Assembly: GCF_020520425.1 (NCBI RefSeq)
Contig: NC_079492.1
Coordinates: 141,364,361 to 141,428,360, forward strand
Length of the DNA stretch: 64,000 bases
Direction: 5' to 3'
Source: Spinacia oleracea
Taxonomy: Eukaryota; Streptophyta; Magnoliopsida; Caryophyllales; Amaranthaceae
Under the pieces are notes generated by a model. That model saw only the letters and a program-made list of their open reading frames with translations, was not told the origin of the DNA and searched no databases. The translations under genes were made by a program, and so were the position numbers. Of this stretch, positions 1 to 64,000 are shown one piece after another. Every line of letters begins with the position of its first letter. Within the stretch, counting starts at the first letter, position 1.

Positions 1-1133
1 CTTGGCCCTTTACGAAGGACCCGGCACCTGAGGTTTGTAAGGTGGAGTCACTGTTGTTCTCCGTGGATGCACTTCTGTGTCAGTTGAAGATGAGGTATCC
101 GTGCCTTCCTCATACATTCCTCAATGTCACGAAAATACAGTATGGCAAGGTTAGTACTATAACTGGATACCGTGACTTCTAATTATTTGATCTATGTAAT
201 GATTAATGGGAGTTTTGTTCTCTAAGGATGTTCTTTCGCGTAGTTTATCCTTTACCAAGAAAAATCTTAAAATTAGTAAATATGCTGTTGAGAAGCAGAA
301 TCTGAGAAAGGGCTACTCTGCCTTGGTGAAATTAGGAAATGGCTTTTCGAGAAGTAGGAAACAGAAATATACAAATTTTGTATTTAAATTTGATAGTATA
401 AGAAGTATTACAGTTACATTTAGTTATCTTTTAGATAAATAAAGTGTATCCATTGAGTTTAGATACATTTTGTTCACTGAAAGAGTGACCGGCAAAAGAA
501 AAAATGTTCAGCAGAGATTTTTTCAAAGTGTTGAAGAGTTTCCTGAAATAAAATGATTGATGAAGAATTACATTTATGTGGTGTTCTTGCAACATACAGG
601 GTAGAAAATGTATGTTTCTAGATTTTGTTTACTCTAAGTTGATCTGACTACCGAGTTTTTGTTTCTTTGTATACCTTTATGAATAAAGTCGTTAAGAACA
701 TGATTATTTAGTTTCTTATATTGGCTCATAATATGTCATTTTTACACAGGATATTGGGCATTCGATTCTTGAAGCATATTCCAGAGTTCTTGGAAACTTG
801 GCTTTCAGCATACTGTCAAGGATTGGAGATATCCTGCAAGAAGATCACTTGAGCAATCCCAATTCACCAGTGCCAACATGTTACTTTTCACCAGGATCAA
901 GTATTAATGGAATAATGGATAGCCCCATTACCAACCCACGTATAAGGCATTCGCTTGTTGAAAGAATGAACAAGGCAGACGGATACTTTAGTGATTCAAA
1001 CCCTAGCAGAAGTTCTGATTCAGAGATTTCATCAAGTACTGACACAAAGTCTAGCTCAGTTACTGCAACACCTAGTTCTAGCCGTATCTGGTGCATAGGT
1101 AAAGATGCATCCCCAGATAGTTCTTTCACCTAA
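1..1133 (+). CDS. RopGEF (PRONE domain) gene, last two exons, 5' truncated by the window edge
   Basis: Plant Rho-of-plants guanine nucleotide exchange factor, which activates ROP GTPases at the plasma membrane. Frame 3 of bases 3-149 is open and encodes the end of the PRONE domain (short motif KIQYGK). A GT donor follows at 150-151. The intron runs to the AG at 748-749, and the last exon 750-1133 continues in phase 0 with DIGHSILEAYSRVL, a hallmark of the PRONE C-terminus, then a Ser-rich tail ending at TAA 1131-1133. The tail is about 80 residues of low-complexity Ser/Asp/Thr sequence, as is usual for the variable RopGEF C-terminal region thought to be regulatory. The splice junction is read directly from the sequence; the family is assigned by recognising conserved PRONE motifs. 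Which RopGEF paralogue this is cannot be told from the fragment. The gene is convergent with the lectin gene at 1674-3810. Confidence 0.85.
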
Positions 1134-1673
1134 TTAAGTTATCTACTCTTTGGTAGCTTCTTCCTGTATATGAGTATGACTCTATTCTAATCAAAGACGA
1201 TGTTTTCTTCCTCAAATTTACTTTCTTCTGAAAGTGGACTTATTGGTGATTGACATCTTATAGATTTTGGGAGTATCATAGTATAGTATATATGAAACAT
1301 ACATCCAGGCATATTAATTTTGTGTTGTTGATATACTATATATGGTTCTGCTCCTGGCTTGAACCCATTTAAAATTCTTCCTAAAACTGTGAACTAATTT
1401 TACTCGGCGTACTCAGAGGAACTATCAGCTCTTGCTTCATCATATATACTACTACGGAGTACCTCTGTTTTCTTGTTTCTACTGTACAGATACGAGTATT
1501 AATCAGTGACAAAGTATTGAAAACTGAATCAGGGAAGTTTTATTACTGAAAGCATACATGAAGGAAGCAATTCAAATTCAATATACAACCACCACGATAG
1601 CAGATCGATGAATTACTTTATATTCAAAAGCAGGAATGCATGTGAAGAGTTGAAAGCATGGTGGAAGGTGAGT
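1134..1673. other. Convergent intergenic region / 3' UTRs
   Basis: AT-rich spacer between the RopGEF stop and the stop of the minus-strand lectin gene. No ORF or repeat structure stands out. It presumably holds the 3' UTRs of both genes. Confidence 0.5.
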
Positions 1674-3810
1674 TCAGACTAATGGGCGAGACTCAGCATG
1701 ACTGTGAAAGTTGAAATTGTTAACACCAGTGTAAACACCACCATAGACATCGTGAATATGTACGGTGCCATCAGTTCGAAGGTCTCGTACAGTATAGTCG
1801 AATGGGATATCAGATTTTCCTCTAGTAGCGAGCAGAGTTGCTGTGACATGAGTCATGGGGGGTACAGGAAAAGAGTAATCCTGCTCATGTTCAACAATCT
1901 CAGTATGGGTTTCTCCCCATTCATATTCACCTTGAAAATTTGCAGATACTTCAAAACCAAATCTACCAATAAACGGAATCCTAGAACTGAAGGACATTGT
2001 AACACCCAACTCCAAGGTAATTAAAGCTCTCCAACTACTTTCCCTAGTCTCTGAATGACGGAAAGTGACAGTGTTAAAATGCTCTTCCTGTGTCGCGTTT
2101 GTAGAGGGAGCAGTCCTGAGGACTACGGGTATCTCATCGTAAATTCGAGCATCATTGAATCGAAACCTAACGTTGAAAACTTCTCTAGAAATGACAGGCT
2201 CTTCAACTTGGAGATTGGCCTCTCGCATTAAGGACCTGACATTGCGATACAGATAATTGTTTTCTGGGGATCGGCGACAAAATGTACCGTTTGTTGGTGG
2301 ACCAATGCGAAGGGAAATTGCGTTACTGGCGACTTGGAGGGGTGTAAAGGACTGGGAATTAGCAAGAGGACCTATGTAGATTGGATCATTAATTCCTGGT
2401 GATGTACTCCAATAACCATAAACTTCATTTGAAAGGGTTTTGATCTTAAAGCTTCCATCAGACTCATACTCAATCTCCTGCCTGATGTCACCATCTCCCA
2501 AATCATCTTTTGAAAACTCTAGACCAAAAGGAGGCATATGCGACGGGTGGTTTCGAAGTTTTGCCGGACCAAGGTATTTCCCATTATCACCTTTCATAAC
2601 GATATACAATTAAAACACATAAATTATTCATCTATTCCACTTATAAAATAAGTTACCATAACTTCAATTAACTTCTTCACAAGTTCTTATTAACCCTTTA
2701 AAATATATATTGGTATAAAACTTAACCAAAACATAGTAGAAGTTACAAAAAACTAAGTAAAATTTATAAAAAAAAAGGGCAAAAGTTATCTTGGTGAACA
2801 ACTTGTGCGTGCAAGAACTTTTGTAAGTTAAGATAATATAAGTTTAGAGAAAATGAGTCGAATAGACAGAGGCTTAGTCAAAATAAATAGAACATAACAG
2901 ACCCGTTCTAGAATAGTTTTACAATGGCTACATAACTTTTAAGGGTGTGTTCTCTTCAACTTATAAGATTTGAAAAATTGAAATCATCCGAACTGAACTT
3001 ATAAGACCTTATATGAATTCATTTAACTTATAAGACTTTATAGGAACTTATTTAACTTATAAGACTTTATAAAATCTTATTAGACTTTATATAACTTTTT
3101 TGAACTTTATTTAAAGTTTATTAGATTATTACCAGACTTTTAGCCATTAGAATATCGAAAATAATTGGTTGCAAATATTAATAGTAATAAAGTAATTCGT
3201 ATTTAGTTGTTACGTTAATAATGATGTCTATCGTGTTTTCATTAATAATTAAAAATTTATAAAATCCGAGGACCAAGTATTTAACTAAGATAAAGTTGAA
3301 AAGAACAAGAGCCAAGTAGACATAGAGTATCTAACCTTTAAAGACAATAATGTCCGGTAATACGACGAGCGAACCCCAGTCAATGACGTCCATCAAAAGA
3401 GTATTTGGACCCAACATATTGCCATTGGCGAGAGTATGTAATTCGACCCGTTGAGTTACAAAACAGGTGGCGTACATCCCCGAATGAAGATGCCGCAAAC
3501 GGTAGGCGTTTTGTGTTTGGTCCAACTCTGGCCTGAAAAGAGTGCACAACTGGACTGATGTATTTTCCTCTGGCTTCTCGGCTCTTGCGTCGACGAAGAG
3601 TCCGTTTTCCGACACTAAATACTTGTTGTTGAAGGTGCTTCTTATATGAACTAAACTGTTGTTGCTGCTACTTCTCTCTATCTCAAACCTTGTGTTCGGA
3701 TTTAACACATTCCTCCCATCATTCCACAATATCCCATTTCCTCTGCACCAGAAATAACCCCTCCTCCCATTTCGTGTTTGAAATGCTGCAACTAATGGCA
3801 ATGACCCCAT
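1674..3810 (-). CDS. Amaranthin-like lectin with aerolysin-like C-terminal domain (two-exon copy)
   Basis: Predicted cytosolic carbohydrate-binding protein with a C-terminal beta-pore-forming-type module. Exon 1 is 3336-3810 and exon 2 is 1674-2590. The intron 2591-3335 has GT (minus strand 3335-3334) and AG ends and interrupts the codon after phase 1. The total is 464 codons including the stop. Exon 1 encodes the first agglutinin beta-trefoil (starts MGSLPLVAAF, ends near IDWGSLVVLPD). Exon 2 encodes the second agglutinin domain and then, from about VEEPVISREV, the aerolysin-like domain with DARIYDE, YEWGE and PPMTHVTATL motifs seen in all four copies here. No signal peptide is visible, as is usual for amaranthin-type lectins. 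The intron sits exactly at the junction of the two agglutinin domains. A TATA-like TATATAAT (minus, 3914-3907) lies about 100 bp upstream. Sugar specificity and toxicity are not established by sequence; family knowledge suggests a defence role. Confidence 0.88.
2940..3130. repeat. AT-rich MITE-like repeat inside the lectin-gene intron
   Basis: Begins ggtgtgttctcttcaac and then has four to five imperfect copies of aacttataagactttat. Related starts (gttctcttca, followed by aactta/cttatctta runs) occur at about 46985 and 52227-52620, so this is a dispersed family. Precise ends and TSD were not resolved. Confidence 0.5.
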
Positions 3811-3934
3811 TTTCGCTAACCCCCCTTGTTTTCCCTACTTTACTCGGAATTACTTTTTTGTGTTTTTTTTTCTTTTTCCTATTGGGTTTAGTAGAATTCA
3901 ACTACATTATATAGAATTTAACGAATCAACGAGG

Positions 3935-4080
3935 ACTTGGCCTAGTCGTTAAATTGATGCCTATATATAGTAGGTCTCAGGTTCACATCCCCTCCCAGTT
4001 TGTAATTTGTCCCAATTAATCAAGTATAGGAAAGGATAAAATTGTCTTTACACTTGTATTTCATGCAAGTAGCTTTTTTG
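3935..4080 (+). repeat. tRNA-derived SINE-like sequence
   Basis: Contains an A-box-like ttggcctagtcgtta followed about 40 bp later by a B-box-like aggttcacatcc, the internal pol III promoter layout of tRNA-derived SINEs. The sequence does not fold into a full tRNA cloverleaf by eye, so it is called a SINE head and not a tRNA gene. Confidence 0.45.
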
Positions 4081-4094
4081 TTTGTTTGGTGTAG

Positions 4095-4205
4095 AATGAG
4101 CCACAAAGGGCAAGACGATAAATGATACACGAGGATTCGATATCAGGTGTTGGGTGTCACCCCTCAAGACTTTACCAACTAAGCTAGTTGATATCCACTG
4201 CAAGT
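4095..4205 (-). repeat. tRNA-derived SINE-like sequence (minus strand); divergent copy at about 4480-4575
   Basis: On the minus strand tagcttagttggtaaag (A box) is followed by atatcgaatcc (B box). A second, more divergent copy lies at about 4480-4575 in the same orientation (ttagttagttggttaaag and aaatcgaatcac). Confidence 0.5.
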
Positions 4206-4740
4206 AGCCTTATGTGGTTATAATATTCGTAGCTCTTCTGCTCTTTACTACTCCGTAGTTTATTAAGACATTTTATATGTATATTTTAGCTTATATAGTT
4301 ATAATCTCAAAAAACTTATCAAAGGCTTCGTCCCTGGTAAAAGATCATCCCCTGTCTACTATGGTCCCTTAATTATATTGTCTGTCGAATTGTTATTGAT
4401 CTAATCTATATGGTCCCTGATCTCTATAGCCTATCATGATTCAACTGTTTCTAAATTTTCTTTTAAAGTATATGGAGAGAGGAGAGAGTTGCAAGTGTAA
4501 TAATGTATATGTGATTCGATTTCAGGTTTTAGTACAATCTCACGACTTTAACCAACTAACTAATTCATATATACTTTGTATATCTTTTCGGATTTTTTTT
4601 TAAAATGTATGAATATAATATATTATTTGCAACCTTTTTATATATTTAATTATTTGTTACTAAATTAACGAAAAACAAATAGTGTGATGAATGATGACAC
4701 ACATTAAGATAATCTAATACGATTTCACATGATATAATTC

Positions 4741-4971
4741 GTTTTTTTTTAAGTCTGTATGAATCACAATTTATGGTCAGATTTTTCTACATATAGTCCC
4801 ACAATTTGACCTTTTCATTAACTCCACCCACTCGATCAAATATTTGAAGTTTTGCAATATTTCTGTTCAACACCATTGCAAAAGAAGCTCATCCCTTGTT
4901 CCCCACTCTTACCTCCAAATAAAAGAAGGCAAAAGATCAAGAAAATGGTAGAAAAAACTTTGTTTTTGTGA
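4741..4971 (+). pseudogene. Relic of a fifth amaranthin-like gene: promoter/5' UTR and the first codons only
   Basis: This block matches the promoter and leader of the intact gene at 6124: the shared order is gtatgaat, a gtcaaaattttctacatatagtcc-type segment, the ccacccactc stretch, the leader agctcatcccttgtt and the start context gaaaatggta. The ATG at 4945-4947 is in the same context as the intact start, but the frame closes after eight codons (TGA 4969-4971). From about 4960 the sequence switches to the outer end of the inverted duplication. It carries one copy of a promoter motif that is doubled in the two intronless genes. Read as a truncated duplicate, broken at the arm boundary. Confidence 0.65.
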
Positions 4972-5785
4972 TATCTTGGTGTTTATAATTAACAAACGCG
5001 AATTGAAGGCAGAAGAATTTATGTCCTTGATGCAATTACACCACGCGGGTTAATAATAATAACAAAAAGTAAGGCAATCACCAACCAATGCTGGCTTCGA
5101 GGACCTACTAAAAATGGACCACGTCTATTATTGTGAAGTGTACTGCTATTTTTGCCCCTCCATTATGGTCCCTAACCTTTACTCTGTCGAATTGTTATTG
5201 GTTCATTTTGGTCCCCGGTCCTTATATATAGTGTCACTCTCCCAATAACTCATTTTTCGAATAGTCTAGACTCTAGAGGTCCACGTGAAAAATATGTAGA
5301 CGGATTCAATTACAATAATATTTAAGTTAGGTGGTGATATTTTTTTTTCGATTTTTTTGAAAGTAAGAATATGTTGTAACATATTCCTTGTACGTATTTC
5401 TAATGGATGATCAAATAAGTTCGATGATCTTTTTCTACTTTTACTCTGCCCACCAAAATAAAATAAAAAAAAGTTCAATTAAACAATCTCATTTTCGTTT
5501 GTCCTCGATCTCTACATTCTATGAGGTTCTGCTTCACTCTATTCCTTACTTCTTATCTCTCATATTTCCATTTTATCTTTAGTGTTCTATCTTTCCTCAT
5601 GATCAAGTCATGACCAATGGACGAATACTCTCTAATGACTAATGCGCATTGCTTTAACTATCGATATATATTTAATTTTTTTTTTTTTGATAAGCAATAT
5701 ATTTAATTATTTGTTACTAAAAATAATGTAAATATTATGACGATACACGTTATAATGAATTTAGCACGATTCCACGTAATAATTT

Positions 5786-5895
5786 TTTTTTAACTCCGTA
5801 TGAATTGAATCACAAATTAGGGTCAAAATTTTCTTACATTTTTTTTTAACTCCGTATGAATTGAATCAAAAATTAGGGTCAAAATTTTCTTACAT
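5786..5895. repeat. Tandem duplication in the lectin promoter
   Basis: The roughly 55-bp unit ttaactccgtatgaattgaat...ggtcaaaattttcttaca occurs twice in a row, about 230-340 bp upstream of the ATG. The other arm has the same doubling at about 42880-42985, so it predates the inverted duplication. The relic at 4741 has only one unit. Confidence 0.7.
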
Positions 5896-5939
5896 ATAGT
5901 CCTACAATTTCACCTGTTCATTAATTCCACCCACTCAAA

Positions 5940-5948
5940 TATATAAAG
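5940..5948 (+). promoter_or_regulatory. TATA box of the intronless lectin gene
   Basis: tatataaag about 175 bp upstream of the ATG at 6124. It is conserved in the other arm on the minus strand (42826-42818). Confidence 0.5.
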
Positions 5949-6123
5949 CTTTATAATATTGTCCACTGATATACTTCGTACGTACTTCTATAACAAGCTA
6001 GCCAGGAAGTTTTCATTTACCATTGGAAAAAAGCTCATCCCTTGGCTTGTTCCCCCACTCTTAGTCTTACCTCCAAAAAAAAAAAAAAGAAAAAAAAGGC
6101 AATTGAAAGAAAAGAAAAAGAAA

Positions 6124-7614
6124 ATGGTAGCATCATTGCCACTTTGTGCAGCAATATTATCAAACAAGAACAACAAATACTTAAGTTATGTAAAAGAAGG
6201 GAAAACACATAAGCATCTTCGTTTTTCCGGCGAGGAGATCGTGAGCAGATCCACAAAGTTCGCGATAGAGAGGTCGAGCAAAGAAGACGACGAAAACACA
6301 GAGCTGGTTCACTTGCGATGTTGCCACAACAATAAGTACTTGGTTAAGAAATCTGAAGCTGAAGGTTGGATTATTGCAGCTGCTGAAAAGCCAGAAGAAG
6401 ATGAATCAGTTTGGTCATCCACACTGTTTGAGCCTATCATCGTTGAAAGCCATGATGGTTATGGCCGAACAGTCCTTCGATTCAAGCATGTTCAATCCCA
6501 ACTTTATGCTTCTTTGAGCAAAGATGACGACGACGATGATGATGATGATGATGATGATAGCCTCTCAAAATGCTTACAATTGAGGCAAGAAATAGAAGAT
6601 GTTATAAACTCAAGTGATGTGGTAACAATCATAGATTGGGGCACACTTGTCATTTTGCCAAAACGTGTTGCCTTCAAAAGCAGTAGTGATGGAAAATACC
6701 TTGTCGATGATCAGAGAAGTAGTGCTCATCCTTGTATTCGATCATCTGTCGACAAGAAAGATGATGCTCGTGTTATCCATGAGGTGTACACCAACCCTGA
6801 TGGTACCCTTTCTATCAAGAGCTCTGACGCAGATGGGTTTTGGACATCTCACGAAGGTGGCGAAATCGATGTCGAGCCATTTGCTGATAATACTAGTGAG
6901 CAGAAATTAGCAACTATGGAAATTAAAAAAGGGATTTTCCAAACATTTGTGCCCATCAAAATTTCCTCCAACGAAATTGCCCTTCGTGGGTTGCCGCTCA
7001 ACAAATTTTGCCTCATCGATGGTACCTCGAAAGAGCTCGTTTGTAAGGCGAATTCGATTTTACGAGAGACAAAATTTGTGGTGGAAGAGGTAGTAATTTC
7101 AAGAGAAGTTAGCAACATCGAGTATCACCTCGACGATGCTAGGATCTACGACGAGGCAACCGTGGTGTTATCAACTAATATAATTCATAATACATCAGAA
7201 AATGCTTTCACAACCGAATACTCGTTTAGATTTGTAGACAAGAGAATTAGTAGATGGACAAATGGTGGTTCATTGAGTTTAGGTGTTCCAGTCAACATCA
7301 AATCAGCTGGTATTCCATTGATAACCGAAAACGGTATCGTAATCTCAGGTGAGTTTACCGGAACATATGAATGGGGTGAGAGTAAGACTGAAACAAATGA
7401 AAAGGAAATGACATACAACACAAGTGTGCCGCCAATGACACAAGCCACAATTCGACTTGTTTCGACTAGTGGTACGTGTGATGTACCATTTTCGTATTCA
7501 GTTCGAGAGGTTCATGTTGATGGCAAAACAGTTGTGTATACCATGGATGATGGTTTGTACACTGGTATCAATTTCTACAAGTTGCAAACCCAGATGGAGA
7601 CTAAACCAATCTAG
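6124..7614 (+). CDS. Amaranthin-like lectin with aerolysin-like domain (intronless copy A)
   Basis: 496-residue protein with two agglutinin (beta-trefoil) domains at about residues 1-165 and 175-320, then an aerolysin-like domain from about 325 to the end. Shared motifs are IDWGTLVILP between the lectin domains, SREVSNIEYHLDDARIYDE at the start of the pore-forming module, and YEWGESKTE and SVPPMTQATI near its end. An upstream ATG at 5959 is in frame but is rejected: the inverted copy has no open frame there, the leader is a poly-A/lysine-like UTR, and MVASLPLCAA matches the N-termini of the other copies. There is no signal peptide. Residues 134-145 are 12 consecutive Asp from a GAT/GAC repeat (7 in copy B). 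The single-exon structure contrasts with the split genes at 1674 and 46254. The family binds GalNAc-type glycans; this copy's specificity is unknown. Confidence 0.9.
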   Translation: MVASLPLCAAILSNKNNKYLSYVKEGKTHKHLRFSGEEIVSRSTKFAIERSSKEDDENTELVHLRCCHNNKYLVKKSEAEGWIIAAAEKPEEDESVWSSTLFEPIIVESHDGYGRTVLRFKHVQSQLYASLSKDDDDDDDDDDDDSLSKCLQLRQEIEDVINSSDVVTIIDWGTLVILPKRVAFKSSSDGKYLVDDQRSSAHPCIRSSVDKKDDARVIHEVYTNPDGTLSIKSSDADGFWTSHEGGEIDVEPFADNTSEQKLATMEIKKGIFQTFVPIKISSNEIALRGLPLNKFCLIDGTSKELVCKANSILRETKFVVEEVVISREVSNIEYHLDDARIYDEATVVLSTNIIHNTSENAFTTEYSFRFVDKRISRWTNGGSLSLGVPVNIKSAGIPLITENGIVISGEFTGTYEWGESKTETNEKEMTYNTSVPPMTQATIRLVSTSGTCDVPFSYSVREVHVDGKTVVYTMDDGLYTGINFYKLQTQMETKPI

Positions 7615-7860
7615 TGCGATTTAAGCGTGATTAATGTTATGTACTACTCCCGTAGTGGTTTATATCATTCTATCTTTTGTTTTGTGAGCTCGTTTTATTG
7701 ATCTACCGGTTGTACTATGTAATAATCAATAAAGTTGAACTCGGTGTCAGTTCTTGGCATAAATTATCAATGATCAAATTAGAGTTTGTTAATGGTGCGG
7801 GCGAATTATTTAAACGTAATCGTTACTCCTAATATCGAAGCGAAGTACTACAGACTACTA

Positions 7861-8148
7861 CTCCCTCTGGTTTTTTATGTATCCACTTTAATTCTCAAAA
7901 GTGGTGGTTTTATATCCACTAGTACCCACTCGCAACAAAAATAAAACTTTCCTTAATTTTTTATAAGGTACTACTACTACGGTTAATTACTACATTTTTT
8001 TTTATAATAGTTTTTCTCAAAAAAACTAGTTTATAAGGTAGTTTTTGACAAATTTGCCTAAAAATTAAAAAGACAATGATGCTCCAATTTCTTGCAAAAT
8101 TTTACAAGACCTTTTGCCTACGGGACACGCAAATAAGGACGGAGGGAG
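7861..8148. mobile_element. Stowaway-like MITE
   Basis: Starts ctccctctgg and ends ggacggagggag, terminal inverted repeats of the Stowaway/mariner type, flanked by TA on both sides (7859-7860 and 8149-8150). It has no coding capacity. Confidence 0.75.
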
Positions 8149-8194
8149 TAACAATTAGCAATTACGTAGTAACAGTTATCATAATTTTTTGAAT

Positions 8195-8393
8195 CTTTTA
8201 CCAAAATGACTACTTTTATAATTTTATTTACCAAAATGGCAATTTTTTAATTCTATTTCCCAAACTAGCTACTATTTATTTACCAAAATGACTACTTTTA
8301 CAATTTTGTTTACCAAAAAAGTTTTGGTAAATAAAATTGTAAAGTAACCAATTTGGTAAATAAAATTGTAAAACTAACCAATTTGGTAAAAGA
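8195..8393. mobile_element. Palindromic MITE with doubled TIRs
   Basis: Left side atcttttaccaaaatgac, repeated once more inside; right side ccaatttggtaaa twice, ending ggtaaaagat. The whole segment can fold back on itself. No clear TSD was found. Confidence 0.55.
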
Positions 8394-8566
8394 TCCTAAT
8401 TTTGAAGGATTGTGTGATAGAGTATAAGGGCACAATAATAATAAAATAAGAAATGTCTTATTTATGCCATATAATATTTGGAAAATGTTATGTACATCGA
8501 CATAAAAATAAAGCTTCGACACTAGCTTTGAGAAAAAACCAAAATCGTCTTCTTCTACTTTTCCAC

Positions 8567-10378
8567 ATGATCCAGAGCATGGATCCACAACAAAAACATC
8601 CAGATGATACATGCATGATTGATATACCAATCACAGAACAGCAAGAACAGGTGAATCAAGATCACCAAAGACTCAAGCCAACGCAAACTTTTAGGGAAGC
8701 AGTAGCCCAATCATCACAATGGTTTTCGGAGGCAAAAAAGATAATCACCACTTCCATGGAATGGGGAGAACAGGAAGAAATACCACCACAGGAAGACATG
8801 ACTGTGCAATTTAATCAAATCACTTTGGAAAGATTAAGATCGCCATGGAAATTAACTTTAATGAGAAAGTGTCTGGGAATTCAAGTTAAGCCAAACTATC
8901 TGGAAACCAAGGTACGATCGATGTGGAGAACAAAAGGAGCACTGGAAGTAATAGATATTGGTAGAAATGTTTATTTGTTCAGGTTTGCTCAATCAGATGA
9001 TTATGAAAAGGCGCTATTTGGAGGACCATGGTTCATTATGGACCATTACTTGATGATGACTACATGGAAACCAAATTTCAGACCGTCAATTAATAGTTTC
9101 GATAATATGTTAGTATGGATACGAATTGATGAATTACCAGTTGAATATTATGACAAAGAAGCTCTGTTTGCAATATCAAGGATCATCGGAAAGCCGATAC
9201 ATGTGGATTACGCGACACACAAGCTTACCAGAGCCAGGTATGCAAGAGTTTGTATTGATCTTGATTTGTCTAAGCCGCTGGTAACACGTGTTTGGGTAGG
9301 AGGTCATTGGCAGCCAATTTTATATGAAAACATATCTACGTTATGTTTCACGTGTGGAAAAATAGGGCACGTTAAACACATGTGTCCAAGTTCGGAGCCC
9401 AAGTCAAATGCAAATGTAACTGCCCAACATATGGCAGGAAGCCAGAACCAACAGGAAGTGACTAGTCTAAGGGACAGGGAGGCCCAGAAACTAATTGATA
9501 TAAATGAGACAAATACAAACGGGGCAAGCACATCTAAGGAGGGGCAGGATACTTATGGGCCATGGATTACAATCCAACAAAAAAGGAGCAACAGGCCCAA
9601 CAGAGGAAAACAACGAGAAGAACAATCGAAAATAAATGAGTACAAAAGAGGAGGAATAGGAAGCGATGTAAACACAAGCAACAAAAACATTCTAGTAGCT
9701 CAAAAAAATACGATTGGCCAAGTTGAGGACCAATGGAGAAAGAGAGATTTATCGGCAACATCAGTTTCCAAGGTTCGTAATAATGATGGCACATTAAAAA
9801 ACACGGAAGGAAGCATGGGAGAAAAAGAAACGGGAGAGAACGCCGTACACTTGTCAAATAGTTTTCAACACCTGGTTGAGGAGGATGATTCAGCTACGCC
9901 CATTGGCAATCAAAAGGTTATTTTAAACCCCACGGTAAACCAAGTTAATAAGGAACATCAAGAAACACTCATTACACAAACCTGTTCAACTTCTTCAAAG
10001 AGTCTCAAGCAATCTTCTGGTAAAAACCAGTTTGAACATGAGCAACAAAGAGAAAGATCAGCGTGCATGCATGTCACAACCGATGAGTCAGCGATCATTC
10101 CAGAGGAGGGGAAGAAACAATTGGGTTCAGAGGGGACCGAGGTTCAACAAAACCAGAGAGGATTCACAGACGATGGAGGGGGAACTGCAACAACTCCAAT
10201 GTCCATTGACACAACCAAAAACTCTCTAGTTATTTCCAGAGGAGATGGGGATGCTTGCATGTTCAACAGAGAGAAAACTACGGATGATGGAAGCGGATCT
10301 GATGCACCAGAATTACAGGAGAAATTTGGACCTAGGACGCAGCCCAGTACCCAGGCCACGACTCGAGATACATCCATC
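8567..10378 (+). CDS. LINE ORF1 (DUF4283 / zinc-knuckle gag-like protein), 5' part, interrupted by a CACTA element
   Basis: Nucleic-acid-binding ORF1 protein of a plant L1-type LINE. The start is taken at ATG 8567 (another Met four codons later). The N-terminal half carries the DUF4283 fold (motifs GGPWFIMDHYLMMTTWKP and WIRIDELPVEYYDKEALF), followed by a CCHC knuckle C-x2-C-x4-H-x4-C (CFTCGKIGHVKHMC) encoded at about 9346-9387. A long polar, Gln/Thr-rich tail follows. The frame is open up to the CACTA insertion at 10379 and resumes beyond it at 17092 in the same phase, once one copy of the 3-bp target duplication is discounted, to a stop at 17440-17442. So the LINE was intact in ORF1 when the DNA transposon landed. 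It belongs to a mobile element and is not a host gene. Confidence 0.85.
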
Positions 10379-11149
10379 CACTAGTAGAAAAAACCCTTAT
10401 TGCAGCGGGCTTTTAGACCCCTGTTGCAGCGTACATCGTATGCTGCAACTGGGGGGCCTGCAACAAGTCTGAACTTGTTGCAGCGTACAATGTTCGCTGC
10501 GAAAAGTGGTTTTTTGCAGCGTACATATGCCTGTACGCTGCAACAAGTGTCTAAATTTTGGCTAAAATCTTGACTTGTTGCAGCGTACAAATAGGTGTAC
10601 GCTGCAAAAAAACCCAACCTGTTGCAGCGAACATCTATTTGTACGCTGCAATAGGTCTGGTTTTTTGCCAAATTTTACACCCTTGTTGCAGCGTACATAC
10701 ATATGTACGCTGCAACAAGGGTGTAAAATTTTAGTTTTAGGGAGACCTAGATTGCCCAAATACAGAAACCTGTCACAACAATAATATAATATCGCAACCT
10801 GTATAACAAATATAAAATAATAAATAGTATTTTGAAGATATCCCAAAACAAAAGTGCACGTACCATATACATTTAAATGTATGTATGTTCCAATTTCAAC
10901 GTATGCATACATTTTAACATAAAAGATTGTTCTATAATATCTAAACTAACTCGATCAAGCGCCCCTAGGCCAATAATAAATACTTGCAGCCCATTGCTCA
11001 CGAACCACATCAATTTCCTCACTAGCATAAGACGTATTCCTCGGAGTATAGACCTTTACAAAAACAAAAAAAATATCACATTTTAACATTCAAGCAACTA
11101 ATGGCAATGTCCTAATAGTCTAAAATACGAAGCAAGAGTAAGGAAAATT

Positions 11150-12630
11150 AATTAATTACCTCATCTAGCCTTAGGTTATGCATATTAAACATGTAATAAG
11201 TTTAAAATGAGTATTAGGTTCTATAGTTCAAAGTTGGGAGCGAAAATGCCTCATTTTAGCCTAAATATGACCTACAACGACCAAACAAGCCTTAAATGTA
11301 CATAAGTAGATTAGAATAAGTCTTAGAAACTTAAAAATAAGCATATTAATCATATAATAAGTTTAAAATGAGTCCTTAAGTTATTTAGTTCAAAGTTGGG
11401 AGCGAAAATGTCTAAATATGACCTATAACGACCCAATGAGTCTTAAATGTGCATAAATAGATTGGAATAAGTATTATAAAGTTAAAACTAAGCATATTAA
11501 TCATGTAAAAGGTTTAAAATGAGTCTTTATATTCTTTAGTTCATAGTTGGGAACGAAAATGTCATTTTAGCCTAAATATGTCCTATAATGACCAAACAAG
11601 CCTTAAATGTGCATAAATAAATTGGAATAAGTCTTAGAAAGTTAAAACTAAGCACATTAATCATGTAAAAGGTTTAAAATGACTCTTTAGGTTCTTTAGT
11701 TCAAAGTTGGGAACGAAAATGACATTTTAGCCTAAATATGACCTATAACGACCCAATGAGCCTTAAACGTGCATAAATAGATTGGAACGAGTCTTAGAAA
11801 GTTAAAATTATGCATATTAAACATGTAATAAGTTTAAAATGAGTCCTTAGGTTCTTTATTTCAAAGTTGGGAGCGAAAATGCCTTATTTTAGCCTAAATA
11901 TGACCTATAACGACCAAACAAGCCTTAAATGTACATAAGTAGAATAGAATAAGTCTTAGAAACTTAAAAATAAGCATATTAATCATATAATAAGTTTAAA
12001 ATGAGTCCTTAGGTTATTTAGTTCAAAGTTGGGAGCGAAAATGTCTAAGTATGATCTATAACGACCCAATGAGTCTTAAATGTGCATAAATAGATTGGAA
12101 TGAGTCTTAGAAAGTCAAAACTAAGCATATAAAACATTTAGTAAGTTTAAAATGAGTCCTTAGGTTCTTTATTTAAAATTTGGGAGCGAAAATGCTCATT
12201 TAGCCTAAATATGACCTATAACGACCAAACAAGCCTTAAATGTGCATAAGTAGATTGGAATGAGTCTTGGAAACTTCAAGATAAGCATATTAATCATGTA
12301 AAAGGTTTAAAATAAGTCCTTAGGTTCTTTAGTTCAAAGTTGGGATCGAAAATGTCATTTTAGCCTAAATATGACCTATAACGACCCAATGAGCCTTAAA
12401 TGTGCATAAATAGATTGTAATGAGTCTTAGAAAGTTAAAACTATGCATATTAAATGTATAATAAGTATAAAATGAGTTTTTAGGTTCTTTAGTTCAAATT
12501 TGGGAGCGAAAATGTCTCATTTAAGCCTAAATATGACCTATAACGACCAAACAAGCCTTAAATGTGCATAAGTAGATTGTAATAAGTCTTGGAAAATTAA
12601 AACTTAACATACTAAACATGTAAATCAGAA
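11150..12630. repeat. Tandem array, about nine copies of a ~160-bp unit
   Basis: The motif aaagttgggagcgaaaatg recurs at about 11230, 11391, 11542, 11702, 11861, 12022, 12173, 12335 and 12495. Each is followed by cctaaatatgacctataacg and aagccttaaatgtgcat. Units differ by scattered substitutions and small deletions. It is internal to the CACTA element and non-coding. Confidence 0.85.
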
Positions 12631-12923
12631 GAGAGGGTGCAAGAAAATGATGTGCAACAGAAAATGGTTGTAGGAAAATAATTTCACCTGACTGACGAAT
12701 CCGGTGTCAAGCATCCAATGAACAGGGATGTGAAAAGACTTGAATCCGGTGGCTGCTGATTCTCTTAGTCGCGACAGATTATAAACCCCGTGCTCTAATC
12801 TGTTTCAATTAGCATATCATGAAATTGCATTAGCTAGTTGAAATCAAAATGTTATACAGAATTGCAACAAAGAAAAATGAACATGAAAAATGGATGTTGT
12901 TGCATGTAGTAACAAAACGATTA

Positions 12924-13056
12924 CCGTGGTCCTGGTCAAATACCTCTAGAACTTGCAGAGGATCGAGTGACTCTTAGTGATTATGAAGAAGGCGAACTGC
13001 AGCATTGAGCATTGGTTCCTTACCGTTCTGTGGATCCAAATACATATCAAGCAACC
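12924..13056 (-). pseudogene. Captured exon of a VPS3/VPS39-type (CORVET/HOPS) tethering subunit
   Basis: On the minus strand an AG acceptor precedes an exon encoding LLDMYLDPQNGKEP, then NAAVRLLHNH, a stop codon, and ESLDPLQVLE. This is recognisable as the C-terminal part of plant Vam6/VPS39-family proteins, most likely VPS3 (TGFBRAP1 homologue). The internal stop and lack of the rest of the gene show it is a fragment. A small exon-like piece with AG and GT borders lies at 13230-13291 (motif HPEKYLDSLQ); its origin is uncertain but may be the same gene. The retained splice sites indicate capture of genomic DNA, not cDNA. Confidence 0.65.
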
Positions 13057-13867
13057 TAATGGTCATGAAATAAAAAATCAATTATAATATATTTAGAACT
13101 CTGTTTGACACATTCAAAAAAATCGTTAGAGGTTTTGGCTTTTGAGTAAAAGTCAAAATTCATAAGGCTCTAACTCCTAAATATAATCCAAATAGTGTGA
13201 CTAGTTTCTACGATTTCTGATATACCTCCACAATTTGAGCAATAGTCGAGCTGCTTTGAAGACTATCCAGGTACTTCTCTGGATGCACCTGTAAACAATT
13301 GAACTCCCAATTAGAAATTGCTCAAGAGGTAATGGACCAACAACTGCTTGTAATACCATGTTCGTATAATTATTCATCCTTAGAAATCATCATGCTCCCA
13401 CCACCCCAGCCCCCCAACAAAACTCTAACGCGCACTTTAAGAAGAATATGTATACTTGGCCTGTACAACTCTCAACTTTAAAGAATCTTCAAAAAAAAAA
13501 AACTTTGTTCCTTGGTAGAAGGTGTGTGCATTTGTAAATGGTCTGATTTGTGTATCACTTTGCCCATGTTCAACCTTGTTTAACATAGTCGAATCAAACT
13601 TGAGTTTCCAGACGAGCTCAAACAGTTTTTTAAACTTGATTCATTTAAGAATCAATATGTTCAAGTTCAACTCGTTTATTAATTGAGCTAAGCTCATAGG
13701 CGGACTTCTTTTTCCTTTAGATCATTTAACTAAAAAACTCATCAACGGGCCATAATTTATATCTGGTTAAGTTATTTTTGTTTTGAGGAAGTATGAGAAT
13801 TGGATAAACCCGAGAATTTAGAATATGCAAAAAAAATGTTATTGAATGAGATTTTCAGGAAGCGATT

Positions 13868-14100
13868 ATACCTCCAGGCACCTTGTTACAACCTTGCCAT
13901 TTTGAAGCACATACTGCAGCATTGTAGCCCGACGATCTGAGAAGCTTCACCAAAGCATAACGAATACAATTTCCATAGCATAGACCAGATTTAACAAGCT
14001 GAAGCTCGTTTACATCCATAGAAAGTAAAAGAGATTGGACCACAAACTGCAAGTCACTCTCATACTGATCCACCGAGCGCTTAAAGAACTGCACAATGAC
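13868..14100 (-). pseudogene. Captured exon of a DUF506 (PDDEXK-like) plant gene
   Basis: The minus-strand open segment reads FFKRSVDQYESDLQFVVQSL and then GYNAAVCASKW, the signature of the plant DUF506 family (GYDAAVCKSKW in typical members). It ends at a plausible donor (ctggag then gtataat). The remainder of the DUF506 domain is absent. It is a fragment carried by the CACTA element. Confidence 0.65.
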
Positions 14101-14831
14101 AACGAGCAAATATAAATCTCTCCTTCACAGATATACCGAAGAACTCACAGAGTAGGTACAAGAAAAGGCAGGGCAATATCTTATGTGATAGGCATCAAAT
14201 CACAAAAGCTATATCAATAGAGTAAAAAATGAACCAAATTGAATACTAATAGTATAATACTATCACAAATCAGACTTTGTTTTTCCTCAAAAAGTAAAGT
14301 TTATATTAAAATGTATTTGTTTAGGGGCTGCTTCTAACAGAAGGATCAAAACTCAAACTACAGAGTAAAAGTACTTGATTTATCTCAAAAAGTAAAGTTT
14401 CAATAATTTTAGAACAGAATTACATTCCCTCATTTCCAAGAAAGTATCAATCACATCTACACATTTCTTTGGAAGTGGCTTCCGCAAATTCATATCCGTA
14501 ACTGAAAGCTATCATTGTCCAAACACAATTATTGTAAAGTAATCCAATTTTCCAAGAACTATCAACCATTTCCATCAAAATCAACCAATTGGTAATTACT
14601 TCAAATTCAGTTGCATCTGCAAATAAGTAACGTTTTAATTTGGAACACTTGACACTCTAACACTTCAATCATCAGTCAAACACTTCAATTATACTTCCTA
14701 GTATATACTTTGTGTTAAGCTCAAAGTTTCTTTACTTATTACCAATACAACCTAAGAAAAACTGTAGTATGGATTCAGCTTTTCAGTTTATTAACAATTC
14801 ATTTTGTTTGTAGCTTTGCTTAGAATTCGAA

Positions 14832-14996
14832 ATGAGTGATAATCTGGATGGGGTTGAAGAAGATGATGTTGTGATGTTTGGAAGGAGCAGGGGCAATTCA
14901 AGAAGACAGAGTTTGGTTATTGATGATGAAGAAGATAATGAAGTTGAGGGAGGTGCAGTTGTTGTAGGAGAGCAGAGTATTATCAGCAGCTATTAA
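14832..14996 (+). CDS. Short acidic ORF inside the CACTA element, unrecognised
   Basis: A 54-codon plus-strand ORF starting MSDNLDGVEEDDVVMFGRSR, rich in Asp/Glu with an internal basic GRSRGNSRRQS stretch. It looks like an N-terminal protein fragment, possibly from another captured gene. No domain is recognisable and it may not be expressed. Confidence 0.3.
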   Translation: MSDNLDGVEEDDVVMFGRSRGNSRRQSLVIDDEEDNEVEGGAVVVGEQSIISSY

Positions 14997-15077
14997 ATAA
15001 TGATAACTAACAGTAACAGTGCTTCAGAGTTAGAAAAAACAGATGGATATGGCCTGGACAAAGTTAGAGAAGTGGAT

Positions 15078-15600
15078 TTAAAATTCCTTATCTAATTTCA
15101 GTACGCATTTAAATTGTGAAATGAGGAGATTTAGGAGAGAGAGAGAGACCTGGACAAAGTTAGAGAAGGAGGTCATAAGAAGATCAGCAAACTGATCAGG
15201 TGTATAATGTCTGTAGATATAAGTATTGATGTTGTAATTCTGAAGATAATCACTATTTCCAGCACCGAGAAGATGAATTCCAGCTGAGAACATCCCTTTT
15301 GCTTTCTCAATCCCCACCAATTTTGTCACCTTAATTACTCTGGTACTCCTTGTAGTACCCCAACTGTTGCGTAAGAGATACCGCCCTCTGTAGTTGCAAA
15401 CCCAACAAAGTTAGTCTTTAACATTCAAGTTAAGTTTTATGAGTTAACAAGGTTTTGCATGGAAAGATTGAAACTTTACATATAAGCTGGCTGTTCTCTC
15501 GGCGTAACCCGAACCAGCAGACGCAAAGTTGGTGCCAATGAGTAATCGTAGACTTCCAGGCAAAGAAATCGATTATTTTGCGAATGGTTTTTGGGGAACT
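15078..15600 (-). pseudogene. Captured exons of a GDSL esterase/lipase gene
   Basis: Exon-like 15151-15330 (minus; AG acceptor, GTCTCT donor) encodes EKAKGMFSAG, GAGNSDYLQNYNIN and YTPDQFADLLMTSF, the middle of plant GDSL lipases including the S(A)GNSD block. Upstream on the same strand, about 15478-15575 encodes GTNFASAGSGYAERTA, matching block II (GANFASA). The catalytic Ser block and C-terminal His block are not found. Both pieces keep intron borders, so genomic DNA was captured. Confidence 0.7.
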
Positions 15601-16479
15601 CTACCTTTTCTTATCCCCTACAAGGCTACAAGCAAGAGGCTAGCTGGAACCATAGCAGAATAGGATTTGACTAGGGAGCGCTAACTCAAAATCTAAAAGA
15701 ACAGACAGATCTGATTGTAACTAGGCGAAAGAGAGTAAATGTAAATGTAATACTTCATAAGACCAACTCAAAATAATAATTACCAGTAACAAATTCAGGA
15801 GGCTGAAGATTAAGTCGCAAAATAAGCCTTGCAAATGCTGGTGTCAACAGCAAAATAGAAGCCTGCATTTTCAAAAAATCACAAAATAAGAAACTGCTCA
15901 AACTCCTGCATGTTCAATTGGTATCAAAATTATAAAACGTCAGTTAAGTGTCAGCGTATTGCCATGAAGTCAATCAATTTAATCCAAAAGGGTTATAGAT
16001 ATTCCAGCAAGCATTTTCATTGACTTTACAATTAAATTATCAGATAATACAAACAAAAGAAAAACCAAAAAGGTGATTAGAAAAGAAGAGTTCCAGAATC
16101 AAAGCTTCAAATTTACTTCAAATTGCATTCAAATTACATACCAACTTGTAATTTATCTATAATTCCTAAATAATGCCAAAAATTGAACTTTTCAATTACC
16201 AAAGATACAGAAATTATGACTTCCTATGAGCAGGCCTCAGACTTTCAAAAGAGGAAAAAGAGAAACTTCATGAAGATAATTAGATAAATCAATACCTTAA
16301 TGCAGTTGTAAAATCTAAACAAGCACGATGATAGATTCCTGCAGGCAGTACGATCTTCACAAATTAAGTGCAAAGAACGAATTGAAGAACTAGCCAAAAA
16401 AACAAAAAAAACAAAAACAGAATTGTACAAACCCTAATTCTAAAAACGAAAATCAAAAGGGGACAGGAAGATAATTACT

Positions 16480-16760
16480 CGTTGTGGCGAGGAGTGACGG
16501 CCGAGCAAGCACCGGAGAACAGACCGTTCTTTCTTAGAACCACCGGCCGAGCTATGTCAGTGAGTTTTCAGCGACTATGTCAGTCGTGGTTCAGCGCGGA
16601 GAAGGTACAGGACGCGACGGGGGGAGGAGGCGAGAAAAGACACTCACCGGCGAGGAGAGTGACGGCGGATCCGAGCAAGATGAGTTCGACGGCGACGCAG
16701 GACCGAGCAAGCTCTGAGTTCGTCGGCGACGCAAGGAATTGAAAACTGAGGGAAGAAGCT
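16480..16760 (-). other. GC-rich insert in the CACTA element, possible captured 5' exon
   Basis: An abrupt GC-rich patch in otherwise AT-rich sequence. On the minus strand it is open for several dozen codons and reaches a strong donor-like ccggtgagtgt. This is the look of a plant first exon plus intron start. No protein family is recognised. Confidence 0.35.
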
Positions 16761-17091
16761 TGGAGTTGAGCGCGGGGAACTCTAAAATTTTGAGATAGAT
16801 ATTTTAGTTAAATGAATTAATTATTCAACAATAATATTATTCCAGCAAACAAATTTTGTTACACGGATTTGTTGCAGGGTACAATAACATGTACGCTGCA
16901 ACAGTATCTAGCTATTGCAGGGGGCTTTTAATATGTACGCTGCAAAAAGCTCTTTTGCAGGGGGCAATTAATTTGTACGCTGCAATAACCCTTTAAAGGG
17001 TTTGACCCGCATTGACCTATTGCTTGTTGAAGCGTATTAATACATGTACGCTGCAACAAGGGGGCTGCAACAGGGGTTTTTTCTACTAGTG

Positions 17092-17442
17092 ATCAGAAAT
17101 GCTGAATCTGCCATTAACGGGGACATCGCCGGACTTCAACCCCATCAATATGAGACCCCACCTAATTCCACTAGTACCAAGCAAAGTAAGGTAATACCCT
17201 TACAGTTAGAAACGCAAGGTCAAGATATGGGAAGGGAGTTTCGCCATACGGTCACGTACGTGACACAGAAGGAAGTGATGGGGGTGCAGGTGCAAGCAAG
17301 GTACTACCAGCATTTAATGGACCCAATGAGAATTTTCACATACATCACTCCGATTCGACTGGAAGACGTGGGGATGATGGGAGTATCGGAGCACTGGCGA
17401 GATTGGGAGGAGTACTTCCGGCCAACGGCACCGGGATCGTGA
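17092..17442 (+). CDS. LINE ORF1, 3' part, downstream of the CACTA insertion
   Basis: Continues the frame of the ORF1 segment 8567-10378 after the CACTA element; the first codons follow directly from the 3-bp target duplication. It encodes the polar C-terminal tail of ORF1 and ends at TGA 17440-17442. ORF2 begins about 45 bp later, the normal LINE ORF1-ORF2 spacing. Confidence 0.75.
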   Translation: MRNAESAINGDIAGLQPHQYETPPNSTSTKQSKVIPLQLETQGQDMGREFRHTVTYVTQKEVMGVQVQARYYQHLMDPMRIFTYITPIRLEDVGMMGVSEHWRDWEEYFRPTAPGS

Positions 17443-17487
17443 GAGGTTTCTAGTGTGTGGTTGGAACAGCCAATACCAAGTTTAAAC

Positions 17488-17675
17488 ATGAAAATCTGTG
17501 TTTAGAATGTCAGAGGAGCTTCGAGAGATGAGTTCATCCCACATGCATGGGCGGTGATTGATGATTAGCATCCTCCGATTCTTATTTTATTGGAAACTAA
17601 AAGTGACGACTACAGAGCAAAGGAGGTCATGAGAGATTTACGATTTGATGCATATAAAGTGGTGTCTCCAGTTGT
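17488..17675 (+). pseudogene. LINE ORF2, start of the endonuclease domain, decayed and truncated
   Basis: Reads MKICV-stop-NVRGASRD, then ILILLETKSDD, the beginning of the APE-type endonuclease of plant L1 LINEs (usually MK..WN.RG and L.ETK). The Trp codon is now TAG (17503-17505) and a second TAG lies at 17566-17568. The frame is lost at about 17672 where LTR-like sequence begins. The reverse transcriptase part is absent. Confidence 0.75.
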
Positions 17676-18350
17676 AGGGGTTTTTTTTATCTTTTCCCGT
17701 TTCCTACAATGGGGTTGGCACGCGGCGGTTCGTTTAGAGAACCGTTGAATTGTTTTTGCACCTCGAAGGAGTCGCCACCAAACTTATTTTAGGTCCCGTT
17801 TGGGAAGACCGCAAAATGACTCTATTTTTCGATAAGCCTTGAATCCTTGAAACGGATGGGTGAGATCCGGGCTCGGGAACGAAAATGCTTATTCCGCGAG
17901 CTTTAGAAATATTCAAGTACGTTGGCACAACATTGTTTCGAAAATAAACCCTAAGATTAGACTATGTGGGTTTGAAATTTAGAGCAAAATAGAATTTCTA
18001 ATTGTATGGTGGTCACTTTGCTTTAAAGATTGATTTAAGGAACCTAAGGCCGGTTTATCCAAAAATATCTTCGCTAAGCGTGTAATTTTAAAATCTGAAC
18101 ATTCTCAACATAACTGCAGACTAAAACCTGAGTGCGAAAATAAAATCTAAACTTTCTAAAGCCTAGCAAGCTTCTATTTTTGCAAGGAATAACACTGAGA
18201 AATATATTATAGGAAATTCAGCAAAAATTATAAGAAATTCAACCAAAATTATAAGAAATTCAACATAAATTATAGGAAATTCAGAAAAAGTTGAAAGTTC
18301 AATCAAAAAAATCAAAGTTATGGTGATTGATATGCAGAGACATGTTTAAC
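17672..18350. mobile_element. Fragment of a Tat/Ogre-type gypsy LTR
   Basis: Begins tgtagggg and contains aaggagtcgccaccaaac, then gggaagaccgcaaaatgac and atccgggctcgggaacg, the characteristic conserved block of Tat/Ogre LTRs (the same ggagtcgcca block is at 44409 in the solo LTR). The other LTR and internal domains are absent. Confidence 0.55.
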
Positions 18351-18699
18351 TCATCAGTGCCAAAATAAAAAAGACAAGTAAAGGAGATAAGAGCCTCGAA
18401 GAAGAGCGGTGCCGGAGCCGACCTCGCCGCCGATTTCAACCTCACAGCATGTAATTTTTAAAAAAAATAATGAATTGAATTAAGTAGGGGATTGAGCGCT
18501 CAATTTCTCTGTAAATTAAACGAAAGTGAATTTATAATTCTCTTCACCTGGTAATCCTTGAAGAAGAAACGCAGGAAATTGGCAGTAAGATTAACTCCGA
18601 AAGAGATGGAGCCAAAATTCGTGGAAGAGAAAGAGCCGAAGTTCATGGAAGTTGCAGAAGAGGGAGAGGGAGAGGGAGAAGTTGCAGAAGTTTGTGGAG

Positions 18700-19062
18700 G
18701 AGTGGGAAAGAAGAAGCGGGATTTTTTTTTCCGCCTATATTTTGGCAAGGGCAACGAAAAAAAGAATTGGGCTGGATCTTTTATTTATAATGGGCAACAA
18801 TTTAGAAATTGGTTGTTGCACAAATATGATAAAGGGCAATAAAATAAAATTTTGTGGCCCAAAATATAAGTTTGGGCAATGGATTAATGAATTGTCGCCC
18901 AAAAAAGATTTTGGGCTACCGAAAACCTTCTTGTCGCACAAAATTGTAGATTTGGGCAACGAAATTATACACCGTCGCCTTTTGTTCTATTTCGGGCAAC
19001 AAATATATTTCTCGTTGCCCATAAAATATTAACTCGTCGCCCAAACCTGCTTTTTTTGTAGT
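18700..19062. mobile_element. 3' terminus of a second CACTA-type element
   Basis: Ends cctgctttttttgtagtg, a CACTA-class terminal repeat, and is preceded by many copies of gggcaac / gtcgccca in both orientations (18740-19050), the subterminal repeat pattern. The matching 5' end was not found, so the element is truncated or its start lies in the unassigned 18350-18700 stretch. Confidence 0.55.
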
Positions 19063-19194
19063 GAAAGAAGCATTAGTCTCCGATTACCACTTTGTAGTAT
19101 TACTTACTACAAATAAGGAATGAAACTAAGCTCTAGTATACCACTTTGTAGTATTACTTACTACAAAGTAGCCTTAAGCTCTTGAATACCACTT
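19063..19194. repeat. Short tandem repeat (taccactttgtagtattacttactacaaa)
   Basis: Two full units and part of a third of a roughly 57-bp sequence containing accactttgtagtattac and the palindromic actttgtag/ctacaaagt. Confidence 0.5.
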
Positions 19195-22238
<3,044 letters not shown>

Positions 22239-22409
22239 ATAACCGATCTATCTAGATCATGTCTAGGTCTATCTAATTTAAGGAATAGTTAAATCATGAG
22301 CAAATTCAAATAAATAATATCAATATTATAAATTTGTGTAACATTTATTTTACACGTAAGTCATTTAATATTAATAAATGTAGATTTTTGTTTAAACTTA
22401 ATTATGAAG

Positions 22410-22560
22410 AATCAGATCAGATCAGATCAGATCAGACCATATCAGATCAGATCATACCAGATAAGAAAAAATAAGTTCAGATCAGATCAGATCAGAAAAA
22501 ATAAGTCCAGACCAGATCAGATCAGATCAGGAGAAATAAGGTGAACTAAACAGGGCCAAG
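22410..22560. repeat. (ATCAG)n-rich pentamer repeat at the end of a dispersed MITE-like family
   Basis: Repeated agatcagatcag units with aaaaaataag interruptions, ending ggtgaactaaacagggcc, which in reverse complement resembles the gttctcttca-type starts seen at 2940 and 52227. Confidence 0.55.
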
Positions 22561-22593
22561 GCCTATATTATCTTCTTTTGTGTAGAAAAAGAG

Positions 22594-22940
22594 TGAAGAC
22601 ATTGCTGTATTTTGCTTAATGAAGTAACACAAAGCAACTGCACCAACCCAGCATTTCATTCATTCGGCTTACCCTTAAAATGAGCAAGCAAGGCTGCTTA
22701 TATACAACCCTAGAGATTTACTACAACCAATAGGAATAAGGACAGCTAGCCTAGATAGAGAATCAACCTAGAAGTTACAAAAGACAACTAGGACCAATCA
22801 TAAAATGCCACGAATAACTGACAAAAACGGCTAGAAAAGTACACAATCACATGCACATAATTCCTACAATTTAGGCTGAGATGGGCTTCATTGCTGGCTG
22901 AGTTGGGCTTCATTACTTGGCTCAGTGGCCTATCTTCAAT
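22594..22940 (-). repeat. 3' LTR of the copia element
   Basis: In element (minus) orientation this is the downstream LTR. It begins right after the polypurine tract, and the polyprotein stop codon TGA overlaps its first bases. Confidence 0.9.
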
Positions 22941-25900
22941 ACTCCCCCTCAAGCTGAGAGTGAGAAGTCTGAACTCCCAGCTTGGATAGAAGGTGGTTAT
23001 GCTGATGTGTAGGCAGCAGTTTAGTGAAAACATCTGCAAGTTGTTGAGATGAGGGAATGTAGCTAGGTTGGATTAGACCTTCAGCATCTTTTTCTCTGAT
23101 AAAGTGACAGTCAATATCAACATGCTTAGTCTTCTCATGATGAACAGGATTAGCTGCAATGGCAATTGCTGCCTGATTGTCACAGTTGATTTGAGTTGTG
23201 TTTGAGTGTTTGATTCCCAAATCTCTCAGCAGTTGTTTAAGCCACATTACTTCACAAACAGTCAAGGCCATTGATCTGTATTCTGCTTCAGCACTGCTTC
23301 TTGCAACAACACTTTGTCTTTTTGATTTCCATGAGATAAGTGATTCACCCAATAGGATGCAGAAACCAGATGTGGATCTTCTGGTTGAGGGACATCCTGC
23401 CCAATCACTGTCACAGTAAGCAGTGAGTTGAGCATTGGATTTTCTTGAGAGTAAAATGCCTTGATCTGTACTGTTTGCTAGATATCTCAGTACTCTTCTT
23501 GCTGCCTGCATATGGACATTTGTTGGTTTGTGCATGAATTTGCTCAAAACATGAACTGTGTAGGCAATGTCAGGCCTAGTCAAGGTGAGATAAATAAGCT
23601 TTCCAACCAATTTCTGATAAGCTTCTGGATTGTCAAGCACATCTCCCACATCTGCAGTTAGCTTGGAGTGACTGTCCATGGGAAGTTTGAGTGGCCTGCA
23701 GTTTTTCATCTTGTATTCTTCAAGAAGATCAAAATTATACTTCTTTTGAGAGAGAAATATTCCTTGTTGAGATCTGTCCACCTCAATCCCAAGAAAGTAT
23801 CTGAGTTCACCCATGTCTTTCATGTGGAATTGAGAGGAGAGGAAAGTTTTTGTGTCATTAATGGCTTGCATGTCATTTCCAGCCAGAACCAGATCATCAA
23901 CATACACTAGAATGACAGTGAATGACTTTCCAGTTTGTTTGGTGAACAATGAGTAGTCAGATTTTGATTGAGTGAACTGAAAACTCTTTAGATCCTCACT
24001 TAGCTTGGCAAACCATTGTCTGGGAGCTTGTTTGAGACCATATAAGGACTTCACAAGTTTGCACACCTTGTTAGGATTGTGTTGTGAGTGCTCCCCCTCT
24101 CCTTGAATCACAATTCTTCCCCCTTTGCCACAGTAGCCAGGAGGGAACTTCATGTAAATAGTCTCCTGCAAATCACCATGAAAAAAGGCATTCTTAACAT
24201 CCATTTGGTGAACATACCAGTCTTCTAAAGATGCTACAGCAAGTAATGATCTCACAGTTGCCATTTTGGCTACTGGGGCAAAAGTTTCTTCATAGTCTAC
24301 ACCATATCTTTGTCTGTTTCCTAACACAACAAGTCTGCATTTGTCTCTTTCCACCCTACCATCCCTGTGAAACTTGGTTCTGTACAACCATTTGCACCCA
24401 ATAGCTGTCTTACCAGGTGGTAGGTCAGTAATTTCCCAAGTATTGTTTGTTTCTAAGGCATCTAGTTCTTCATTCATAGCATCTACCCATCTCTTGTGTT
24501 TTATAGCTTCTTTGTAATTGGTTGGGACTGTGTTCTTAATGATTTTGGCTAGAAAACAGAAGAAGTCATAGGTGGTTTGGGTGTGAATAAGATTTTGGAT
24601 TTTGGAAGGTTCAATCAGACAAGCATAGTTGGCTACATGATAATCACTGTGCCAGCTTGGTGGTTTATGAGATCTTGTGGATTTTCTGGTGGGGATAGGT
24701 AATGGTGTTTGTGTTTGAGGTGATGGTTGTGTTTGAGGTGGTGAGTGTGTTTGAGGTGGTGTAGGTGGTTCCTGATTATCAGGTGGAGTGATGTCATTTC
24801 CATAGTCAGTCCAATCACTGCAGGTAGGGGTAGTTTGTGGGTTTCTGGCTGTTTGTGGCTTGAGAATTTTGTATGGAAAGACATGTTCAAAGAACTTCAC
24901 ATCTCTGCTGACAAACACTATGTTGTTTGTCAAATTAAGCAACTTATACCCCTTTTGAGTGATAGGGTAGCCCAACATTAGGCATGGTACACCCCTTTCT
25001 TGGAACTTATCAGTCAGTCTACTTGGGTTACTAGCCATAGCAAGACAACCAATGGATTTTAAATTGTCATATGAGGGAAGAGTTTTGTGAAGTACCTCAT
25101 ATGGGGTTTTGTTGTCTAGCACTGTGCTTGGAAGCCTGTTGGTGATATACACTGCAGCAAGTACACAATCTCCCCAAAAATAAAGTGGCAATCCCCCTTG
25201 GAATCTCAAAGCTCTAGCCATCTCAAGTAAGTTTCTATGTTTTCTTTCAGCTCGACCATTTTGTTGTGGTCTTTTGACACATGATGTCTGATGTATGATG
25301 CCTAACTTATCAAAGAAGGGTCTGCATTGTTGATTATCATCAAACTCCAGGGCATTGTCAGACCTGATAACCTTTACTTTCTTGTTGAATTGAGTTTTGC
25401 ACATATTGACAAAGGTTTGTATGGCTTGAAATGCATCTGATTTTTGCTTGAGAAGGTGCACCCATGTTACTCTAGAGTGATCATCAACCACAGTAAGAAA
25501 GTACCTGTGATTTCCTCTAGTTTTCACCTTGTATGCATTCCAGATATCTATATGAACAAGTTCAAATAGATCTTTTGCTCTGGATTTGCTGCTGTTGTAT
25601 GGCAGCTTAGTGAATTTTGCCATGGGACATGTGACACACACATCATTACACTTGTCCTTGAGTCCTTGCAGGCAAGGGATTTTTGCTATTTTCTGCAGAG
25701 GTGTATGGCCTAGTCTGTGGTGCCACAAGGTTGTCTCACTCAGAGGTGTAATACTGGATATAGTTGCTGGCAACTCAAATGTAGGTGGGCATGTTTCAGC
25801 AGTCATTGCCTTGCCACATTGAGTTCCAGTGTACTGAGTTGACATTGCCCTCTTCAGATCAGTCACTATTTCTTGAAGAGGTTTGTTCACAAGATAATAC

Positions 25901-27339
25901 AAACCATGTTCAGCTTTGCCAATCCCTATAATGGCTTCAGTGTTAGTGTCCTGAATGACACAGAAGTTAGAGTAAAAGTTCACTTTACACTGAGTATCTG
26001 TGGCAAGTTTCTGCACAGATAGAAGATTGTGTTTGAATTCAGGCACATAGGGAACATTGGATAGGTTCAACCCATTTTCCAGTTTCACCTTCCCACAGTG
26101 TGAGATGATTGATGTGTGACCAGTGGGGAGGTTGATCTTTGGCTCATTTTTGCTCTTCTCTGCATACTGCAACATTTCAAAGCTTCCAGTCATGTGATCT
26201 GAAGCTCCTGAGTCAATTATCCATTCAGTTCTCACAAAGTCTGCATGATGACAGCTCACCATACCAGCATAACTCATGTCAAATTCATCCTCCAAGTCTG
26301 ATTGACTTGCCTTAGATGGGGTTGGAAGAAGTCTCATAAGTTGTTCAAGTTGTTCAGCTGTAAACATAGTGGGTTGTTGAACACTTGAGTTTGAGCTACT
26401 GGTGCCACCTTGCACATTTGCAGCTGTTCTGCCACCTCCTCTTCCATTTCTACCTCTTGACCATCTTCCACCCCTTGTGTTATTTCCATAGTCTCTCCCT
26501 TTTCCTCTCTGATCTTTGTCTTTTTGACCCTTTGGATGCCAGCTAGGAAACCCTACCACTGTCCAACATTTGTCTCTAGAATGCCCAGTTCTGCCACATG
26601 CTGAGCAGTTTTCATCAGTTCCCTTGCTGTACATGGCAAGTGGTTCTGTTTCTTCCTTGACAGGTTTAAGAATCTCTCTTTGAGACTCTTCTTGTTGCAA
26701 TGCACTGCAAGCAGAATCAACAGATGGCAAGGTACTCATCATCAGGAGATTGCTTCTCAATCCTCCATATGCATCATCTACACCATTCAAAAACTGAAAT
26801 AGCTTTTGTTCTTCCTGTTGTTGATTCAGAGCATTAATGAAAGCATTGATCTCAGTGGTCATAGAAGTTATAGGTGGGTATGTGTGAAGGGAATCAAGTT
26901 CCTCCCACAGGCCTCTCAGATCTGTGTAGTAATCTGTAATAGGTTTGCCCTGTTGTTTCATCTCATAAATTTGCTTATTCAGTTTATACTTTCTTGACCC
27001 ATTTGTCACAGAATACCTTTGATCAAGTTGTTTCCATATTTGAGCAGCATTTGTCCCAAACATAACTGACTTCTTTATATTTTCAGTGACATTACCAATG
27101 ATCCATGAGATCACCATGTTGTTACAAGTGTCCCAATGCTCTTGTTTTACAGTATCAGTGGTGTCTCTTACAACTACACCAGTCAAAAATCCTAGCTTTC
27201 TTTTTGCTGCTAGAGTGATTTCAAAAGATCTCTTCCAAGATCTATAGTTAGAAGCCCCCTGAAGTTTTTCTACAACTACTGAGGTGCTCCCATCAGAAGG
27301 GTGCAAGTATAGAGGACTAGTGGTTTCTATGGTTGTCAT
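22936..27339 (-). CDS. Copia gag-pol polyprotein, intact
   Basis: 1467-residue single-frame polyprotein. In order: a UBN2/copia-type gag region (about residues 20-225), zinc knuckle CSACGRTGHSRDKC (about 243-257), aspartic protease WIIDSGASDHM (about 371), a GAG-pre-integrase HHCC motif with LWHHRLGHT (about 537) and CVTCPMAK, a DDE integrase (D in HIDIWNAYK, D in VIRSDNALEF, E in NGRAERKHR), RVT_2 reverse transcriptase with YVDDLVLAG (about 1146), and RNase H with DSDWAGC, SSAEAEYRSM and DNQAAI. All key catalytic residues are present and there is no stop or frameshift. The last codons overlap the polypurine tract and the TGA lies within the 3' LTR. Integrase preceding reverse transcriptase identifies Ty1/copia. 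Confidence 0.95.
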   Translation of the reverse strand: MTTIETTSPLYLHPSDGSTSVVVEKLQGASNYRSWKRSFEITLAAKRKLGFLTGVVVRDTTDTVKQEHWDTCNNMVISWIIGNVTENIKKSVMFGTNAAQIWKQLDQRYSVTNGSRKYKLNKQIYEMKQQGKPITDYYTDLRGLWEELDSLHTYPPITSMTTEINAFINALNQQQEEQKLFQFLNGVDDAYGGLRSNLLMMSTLPSVDSACSALQQEESQREILKPVKEETEPLAMYSKGTDENCSACGRTGHSRDKCWTVVGFPSWHPKGQKDKDQRGKGRDYGNNTRGGRWSRGRNGRGGGRTAANVQGGTSSSNSSVQQPTMFTAEQLEQLMRLLPTPSKASQSDLEDEFDMSYAGMVSCHHADFVRTEWIIDSGASDHMTGSFEMLQYAEKSKNEPKINLPTGHTSIISHCGKVKLENGLNLSNVPYVPEFKHNLLSVQKLATDTQCKVNFYSNFCVIQDTNTEAIIGIGKAEHGLYYLVNKPLQEIVTDLKRAMSTQYTGTQCGKAMTAETCPPTFELPATISSITPLSETTLWHHRLGHTPLQKIAKIPCLQGLKDKCNDVCVTCPMAKFTKLPYNSSKSRAKDLFELVHIDIWNAYKVKTRGNHRYFLTVVDDHSRVTWVHLLKQKSDAFQAIQTFVNMCKTQFNKKVKVIRSDNALEFDDNQQCRPFFDKLGIIHQTSCVKRPQQNGRAERKHRNLLEMARALRFQGGLPLYFWGDCVLAAVYITNRLPSTVLDNKTPYEVLHKTLPSYDNLKSIGCLAMASNPSRLTDKFQERGVPCLMLGYPITQKGYKLLNLTNNIVFVSRDVKFFEHVFPYKILKPQTARNPQTTPTCSDWTDYGNDITPPDNQEPPTPPQTHSPPQTQPSPQTQTPLPIPTRKSTRSHKPPSWHSDYHVANYACLIEPSKIQNLIHTQTTYDFFCFLAKIIKNTVPTNYKEAIKHKRWVDAMNEELDALETNNTWEITDLPPGKTAIGCKWLYRTKFHRDGRVERDKCRLVVLGNRQRYGVDYEETFAPVAKMATVRSLLAVASLEDWYVHQMDVKNAFFHGDLQETIYMKFPPGYCGKGGRIVIQGEGEHSQHNPNKVCKLVKSLYGLKQAPRQWFAKLSEDLKSFQFTQSKSDYSLFTKQTGKSFTVILVYVDDLVLAGNDMQAINDTKTFLSSQFHMKDMGELRYFLGIEVDRSQQGIFLSQKKYNFDLLEEYKMKNCRPLKLPMDSHSKLTADVGDVLDNPEAYQKLVGKLIYLTLTRPDIAYTVHVLSKFMHKPTNVHMQAARRVLRYLANSTDQGILLSRKSNAQLTAYCDSDWAGCPSTRRSTSGFCILLGESLISWKSKRQSVVARSSAEAEYRSMALTVCEVMWLKQLLRDLGIKHSNTTQINCDNQAAIAIAANPVHHEKTKHVDIDCHFIREKDAEGLIQPSYIPSSQQLADVFTKLLPTHQHNHLLSKLGVQTSHSQLEGEY

Positions 27340-27509
27340 TGTTCTATTTTAGACTCAGACCTTGGTGTACACTGAACCACACAGCAAGATATTCACCAAA
27401 GTTTGAAGCTTTATCAATCAGACTATGCTAAGCATGCATTCAAGCTACTGCTGTATGAAATATGTATTGTTTAGAAGGATAATACCTGAACCTGGTTGCT
27501 CTGATACCA

Positions 27510-27856
27510 TGAAGACATTGCTGTATTTTGCTTAATGAAGTAACACAAAGCAACTGCACCAACCCAGCATTTCATTCATTCGGCTTACCCTTAAAATGAG
27601 CAAGCAAGGCTGCTTATATACAACCCTAGTGATTTACTACAACCAATGGGAATAAGGACAGCTAGCCTAGATAGAGAATCAACCTAGAAGTTACAAAAGA
27701 CAACTAGGACCAATCATAAAATGCCACGAATAACTGACAAAAACGGCTAGAAAAGTACACAATCACATGCACATAATTCCTACAATTTAGGCTGAGATGG
27801 GCTTCATTGCTGGCTGAGTTGGGCTTCATTACTTGGCTCAGTGGCCTATCTTCAAT
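27510..27856 (-). repeat. 5' LTR of the copia element
   Basis: Upstream LTR in element orientation; the primer-binding site tggtatcagagc follows at 27509-27498. Confidence 0.9.
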
Positions 27857-27862
27857 AAAGAG

Positions 27863-28444
27863 GGACCAGTTCCATATAATGATACAGTAGTTTTGTAGCG
27901 TTGTGCTAGTGATTGTTATTTATCACAGTTTTGAAGGATTGTGAATTGGATACTCAGGGACGAGTACAATAACGATAACATAAATGTCTACTGCATGTAT
28001 TTTCTGTTTCAGAGTTTTAAAAGGTACGTTTTAGGTTTTGGGATAGCAGAAAACAGTAGTAGACTAGTAGGTTATATATGATACTAACTAATTAACCTTT
28101 ATTGAATGACATATTAATTGTACGGGCTTAAATCTAGTTCGTACATATACGAAGAATACAACACTAGTTTATTCATGATCATCAACCAAATGCACATACA
28201 CACACTGACACATAGACACAAAGTATGTTACATCCTTAGTTTATTCATATGTTGTCGTGCTTAATTGCTTGTGTACAAATCAAGCATGAACAACAAAGGA
28301 CCAACATACTATTGAATATTCATAAAGAAATTAAGACAATGAAAATAGAGAAAAAGTACATAATTAAATTAAATAAGCCACGCACGCTGTCTTCGTCTAG
28401 CTACGTACTGATCGATCTAGGCACTAGGTTGTTGTTCGATCAGC
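27863..28444. other. Intergenic, downstream of the knottin gene
   Basis: Contains a short piece of the dispersed gggaccagttccatat repeat family at the copia insertion site, a Helitron-like terminus (tacgggcttaaatctag) at about 28120-28137, and AT-rich sequence that presumably includes the knottin 3' UTR. Confidence 0.4.
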
Positions 28445-29037
28445 TTAAGCCACACACACACCACCAACAAGACCTGGTGGTACACATGCCCAATCATTAG
28501 TACAACATCGCGGTCCAAACACAAGGTTACAATAACCGCCTGCTGCCACACACTGCATAGCTTTCTCCGATGAAGATGACACTAACACATCCATTAGACC
28601 TTTCATTGCTGCTTGAGACCGGCGGACAGCTGCAGGCTGATCATACATGTTCGACTGGACCTTTCTTGCCAACGCCATTTCTTCTAACATCATTTTATAT
28701 CCCACTGGCATTTCCATTTCTTCAGAAGTTGTTGTCACCTTCCCAAGCACTACTGCATGCATGCATGATTCATAAGAAGAATTAAGGTAGTTACAGTAAC
28801 ATTGTATAGTGACACACTTATAGAAAAGACGTACGTACATGCTACATTATTCATGTTCACAAAAGAAAATATTCCAAACATAAAGATTAAAAAGGTACAC
28901 CGATCCAAAACAAAACAGATAAAGAATACAAAGAGACAGAGAGAGTTTATAAGTACATTACCTGTTGCAGTGGACAACATGAATGTTATTGCTAAAATAG
29001 CAGGAACAACAACAAGGTTGAATGAGACCCTCGCCAT
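28445..29037 (-). CDS. Secreted cysteine-knot (knottin-like) peptide precursor
   Basis: Two exons: 28962-29037 (ATG at 29037-29035) and 28445-28752, with a 209-bp GT-AG intron interrupting a codon in phase 1. The product is 127 residues. Residues 1-25 are a hydrophobic signal peptide (MARVSFNLVVVPAILAITFM start). About 60 residues of charged propeptide-like sequence follow (KVTTTSEEMEMPVGYKMMLE region), then a C-terminal six-cysteine module with spacing C-x6-C-x7-CC-x5-C-x9-C, the disulfide-knot arrangement of plant antimicrobial peptides of the Mj-AMP/PAFP-S kind. A TATA box (tataaatag, minus 29140-29132) lies about 95 bp upstream of the ATG. An apoplastic defence or signalling role is inferred. 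The match is by cysteine pattern only; this long precursor type is not one I can name. Confidence 0.72.
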
Positions 29038-29131
29038 TTCCTTCAAATCGATCTCTTAAAATTAAGGAGTAGTAATATTAATTGTATTGTAGAACTCGAT
29101 CGATCTGTTTTTCTCCACACAGAAATCGCCC

Positions 29132-29140
29132 TATTTATAG
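29132..29140 (-). promoter_or_regulatory. TATA box of the knottin-like gene
   Basis: Minus-strand tataaatag, about 95 bp upstream of the start codon, consistent with a short 5' UTR. Confidence 0.6.
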
Positions 29141-29918
29141 AATTACTACGTACGTACGTAGCTTATAGGACCACTGCATGCATGTCTGCATGCACCGGCC
29201 TACTTCCCAACGCTCCTCCGAAATAAATTTTGTGTCCCGTAATAAATAACAAAGTTGACAGCTGGTTGGTCTAAGACTCTACGGACTTATGCATGGTCCA
29301 GGTCCTAACAACACTCTTAATGTCGTTGTACGTACCATGCGTCCCACGAGGCTCAAATTGAATAATACGGAGTAACAATTAACAAGAAGTACCTCTGATT
29401 CTACACTTTTAACATTAGACTATTAACCAATTGAACTATATTTTTTTATATGTTATCTATACGAAATTAATATTGACATAATATAGAAAAATTAACTTCT
29501 GGAAAAAAAACTCAAACAAAATTTCATTAAAAAATATGATAATTATTTTTATTCATCCAAAATAAATACTAATCTAAAATAAAATTCAATCCAAAGTCAA
29601 ACACTAATCCAATATTAGAGCGTCGCGTAGGAAAGCTAATGGTTTCGGCCAACGAAAAATAAGAATTCAAAATTATTTTTGAATTAAAAAAGTTGAGTGT
29701 CACATCGATAAATAATTAGGTGCCACATAGATATTTTTATCAATTAATTACTAATATTACGCCTGTACAACTTCATCCAAAATTAAACACTCTAAAAATT
29801 AAGCAATAAATCTAAAATGAAATTCATTCTAAAATTAAAAACTAATCTAATCTAATATATAAAATATAGCAGTTGGTATATATAAGAGTTTTCTTTTAAC
29901 TTAACAATTTAATAGAAT

Positions 29919-29945
29919 CCGTGCATCACACGGGCTAAAATCTAG
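29919..29945 (+). mobile_element. Helitron 3' terminus
   Basis: A short hairpin (ccgtgcatcacacggg) followed by ctaaaatctag and then T, the CTRR-type end with insertion before T. The element body probably extends left over the AT-rich 29400-29918 stretch; the 5' TC end is not resolved. Confidence 0.5.
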
Positions 29946-30577
29946 TAGGTTTATATTTTTAGGAGTTTATATTGTGTTAGGGTTGTGTAACAGTGTACTA
30001 TACATACGTCAATATTAATATACAAAAGGTGAAGCCGTTTTTTCCTAATCTTCTCTGAGTTTACCATGGTATCACAACCTCTCTAAGATTAGAGATTTTA
30101 ATTTTCGATCCTTTGTCCAAACACAACCCTAGAAATTATTATTTTCCGCAAAATCTGATTACGTGAGAATTCGGAGCTTCAATGGTTTGTTGATCAAGCC
30201 TTGTTTTTTTTTTTTTTTAATCATTGGTTTGTAGTACGCAACTATATCTTCTACGCAAGAGTGTACCTGTGTGCGGGGTTTGGTGCGAGTGTGTGTGGTC
30301 AGAAGTGTATCTATTCATACGGAGATCAAGTAGACGTGTACCTGCTTGTCAGCTTGTGTGGTTTGCTGCGGCAGGAGTGCACCTGTCCGTGTGAGTGATC
30401 TGTTGCTTGGAACATATTGCTACGAAGTGCCTCGTAATTATAATCTTGTGCGTATTTTGGTTAATTTGTGCGACAAGTTGTGCAAGGGTTATAATTGTTT
30501 TGAAGTGTTGTGCTAGCAATTGTTATTGTAATAGTTAGTGTGAATGTGGGATACTAGGGCAGGTACGTAGAATAATA
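29946..30577. other. AT-rich intergenic sequence, no supported gene
   Basis: Includes a Cys-rich-looking 65-codon frame at 30201-30398 that starts in a T-run and has no family match, and the left part of a dispersed repeat later interrupted by the MULE at 30587. Confidence 0.4.
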
Positions 30578-30586
30578 TTAAAAGAA

Positions 30587-32216
30587 CGGTTTTTGCACCA
30601 AATACCCCTGCGCGTTTCAAAATTCATTGAATACCCCTATTTTTTCCGTATTGTTCACCAAATACCCCTATTATGACTTTCCGTTAGTCCTCCGTTAAGT
30701 CATGTTTATAATTCACCAAATACACCTATTTATAAACTTTTTGCATAGTATACACCTATTTACAAAGTTTTTTGCACCAAATACCCAAACAGCTTATACC
30801 ATTAATAATTGAATTTGAAGAACAATACATCTGAAAATTGAAGAACAAAACCCATAATATTGAAGAAGAGAATATTAAATTTTGAGAGTTTAATTCCTAA
30901 AATCGAAAATCTAAACTACAAATTCGAATTCCAGTGTCTATAATCTCTCTCTAATCTACCTAAATTCTGTTGTTTTTCGCCCCTTGTTGCTGCCGCTGCT
31001 ATTCTATGCTCACGAAGAACTCAGCTCTAAAATCTAAAATAGGAAAACCAACGAAAATCAAAATCTGAAAAACACAAACAAATGTTGCTCCAAAATCTCC
31101 TCTAATTTCATATGCTCCCTCGAACCAAAGAGAAGAACATAAATGCTGAAGAACGAATTCGAGAACGAAAATCTGCAAAAAAAAAAAAAAAAAAACGAAA
31201 ATCTAGTTCTGTATTCTCTCTTAATTGTTGCGCTACCCTCTATGCTCTCTACACTATCAATTTTTGTTCTCCGTCCTTCGAATCCAACCCCTGAATTCCA
31301 AAAAAAATCAGCCCAGAAAATAGGGGCAACATGAAATCTGAATTCAGCATCTTCAATTTCAACAGAAATATGAATTCATGTCCTGCTGTCTTCATCATCA
31401 CCTTACCCTAACTGAATTCATGTTCATGGGCACATGCCTAACCCACATATCCAAAATTTCATCTTCAATTTCATCTTTGTTCATAATATTCATCATCACC
31501 ATACCTAACAGAAACCTACCCTTGTTCATCAAACTTCAATTCACGATTTCAATTCACTAGAAAATTTGGGTTCGATTATTTGGGATTTGAGTTAGCAATT
31601 GATTTTTGATGAAGATGGTTTGAGAAGGAAAAATTGTGGTTGGGTTAACCATTTTGATACCCAGGAAAAAGAGATGTGAGATTGAGAGGAGAGAGGAGGG
31701 TGAGAGGAGAGAGGGGATTTAGAGTTAATTAGGGTTCATTAAGTGTTAATTAGGATTGGCATTAATTCACCTCAAATTACTCAGAAATACAAGCTCGGTA
31801 GTTCTGCGAATTCACCATTTTCGCCATTTCCGCCGACGAAGGTTGAAGGTTGGCGGCGAAAGGAGAGGACTAAGCGCGGCAGCAGCAAAGGAAGGAGAAG
31901 ACGGTGGCGAGAGAAGAGAAACGAAGAAGAAGAAGAAGAAGAAGAAGAAGAAGAAGAAGAGGGGCGAGTAATTAAGAAGAACAGAGGAGATGAGATGAGA
32001 GAGAAGACATTAGATTTTTTTTAAAAGTTAAAATGTAGAATATTGGGTGAATAAGGGCATAAACGTAAATTAACGCTAACGGAGTACTAACGGCCGTTAA
32101 ATCCAAGGGTATTTGGTGCACTTTAAGTTTAAATAGGGGTATTCTATGAATTTTGAAACGCGCAGGGGTATTTGGTGCATTATTGCAAACCTCAGGGGCA
32201 TTTCATGAAAAAACCG
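30587..32216. mobile_element. MULE-type transposon with perfect 9-bp target duplication
   Basis: Left end cggtttttgcaccaaatacc and right end (reverse complement) cggttttttcatgaaatgcc both lead into ataccccct-type sequence with gcgcgtttcaaaattcat, giving inverted ends. It is flanked by ttaaaagaa on both sides (30578-30586 and 32217-32225), the 9-bp duplication typical of Mutator-like elements. Inside are a (GAA)n tract at 31924-31962 and short frames with no transposase. Non-autonomous. Confidence 0.8.
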
Positions 32217-32355
32217 TTAAAAGAAATGTCGTTTTTCTTGGCCTGTTTTAATATTTTATCTACTTGTATGGCTGTATGTATTAACTTTGGGATAATCAAG
32301 GTACAATAATTTTGTGAATGGTCCTTATTAGTACTCATAATTGGGAGTGAAATGT

Positions 32356-34234
32356 CACTAGTGGAAAAAATACCTGTTGAGGGGGGCATTTTGGGTTTAT
32401 TGAGGCGAACAAGGCCCGCTGCGACAGACGTAGCTTCAACAGCTCAGTGATCTGTTGAGGCGGGCTTTGTTCGCCTCAACAGGTGATCTGTTGTGGGGGG
32501 CTTTCAAAAGCCCGCCTCAACAACCTCTACAGATAAGCGAAAAATAAGGACCTGTTGTGGGGGGCTTTACAGAAGCCCGCCTCAACAGCCTCCTCTGTTG
32601 AGGCTCACTTCTTAAATGCCCCCCTCAACAGACCTGTATTAGGGCCCTATTGAGACGTTGCATAACCTTTGCCCGCCTCAATAGATGGCTAGAAAATTGC
32701 ATTTTTGTATGATTTACTTTTTATTTCTTATGATTTGGGTCTTGATTAGTGCGAACAAAATATTTTTGGGAGGCAAAAAACTAGAAATACTAAACACGTC
32801 TCGTTATTATTATTCAAATAAGGAGTACAAGAGATATGAGTTTGTATACTATTACATTATACAAAATACTATCTTACAAAGTGAAATAAATCAAAGTAAT
32901 GTAAGCAAATCTAAACTAAACAAATTGACGACATATGCTTTCCTGTCTTCCAACTAATTAATCTACCATCCATTACACACCTGCAAAAAAAAAAAAGCAA
33001 GACATCATCTAGTGAACAATAACAATAAAACGCAAAGGAAGATCCTCACAATAAGAAATATATACACGATGATTAAAAAAAATATAAAACAATCGGCATC
33101 AAAAAAACAATTACAAACCAGAAAGAAATATTATTATTTCATTTTTCCAAAAATTATCTGAAAAATTAACAAAAACAAAACAACAATTTGCATATAAACT
33201 AAACTATAGATCTGAAAGTTAATTCTTTTAAAAATATTGAGATTCTAACTTTTATTAACATTAAAATAACTTTTTGTTAGAAGAAAAAAAGACAATATAA
33301 TGAAACCTTTTTAGATCTAAGAATGTCCGATGGTGAGGTTTTTCGGGACCGAGATCCTAAAACCAGTGTTCTTTCGTCGACATATGCTGCATGTTCAATT
33401 TATTCAATTTTTTGGGGGAAATTGGGTGTTCTTCTTCTTGATTTAATTCGATCTTCAGTCAATAAGGTTCGTCAAATCATCATCAACTCGTGAACAAATT
33501 AAGAAAAAAGGGTAAATAACAACATTCAATAAAAAATTAATGTAAAAAGGAAATTTGTACCTTGTTAGTATCAAGATCTCGAGATAATATAGATGACGAT
33601 TCGAAGCTTCCATTTCTCCATATTTTATGAACCGCAAATACCGAAGGGGAGGAGACAACGGCAGGGTGGAGGAAGTACCATTGGTGGCTGATTTTCTTCA
33701 TGAAAGAATGGAATCGCAAGAGAGAAAAAAAGGAGATGAAGATGAGAAAAAGTCTGGGAAATAAGGAGATAACATTAAAAACGGCTAAGGGAATAAAGGG
33801 TATAGAGGAATTTAGGATATCAATCCATGGCTTATTTTCTTCAAGAAAGAATGAAACCAGAACATAAAGAAAGGAGAAATGAGAAAAGATCAATGAGATA
33901 AGGAGAGAGCAGAAAAGCGGCTAAGAGAATTGAAGGGTAATGAGGAATTGGGGACGGGAAATAAAGAAACCCTAATCCGCATTGAGTTTATGTGGGCTTT
34001 TTGTTGAGGTGGGCTGTTGGGGCGAACAATGCAATGCCCCCCTCAACAGCCTTCAATTTTGAAGCGTACAAGATAAGGCCCGCCTCAACCGAGTCTCTTG
34101 AAGCGAACATTTAAGAAGCCCGCCAAAACATCTCATTAAAGTCCTTGACCCGCGTTGACTTAGTGGTTATTGTGGCAAACTTTTGATTGCCCGCCTCAAC
34201 AGGGGGGCTTCAATAGGTGTTTTTTCTACTAGTG
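32356..34234. mobile_element. 1.9-kb non-autonomous CACTA element
   Basis: Ends cactagtggaaaaaatacc and ggtgttttttctactagtg, nearly the same termini as the 6.7-kb element at 10379. The target duplication is TGT (32353-32355 and 34235-34237). Subterminal regions carry many copies of ctgttgaggcgggc / gcccgcctcaacag. No transposase is visible. Confidence 0.88.
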
Positions 34235-34406
34235 TGTGGTTCGTAAATTGTAATGATAAAAGGAATGTCGTTTTTGTTTCTAACGGGACCAATTTTTTTT
34301 TTCGTGGCCTATTCTAATAGGAGTATTTGATATGTTGAAGTACGTATAGTATTCCAATTCTTTTTTGTATCGCCGGCTAAAAATTAATTAATTAAGCACG
34401 TGCATC

Positions 34407-34684
34407 TAAAGATGGCCGTGTGTCGGGTCGGGTCGGGCCAAAACAAGGTCTAGGCCCGGCATGAGCTCACGGGCTTTCGTGTCGGGTCGGGTCAGCTCGT
34501 CGTGTCTATGACTAATTTTACATAATTTTGCGTGTTTTGTCGTGTCGGGTCGAGTTGTGTCGTGCCTTGTCGTAATTTTTCCAAAAAATTAAGGCCCGGT
34601 CCGGACTTTTTTCGTGCTCGGGTCGGGCTGGGCTTTTTCAAACCGAATCGGACTTCGGGCCGGCCCGGCCCACAACCATCTTTA
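34407..34684. mobile_element. Small hAT-like element
   Basis: Terminal repeats taaagatggccgtg and (reverse complement) taaagatggttgtg, with an interior rich in gggtcgggtcggg / ggcccggcc. It is flanked by cgtgcatc and cgtgcttc (7 of 8 match). Related empty sequence without the insert is at about 38605-38650 and, inverted, at about 51110-51160. Confidence 0.65.
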
Positions 34685-34739
34685 CGTGCTTCTGAGGCAT
34701 GGAGGTCTGTAGGTGGTCATTAGGTGTGACTGTGTGTAC

Positions 34740-35520
34740 TTGTCCCTTTAATAAATGAAAATATATAGTACTCCCTCTGTATCATACGAAGTATTGCTTA
34801 ACCTCTTTGTAAAAAATAAGGGTATTATACTTTTTTTTATCTCTCTTCTCTCTCATCTTTTAGGGTTAAGTTTCAGTTTTCTTGGTCGTTTAGGTCGGAA
34901 TTAGTCTAATTTCCGAAGAAATTAGACTATTTTCGACCCTTTTTCTTACTTTTCATTGTTTTCTCTTGATGTTTTGTCTTGTTTTGGTTTATTTTCCGTT
35001 GATTTGTTCCCAATTTATTCTTGGGTTGTTCCCAATTTATTTGGGAATTTTCTAGAGTTTTATAGGTTCTTGATTCTCATTCATGGATGAGAATCTTTTT
35101 TAGGGTTTCAATAATTGGGAAGGAGATTTGGATTCATACAAGTTCAGGGTTTATCATCAACTCGCCGTTCAAACCAATTCATGCGTTGATTGCGAAGGAC
35201 TCTACTTGGAAAGATGCATGAAATCATCGAAAATCACTGCTCGCGTCAAACTAGAAGCGGTGGAGTATGAGATGTGCTTTAGGATGCAGAATAGTAATTG
35301 TTTTGATTGTAACAGTTATGTATTTTCTTTGAATCTGTTGTATGCAAATCTATATTATCATTATAGATGTCGTATGGCCGATTATTAATGATATTGTTCT
35401 TCCCCGTCAAAAATAAAATAAAATAAGGATATTAAAAAAAAATCATGTTGCTTGATTGGTAATTAATACAAGTTTAAATAATTATATGGCAAATGGTCCT
35501 CAAGGATTCTCGTATAAATA
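34740..35520. other. AT-rich intergenic sequence with one unsupported ORF
   Basis: Holds a one-sided Stowaway-like end (actccctctgtatc at 34771) and an 86-codon frame at 35128-35388 with several Cys (CVDCEGLYLERC) that is not recognised. There is no splice or promoter support. Confidence 0.3.
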
Positions 35521-35524
35521 ACAA

Positions 35525-36504
35525 CTAGCTTTTTGGCCCGTTCTTCGCACGGGCTTTTACTCGCTTGAAACTTGAAATTATTTTTTTGAGGGAGAAACTA
35601 CAATTTTTCAAACAAATGATAAGTTACATGAAGCATAATTGCACAAGCTGCTATTATAATGCTTAAAATAAAAAATAACGGCAATCTACCTATGAATGCA
35701 TATATTTACAAAGAGAATGCCACTTTAAACCTGCAAAAGAATGGTTTCATCTAAGATGGATCAATAATTTTGCTGTCTAAAATTGTAGAAAATAGTCTCT
35801 CATAACTGAAACCATTTTCTAAAAATTTAAAACAGTCTCTCATCACCCCCCTTGTTTAACATGGTCCATTTTCACCTTATAATCCAATCCTTTGATAGAA
35901 TATCTTATTGTTGAATTCTGCACATTGATTTCAATAATAATTATGAACCAGTAGTAAAAATATCAACTATCAACTGCTCATATATACATATAAATGGAAT
36001 TCAACTTAAAATAGAGTGAAAGAGATAGAAAGTCACCAGAGATCTTGAGACAGCCGACAACGTTCAATTGTGCCTTGATAGTTTGGGATGAGAAATGCAA
36101 TCCAAGTGAGTATCTGCAAATGAGGTACTTATAAGAGATGTTGAATTTGTAAGGGATGTTATGAGTTAAATGACAAACTCAATTCGGTTACATTGGAAGG
36201 GGGGTGGAGGGAGAAGAGGAGAAAATTAGGAATTGAATAAATTAATTCATTACTTCATTGAATTAAATTTGGAGGTTATAGAAGCTGAAAGGGAGGATTG
36301 AAGGCCACGTGTCTTCAAAATGTTGTTGCTTACGTGTCCGCCACATGTCTTCAAAAAAATAAAAAATAAAAAATCCATGGATGAAAGAAGGAGGTGACAC
36401 ATGTTTTCTAACAAAAAAAAATCCATGGATAAAATAAGGAGGTGACACGTGTCATCTAATCATATATGGTTATCCTTTTTAAATACTAGGTATAGAGGTA
36501 TAGA
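35525..36504 (-). mobile_element. Non-autonomous Helitron (minus strand), 980 bp
   Basis: On the minus strand it starts tctatacctctatacctag after an A and ends with a hairpin (gcccgtgcgaagaacgggc) and ctag followed by T, matching Helitron rules (5' TC, 3' CTRR, insertion between A and T). Contains gtgacacgtgtcatc. No Rep/Hel coding region. Confidence 0.65.
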
Positions 36505-36654
36505 TGAGGATATATGTATTGATACTATAGCGATTCTTAAACTCTAAGTTGTAATCCGAGTATCGGAAAATTATTGTACAAAGTATGTATAATCCCCTTT
36601 GATTTATGTACATATATTTTTGGTCATTGATAAAATTAAAACTAAAAACAAACA

Positions 36655-36685
36655 AAAATCATGCATCGCACGGGGTTAAAACTAG
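36655..36685 (+). mobile_element. Helitron 3' terminus (plus strand)
   Basis: tcatgcatcgcacggggtt followed by aaaactag and T. Its body may surround the minus-strand Helitron 35525-36504. The 5' end is not resolved. Confidence 0.4.
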
Positions 36686-36719
36686 TTTCTTTTATTGCAC
36701 TTCCGATGTTCGTTTATCC

Positions 36720-37225
36720 ATCTATTACAAAATATATTATTATCTTTATTGGTCCAAACATGATGGGCCGTGATACAGAAAATTTAGGCATACACCAAAT
36801 TGTCAATATATAGATGAATTATTAGAAAGATGAAGTGACACCGTTAACAAAATCTAATGTGTATCATGTACGTGTATTCAAATAAGACAACTCTTTTATC
36901 ATTATCGTGTCCTGACTCTTTCCTTTTAAATTATGATAAGAATCGCTAATTTGTGAATTTGTGGTACTCAGGGTTGTTTTTGTTTTCTAAGTGGACCAGT
37001 TTCTTTTTCTTGGCATGTTCTAATAATTGATATATGTGTGGATGGCTGGATGCCTAAGATAATTAAGTACAGTGTTCCGATTATGTTGTTGTATAATTGG
37101 CTATAATAATTAAGCACATGCTAGTTGTGAACTTGTCCCTTTAATAGATGAACCAGTGGTCCCTCTAGTAAATGTACGAAATGTCGTTTTTCTTTTGTAA
37201 AAGGACCAGTTCCATATTTCTGAAA
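36720..37225. repeat. Dispersed non-coding repeat, inverted relative to 51025-51485
   Basis: Contains ggtccaaacatgatgg, ttaggcatacaccaaatt, and (reversed in the other copy) actcttttatcattatc. The reverse complement of 51290-51485 matches the left half. Shorter copies of the aaatgtcgtttttc...ggaccagtt core lie at 32219, 34258, 37180, 51030 and 27863. Confidence 0.6.
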
Positions 37226-37740
37226 ATTATTATATACACACGGTTGTTTTTATGTCCATTTATAGTCTCTCAAAATTTTCACATATACTGCTTCATATTT
37301 TTTTTACTAGGTAAGAAAAATTGACCTTACTGAATCAGTACCTATCAAAGGTTAACCAGTCTAGTAACGCGGGTCTTTGCTTAAGCCACTCCCAATCGTA
37401 GTTGATGTGGGTCGATCATGTAACCTCCAAGTAATTACAAGGTGAGTTCCCCACCAGGTTATCTTCTCCTCACATGTCAGCAGAAAATGTGAGTGGGTAC
37501 ACGATGCACATTCACCTTACATGACTACCATATTTTAGTGATTAAAATTGAGTGCCTATATACGATATGTCTCGAATTCAAATACCTCATTTTCTATTTG
37601 TAGTTTGTATTTTCTTCCTAACCCCTCATCCGCGCAAAAAAAAAAAAAAAAAAAAAAAAAAGAATGTGTTTTTCTTAACCTCTTCCAATATTCGATCTAT
37701 TCATTACTCCGTAGCAATAATTGTGTGGAACTAGGCTAGG

Positions 37741-38558
37741 CAGGCCCGACTCTAGGGGGTAGGGCAAGGGGTGCGACTGTCTATGGCCCAAGGCGGAAAG
37801 GGGCCAAAATAATAGCATGTCTAGTGCATTAGTACTAGGAATAAACAACGCATTAAATACACATATTATTCATTTGGCTCATTGGTAGAAACTAGGTGCT
37901 AAATTTTTATATGTACCACAGGTCTAGAGTTCGACTCCCCTCACTGTCATTATTATTTTGTTTAGTAATTTTTTTATTTAAATTTATTTTTTAGTAACTA
38001 ATTTTCTCATTTTGTAATATTTCGTACATATAGTGTCTTATTTAAACCTCTTATTTGTATTAGCTCTGTCCTTTAATCCTTTACAAGATAATTACGTTTT
38101 ACTTTAAGCTTATGTACATAGCATTTGGCTTTTATTACTCAGTTCTAATTGATGTACCTATACGTGGGCGAAAAAATGTTTATTTGATGGACTATGGATT
38201 TATAAGTTTTAAAATAGATATCAAATTTCAATGAAGACAAAATTATTTGAGACTTTTATATGCTCAAAATGAATCTTTATTTAAACAAAAAAAAAAAATC
38301 TTTATGCACATCAATTGTCTTGTAATTAAGTAAGTATTTATTTTATTGAAATATTTTAAGAGATCGACTACAGCAGGATTTTGAAATTCTAGGATCATGT
38401 GAAGGAGATATAATAATTTTTTATGGATTTGAATTCAACAATATAATGGATTTAACAAAAAAAATTATGATATTATTTCAGTTAAAGACGTATCAATTCG
38501 GAAGGAGCCCTAATCCCTTATTTCGCCTAGGGCCCTCAAAATGTCAGGACCGGGGCTG
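37741..38558. mobile_element. hAT element with perfect 8-bp target duplication
   Basis: Termini caggcccgactctag and (reverse complement) cagccccggtcctga, flanked by aggctagg on both sides (37733-37740 and 38559-38566). Near the right end is cgcctagggccctcaaaatg, shared with the element at 55542. Internal A-box-like tggctcattgg (37875-37885) and B-box-like agttcgactcc (37928-37938) form a tRNA-promoter-like module. No transposase. Confidence 0.88.
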
Positions 38559-38654
38559 AGGCTAGGTACAGTGTTCCAACTTTGTTGTGTATCATCGTCT
38601 AGATTAATTAAGCACGTGCTTACGATGCACGTAGATCGGTCGATAGGTGGTCGC

Positions 38655-39600
38655 TAGTCCTGGTTATTGGGCGGGTAGGGTCGGGTCAGGGCGGGTCAAT
38701 AGCGGGTCAATTGAATGTGTTAATGGATAGGGTCAGGGTCAGGGCCGAGAGGGTCAGGGTCGGGTCAGGGTCAACACTAAATTACAATAGGGTAATTAAC
38801 GGGCTTTTTTCTTAAGCTTCTTTTTGGTAAATGCGTTAAAGTCAAAGATGTAATATTCATGGAAAATGCTCATGGCTTCCTGTCATGAAAAACCTCCTGC
38901 ACAAACAAAAGAAATGCAAACTCTAAAAAGAAAGAGAGACACTAATAACAAATTAACAATCCATGAACACCAACATTTTGTCACCTCCCAGTCTCCCACT
39001 GATATAAAATCTCACCTTAATTTTCTCACTCCTCATTTTCCCCCAATTCAATTTCATCCTCAAACCCAATTCCATCATTCCTTCCTCCCTTACTCTTTCC
39101 TTTTTATCTAAATCGATTGATAATGGCAGTCTATTAAGAGCTTCAACAGATCGCATCCGTAGCGATGTTGTCGGATTCCATCGATCAATCATGCTTTTTA
39201 GCTCCTCATGTACTTCGCTGCGGGAACAATGGCAGATTGGCAGGTGTTGATGGAAGAATGTGCTCACATCGAGATTTACAACTCGATTTCAACTCAGAAT
39301 GTTGATGGAAGAATGTTCATGCCATTGTTGATTAATTTTCATTTTTCAGTGTTTTAACTTAAGAGAGAGAGAGAGTAATTCCAGCTTTCAAGAGATGAAG
39401 ATGTCTGGTAGTGGTATACTGGTATTGGCCCTTATTGCTTTTTAAGAAAAAATTTGGGCTTTTATCAGAACCCTATAAAATCCCTATATGCTATGACCCT
39501 ATAAATGACCCTGCCCAATAAAAATTTTAGGGTCAAGACCTTTTTAAATTGAGCCCGACCCTGTTGTCCGTTGGGCTACCCTGTCCAATAACCAGGCCTA
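38655..39600. mobile_element. hAT element, second family
   Basis: Termini tagtcctggttattggg and (reverse complement) taggcctggttattgg, flanked by gtggtcgc on both sides (38647-38654 and 39601-39608). The subterminal region is rich in gggtcagggtcgggtcaggg. The interior 38860-39300 carries mixed-frame ORFs without a recognisable domain, possibly a captured host fragment. Confidence 0.85.
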
Positions 39601-39892
39601 GTGGTCGCTAGTAGAAAAGTTGATTGAATGTAATAAAATATAGATAAGTATATGTGCCACATAGGCCTCTCATTATTACGCCATGTCACATCCAACACCG
39701 CACCTCATGAATTAAAAGTTACACTTCTTACCATCTTAGCAAGATACAATGTATGTTATATATTTCTATGTAAATAGAAAATATAATTTTTTTAAATGAA
39801 TAGTAATTAAAAATGAATCCGAAAAAGCAAAAGGGAATAAATTATTGTACTCATAAATGTACAATTCTTCTCTTTCCACATTATTCTTAAAA

Positions 39893-40160
39893 CGCTACAA
39901 TAAATTGTACAATTAATGTCGGAAAATCTCGTCGCTAAAGGCCAATAATTGTTGATTAATGACAAGATTTCCTGTCGCAAACCCGACATAAAAGGAGGCC
40001 GTCATTAATGGAAATTTTCGTCGTTAACCCATCGTAAAAGACATTAGCGATGGTTGTTCTCGTCTTTGTTTGATTGTTAGCCCTGTCGCAAAAGGCTTTT
40101 GCAACGGGATTTTTGACTCGTCGTTATTAGATTGTCATTAAGATACAAATTCTTGTAGTG
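39893..40160. mobile_element. CACTA-type MITE (copy 1)
   Basis: Ends cgctacaataaattgta (mutated cactacaa) and aaattcttgtagtg, TSD aaa. The interior is built of gtcgctaaagg / gacgggat / gtcgttaa motifs shared with copies at 50554 and 55308. Confidence 0.75.
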
Positions 40161-40988
40161 AAAATCTTGTGTGCAAATGGAGTGTAATTATTAGTAAAGA
40201 AGAGAGAAACATTGATATCAACTAATCACGAATAAGAGGAATCAATCTTGTTTTGATTTTTCGGATATGGGGCATATAATGGTAGGTTGTTTATCGACTG
40301 TTGATCTTGCGCCACCAGGAAAATCCGCTAACGACACCACCTATATTGACACATATTTACAAAAATAAACCTCACTAAAGGTAAACTCGGAGCAACGCCT
40401 GGAGACCACACAACTAGTTTATTGTGAACGGGGAGTATCAATTTTTAAATAGACATGTTTTACATTAAATTGTTGTACACCATGTATAAAAAAAGAAGTC
40501 AATAAATTGCTTAAATAATTTATTTTGCCATGTTTATTAGGGTTATTATAAAAAAAAAACTATTAAATTGATGTAGTTAGTAAAAGTTGTGCTTGAAAAA
40601 AAAAAGGATTACTTTGATTCAAAAAATGATTATTAATTATATCAAAGAAATTTAGTGTTTGATTTATTACAGTCACTATGCTTAATTAAAAGAGGAATTA
40701 ATTTTTCGAGCATTATAAACTTTATTTTCCACTATTTTTGTACGCGTGTTGTACATTTACACTGAAAATATCACTCACCTCCATCAAGTTGATATTCACA
40801 ACTATAAAAATTCCACCTTTTTTTTGTCTTTTCTTTTCATCCTAATATTACTATTGCAACACTAATGCATTTGTGTTGATTTTTTCCTTTAAACAAGGGC
40901 TTTTTTTTTTTTGCAATCAATAAAAATGTACATATTTAACATAAAAAATAACTAGCTCTCTCAATCATTAGGATTTAGGAGATAAAAA
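40161..40988. other. AT-rich spacer, no feature found
   Basis: Sequence between the CACTA MITE and the right arm of the inverted duplication. No ORF, repeat termini or RNA motif could be supported. Confidence 0.4.
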
Positions 40989-41149
40989 ACACCGAGTTCA
41001 ACTTTATTGATTATTACATAGTACAACCAGCAGATCAAACGAGCTCACGCGCGAAACAAAATATATAATATAGTATACTACTCCGTAATACATAACATTA
41101 ATCACGCTTAAATCACACTAGATTGGTCATTAACTGTTGAACAATACAT

Positions 41150-42643
41150 TTATATTGGTTTAGTCTCCATCTGGGTTTGCAACTTGTAGAAATTGATACC
41201 AGTGAACACACCATCATCCATGGAATACACAACTGTTTTGCCATCAACATGAACCTCTCGAACTGAATACGAGAATGGTACATCACAAGTACCGCTACTC
41301 GAAACCAGACGAATTGTTGCTTTCGTCATTGGCGGCACACTTGTGTTATATGTCAACTCCTTTTCATTTGTTTCAGTTTTACTCTCACCCCATTCATATG
41401 TTCCGGTGAACTGATCACCTGAGATTTCGATACCATTTTCAGTTATGAATGGAATGCCTGCTGATTTGATGTTTACTGGAACACCTAAACTCAATGAACC
41501 ACCATTTGTCCATCTACTAATTCTCTTGTCTACAAATCTAAACGAGTATTCGGTGGTGAAAGCATTTTCTGATGTATTATGAATTATATTAGTTGATAAC
41601 ACCACGGTTGCCTCGTCGTAGATCCTAGCATCGTCGAGGTGATACTCGATGTTGCTAACTTCTCTTGAAATTACTACCTCTTCCACCACAAATTTTGTCT
41701 CTCGTAAAATCGAATTCGCCTTACAAACAAGCTCTTTTGAGCTACCATCGATGAGACAAAATTTGTTGAGCGGCAACCCACGAAGGGCAATTTCGTTGGA
41801 GGAAATTTTGATGGGCAAAAATGTTTGGAAAATCCCTTTTTGAATTTCCATAGTTGCTAATTTCTGCTCATCAGTGTTAGTACTATCTGCAAATGGCTCG
41901 ACATCGATTTCGCCACCTTCGTGGGATGTCCAAAACCCATCTGCGTCACAGCTCTTGATAGACAGGGTACCGTCAGGGTTTGTGTACACCTCATGGATCA
42001 CACGAGCATCTTCTTTGTCGTCGACAGATGATCGAATACAAGGATGAGCACTACTTCTCTGATCATCAGAGCTCGTCACAAGGTATTTTCCATGAGTGGT
42101 GCTTTTGAAGGCAACACGTTTTGGCAAAATGACAAGAGTGCCCCAGTCTATGATTGTCACCACATCACTTGAGTTGATAACATCTTCTACTTCTTCCCTC
42201 AACTGTAAGCATTTTGAGAGGCTATCATCATCATCATCATCATCTTTGCTCAAAGAAGCATAAAGTTGGGATTGAACATGCTTGAATCGAAGGACTGTTC
42301 GGCCATAACCATCATGGTTTTCAACGATGATAGGCTCAAACAGTGTGGATGACCAAAGTGATTCATCTTCTTCTGGCTTTTCAGCAGCTGCAATGATCCA
42401 ACCTTCAGCTTCAGATTTCTTAACCAAGTACTTATTGTTGTGGCAACATCGCAAGTGAACCAGTTCCGTGTTTTCGTCGTCTTCTTTGCTCGACCTCTCT
42501 ATTGCGAACTTTGTGGATCTGCTCACGATCTCCTCGCCGGAAAAACGAAGATGCTTATGTGTTTTCCCTTCTTTTACATAACTTAAGTATTTGTTGTTCT
42601 TGTTTGATAATATTGCTGCACAAAGTGGCAATGATGCTACCAT
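41150..42643 (-). CDS. Amaranthin-like lectin with aerolysin-like domain (intronless copy B)
   Basis: 497 residues. Close paralogue of copy A (6124-7614) in inverted orientation, with the same two-agglutinin plus aerolysin-like layout and an intact frame. Start is MVASLPLCAA at 42643; the in-frame ATG seven codons upstream lies in the A-rich leader and is not favoured. Differences from A include a 7-Asp tract (12 in A), a 3-residue insertion after GKYLV, a 2-residue insertion near STNTDEQ, a 1-residue insertion (GDQFTG), and about a dozen substitutions such as V/L, S/N, K/Q and Y/F. A 32-bp insertion at the stop changes the last codon-stop pair from ATC TAG to ATA TAA without altering the terminal Ile. 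A conserved TATA (minus 42826-42818) lies upstream. Both copies look functional. Confidence 0.9.
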   Translation of the reverse strand: MVASLPLCAAILSNKNNKYLSYVKEGKTHKHLRFSGEEIVSRSTKFAIERSSKEDDENTELVHLRCCHNNKYLVKKSEAEGWIIAAAEKPEEDESLWSSTLFEPIIVENHDGYGRTVLRFKHVQSQLYASLSKDDDDDDDSLSKCLQLREEVEDVINSSDVVTIIDWGTLVILPKRVAFKSTTHGKYLVTSSDDQRSSAHPCIRSSVDDKEDARVIHEVYTNPDGTLSIKSCDADGFWTSHEGGEIDVEPFADSTNTDEQKLATMEIQKGIFQTFLPIKISSNEIALRGLPLNKFCLIDGSSKELVCKANSILRETKFVVEEVVISREVSNIEYHLDDARIYDEATVVLSTNIIHNTSENAFTTEYSFRFVDKRISRWTNGGSLSLGVPVNIKSAGIPFITENGIEISGDQFTGTYEWGESKTETNEKELTYNTSVPPMTKATIRLVSSSGTCDVPFSYSVREVHVDGKTVVYSMDDGVFTGINFYKLQTQMETKPI

Positions 42644-42817
42644 TTTCTTTTTCTTTTCTTTCAATTGCCTTTTTTTTTCTTTTTTTTTTTTGGAGGTAAG
42701 ACTAAGAGTGGGGGAACAAGCTAAGGGATGAGCTTTTTTTCAAAGGTAAATGAAAACTTCCTGGCTAGCTTGTTATAGAAGTACGTACGAAGTATATCAG
42801 TGGACAATATTATAAAG

Positions 42818-42826
42818 CTTTATATA
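42818..42826 (-). promoter_or_regulatory. TATA box of lectin copy B
   Basis: Minus-strand tatataaag, the mirror of 5940-5948. Confidence 0.5.
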
Positions 42827-44277
42827 TTTGAGTGGGTGGAATTAATGAACAGGTGAAATTGTAGGACTATATGTAAGAAAATTTTGACCCTAATTTTTGA
42901 TTCAATTCATACGGAGTTAAAAAAAATGTAAGAAAATTTTGACCCTAATTTTTTATTCAATTCATACGGAGTTAAAAAAAATTATTACGTGGAATCGTGC
43001 TAAATTCATTATAACGTGTATCGTCATAATATTTACATTATTTTTAGTAACAAATAATTAAATATATTGCTTATCAAAAAAAAAAAAAATTAAATATATA
43101 TCGATAGTTAAAGCAATGCGCATTAGTCATTAGAGAGTATTCGTCCATTAGTCATGACTTGATCATGAGGAAAGATAGAACACTAAAGATAAAATGGAAA
43201 TATGAGAGATAAGAAGTAAGGAATAGAGTGAAGCAGAACCTCGTAGAATGTAGAGATCGAGGACAAACGAAAATGAGATTGTTTAATTGAACTTTTTTTT
43301 ATTTTATTTTGGTGGGCAGAGTAAAAGTAGAAAAAGATCATCCAAACTTATTTGATCATCCATTAGGAATACGTACAAGGAATATGTTACAACATATTCT
43401 TACTTTCAAAAAAATCGAAAAAAAAATATCACCACCTAACTTAAATATTATTGTAATTGAATCCGTCTACATATTTTTCACGTGGACCTCTAGAGTCGTA
43501 TTCGAAAAATGAGTTATTGGGAGAGTGACACTATATATAAGGACCGGGGACCAAAATGAACCAATAACAATTCGACAGAGTAAAAGTTAGGAACCATAAT
43601 GGATGAATAATAATTTGGAGGGGCAAAAATAGCAGTACACTTCACAATAATAGACGTGGTCCATTTTTAGTAGGTCCTCGAAGCCAGCATTGGTTTTGCC
43701 TTACTTTTTTGGTATTATTAACCCGCGTTGTGCAATTGCATCAAGGACATCAATTCTTCTGCCTTCGCGTTTGTTAATTATAAACATCAAGATATCACAA
43801 AAACAAAAAAGAAGTTACCAAATTTTCTGCTTTGGTCATCCATTAGAGATACATGCAAGGAATATGTTACAGTATATTCTTATGTTCATTCAAAGAATCA
43901 AAAAATTATATCGTCAACTAGCTTAGATGGTTAAATCTTTAAATATTTTTGTGATTGAATCTCGTCTACATGTATATTTTTCTCGTGGACCTCCAGACTA
44001 ATAAAAAAATAGTTACTCCAAGAAAGACTATGTCACTATAGCTAGGGATCGTGGACCATAATGAACCAATAACAATTCGACAGACTATATCAATTTAGTA
44101 ACTTTTTGTAACTTTAACCTAATTTTGATTAACTTTTGTATTAGTAAAAAAAAATATAGATAAATATTTTAAAGGGTTAAATGATTAATTTTATACATTA
44201 TTAGTTCTTTTGAAGAAATAAGTTTTACTAAAATGAAAAAATTTATCACTGAAAAATAGATAACTTTTACATATATA

Positions 44278-45797
44278 TGTGTGAGGGGGTCGAAAAAGCG
44301 CGAGGCTAATGTGTGACCTTGTCCCTCGTGGGTGTGACGATTCTTTTTATTCAATCAAGTGTAATTGGATTTCCTGTGAGTATACACCCAATTGACTAGT
44401 AATATAGGAGTCGCCATTCAGTTTTTAACGACAATGAGAAAAACTGACAAAACCCGATTATCGTGACATAAAGGGAGTGCAATTATGTTTGACCACGATG
44501 GCCGTAGGTTCCCTTGTGATCTCTGGTGTGGGGATCTCTCAATATACACCCGCAAGGTAGAGATTGAGGGTTCGGGGGACTGTAACTACCGAGAGGAGTA
44601 GTTCGCTCGTCGATAACTCCAGAGGCAGGATATCCTTACTAGCTCAGCATAAATAATTGAAGGGACATGCATTAACTATTAAACTAATCTGAATTGATTT
44701 TAGCAATATGCAACATATAATACTAATTCGATCGTGATTATCTGATTTAAATAGTATTAAGGGACCTAGCATGATAATCCGATTTCCCAAAAATATTATA
44801 TTTGTTAGGCGTGATAGAACAATCATATTAGGTTAGTTTAACAGTTCATAAAAAGGGCGAGGAAAGCAGTTAAATCATCCAAAAGGGACACATTACAACG
44901 CACCCTTGAGAGGTGCGTCACGGTTCTCAGAAAACTAACCACTTTGACTTTGCTATTTCTCCTTTTTTATTTAACGAATCTCAATTATGGGACAAGATAC
45001 GTTCTGTTCGATTTATGGATCGATTGCGACAGAACGCGTGAACAGTTTCGCAGCGAGAGGCTTAGGCTAAGGGGTTTAGAGTCAATACTCATAATATATT
45101 ATGTGTTGTTGTGTGTTGTTTCACGTCGAAACTAGGGGCCTATTTATAGGGAAGAGTTCGTAGAAAGATAGAATTGCAGAGTTCTAATCCATAAAGAATT
45201 AGGAAAAAACACGTCCCAGGTAATTTCGGCGCCCAGCTCTGGGCGTCAAAGATTTCGGCGCCCAGGGCTGGGCGTTGAAAATAGAGATCCATGCAATTTC
45301 AGCGCCCAGGCTGGGCGTCAAAGATTTCGGCGCCCAGCTCTGGGCGTTGAAAGTGATGTCTGGGCCGAATTCTTTGTCAGATTCGGATTCCTGAAATCCG
45401 TAGAGTTTGAGATTAATTCGAGTCTTCTAGCGCGTATTAATTTTGTGACGGAATGCGTCTGGGCCCGTTACAAACTCTAGGCTCGTTAGGATTTCAATTA
45501 ATACGTAACTCTTATTTCCGAATCCTATTAGGAATAGGATTCTCGCAGTTTTCTATCTCATTTAGGATTTATGTTGGAATGCAACACCTAATTCTGACAG
45601 GTTTCTGTCTTTTATGATTTGCCACTTTTAGAAGCTACCTTTTACGGCAGTTACTATTTTTAGCAGGTTTCGGGTGAAATGAAATGGGGAATCGAGATTC
45701 GTTTATTTTATAGGAGATGCGTTGTCAAGTGGAGTTTTTATGCTTTCATCATCGAACCTTTCCCTTGCGGGAACGGGGATAAAAGTAGGTATCTACA
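44278..45797 (+). mobile_element. Solo LTR, Tat/Ogre-like gypsy
   Basis: Starts tgtgtgagggggtcg and ends ggtatctaca (TG...CA). Contains the family block aggagtcgccattcag (44408) and gcaaggtagagattgagggt (44552). Flanks atata and atatt match at four of five positions. No internal coding sequence or second LTR, so it is a recombination-derived solo LTR. It separates the lectin-promoter-like block at 43640-43830 from its relative at 45958-46200. Confidence 0.7.
45227..45355. repeat. GC-rich tandem repeat inside the solo LTR
   Basis: Four imperfect copies of ttcggcgcccagctctgggc followed by gtcaaaga or gttgaaa. Each unit is itself palindromic (gcgcccag/ctgggcg). Confidence 0.85.
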
Positions 45798-45957
45798 ATA
45801 TTCATAACTTTTAAGCATTTAAAGTTAACTTTTACTCCGATGTACAATATTTATTGTACACCCATTGTAAATAAGAATTTGTGTTACCCCGTAATAACAA
45901 GTCGGCAGACTATAGAGGATTAGGGACAATAATGGATCAATAATAATTTGGAGGGGC

Positions 45958-46200
45958 AATAATGGATCAATAATAATTTGGAGGGGCAATAATTCGCAAA
46001 GATGTGGTCCATTTTTAGTAGGTCCTGGAAGCCAGCATGGTTAATTATTGCCTTACTTTTTCGGTATTATTAACACACGCGGTGTAATTGCATCAAGCAC
46101 AATAATGTATTCTTCTGCATGCCTTCGCGTTTGTTAATTACAAACATATATCAAGAAATCAGAATATAAAAAATTGACCAAAATTTCTGCTTTTTAGTTT
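45958..46200 (+). promoter_or_regulatory. Upstream block shared between lectin gene 4 and the inverted arms
   Basis: The series tggtccatttttagtaggtc, aagccagcat, ccttactttt, ggtattattaac, gcaattgcatcaag-like and ccttcgcgtttgttaatta occurs here directly upstream of the gene at 46254. It also occurs at 43645-43830 and, inverted, at 4985-5125. It is likely an ancestral promoter segment of the cluster; its position relative to a TSS is unknown. Confidence 0.6.
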
Positions 46201-46253
46201 GCAAAGCTTCTCGCAAATACAGTACTCCGTATAATTAACTGGTATTTTCAGCC

Positions 46254-49130
46254 ATGGCGAGTTCATTGCCAGTGGCAGCAGTAATTTCAGAAAACAGAAC
46301 CCCGCAAAATCACTTGACATACAGCAAAAGAGAAGGAGGGGGGAATCTGTATTTTGAATCGTTCGACATAACGAGTCCGAAGGTAAAGTTTTTTATAGAG
46401 AGGAGCAGTAACAACAACAACCGAATGGTAATGGTGCATCTTCGCTGTTTTCACAACAACAGGTACTTAGTTAGGGAGTCTGAAACATCGCATTGGATAA
46501 ATGCAGACGCCAATGAAGTAGAAGAAGATACATCTCGATGGTCTTGCACACTTTTTGCTGTCGAAAATTTAACCCCCGGTGATCCAAATTTGCCACTTTG
46601 GACCACAACAAGACTCAGGTTTAGGCATGTCCAATCTGGTGCTTTCTTGTACGGTTATCTTCATCAAGGTATACATACTTCAATTTGTACTCTCTCCGGC
46701 TTAAAAATAAATAAATAAATAAAACTCCAATTGGATAATCTTCAAAAGACGGAGGGAGTAACACTACCTTATGACGTCAAATTTCGTTCAATTAATAAGC
46801 AAGAAAAAGTAAGGTGTAATTTATATTTAGAAACGGGGTGCATATATACTAACAAGATTGACAGCTATTGTATTATTAATTTCAAAAAAAATTATCAGGT
46901 TTTTTTTTTCTGAGCGGTCCAGTGGAAGATCCTCCCATGCATGTTTGAATTAAAAGCAAAGTAATTTATTATTTATGTTTAGGCTCCGTTATATTGGACT
47001 TATTTTGACTGAACTTATATTATCCGGACTTATTTGATTTTAACTTAACTTAACTGAAATTATTTGAACATGTATGAACTATTCTGAACTTATTTTATCT
47101 GAAATAAGTCAAAATAAGTCGTATAGAACAAAGACTTAATGTGTTTATCCGATCCGATCCTTTGGTTGATCAGGTAGCGGTACATCACGAATTCGTAGAC
47201 TTGGCATATACGTACAGGGCGAGAGCGGCGCTTCCAGCAATCCGACGTTATGGATTCGAATGACGGATTGGGAGTTGTTGACGATATTGCCGGAAGTGGT
47301 GGCCTTCAAAGGCAGCAATGGCAGATACTTGGCTACTGTGAGAAGGCAGAATATTCCTAACTGGGATCAAAACACACATCATTTGCAGTTTAGTAGCAAT
47401 GATATTGGTGATGAGGCAGTGCGGTTTGAGTTGGATAGTAATAATTTCAGGCACGATGGACTCATCCGCATCAGAAGCCTTCTCCGCGATTTTCGGCCTA
47501 CTCATGGATTTTGGAGATCCAACGGACAAAACAGGTATTTCCTTTTAAGATGACGTTTTATTTTATTTTACGCGTATGAGCCACGAGGGTAATATAAGCT
47601 ATAAATGGGGGTGGGGGGATTCGAACCTGAGACCTATTGTTCACATGCGCTCAGGGAAACATCAAGGGGGTCTTATCTTAAGACTTTGCTCATATGTCAT
47701 GTCAGCTTTCCACTAATATTTAATTAATTAAATTTTGTTAGCACTTCTCAAGACTCTTTCAAATTTAGTTCTTCACCCCTCAAACTCATATAAAGCATAT
47801 CAAATAATATAACATTTTAATTAATTTATTTTATTTAACTCACATATTGAGTCTTAAGTTGAGTCTTAGTTTTTCAAGACTCGATTTAAGACTTTGTTAA
47901 AACTAACTCACTTCAATGCTTCAAATTGATATGTCTGATCTTAAGACTACGTGAGTCATATGCCATGTCAGCAAAGTTCAAATCTTAAGACTTGGCGCTG
48001 ATGTTGCTCTCAGTCTTAACCAGTAGGTCAAGACATCATTGAGATGACGTTTTATGTTTGTCAATTAATGCATAATTTGGACGGTTACTTCGTAATATTT
48101 TTAAGATAATTTGTTTTTTATCACCTTTAAAATGCACAATTTTTGCTAGAGTAGTCATTTCAATAAAAGATCATACGTTCTTTCCGTTGATTTTTTCTCT
48201 CATGCCGATTATGATGCATTTATAATAATCTAAAAGTTGGAAAAAAAAAAAAAAAAGATCTTACGCGTACCTGATGTACAATAGATCTATTGTACAACGT
48301 TATAATTTTTACCCCTTTTGATAACTTTTAATATGATTTGGTTAACTTAATATTAATATGAAGTAATTTTTGGGGCATGAACTTTTTAAAAGAAAATGTC
48401 AATTCTCTAAAATGACCCTTGATGTGCATGTTTGATTAGGGAAATCGTGGTAAGCACCAGCCTAGCCGGAACCGATTTTCGAGGCGTAAAAGTTGATGAT
48501 GCTGATATGGCTTTCGACGGTGGACTTTGTTATAGTCGGCGATTCCCTAATAATGTGCTTCATTTGGGTACTGAAACAACAATTACAAGAGAGGCCATAG
48601 TTAGAGTAGAAGAGCCAGTTCTTTCAAGACAAGTTTATAATGTGAATTATCGCCTTGAAGATGCTAGGATTTATGATCAAACTCCCATTGTGTTGGCTTC
48701 TTTCCCAGTTACTAATAATTCACAAACTGAGTTGGTCAGAACCATCGGGTTTAATTACGAGGATAAAACAGAAACTACTTGGAATGCCTTTCTTTCCTTT
48801 CATCTTGGTGTAAGAATAAGGATTCGAGCAGGGAAACCATTAATATTTGGTGCTAGTATCCAAATAAATGCAACTTTTGATGCAGAATATGAATGGGGGG
48901 AAACTAAAACTGAAACTATAACTCTAACGGATTCTGCCACCATACGTGTGCCGCCGATGAGTAGTGTGGTGGCCAGACTAGTCGCCACCCGAGGAAGATG
49001 TGATATACCTTTCTCTTATACTGTGCGCGACGTCCTTACTACTGGCCAAACCCGTATTTCTCAAGTTGATGGCGGTGTTTTCAATGGCGTTAACAATTAC
49101 AACATTGATCTTACCGTGGATCCAGCTTAG
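46254..49130 (+). CDS. Amaranthin-like lectin with aerolysin-like domain (three-exon copy)
   Basis: Exons 46254-46668, 47174-47534 and 48440-49130. Introns 46669-47173 and 47535-48439 are both GT-AG, and the frame is kept through phase 1 and phase 2 junctions. 489 codons including the stop. The first exon starts MASSLPVAAVIS and encodes most of agglutinin domain 1. Exon 2 crosses the domain junction (WELLTILPEVVAFKG) without an intron there, unlike the gene at 1674. Exon 3 finishes domain 2 and carries the aerolysin-like domain (VEEPVLSRQVYNV, DARIYDQ, YEWGETKTE, VPPMSSVVARL). No signal peptide. Both introns contain MITE-type repeats. Exon borders are inferred from frame continuity and alignment with the intronless paralogues; an exon-extending ORF past 46668 is intron read-through. 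Confidence 0.87.
46690..46758. mobile_element. Short Stowaway-like MITE in lectin gene 4 intron 1
   Basis: Ends ctctctccggc and gacggagggag flanked by TA; 69 bp. Confidence 0.6.
46981..47140. mobile_element. MITE-like inverted repeat in lectin gene 4 intron 1
   Basis: Left gttatattggacttattttg and right (reverse complement) gttctatacgacttattttg form imperfect terminal repeats. The interior is AT-rich (gaacttat repeats). Confidence 0.5.
47649..48020. mobile_element. MITE in lectin gene 4 intron 2
   Basis: gggaaacatcaagggggtct...taagact at the left and (reverse complement) gagagcaacatcagcgccaa...taaga at the right. Aagactta-type motifs recur internally. Just upstream, 47597-47645 has a B-box-like ggttcgaatcccc on the minus strand. 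Confidence 0.55.
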
Positions 49131-49344
49131 TCATTAGCCGCCCTGCTTGTTTTTAATAAGAGATCGATCTAGCTACTCTTAGCTAGCTTCCTTCTGTGTA
49201 CGACGTTAATCAATATCATTACTTATAATAATTGCTATTAGCTTCGTTGTTATCCTTACGGATCGAGTAGTAGTTTCCACCAATAAATCAAACTTTGTAC
49301 ACTTGAGTTCTTATCTATTTGTAGTCCTTAGCTAGTTGTTATAT

Positions 49345-50045
49345 ATTCTATGTTTTTTTCCTGAAATGTCCCTGAACTTTAAAGAAATTCACCAAATATC
49401 CTCAAGTTTTAATAATTCATAAACTAACCCTATTTCAAAACTTAATACACGAAATACCCTTAATGAAGTCATCAATCATAATAAACCCAATTAACATCTA
49501 ATTAACCCCCTAATTAACTCATTTACTCTTTTCCGGGCTTCGCCCAGTCAATCTCCGTGATTGGCGAGTAAAACATATCAAGTGGTATTTTCGTAAATAA
49601 ATTGTCAAAATATACAATCTACATATTTAAATATACAATCTCTTTTATATTTAATTAATTTTTAATTTTTATATTTGATCCTTATAATTACAAGAATGTC
49701 ACTTCATATGCCAATCAAGGGAATTGTTTTGAAATTTCTCCTCTTTTCCTCTTCTCATTTCTTTCTTTCCTCCTTCCTTCTTCCCTTTTCTCCATGACTT
49801 CCATGCAAGCCACAATCCGAGCACCGGCCACCACCAACACACCAACCCCCCTACCACTAATCTCTCTCTTTTCTTCCTCCTTTTTCTCACACCAAACCCC
49901 GATCGACTTTTAATTTGGGCTATGTTATATCTCTCCTTTCCCTCTCCTGACGGTACAATCTTTTCTCCTCCATCTTCTTCTGCTCAAACCTTCAACAATT
50001 CATCTTGGTGAATTATTGCAAAACTTAGGGGAATTTCATGAAAAA
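49345..50045. mobile_element. Degenerate relative of the 30587 MULE family
   Basis: Left tttcctgaaatgtccctgaa...caccaaatat; right aggggaatttcatgaaaaaa. This is the same terminal logic as the MULE at 30587, with flanks atattctat / atattttat (8 of 9). The interior is T/C-rich. Confidence 0.5.
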
Positions 50046-50553
50046 ATTGTATATTTTATGTTTGTATTATTTCTTGTCTATTTATAGTGGTATGAATTAT
50101 AACATACTTCCTCCGAGTGTGTTTTAGTTTCTAATTTTTTTTCCATGTTTGCCAATGCATAACTTGAACAATTCATATCTTCAATTATCGACAAGGAAAA
50201 CTAAAAATTGATAGTCACAAAATATGCATTAAGACAAATCTAACAAGATCATACATTAACATGTTTTTCCTAAAATATTATTCATTAAAATATAAACAAA
50301 GTAAATTATGTGAATAGTGCAAAAAATATAGTGTTGCAACGATTTTGAAACGGAGTATGCATTGTTTTCTAAGACTATAATAAGTTGGACACTACTAGCA
50401 ATATAATAATGTTTTCTGTGATTGTTGCATTTTCATTTGGTATAAAACGACATGGTTTGGTAAAACTAGGGTGATTGCATTTTGTCATTTGGTACCAAAC
50501 AACATACGGAGTAGTATGTTACTCACGAATCAACATGATTGCATTGTCACACT

Positions 50554-50792
50554 ACAAAAATTGTATCATTAACGACTGAAAATCCCGTCGCTAAAGGCCA
50601 ATAATGGTTGATTAATGACGGGATTTATGCCATAAAACGGGGCCGTCGTTAACCCGTCGTAAAAGATATTTGCGACAGTTGTTCATTCCCGTCTTTGTTT
50701 GGTTGTTAGCCCCGTCGCAAAAGGCTTTTGTGGCGGAATTTTTGACGACCTGCCTAATTAGATTGTCGTTAAAGATACAAATTCTTGTAGTG
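50554..50792. mobile_element. CACTA-type MITE (copy 2)
   Basis: cactacaaaaattgtatc ... aaattcttgtagtg with TSD tca on both sides. The interior is gtcgctaaagg, gacggg and gtcgcaaaagg motifs. Confidence 0.85.
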
Positions 50793-51024
50793 TCATGTGA
50801 CTTATTTGGTACCAAACAATATAGTTTGGTACTCACAAATCAAAGATAAATATATTTTTTTGGACAGAACTCATAATGAGTTAAATTTACTATTTTGACC
50901 TTAATATTGTCTTTATAAACACTACTTATTATAGTCTAAAACTTTCTCACATGTGACCCTATTTGTGACTATAAATCTCACTCAGCTCGTCAAAATCTTT
51001 GTCACTTTACAATAATGATACGGG

Positions 51025-51485
51025 GTAAAAGAAATGTCATTTTTGGTTCACATGCATGCATAATACATTGTTAAAGGGACCAGTTCACAATTAGTGACCA
51101 CCTATTGACCGACCTGCGTGCATCAGAAGCACTTGGTTAAATGGTTAATTAATCTAGCCGGTGTACGTCTTTTCTACAAAACAAAACGACATTTCTTTTA
51201 TCATTATTGTACCCTGATCGAGTACCACAAATTCACAAATTAGCGAATTCTTATCATAACTCTGAAGGATTTTGATACTCAGAGAGTTAGGCCATGATTA
51301 TGATAAAAGAAATGTCTTATTTGAATTCACATGATACACATTGGTTTTGTTAACAGGACAGTCTATCTTTCAGGACTCTTTTCTTGGTCATTTCTAATAA
51401 TTCACCAATATATTGACAATAATAATTTGGTGTATGCCTAAATTTGTTGTATCACGATCCATCATGTTTGGACCAGTAAAGATAA
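51025..51485. repeat. Dispersed non-coding repeat, inverted copy of 36720-37225
   Basis: See the partner at 36720. Includes gacatttcttttatcattattg and tggtgtatgcctaaatttg. No ORF is conserved between the copies. Confidence 0.6.
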
Positions 51486-51886
51486 CAATATATTCTGTAA
51501 AAGATGGAAAACGACCATTGGGGTGCAATAATGTCTCTAAATACAAACAAGGTGCAAACATATATAGTTATCATGTTGTATTGTATGAACGTTTCGTATT
51601 AGTGAACTGTGTTTCGGGATGCGGGATGTTATCGACAAATTGTTATAACCAAACACGTTCTACAAACGATTAGGAACAAACCCGCAAATAAAATGTAGAA
51701 CAAATAGCAAAAACAATAATAATAGACACAAGTGTTTGTGAGAAAAATTATATTTTCTCCCCTCAAATATTATCGTATTATTAAGTTCCTGCAAAATAAT
51801 ACAATAACTTCTCAATTGATGATTCCTCTCACCAATGCGTTTTCGTATTAGTGAACTATATTTAGGGATGCCATCGACAAATATTT

Positions 51887-52048
51887 TTGGTGGAATTAGC
51901 ATCTGGTTCACCCTTACGGCTAATCATGGTTCGGGGCGAGTTTTGGGTGGTTAGATTCCAGTCCCCTTCCAATTGTTGTTGCGGGCGATCGAACACGGGT
52001 TCTCCCTACCAAGTTCAGCTTCAATCACCACTGAACCAAACAATTGGT
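51887..52048 (-). mobile_element. tRNA-derived SINE with perfect 16-bp target duplication
   Basis: On the minus strand: tggttcagtggtgattga (A box), then gtgttcgatcgcc (B box), then a tRNA-unrelated tail ending gctaattccaccaa. Flanked by ccatcgacaaatattt at 51871-51886 and 52049-52064. About 162 bp, a full-length SINE of the Au-like kind. Confidence 0.85.
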
Positions 52049-52064
52049 CCATCGACAAATATTT

Positions 52065-52462
52065 AATGTCACGTTACATTGCGTATTTGCGTGAATGTTA
52101 ATATATAGATCAAATGTTCAATAGACCAAGAAAAACCTAGCTAGCTAGGAACCAATGGACTTAATTTCGGAAACTTAACTTAGGTAAAAGTCCAACTATA
52201 GAATTTACAATTAGACAGGGTTTATTACTTCCTAAGGTAGTGTTCTCTTCACCTGAATTTCACAATGTCACGTTACATTGCGTATTTGCGTGAATGTTAA
52301 TATATAGATCAAATGTTCAATAGGCCAAGAAAAACCTAGCTAGCTAGGAACCAATGGACTTAATTTCGGAAACATAACTTAGGTAAAAGTCCAACTATAG
52401 AATTTACAATGCGACAGAGTTTATTACTTCCTAAGGTAGTGTTCTCTTCACCTGAATTTCAC
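52065..52462. repeat. 199-bp tandem duplication
   Basis: aatgtcacgttacattgcg...cacctgaatttcac occurs at 52065-52263 and again at 52264-52462 with only a few substitutions. Confidence 0.9.
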
Positions 52463-52620
52463 TTATCTTATCTTATTGGCCCTGAACTTATGTTATTTTA
52501 TCTTATCTTATCTTATCTTATCTTATTGAAACTTATAGTATTACCTTATGTAATATTTACATTACCTTACCTTATCTTATCATATTAACCCTGAACTTAT
52601 CTTATCTTATTGACCCTTAT
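52463..52620. repeat. (CTTAT)n pentamer repeat
   Basis: Runs of ttatcttatcttatc interrupted by tgaacttat and gacccttatg. Confidence 0.75.
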
Positions 52621-52624
52621 GTAA

Positions 52625-54184
52625 AAAAATCTAGAAATATGATTGTAAATTATAATCTAGAATAATCTTAGGAAATGTCTAGAATTATCCTAAGAAAAAT
52701 CTAGTTAGAAAAATCTAGATAAATGACAAGTGTAGAAAAATCTAGATATTAGGATACAACCAATATAAATAGGTTATATGTGCATAAATTGAGAGGTGAG
52801 TCAATCAAGAGAGCTCCCACAAATATGAGGGGTAGAAACATGGGTTCTACCAAAGAGATAAGTGAGAGACATAAGCTCTCGCAAATATTGTTGTACAATT
52901 CTTATTAATGTAATCAATGATAAAATACAATTTTGTTATATTATTCTAGTCCATCAAAACTTTCGCTTGCGTCCTCAAATTTCTATCAGGGTATCAGAGC
53001 CGGAAAAGTGATTACGACAAAATTCAAGATCGAAGACCCAACACATGAAGGGTTACAAGATTTGAAGAAAATATGGAGGAGAAAAGAGGTAAGTTCTAAA
53101 TCTAAAATTTCTTAAAGAATAACAAATATGGGAAAATTAAACTAGAAGAATTTATGGAGGAAAATGGAGAAAAATAAAGTTGATGATAAAAATGAGAAAT
53201 GGTGGAAAAAGCTGAAGAAGAAAATATGTTTGGAAGAAGAAATTATTTGAAGGATGCTAATGACAAGGGCATTATCAGAGTACATTGGTGGAAAAAAAAA
53301 AGGAAAGAAAAACAAAATTCACAAAGAGAATTTTGGAGTTTGCTAATGATATGAGCATTAGCAGTGCTAAGTGGTGACATGAGCACCACAACAAAAGAAA
53401 AATCTGGAGAAACAAATGACATTGGAGCAAGTTGGTAACAAGGGTACCAACACAAAGAGTTGAAAATATGCAAGATGTGAAGAAGAAGAAAATTGTTGGG
53501 ATGGTTGGTGACATGAGCACCAATAACAAAATAAAATTTGAAGAAAAATTTCAGGAAGAGACGTACTGGTGGTGACATGTGCATCAGTGGGATAGTAGGT
53601 AACATGGATACCAACGAGAAGATGATCAAGACTAATAAAACGTATCGAGAATGTGAAGGTTGGTAACACGGGTGCTAACATTGGAACTCAAGCGTTCATA
53701 TCGTTTGGTGGTTGGTGACAAGTGCATCAACGAGATTTTCGAAAGATAAACATTTTGGAGTACAAGATTTTTCAAGATTAAGGGGGAGTGTTAAAATATT
53801 AATCTAGAAAAATCTAGATAATATGTTTGTAAAAATCTAATAGTGAAATATATTGTGTAGAAAAATCTAGAAATATGATTGTAAATTATAATCTAGAATA
53901 ATCTTAGGAAATGTCTAGAATTATCCTAAGAAAAATCTAGATAAATGACAAGTGTAGAAAAATCTAGAAATTAGGATACAACCACTATAAATAGGTTGTA
54001 TGTGCGTAAATTGAGAGGTGAGTCAATCAAGAGAGTTCCCACAAATATGAGGGGTAGAAACAAGGATTTTACCAAAGAGATAAGTGAGAGACATAAGCTC
54101 TCACAAATATTGTTGTACAATTCTTATTAATAAAATCAATGATAAAATACAATTTTGTTATATTATTCGGGTCCATCAAAACTT
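52625..54184 (+). mobile_element. Non-autonomous copia-type LTR element with a stem-loop array
   Basis: Left LTR 52625-52988 lacks about 90 bp of its 5' part. The primer-binding region gggtatcagagccgg (initiator-Met type) follows at 52989. The polypurine tract aagggggag is at 53780-53788 and the right LTR starts tgttaaaatatt at 53789. The LTRs match closely (ctctcacaaatattgttgt etc.; TATA ctataaatagg at 53984), but the last ~25 bp of the right LTR are missing. The ~790-bp interior has no gag or pol ORF; instead it carries nine small hairpins, described separately. Confidence 0.8.
53255..53731 (+). other. Array of nine stem-loops with constant 7-nt loop and covarying stems
   Basis: Stem/loop/stem units at 53255-53277, 53341-53363, 53371-53389, 53431-53451, 53504-53524, about 53569-53586, 53595-53615, 53659-53679 and 53711-53731. 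Loops are 7 nt: acaaggg, atatgag, acatgag, acaaggg, acatgag, acatgtg, acatgga, acacggg, acaagtg. Stems change in a pairing-preserving way: TGCTAATG/CATTAGCA, GTGGTG/CACCAC, GTTGGTA/TACCAAC, GTTGGTG/CATCAAC (one G-U), GTTGGTA/TGCTAAC (two G-U). Units are not in a common reading frame. Seen directly; function is unknown. Confidence 0.75.
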
Positions 54185-54229
54185 CCATGTGCATGACTAA
54201 TGGGACACATCACGCAAGTAATTGTTACT

Positions 54230-55300
54230 CCCTCCATCCCTTATTTTTTATGTATTTCATTTTGAATGTCCTATTTTAATTTTTACGTTTAAAATATTTT
54301 CTTTCATATTATCATATAATAGTAATTAAATAACCATAATATTTTATCAAAAAAATATGCCAAGTGATTATTTAATTAATTAAATTCATACTTTTAATTT
54401 GAACATTAAATCTTCCACACATTCTCAATGTAATATTTTGGATAAAAATGAAAATATTTTGGACAATTTTACAATAGCCACAACAAAATGGTAGTCATCA
54501 CAAACTATTAAATCTTAGCCTTTGAATAAAATTGGACTATTTTTGTCCATCGATTTTGCTGACTTTAATTTATTCTATACCATTTTACAATTAAATTAAA
54601 ATAAGTTTAAATTAAACAAAAAATTCTTAGATCCTCATGGACCTCATTTACGATCTGAAGTCTGATCTATAGAAAAAAAAAAAAATCTACAACAAAAATA
54701 TCAAAGTTCAAACCCAGACGTTCATCCACTTTGACACTCTGATCCGGCTTTCTATCACTAAAACCTTAAATCCACTTATAAGTTTCCTTCTTTTTCTTTT
54801 TACAAATTTGCATAATTGGCTGTTAAATTACTTTGCTTTGTTTGATAAGTTAAAACACAAAAATTGCAAATTAATTAGAAGTACAAGTTTGATAATGATT
54901 GTCCGGTTGTCCCTTTCCCTTCTTCTTTTTCTTTAGATTTATTCATCGGAGTATATTTCAAATTTGCAGGTCTTTGTTATGAACCCTTAATATATAACTT
55001 CTTCGAATTTTGTTCCAATTTCAATTAATTCGGATCTCCATGGAGAAGGAAATTTGTTTGAATAAAATAATTTGAGATAGTTTAATGTTAAAAGAAGAAG
55101 AGTAGAAATAGAATCATGTTTTCATTGATGTAATTTTCAGTCAGGTTGCAATGGTTGAGCGGTTGAGAAATGGGAGAAGGGACTAAGAAAGAAAAGTACC
55201 AGAAATTAAATGTGGGATAAAAACGTGGGGTTTTCCTTCATTATTTTTTTTGTCAATTTTTTTAATTATAAAGTCAACTACATTAACGGCCCGCACTACA
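54230..55300. other. AT-rich intergenic sequence, no supported gene
   Basis: One-sided Stowaway-like end (actccctccatccc at 54229). No ORF over 60 codons is worth reporting. Confidence 0.4.
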
Positions 55301-55307
55301 AAAATTT

Positions 55308-56495
55308 GTATATTTTATGACAACCTAATAACGACGATTAAAAATCCCGTCGTAAAAGGGCTTTTGCGACGGAGATAACAACCCAACAAAGACGGGAACA
55401 ACCGTCGCAAATGTCTTTTACGACAGGTTAACGACGGGATTTTCCATTAACGACGTCCCCCTTATATGACGGGTTCGCGACGGAAAATCTCGTCCTTCAA
55501 CAATTATTGACCTTTGCGACGGGATTTCCCGTCGCTAATAGCAGGCCCGGCCCTGGGCATAGGCGGGGAGTGCGACCGCCTAAGGCCCAAGGCCGGGAGG
55601 GGGCCCAAAATTGTTGGCTGATCTACTAATTGTCAGTACATATAATATAGGCCTCACATTTAGCTATTGTAGAGTAATGTGGCGTGTTGGTAGGTGTTGT
55701 TGTTCAATTCACTTGCGACCCAGGTTTGAGCCTTGCCGGTTGAAAGTTTTTCTTTTTATCTTTGGTGTATCTTTACTTTTATTAATGGTTGTTTCTTTAG
55801 GTTTCTAACCTAGGAGATTTGTTGATTTCAATATTACAAAAATAACAAAAATCAAAATATATACGAGTAATAAATACTTCTTGTGTTATCTTTTAAATGA
55901 CACCATTATTTAGGCACATTTCATAATTCACGATTTCAAAAATAATATTTTTAATTGTGGATAAGAAAAATAATAATACCCTACACGATTATGTTTTTTC
56001 TTAAGTATAAATCACAAAGGTTTTTTCTTAAGTATAAATCACAAAGGTAACGAACAAGCTTGTGTGAATAGTGTCGAAAACTTAATTGTGTAATGTAAAT
56101 AAGAACGAAGGAATTATTTTTCTTGAATAAAATATTATGACTACGTTAGTGGATTATACTCTTTGACCTTGATAGGATTGTGTTAATAGAAGAGACTCAA
56201 ATAATATAAGAGTAATTGGTTGTAAAAATAAATATAATTGTTTAGCTTACTTTTTTTTTTGTAATCAGTAGTTCGTACTTCCTGTTTTGGTTGTTTAACG
56301 TAGTTAAACATATATATACTATGAAATATTTTTATTGGAAAATAATTTAACGAAATTCTCTTTGGTGGCAATGAATTCTTGCAAATTCTTAATAGTAAAT
56401 ATTTTTATATAAGAGGGGCTTTTTTTCTTGTTTCGCCTAGGGCCCATAAAATGTCAGGACCGAGCCTGGTTAATAGTACAATTTCTTGTAGTGCC
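55308..56495. mobile_element. CACTA-type MITE (copy 3), split by a hAT element
   Basis: Starts cactacaaaaatttgta, continues with gacgggat/gtcgcaaa motifs to about 55541, and resumes at 56469 to end atttcttgtagtg. The same family as 39893 and 50554; removing the hAT insert restores a MITE of about 260 bp. Confidence 0.8.
55542..56468. mobile_element. hAT element inserted in the CACTA MITE
   Basis: Termini caggcccggccctg and (reverse complement) caggctcggtcctg; flanks gctaatag (55534-55541) and gttaatag (56469-56476), 7 of 8 identical. Same family as 37741-38558 (gggcccataaaatgtcaggac near the right end). A-box-like tggcgtgttgg at 55680-55690 and B-box-like aggtttgagcc at 55722-55732. Confidence 0.85.
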
Positions 56496-56631
56496 GGATC
56501 AATTAACAATAATGAAAGGCTCAGATTTAGTATATATTATAGCAACGACCATTTTGTTGTAGTCATTGAAAAACCTTCCAAACATTATAAATAAACGTAA
56601 TTTTCATTGTTTAATAAAAGATAGTTGAATG

Positions 56632-56806
56632 CACTGGCGGATCTAGTGTGTAGGGAGTGGGGTCACTTGACCCCACTTGGCCAAAAAAATTACATAGTTT
56701 TAGTTAATTTTAGACTAATTTGTATTAAAAAGTACCTAATTTAGTTAATTTTTCAGTAATTTTGTAATAGTGACCCCACTTAGTATAATTTTTGGATCCG
56801 CCACTG
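56632..56806. mobile_element. 175-bp hAT MITE
   Basis: cactggcggatc ... gatccgccactg with an 8-bp target duplication gttgaatg (56624-56631 and 56807-56814). Internal inverted gtggggtcacttgaccccac. Confidence 0.88.
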
Positions 56807-57137
56807 GTTGAATGAATCTCAATCCACATTAATTGATTATTAAATCGCATGCATAATAACAAACGTTAAAAAAACAAATGGACGGATAGAATAATATTCA
56901 ATTCGAGCCTCGTGGGACGCACGGGTACAACGAAATTAAGGGGGCGTTTGGTTGGGGGTTTTCAGGAAAGGGAAAGGGAATGATGGAGTTTCATTCCCTT
57001 TGTTGTTGTTTGTTTTGTGGTTTTTGTCATTCCCTTTACCCTATTTTCTTTTTCACTTACCCCCAAATCCCTCTACAATGATACCCTACCACCCCCCAAG
57101 GTTTGTCATTCCCTTTCCCTTGACCACACTCTATAAA

Positions 57138-57498
57138 TAATAAATAATAATAATAATAAATAATTAGTAATTAGTAATTAGTAATTAGTAATTAATAATT
57201 AATACTTAATTATTAGTAATTAATAGTTAATAATTAGTAATTAATAGTTAATAATTAATAATTAATAGTTAATTAATAGTTAAGTAGTAATAATTAATAA
57301 TTAATAATTAATAGTTAATTAGTCAATTAGTTAATAATTAATAGTTAATAATTAATAATTAATAGTTAATTAATAGTTAATAATTAATAAATAATAGTTA
57401 ATTAATAGTTAATTAGTAATTAGTAATTAGTAATTAATGGTTAATAATTAATAATCAATAATTAACAATTAATAGTTAATAATTAATAATTAGTAATT
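57138..57498. repeat. Degenerate aat/agt-rich repeat leading into the heptamer array
   Basis: Variants taattagtaa, taatagtt and taattaata in irregular order, the diverged edge of the array that follows. Confidence 0.8.
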
Positions 57499-57973
57499 AG
57501 TAATTAATAATTAATAATTAATAATTAATAATTAATAATTAATAATTAATAATTAATAATTAATAATTAATAATTAATAATTAATAATTAATAATTAATA
57601 ATTAATAATTAATAATTAATAATTAATAATTAATAATTAATAATTAATAATTAATAATTAATAATTAATAATTAATAATTAATAATTAATAATTAATAAT
57701 TAATAATTAATAATTAATAATTAATAATTAATAATTAATAATTAATAATTAATAATTAATAATTAATAATTAATAATTAATAATTAATAATTAATAATTA
57801 ATAATTAATAATTAATAATTAATAATTAATAATTAATAATTAATAATTAATAATTAATAATTAATAATTAATAATTAATAATTAATAATTAATAATTAAT
57901 AATTAATAATTAATAATTAATAATTAATAATTAATAATTAATAATTAATAATTAATAATTAATAATTAATAAT
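57499..57973. repeat. Uniform (AATAATT)n array, about 68 copies
   Basis: A perfect 7-bp periodicity with no interruption over about 475 bp, abutting actacaaaatttttc. Confidence 0.95.
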
Positions 57974-58702
57974 ACTACAAAATTTTTCTGCCGGGGGGGC
58001 CAGACCCACCCCAGCCACAACAAAGATCCGCCATTGCCCCACCCCCCACTCCCTAAAATGACATGGTCTCCACTTATTTTCCTTACTAAAATATATATTC
58101 AACCCCACTTGTTTTATTACTTTATTTCATTCAATTCTTTTTCTTAATACCCGTGCCCGGCCAAGTGTATCTCTTAAATAAATACGGAGGGAGTAAAAAA
58201 CAAAATTATGTTATGTAGAAAAAATTATTCGCAAAGTTAGACATTAAAATAATCTGGGGATGTATTTTTATTACGGAGTTATTTATTTTGCTGGATTTTG
58301 TTTAAAAAATTTTAATTGAAATATGATTTATTTGTGACAACATTGAATATAATTGTGGCATAATAAAATACTTGAAGGAAATAAATAAATTATGTGATTA
58401 ATAAAGATTCTATTTGGCTATGATTTAGTGTTTTATTGTGACTTTTTTTTTTCTTTGACTTTTGTCTATTGTGATTAAATCTGATTTACTAACTAATTTT
58501 CTTTTACTTTCGTATATCTTTTTATTTTATTTTACAATTAATGTTAATATAATTGGCAAGTAGTATTAAATTTGATTGACTAATTTTCTTTTATGTCTTT
58601 TAAATTGGCGATTTGCATTAAATAATCGGTTTTTAAATTAATTAAAGCCAATGTCATAAAACAATCAAAAAGTTTCATTATTAACTTATTTTGATGATAA
58701 AA

Positions 58703-59328
58703 CTAGTGTGTGGCCCGGGCGTTGCCCCAAGTTTTGACTTTTATTTGGCTTTATTTGTTGTAAATATGTTCCGATGTAGATGGTGTCGTCATAGAATTAT
58801 GGGGTTACACACAAGATTATCGCCGGATTAACAACCTTCTCAAGCTGAAACTCCATGTTCTATTACCCCGAGTGCATGTAATACATTATATAATTATTCA
58901 ACCACTTACTCGTTATATATTACATTCTATTGCCCAAAGTTTTTTTTTTAGGCTTAATCTAGAAAAGTAATAACTATACATTTATAAATTAAGTAATCAT
59001 TCCCTTTTTTTGCATTCACTTCTGTTCAATTTGTTATTTATTGTAAAAAGAACATAAATGTTTATATAGAAATATATAACATAAGTTGTAGTTGGTTAAG
59101 ATGGTTGGATGTTGAACTTTTAACAAAGAGGTCTAGTGTTCGATCCTTACTACATGTTTTTTGGTTGTCAATGACATGTCATGATGCTGATTAGTGGTGA
59201 CGTGGCGTAATAAGGAAAGGTATGTGACACGTATACGTTCTTAAGAATGCATTTTAGAGTATTCTATAGAGAAACACCAAAAAGCCATTTACGAAAATGA
59301 CCTCAGAAGTTCCCATATAGAATAGAGA
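58703..59328 (-). mobile_element. Non-autonomous Helitron (minus strand), 626 bp, with tRNA-like segment
   Basis: Minus strand starts tctctattctatatggg after an A and ends gccacacactag before T. A plus-strand tRNA-like stretch gttggttaagatggttg...gtgttcgatcc lies at 59090-59146. No Rep/Hel coding region. Confidence 0.6.
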
Positions 59329-59339
59329 TGCTTATATCA

Positions 59340-60735
59340 TAAATAGGTCTGATATATAATTCACATATAAACTATTTACATTTTTATTTCTTAGTGATCG
59401 TAGTATGCTCGGTTCTCCAAACGTACCTTATATATATAAGTCCCTATTTGGTCGATTGGTATTTTTTTAATCAAGTACAAATCAGAAATTAAGGTCCTCA
59501 ATCTGATACTTTCATTTTTATTGGTCGCAAAAAATATGCCAAAACTTATGTGTTTACTATAAAATATTATGATTGAAAGAATATGTAGTAAATATTATGA
59601 TTGAAAGAATATGTAGTAAGTATTACCCCCATAACTAATTTGCTTGATTGATTCTTCATGTTTATTACTATCCAATTTATTACACTTATTATTTCCGTCA
59701 CTAACTTGCTTGATTTAATAGTCAGTTTTTTTTAATTACTAAATTAAATTATTAAGTTAATGAGCATAACACGACACCAAACGTCTAATTATTAAATTGA
59801 CCTCAGAAGTATTATATTCGCTTATAGAATAAAGATATGTATATATAATCCTAATGGAGTCCGGATCCTCTAGAGTTTTAATAAACCATACATTTTATAA
59901 TCAATGATATTAATGAGAAAAAATAAAGAGAATTTTAGAAAGATAATATATGAGCCATTGATTTTTCATCCAATGGTCGATATTGCTCAAACTCTACCAT
60001 GTAGAGTTATTTTAGAACTCTAGAGGATCCAAAACCATCCTAATGTTATACGAAAACTTAACATAATTACATGCAATATTGGCTTTACAAAATATATAAG
60101 AGAATATTTATATATTCTCAACAGAGGTTCTCTATCACACCCTCTCAGTCGGAGTGTGAGGAGTACGAACGCGCGCTTAGACTACATCTGAACGGAAAAT
60201 CTTCACTTTTAAAATATCTTAATTCAACCATTACGAGAATATCTTTTTCTTAATTCTCTAATTGATTCTATTGGGAAGAACATAAAGGGACGGAGCCACA
60301 AAGAGAGTAATACGAAGTACTTTAACAAAAATGCATCAAATAATAAAAATATATATGGGATAGTAAAATATTGTTGAACAGTCACAACTCACAACACAGG
60401 ACAAGAGTATTTTAATATGAAAAATATATTGACAAGATTTGATCCTAACATTCATCTTCTTGACTTCTATACTCTTCTAAAAACTTGACCATTGTGCAGA
60501 ATCGCAATTTGGACTATACACCTTATTGTGCACCCTGATGAATATTTATTGAACACTTATGAACATGAAGAATGACTTCAATGCACTTGTACAAGTGAAA
60601 TATTTAAACTACGGAATATATGTTTTATGAATTTGAACTATACGTTCATTTAATATATGTTCATTGGGTATGAACGATATGTTATTTGTATTTAAACTAT
60701 ATATATTTATTTTAAAACATTATGCACAGTGAACA
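59340..60735. other. AT-rich intergenic / ALKBH8 upstream region
   Basis: Includes an inverted pair tcctctagagttttaataaacc (59867) / tagaactctagaggatcc (60013) of a MITE-like fold (about 59860-60032) and a second Helitron-like start at about 59820-59845. No gene seen. Confidence 0.4.
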
Positions 60736-60849
60736 TTGTGCACCTGGTTACCTAAACCGTATTTTGGTGCAGAATGCAGACGGATTAAATTACCAGCATT
60801 CCAAATTAAACCCAAAATTTTAACACTAAATCAAAACACAAAACCCCAG

Positions 60850-62033
60850 ATGGGTTCAACCAAGTTCATGCGCCCAAAGGAAGAAACCAATGGCGGAGAA
60901 GCAGAAAACCCCAGAAAATTGGTGAGCCCGAACCTCTACGTTGCCAATTGCGGCCCGGCGGTGGGTCTCACATATGAAGCCATATCAATGGCGTTCAGCC
61001 AATTCGGCGAAGTCAGAGGAGTTCACGCCGCCGACGACAGTGGGACCCGAGTTATCGTCTCATTTTCCAGTGAGGGCTCTGCTGAATCGGCTTTTAACGC
61101 TTTCAATGGCCGCCGTTGCTCGCAGCTTGCTGGCCGGTTTTTGCATATTCGCTACTCCGTGCCTAGGCCGTCTTCGCCGGTAGCTTTTCTTTTGATTTCT
61201 GATTATGGCTGTTGATTCTATCAGTGTAATTTACTGTGGGTGTGATTCAATTACCATGAAAGTTGGGGTTTTTTTCAAGCAATGTTTGGATTTTTAGAGG
61301 AAATGATATACAGAAGTAACACAACCTTGAGAGCAATAGGTTCTGCTATTGTGGGCTATACATTGATCTCTGTGTGATTTTGTCATTTATTCATGGAAAA
61401 ATTATTGTCGGAAATATGTTAAATGCTTACGGGGCTGAATTTTTAACAATGGGTTAGCAATTCAGGCTGATCCTTCTCTCAATGTGACATAAAAAAGGAA
61501 GTAATTATGGTGTTAGTTTAGAAAGTAGAAACTGTTGCGACATTTGTTTATGTAAATATGGAGTATGTGTGAATGTATAGTTGGGGTTGGGTTGGATTGG
61601 GAGGGAGGAAGAGGTTTGGAAATGTAGAAGATTTTCTTTGGTGATTTTGAATCGGGTAGATGTGGTCTGTGGGTGTATAATGTCTTTGAGATGGATGGTA
61701 GTTTGCTGTGACGAACATATTCCTTCTTGTATTGAAGGCAAAGGTGTTCATATTTTCAGGCTCGTGGCCATGATTTCGTGGATGTATCTTTGACTGATGA
61801 AGAGCTGAATATTCCTGGCCTTCATTTGTTTCATGACTTCATTACCCCAAAAGAAGAGAAGGTTGGTAGTTTGTCAACATTAAAACATTTCACACAAGCC
61901 ATTGCATTATTGCTTTCATACATTTGTTAATCAATTTTCCTCCTAGGAACTACTTGCAGCAGTTGATTCGAGGCCTTGGATACGTCTAGCAAAAAGAAGA
62001 GTTCAGCATTATGGCTATGAGTTCTGCTATCAA
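60850..62033 (+). CDS. ALKBH8: ALKBH8-type protein (RRM + AlkB-like 2OG-Fe(II) region), first three exons; 3' part not found in window
   Basis: Exons 60850-61179, 61760-61861 and 61947-62033, all GT-AG and all in phase 0. Exon 1 carries an RRM: RNP2-like NLYVANCG, a degenerate RNP1 GTRVIVSF, and a GRFLHIRYS end. Exon 2 encodes ELNIPGLHLFHDFITPKEE and exon 3 ELLAAVDSRPWIRLAKRRVQ then HYGYEFCY, the start of the AlkB-like dioxygenase of plant ALKBH8, which hydroxylates wobble-uridine modifications in tRNA anticodons. The iron-binding H-x-D...H residues and further exons would lie beyond 62033; none is recognised up to 64000, so a long intron or a truncated gene is possible. An in-frame ATG at 60736 exists but lies in AT-rich leader; 60850 (MGSTKFMRPK) is preferred. 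Confidence 0.8.
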
Positions 62034-63320
62034 GTTAAGTAATCATTTAAATTTGATGCTTCAGAACTTCATAGTTGTTGTTGCTCTGGTTATATAAGTT
62101 GTAAAGTCACAACTTAAATAAAGTATATAACCTTGGCCATCTATTTTACGGTCTTTCTTAAGCATGGCTATTGAGATGACTTGAATAAGCAAGTTAAGAA
62201 CAGAGGATAAAATAAACAAGGTTTATACATAGAATTGGCTACATATGTCTTTCTTAAGCATTGGTCACTGAAACCGTGTATGTTTGTTATGAGTTGAAGA
62301 AGCAAGTTGAAAGTAGAAAAGGAGTTTATAAGGTTGCAAAACGTGTATAATCTAAAAGGAGTTGGGTTAAATGTCATTATGTGCTACTTCCATGAAACTT
62401 GTGGAAATATTGTATTTACACTATGTTGGTGTACCTGCCAGTCTTCTATGCCACATATGTTTTATACGGAGTAGTATTTATCACTAAACTGTGTTCTTTC
62501 CTCTTAAACCCTGAGGTACGTTATTTTATCTGAAATTTTTGGCCCGTATTTTTGTTTTGAATTGAATATACTAGCCCTTTTCTAGAAACTTATTAGTATA
62601 AGGCAAAAACAACTGGACCTTAGTGTTACAGATTCAAGTGCATTGCAGAGGACATTTCCTATCCCACCTAAGACCTGACTGAATACTACCATATAACTGT
62701 TTCATGCTCCTATTGTTGCTCCTCAAGAAACAAAATGCTCCTATTATTGCTCCCTGCCCCACGTCTCCCCTTCTACCTCTAGAAAATTAGGTACACTGCT
62801 GTGATATACACTGCAATATAAATGAGATGAGCGGAACCAGAAACAGCAATTATAAAAATTTCCACGGTTGTGGTTTACAGCATTGGTGCACTAGTGGTCT
62901 AGTACATTTACCAGATCACATAGGAGGATGAAGATGATTAGGTTTTGGAGATACTATGTATGTTGGTTCTCTTAGATGGCGCAGGTGTACATTGATCTGC
63001 CATTCAAGACTACAGTGCTCATTCCTGAGTAGTGGAGCTGTTGGCCTGTATTTTCCGTATTTCAGAGAACCTTAAGTGCATTGTCTTGTCGACAATAGTG
63101 CTTTAGTGGCTCATGTACAACATAAATATTGGCAGTTTTGAGGACTGTGTGCTGGCTATGGTGGAGGGCCGGAGGCAGGTGGTAATGATGTGAAAGTTTT
63201 GTGCTTTGAGGGTCTTTATTTTTTGTTTTTGCGAGAGATGTGTTTTGAGGTTTCTAATGGGTTTTTAATCCCTTTAAAGCTCTGTGGGTTTAACGAAGCA
63301 TTGAGTCCTTCCCTCTTTGT
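62034..63320. other. Probable ALKBH8 intron, no exon recognised
   Basis: AT-rich with scattered T-runs. No ORF matching the AlkB catalytic core was found in the three plus-strand frames. Confidence 0.4.
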
Positions 63321-63329
63321 AGCATTATT

Positions 63330-63970
63330 GGATGAATTAACAAGGTCTATCGAAGATTAAATACCACGATGGATATTTTGTGTAGACGACATTGTATTGG
63401 TGGACAAGACTAGAGTTGGGGTTAAATTGGAGCTATGGAGGTAAGAACTAGAATCTTGAGGATTTAGACTAAGTCGGAACAAAACTGAGTATATGGAATG
63501 GTGTTTAGCACTAGGAGGGAGTCAAGCGAGGATGTAGTAGCAATGGATAGTAAGGAGTTTCCAAGAGTAAGTACCTTAGGTCAATTCTGCAGAGGAATGG
63601 AGAACACATGACTTCGGCTGGCTCAAACGGAGAGCAGCAACAAGAGTATAGTGTGACTGTAAGCATTATTATATGGTTGAAAATGTTAAGCATTTATGAA
63701 ATATCATATTAGGAAGATGGGAGTAGCAAAGATGATTGTGTGGGAACGCCTTAAACGATATAATTAGTAATGAAGATATTAGGAGGAAAGCTAGAGTTGC
63801 AGATATCGAGGATGGGAGGATCAATTGCGGTGGTTTAAGCATGTGAGACAGATTAGAAGATGCGCCGGTAAGGAAATTATAGGGTTGTGATCATGGAGAT
63901 CTTAGAAGAGAAGCTGAAGACGACTCGGGCGGAAGGAGGTAAGAATGATATGAAGAAGTTGGGTTTATAG
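63330..63970 (+). pseudogene. Decayed RTE-type LINE reverse transcriptase, 3' end
   Basis: Broken frames still show the RT catalytic block FCVDDIVLVDKTRVGVKLEL, then NKTEYMEWCL, then gcggtggtttaagcatgtg...gatgcgccggta, which corresponds to the WFGHVQRR...DAPVR tail of plant RTE LINEs. Many stops. Probably lies in an ALKBH8 intron. Confidence 0.65.
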
Positions 63971-64000
63971 GAGAATAAAAATAGCACTTGATAAAGGGAA

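Follow-up and report, generated by a model that had tools for sequence, protein, structure and literature searches.

The window analysed here, a 64,000-nt stretch of the Spinacia oleracea genome, contains an LTR element with both LTRs truncated, spanning positions 52617-54184 (Table 1). A 199-nt unit present twice in direct orientation, its copies 97% alike, adjoins the element on the 5' side (52065-52462) and is followed by TTATC-rich repeats. Elsewhere in the window, Pfam domains of the agglutinin type were detected in two genes and an aerolysin-like domain in one (5947-7614 (+), 41150-42739 (-) and 48423-49130 (+)), which we take to be an amaranthin-like lectin cluster. At 22936-27348 (-), the domains of a copia gag, integrase and reverse transcriptase are united in a single 1470-codon open frame; the LTR element described here, by contrast, is damaged. 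Its two LTRs are 91.6% alike over 346 nt, within the 85.9-99.3% spanned by LTR pairs that align over 140 nt or more. The primer binding site is presumably of the initiator-tRNA-Met type. No coding frame is common to the window element and its copies, and the window as a whole has no match to an Rfam family (hammerhead, 5S etc.) at gathering score.

Table 1. Features of the LTR element, in window coordinates
Feature	Position	Strand	Remarks
5' LTR	52617..52988	+	~62 nt missing at start, judged against other copies; matches the 3' LTR and LTRs elsewhere
LTR hairpin R1	52831..52851, again 54053-54073	+	GGTAGAA-ACATGGG-TTCTACC
LTR hairpin R2	52862..52882, again 54084-54104	+	GTGAGAG-ACATAAG-CTCTCGC
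Primer binding site GGTATCAGAGCC	52989..53001	+	motif also behind the LTR of L032, L065, L066, L068, L071, L073
Hairpin H1	53256..53276	+	5 inner pairs, then mismatch
Hairpin H2	53342..53362	+	9 bp including flanking pairs; doublet with H3
Hairpin H3	53370..53390	+	doublet with H2
Hairpin H4	53431..53451	+	present in the subfamily of the window copy
Hairpin H6	53504..53524	+	
Hairpin H7	53568..53588	+	doublet with H8; 5 inner pairs, then mismatch
Hairpin H8	53595..53615	+	private A-A mismatch after 4 pairs
Hairpin H9	53659..53679	+	
Hairpin H10	53711..53731	+	
Polypurine tract AAGGGGGAG	53780..53788	+	motif also precedes the 3' LTR in nearly all copies
3' LTR	53789..54184	+	~35 nt missing at end, judged against other copies

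All nine hairpins with a shared 7-nt loop that the sequence-only reading had placed at 53255-53731 were found, at 53256-53731. Its observation that the stems differ and yet stay paired also holds: in six of the nine, 6-9 uninterrupted pairs stand beside the loop, and in the other three (H1, H7 and H8) the stem is interrupted by one mismatch after four or five pairs. In 28 of 34 copies, the H8 stem runs for 6-7 pairs without interruption. In their majority form, the twelve unit types combine a purine-pyrimidine closing pair with a 7-nt loop A-C-A-N-G-N-R, the exception being a tenth internal unit, H5, the loop of which is AAAAGAG in many copies.

Stems of at least 6 bp with a 7-nt loop number ten in 53255-53731 (six with the motif loop and four with another), whereas 2000 first-order Markov sequences average 1.2 and never exceed 6; when the loop is given any other size between 3 and 14, the same interval holds 1 to 6 stems. 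The folding energy of 53240-53745 is -106.5 kcal/mol versus -91.5 (sd 5.4) for shuffled sequences (z -2.8), with 1 of 100 shuffles equally good. When hairpins with a stem of at least 5 and a loop at most one mismatch away from ACAWGRG were counted over the whole 64 kb, the plus strand yielded 13 (array 8, LTRs 4, elsewhere 1) and the minus strand 3. A covariance model of the unit, trained on 12 hairpins (11 of them window-derived), recognised 13 units in the window, all inside the element; 11 of these are recovered by construction, the two units of the 3' LTR are not, and the single next match in the window is at chance level (E 0.28). A further hairpin at 53313-53335 (loop ACAAAGA) was rejected as a unit, having a stem of at least 6 in only 8 of 30 copies and a C-G closing pair. 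A scan of IMG/VR with one degenerate 22-nt unit gave no matches.

Beyond the nine hairpins noted before, two more of the same design, R1 and R2, were identified in the LTR. R1 is present in 69 of 80 LTR-side segments, with all seven pairs intact in 50, and R2 in 57 of 80, with all seven intact in 40; 5' and 3' segments were counted separately here, and 18 possible solo LTRs and a few LTR-less segments are included. Some copies have lost R2 through deletion. Both hairpins lie downstream of a TATA-like CTATAAATAGG and are thus probably within the transcribed part.

Copies were searched for in the 894-Mb assembly (242 contigs) with the window segment 53200-53800, which gave 45 matches at 34 places (best 40 of 111 candidates). 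The 33 places other than the window comprise 29 array-only loci and four loci (L031-L034) with a different 5' half. Array-only elements have LTRs of ~430 nt and an internal region of ~800 nt, ~1.6 kb in total, and their complement of units varies. H5, absent from the window copy, occurs in many copies; H4, present in the window copy, is missing from most copies that bear H5; and three loci (L009, L012 and L015) carry extra units at both the H4 and the H5 places. Units often form doublets, as judged from consecutive intact loops being 27 or 28 nt apart in 72 of 231 distances (40 rows). Array-only copies commonly hold 7-10 intact internal units, up to 10-11 in one copy, versus 6 or fewer in the gag-bearing relatives described below. 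The internal region is interrupted by a foreign insert in the array-only copy L028 and in the pair L046/L037 (~1.4 kb and 10 kb). In a search with the LTR, 16 of 30 loci showed an LTR without a match to the internal region of the window element.

Among the four loci with a different 5' half, L032 and L033 carry a copia-type gag and L031 a 199-nt gag remnant; in L034, a ~170-nt tandem repeat unrelated to gag (939-1656) stands immediately 5' of the hairpin array. A search with the Gag sequence (best 150 of 9620 candidates) yielded L065-L068. In the six gag-bearing relatives (L032, L033 and L065-L068), the array lies directly 3' of gag, where pol would be, and in L032 H5 begins ~20 nt past the gag stop. 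At E values up to 5, unit matches numbered 6 each in L032, L065, L067 and L068 and 4 each in L033 and L066, several of them weak. The polypurine tract follows the array in five of the six, L066 being interrupted; past the tract, an LTR was recognised in L032, L033, L065 and L067, and in L068 for its first ~30 nt only. Gag without pol is seen between both LTRs in L032 and L033, and from primer site to polypurine tract in L065 and L068; the gag of L067 is partial. The copia-type Gag domain PF14223, reported by Pfam in L065 and L032, places the coding relatives in the copia superfamily; two CX2CX4HX4C motifs in the Gag were recognised by eye, not by Pfam. The gag+array copies are old, with frames broken in several, and their Gag differences (9 shared versus 89 singleton) are uninformative on selection.

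Across 76 loci, gag was matched in the six gag-bearing relatives, L031 and L069, and pol in L069 alone; neither gave a match in the array-only loci. The first 190-200 nt of the LTRs of L032, L033 and L065 resemble array-only LTRs (for example those of L027, L071, L072 and L073), and no hairpin units were found in the LTRs of these three gag-bearing elements. Besides the array, the two classes have in common the primer site, the polypurine tract and part of the LTR. One locus with LTRs of the gag+array type 2.7 kb apart (L070, G000:C3:5865100-5868600) was rejected as an array carrier, its interior being of another, repeat-rich kind with no unit.

L069, the one gag-pol relative examined, is a copia element whose gag, integrase and reverse transcriptase domains are spread over more than one frame. 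Its LTRs are 97.9% alike (234 nt aligned), its Gag has 46% identity, and no hairpin units were found in it. In the main aligned block, Gag differences from L069 fall 27/22/50 by codon position. The closest Gag outside the gag+array class among the best 150 of 9620 candidates is 47% identical and located on C5. No gag-pol element carrying the array was present among the best 40 each of 111, 448, 195 and 99 candidates or among the best 150 of 9620 Gag candidates. An autonomous relative that codes through the array, which the sequence-only reading had named as a finding that would refute it, was likewise not found in this limited search: the six gag relatives keep the hairpins and L069 has none. 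The proposal that a structured RNA module occupies the position of gag and pol in a non-autonomous LTR element is supported, and a protein-encoding relative has the module too.

The pairing within units was assessed among the 12 paralogous hairpins. Of 84 cells, 95.2% are paired, compared with 75.8% in shuffles; 19 cells are two-sided versus 6.5 in shuffles, with two-sided changes in six of the seven pairs, and the covariation score is 0.742 versus 0.351. None of 500 shuffles was as high on any of these three measures, and pairing falls to 25-60% when the partner is shifted by 1-3 columns; further pair types are not unusually numerous (105 of 500 shuffles). If the hairpins are homologous, this covariation between paralogs represents compensatory change; otherwise, it represents convergence on one design. 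The check put forward by the sequence-only reading, covarying pairs across genomic copies, failed. Unguided, RNAalifold draws H5-H9 on 25 copies with a covariation term of -0.23, and 1 of 58 pairs is two-sided in any of these copies. Among 1979 stem cells at the ten array sites, 142 differ from the majority pair, of which 86 break it and 2 are two-sided (unit-less rows, 17 for H4 and 11 for H5, were dropped first, followed by 23 of 296 poorly matching rows); R1 and R2 contribute three two-sided cells. Covariation across copies of one site is almost nil because the copies are too alike.

Minor letters amount to 0.056 per cell in stems and 0.048 in loops, compared with 0.089 in the array linkers. 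Stems and loops are thus conserved to about the same degree, and the decay of stems under preserved loops that the earlier reading had regarded as fatal to it is not seen. In tests of constraint, which involve small numbers and related copies, the ratio of inherited variants (those in three or more copies) to singletons, which are mostly post-insertion, is 25:83 in hairpins versus 92:168 in array linkers (nine sites in 29 rows, using columns of at least 20 letters; p 0.027). The same contrast gives p 0.040 for stems alone and p 0.30 for loops alone. With two-copy variants left out, all 3 shared stem variants of the array still pair, compared with 23 of 91 singletons (p 0.019); in R1 and R2, only 3 of 8 shared variants keep pairing.

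As to strand, G-U pairs occur in the majority stems on the sense strand in H2 and H5 (outermost pair in both), H6, H7, H9, H10 and R2, and no majority stem has an A-C mismatch on that strand. Stem probability is 0.61 sense versus 0.49 antisense (102 hairpins in 12 sequences); some units hardly fold in context, and the overall stem probability is about 0.6. Single stem mutations include 26 distinct changes to G-U versus 19 to A-C, an excess that is not significant (p 0.37), as expected if most mutations arose after insertion. Overall, an RNA structure of the array is well supported.

We tentatively propose that the array constitutes a set of multivalent recognition sites for a particle protein, most likely the Gag of the gag+array elements, so that array-bearing RNAs would be packed. 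In this scheme, RNA would be the functional form of the array: the sense RNA would bear roughly twelve copies of a single unit, in which a short stem, free in sequence, presents the loop A-C-A-N-G-N-R, and a protein of the RNA-carrying particle would bind these loops, the units acting together. The most plausible such protein is the Gag of the gag+array relatives, in which gag is followed by six units and pol is absent. RNAs bearing the array could then be packed and reverse-transcribed even when they encode nothing. The array-only elements, which have no gag and bear two further units in the LTR, would have kept and enlarged the array; a larger number of units may improve packing and help these elements to compete for particles. 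We consider a particle-binding site the most economical reading because the array is shared by both classes, lies behind gag in one of them and is enlarged where Gag is gone. Gag is the leading candidate ligand by analogy: retroviral Gag binds unpaired purines within a stem-loop (PMC8096270), coat proteins are likewise described as binding unpaired purines or loop motifs (PMC8096270, PMC7612645), and for several viruses assembly is held to proceed on numerous stem-loops that have a loop motif in common (PMC7612645). The Gag of this lineage presumably needs no units in general, since the related Gag of L069 serves a unit-less element.

Since pol is missing from both classes, it would have to be supplied from elsewhere, so that the units may instead recruit Pol or a host factor, a serious rival, if on balance an unlikely one. 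The hairpins would then be real RNA structures read by a host RNA-binding protein, in export, stability or a translation block, or by the Pol of an autonomous element recruited in trans. This would fit the position of the array exactly at the place of pol, the absence of pol from all six gag+array elements and the retention of the array without gag in the array-only class; a role in the translation of gag, however, would leave the array in gag-less elements unexplained.

It is improbable that the array is merely a by-product without present function, left by a palindromic unit that multiplied through duplication or template switching in reverse transcription. The doublets H2H3 and H5H6 do resemble duplicates, and 68 of the 91 singleton stem variants break their pair. 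Such an origin does not readily account, however, for at least five unlike stems that share a loop, including two in the LTR, for the two-sided changes between paralogs or for the smaller share of inherited changes in hairpins.

A coding explanation, in which the repeats are or were a peptide repeat of VGDMSTN-like heptapeptides, has in its favour that H5-H8, and often H3 too, share an open frame in many copies (loop spacings 27, 57 and 27). The frame is intact in 13 of 25 copies, and several copies have frames of 84-115 aa. The earlier statement that the units are mutually out of frame therefore applies to H9, H10 and others, which lie in other frames, and not to H5-H8. With hairpins and spacings fixed and linkers simulated, however, the H5-H8 frame was open in 11.5% of cases anyway, and the other two frames never. 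Variants by codon position in this frame (shared 5/3/7, singletons 22/18/29) show no clear third-position excess, and within the loop it is the second letter of codon ANG that varies, the third codon letters staying constant. R1 and R2, moreover, lie in the LTR, searches with the H5-H8 peptide gave no scored relative in the protein collection and nothing in PDB, and a peptide repeat would leave the palindromic stems unexplained. Protein coding by the array is thus unlikely, and we regard the heptapeptide explanation as very improbable. A frame conserved on the minus strand, 143 aa long in the window, was also rejected, its length and frame varying between copies. Least credible is loop-loop pairing, in which CAUG-containing loops would drive RNA dimerisation or condensation with no protein reader: many loops contain the self-complementary CAUG (ACATGAG, ACATGTG, ACATGGA), but those of H1, H4, H5, H9, H10 and R1 are mostly ACAAGGG, ACAAGAG, ACACGGG or ACAAGTG, which lack it and keep the other letters.

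If Gag is indeed the reader of the loops, the array would be to retrotransposons what dispersed packaging signals are to viruses, and a contest between helper and parasite could be legible from unit number. It is conceivable, though we would not call it likely, that the elements form a two-tier system: a gag-only element marks its RNA with the hairpin array, a packaging code of its own, a coding-less satellite retains nothing but this code, enlarges it and thereby rivals its helper for particles, and a third element supplies pol. As part of this system, the unit may perhaps evolve under selection for loop and pairing rather than for stem sequence. To our knowledge, the choice of RNAs for packaging among non-autonomous plant LTR elements is largely an open question, and short units with one loop, in Gag-encoding and coding-less elements alike, make it testable with 21-nt RNAs and one protein.

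In having LTRs, a primer site, a polypurine tract and no coding capacity, the array-only loci resemble TRIM and LARD elements, including Cassandra. TRIMs have LTRs of a few hundred bp and are under ~1.5 kb long; the array-only element, at ~1.6 kb in total, is at or above this limit. TR-GAG elements are defined by LTRs and gag without pol, a hairpin array behind gag not being known as part of the kind. L032, L033, L065, L066 and L068 resemble them (with L066 interrupted and the gag of L067 partial), whereas the window element has no gag. Elements of the TRIM/LARD type specify well-conserved RNA secondary structures and form tandem arrays (PMC7215508), and tandem TRIMs have been reported (PMC4717578); here, the structure consists of short units arrayed under a common loop motif and is present in a gag-only element as well. 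Gag-only elements are a known kind, and so are non-autonomous elements that form tandem arrays and conserve an RNA structure. The terms 'hairpin', 'secondary structure' and 'stem' are absent from a TRIM survey (PMC4717578), and 'hairpin', 'stem-loop' and 'TR-GAG' from a study of spinach repeats (PMC6337768). Within the literature searched, mostly outside subscription journals, no multi-unit loop-motif hairpin array common to a gag-only element and coding-less relatives was found.

The multi-site packaging signals of viruses (STNV, enterovirus, hepatitis B virus) likewise comprise multiple stem-loops that have a loop motif in common but differ in their stems, thought to bind capsid protein collectively (PMC7612645, PMC3593212, PMC7793301). 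Viral signals, however, are scattered through coding genomes, whereas the present array is located in non-coding RNA of a retrotransposon and its binding is putative. Ty RNA is packaged by Gag (PMC4974528). The packaging signals of retroviruses and of Ty1/Ty3 consist of few sites near the 5' end, unlike the array of one unit seen here. Retrozymes, Helenus and Ajax are also non-autonomous LTR elements with an RNA part; in contrast to them, the window has no Rfam family at gathering score. Among the array-only loci, L021 (G000:C5:114883700-114893600) contains eight internal regions head to tail, separated by LTRs with a period of ~1157 nt, a multiplication resembling that reported for Cassandra and other TRIMs.
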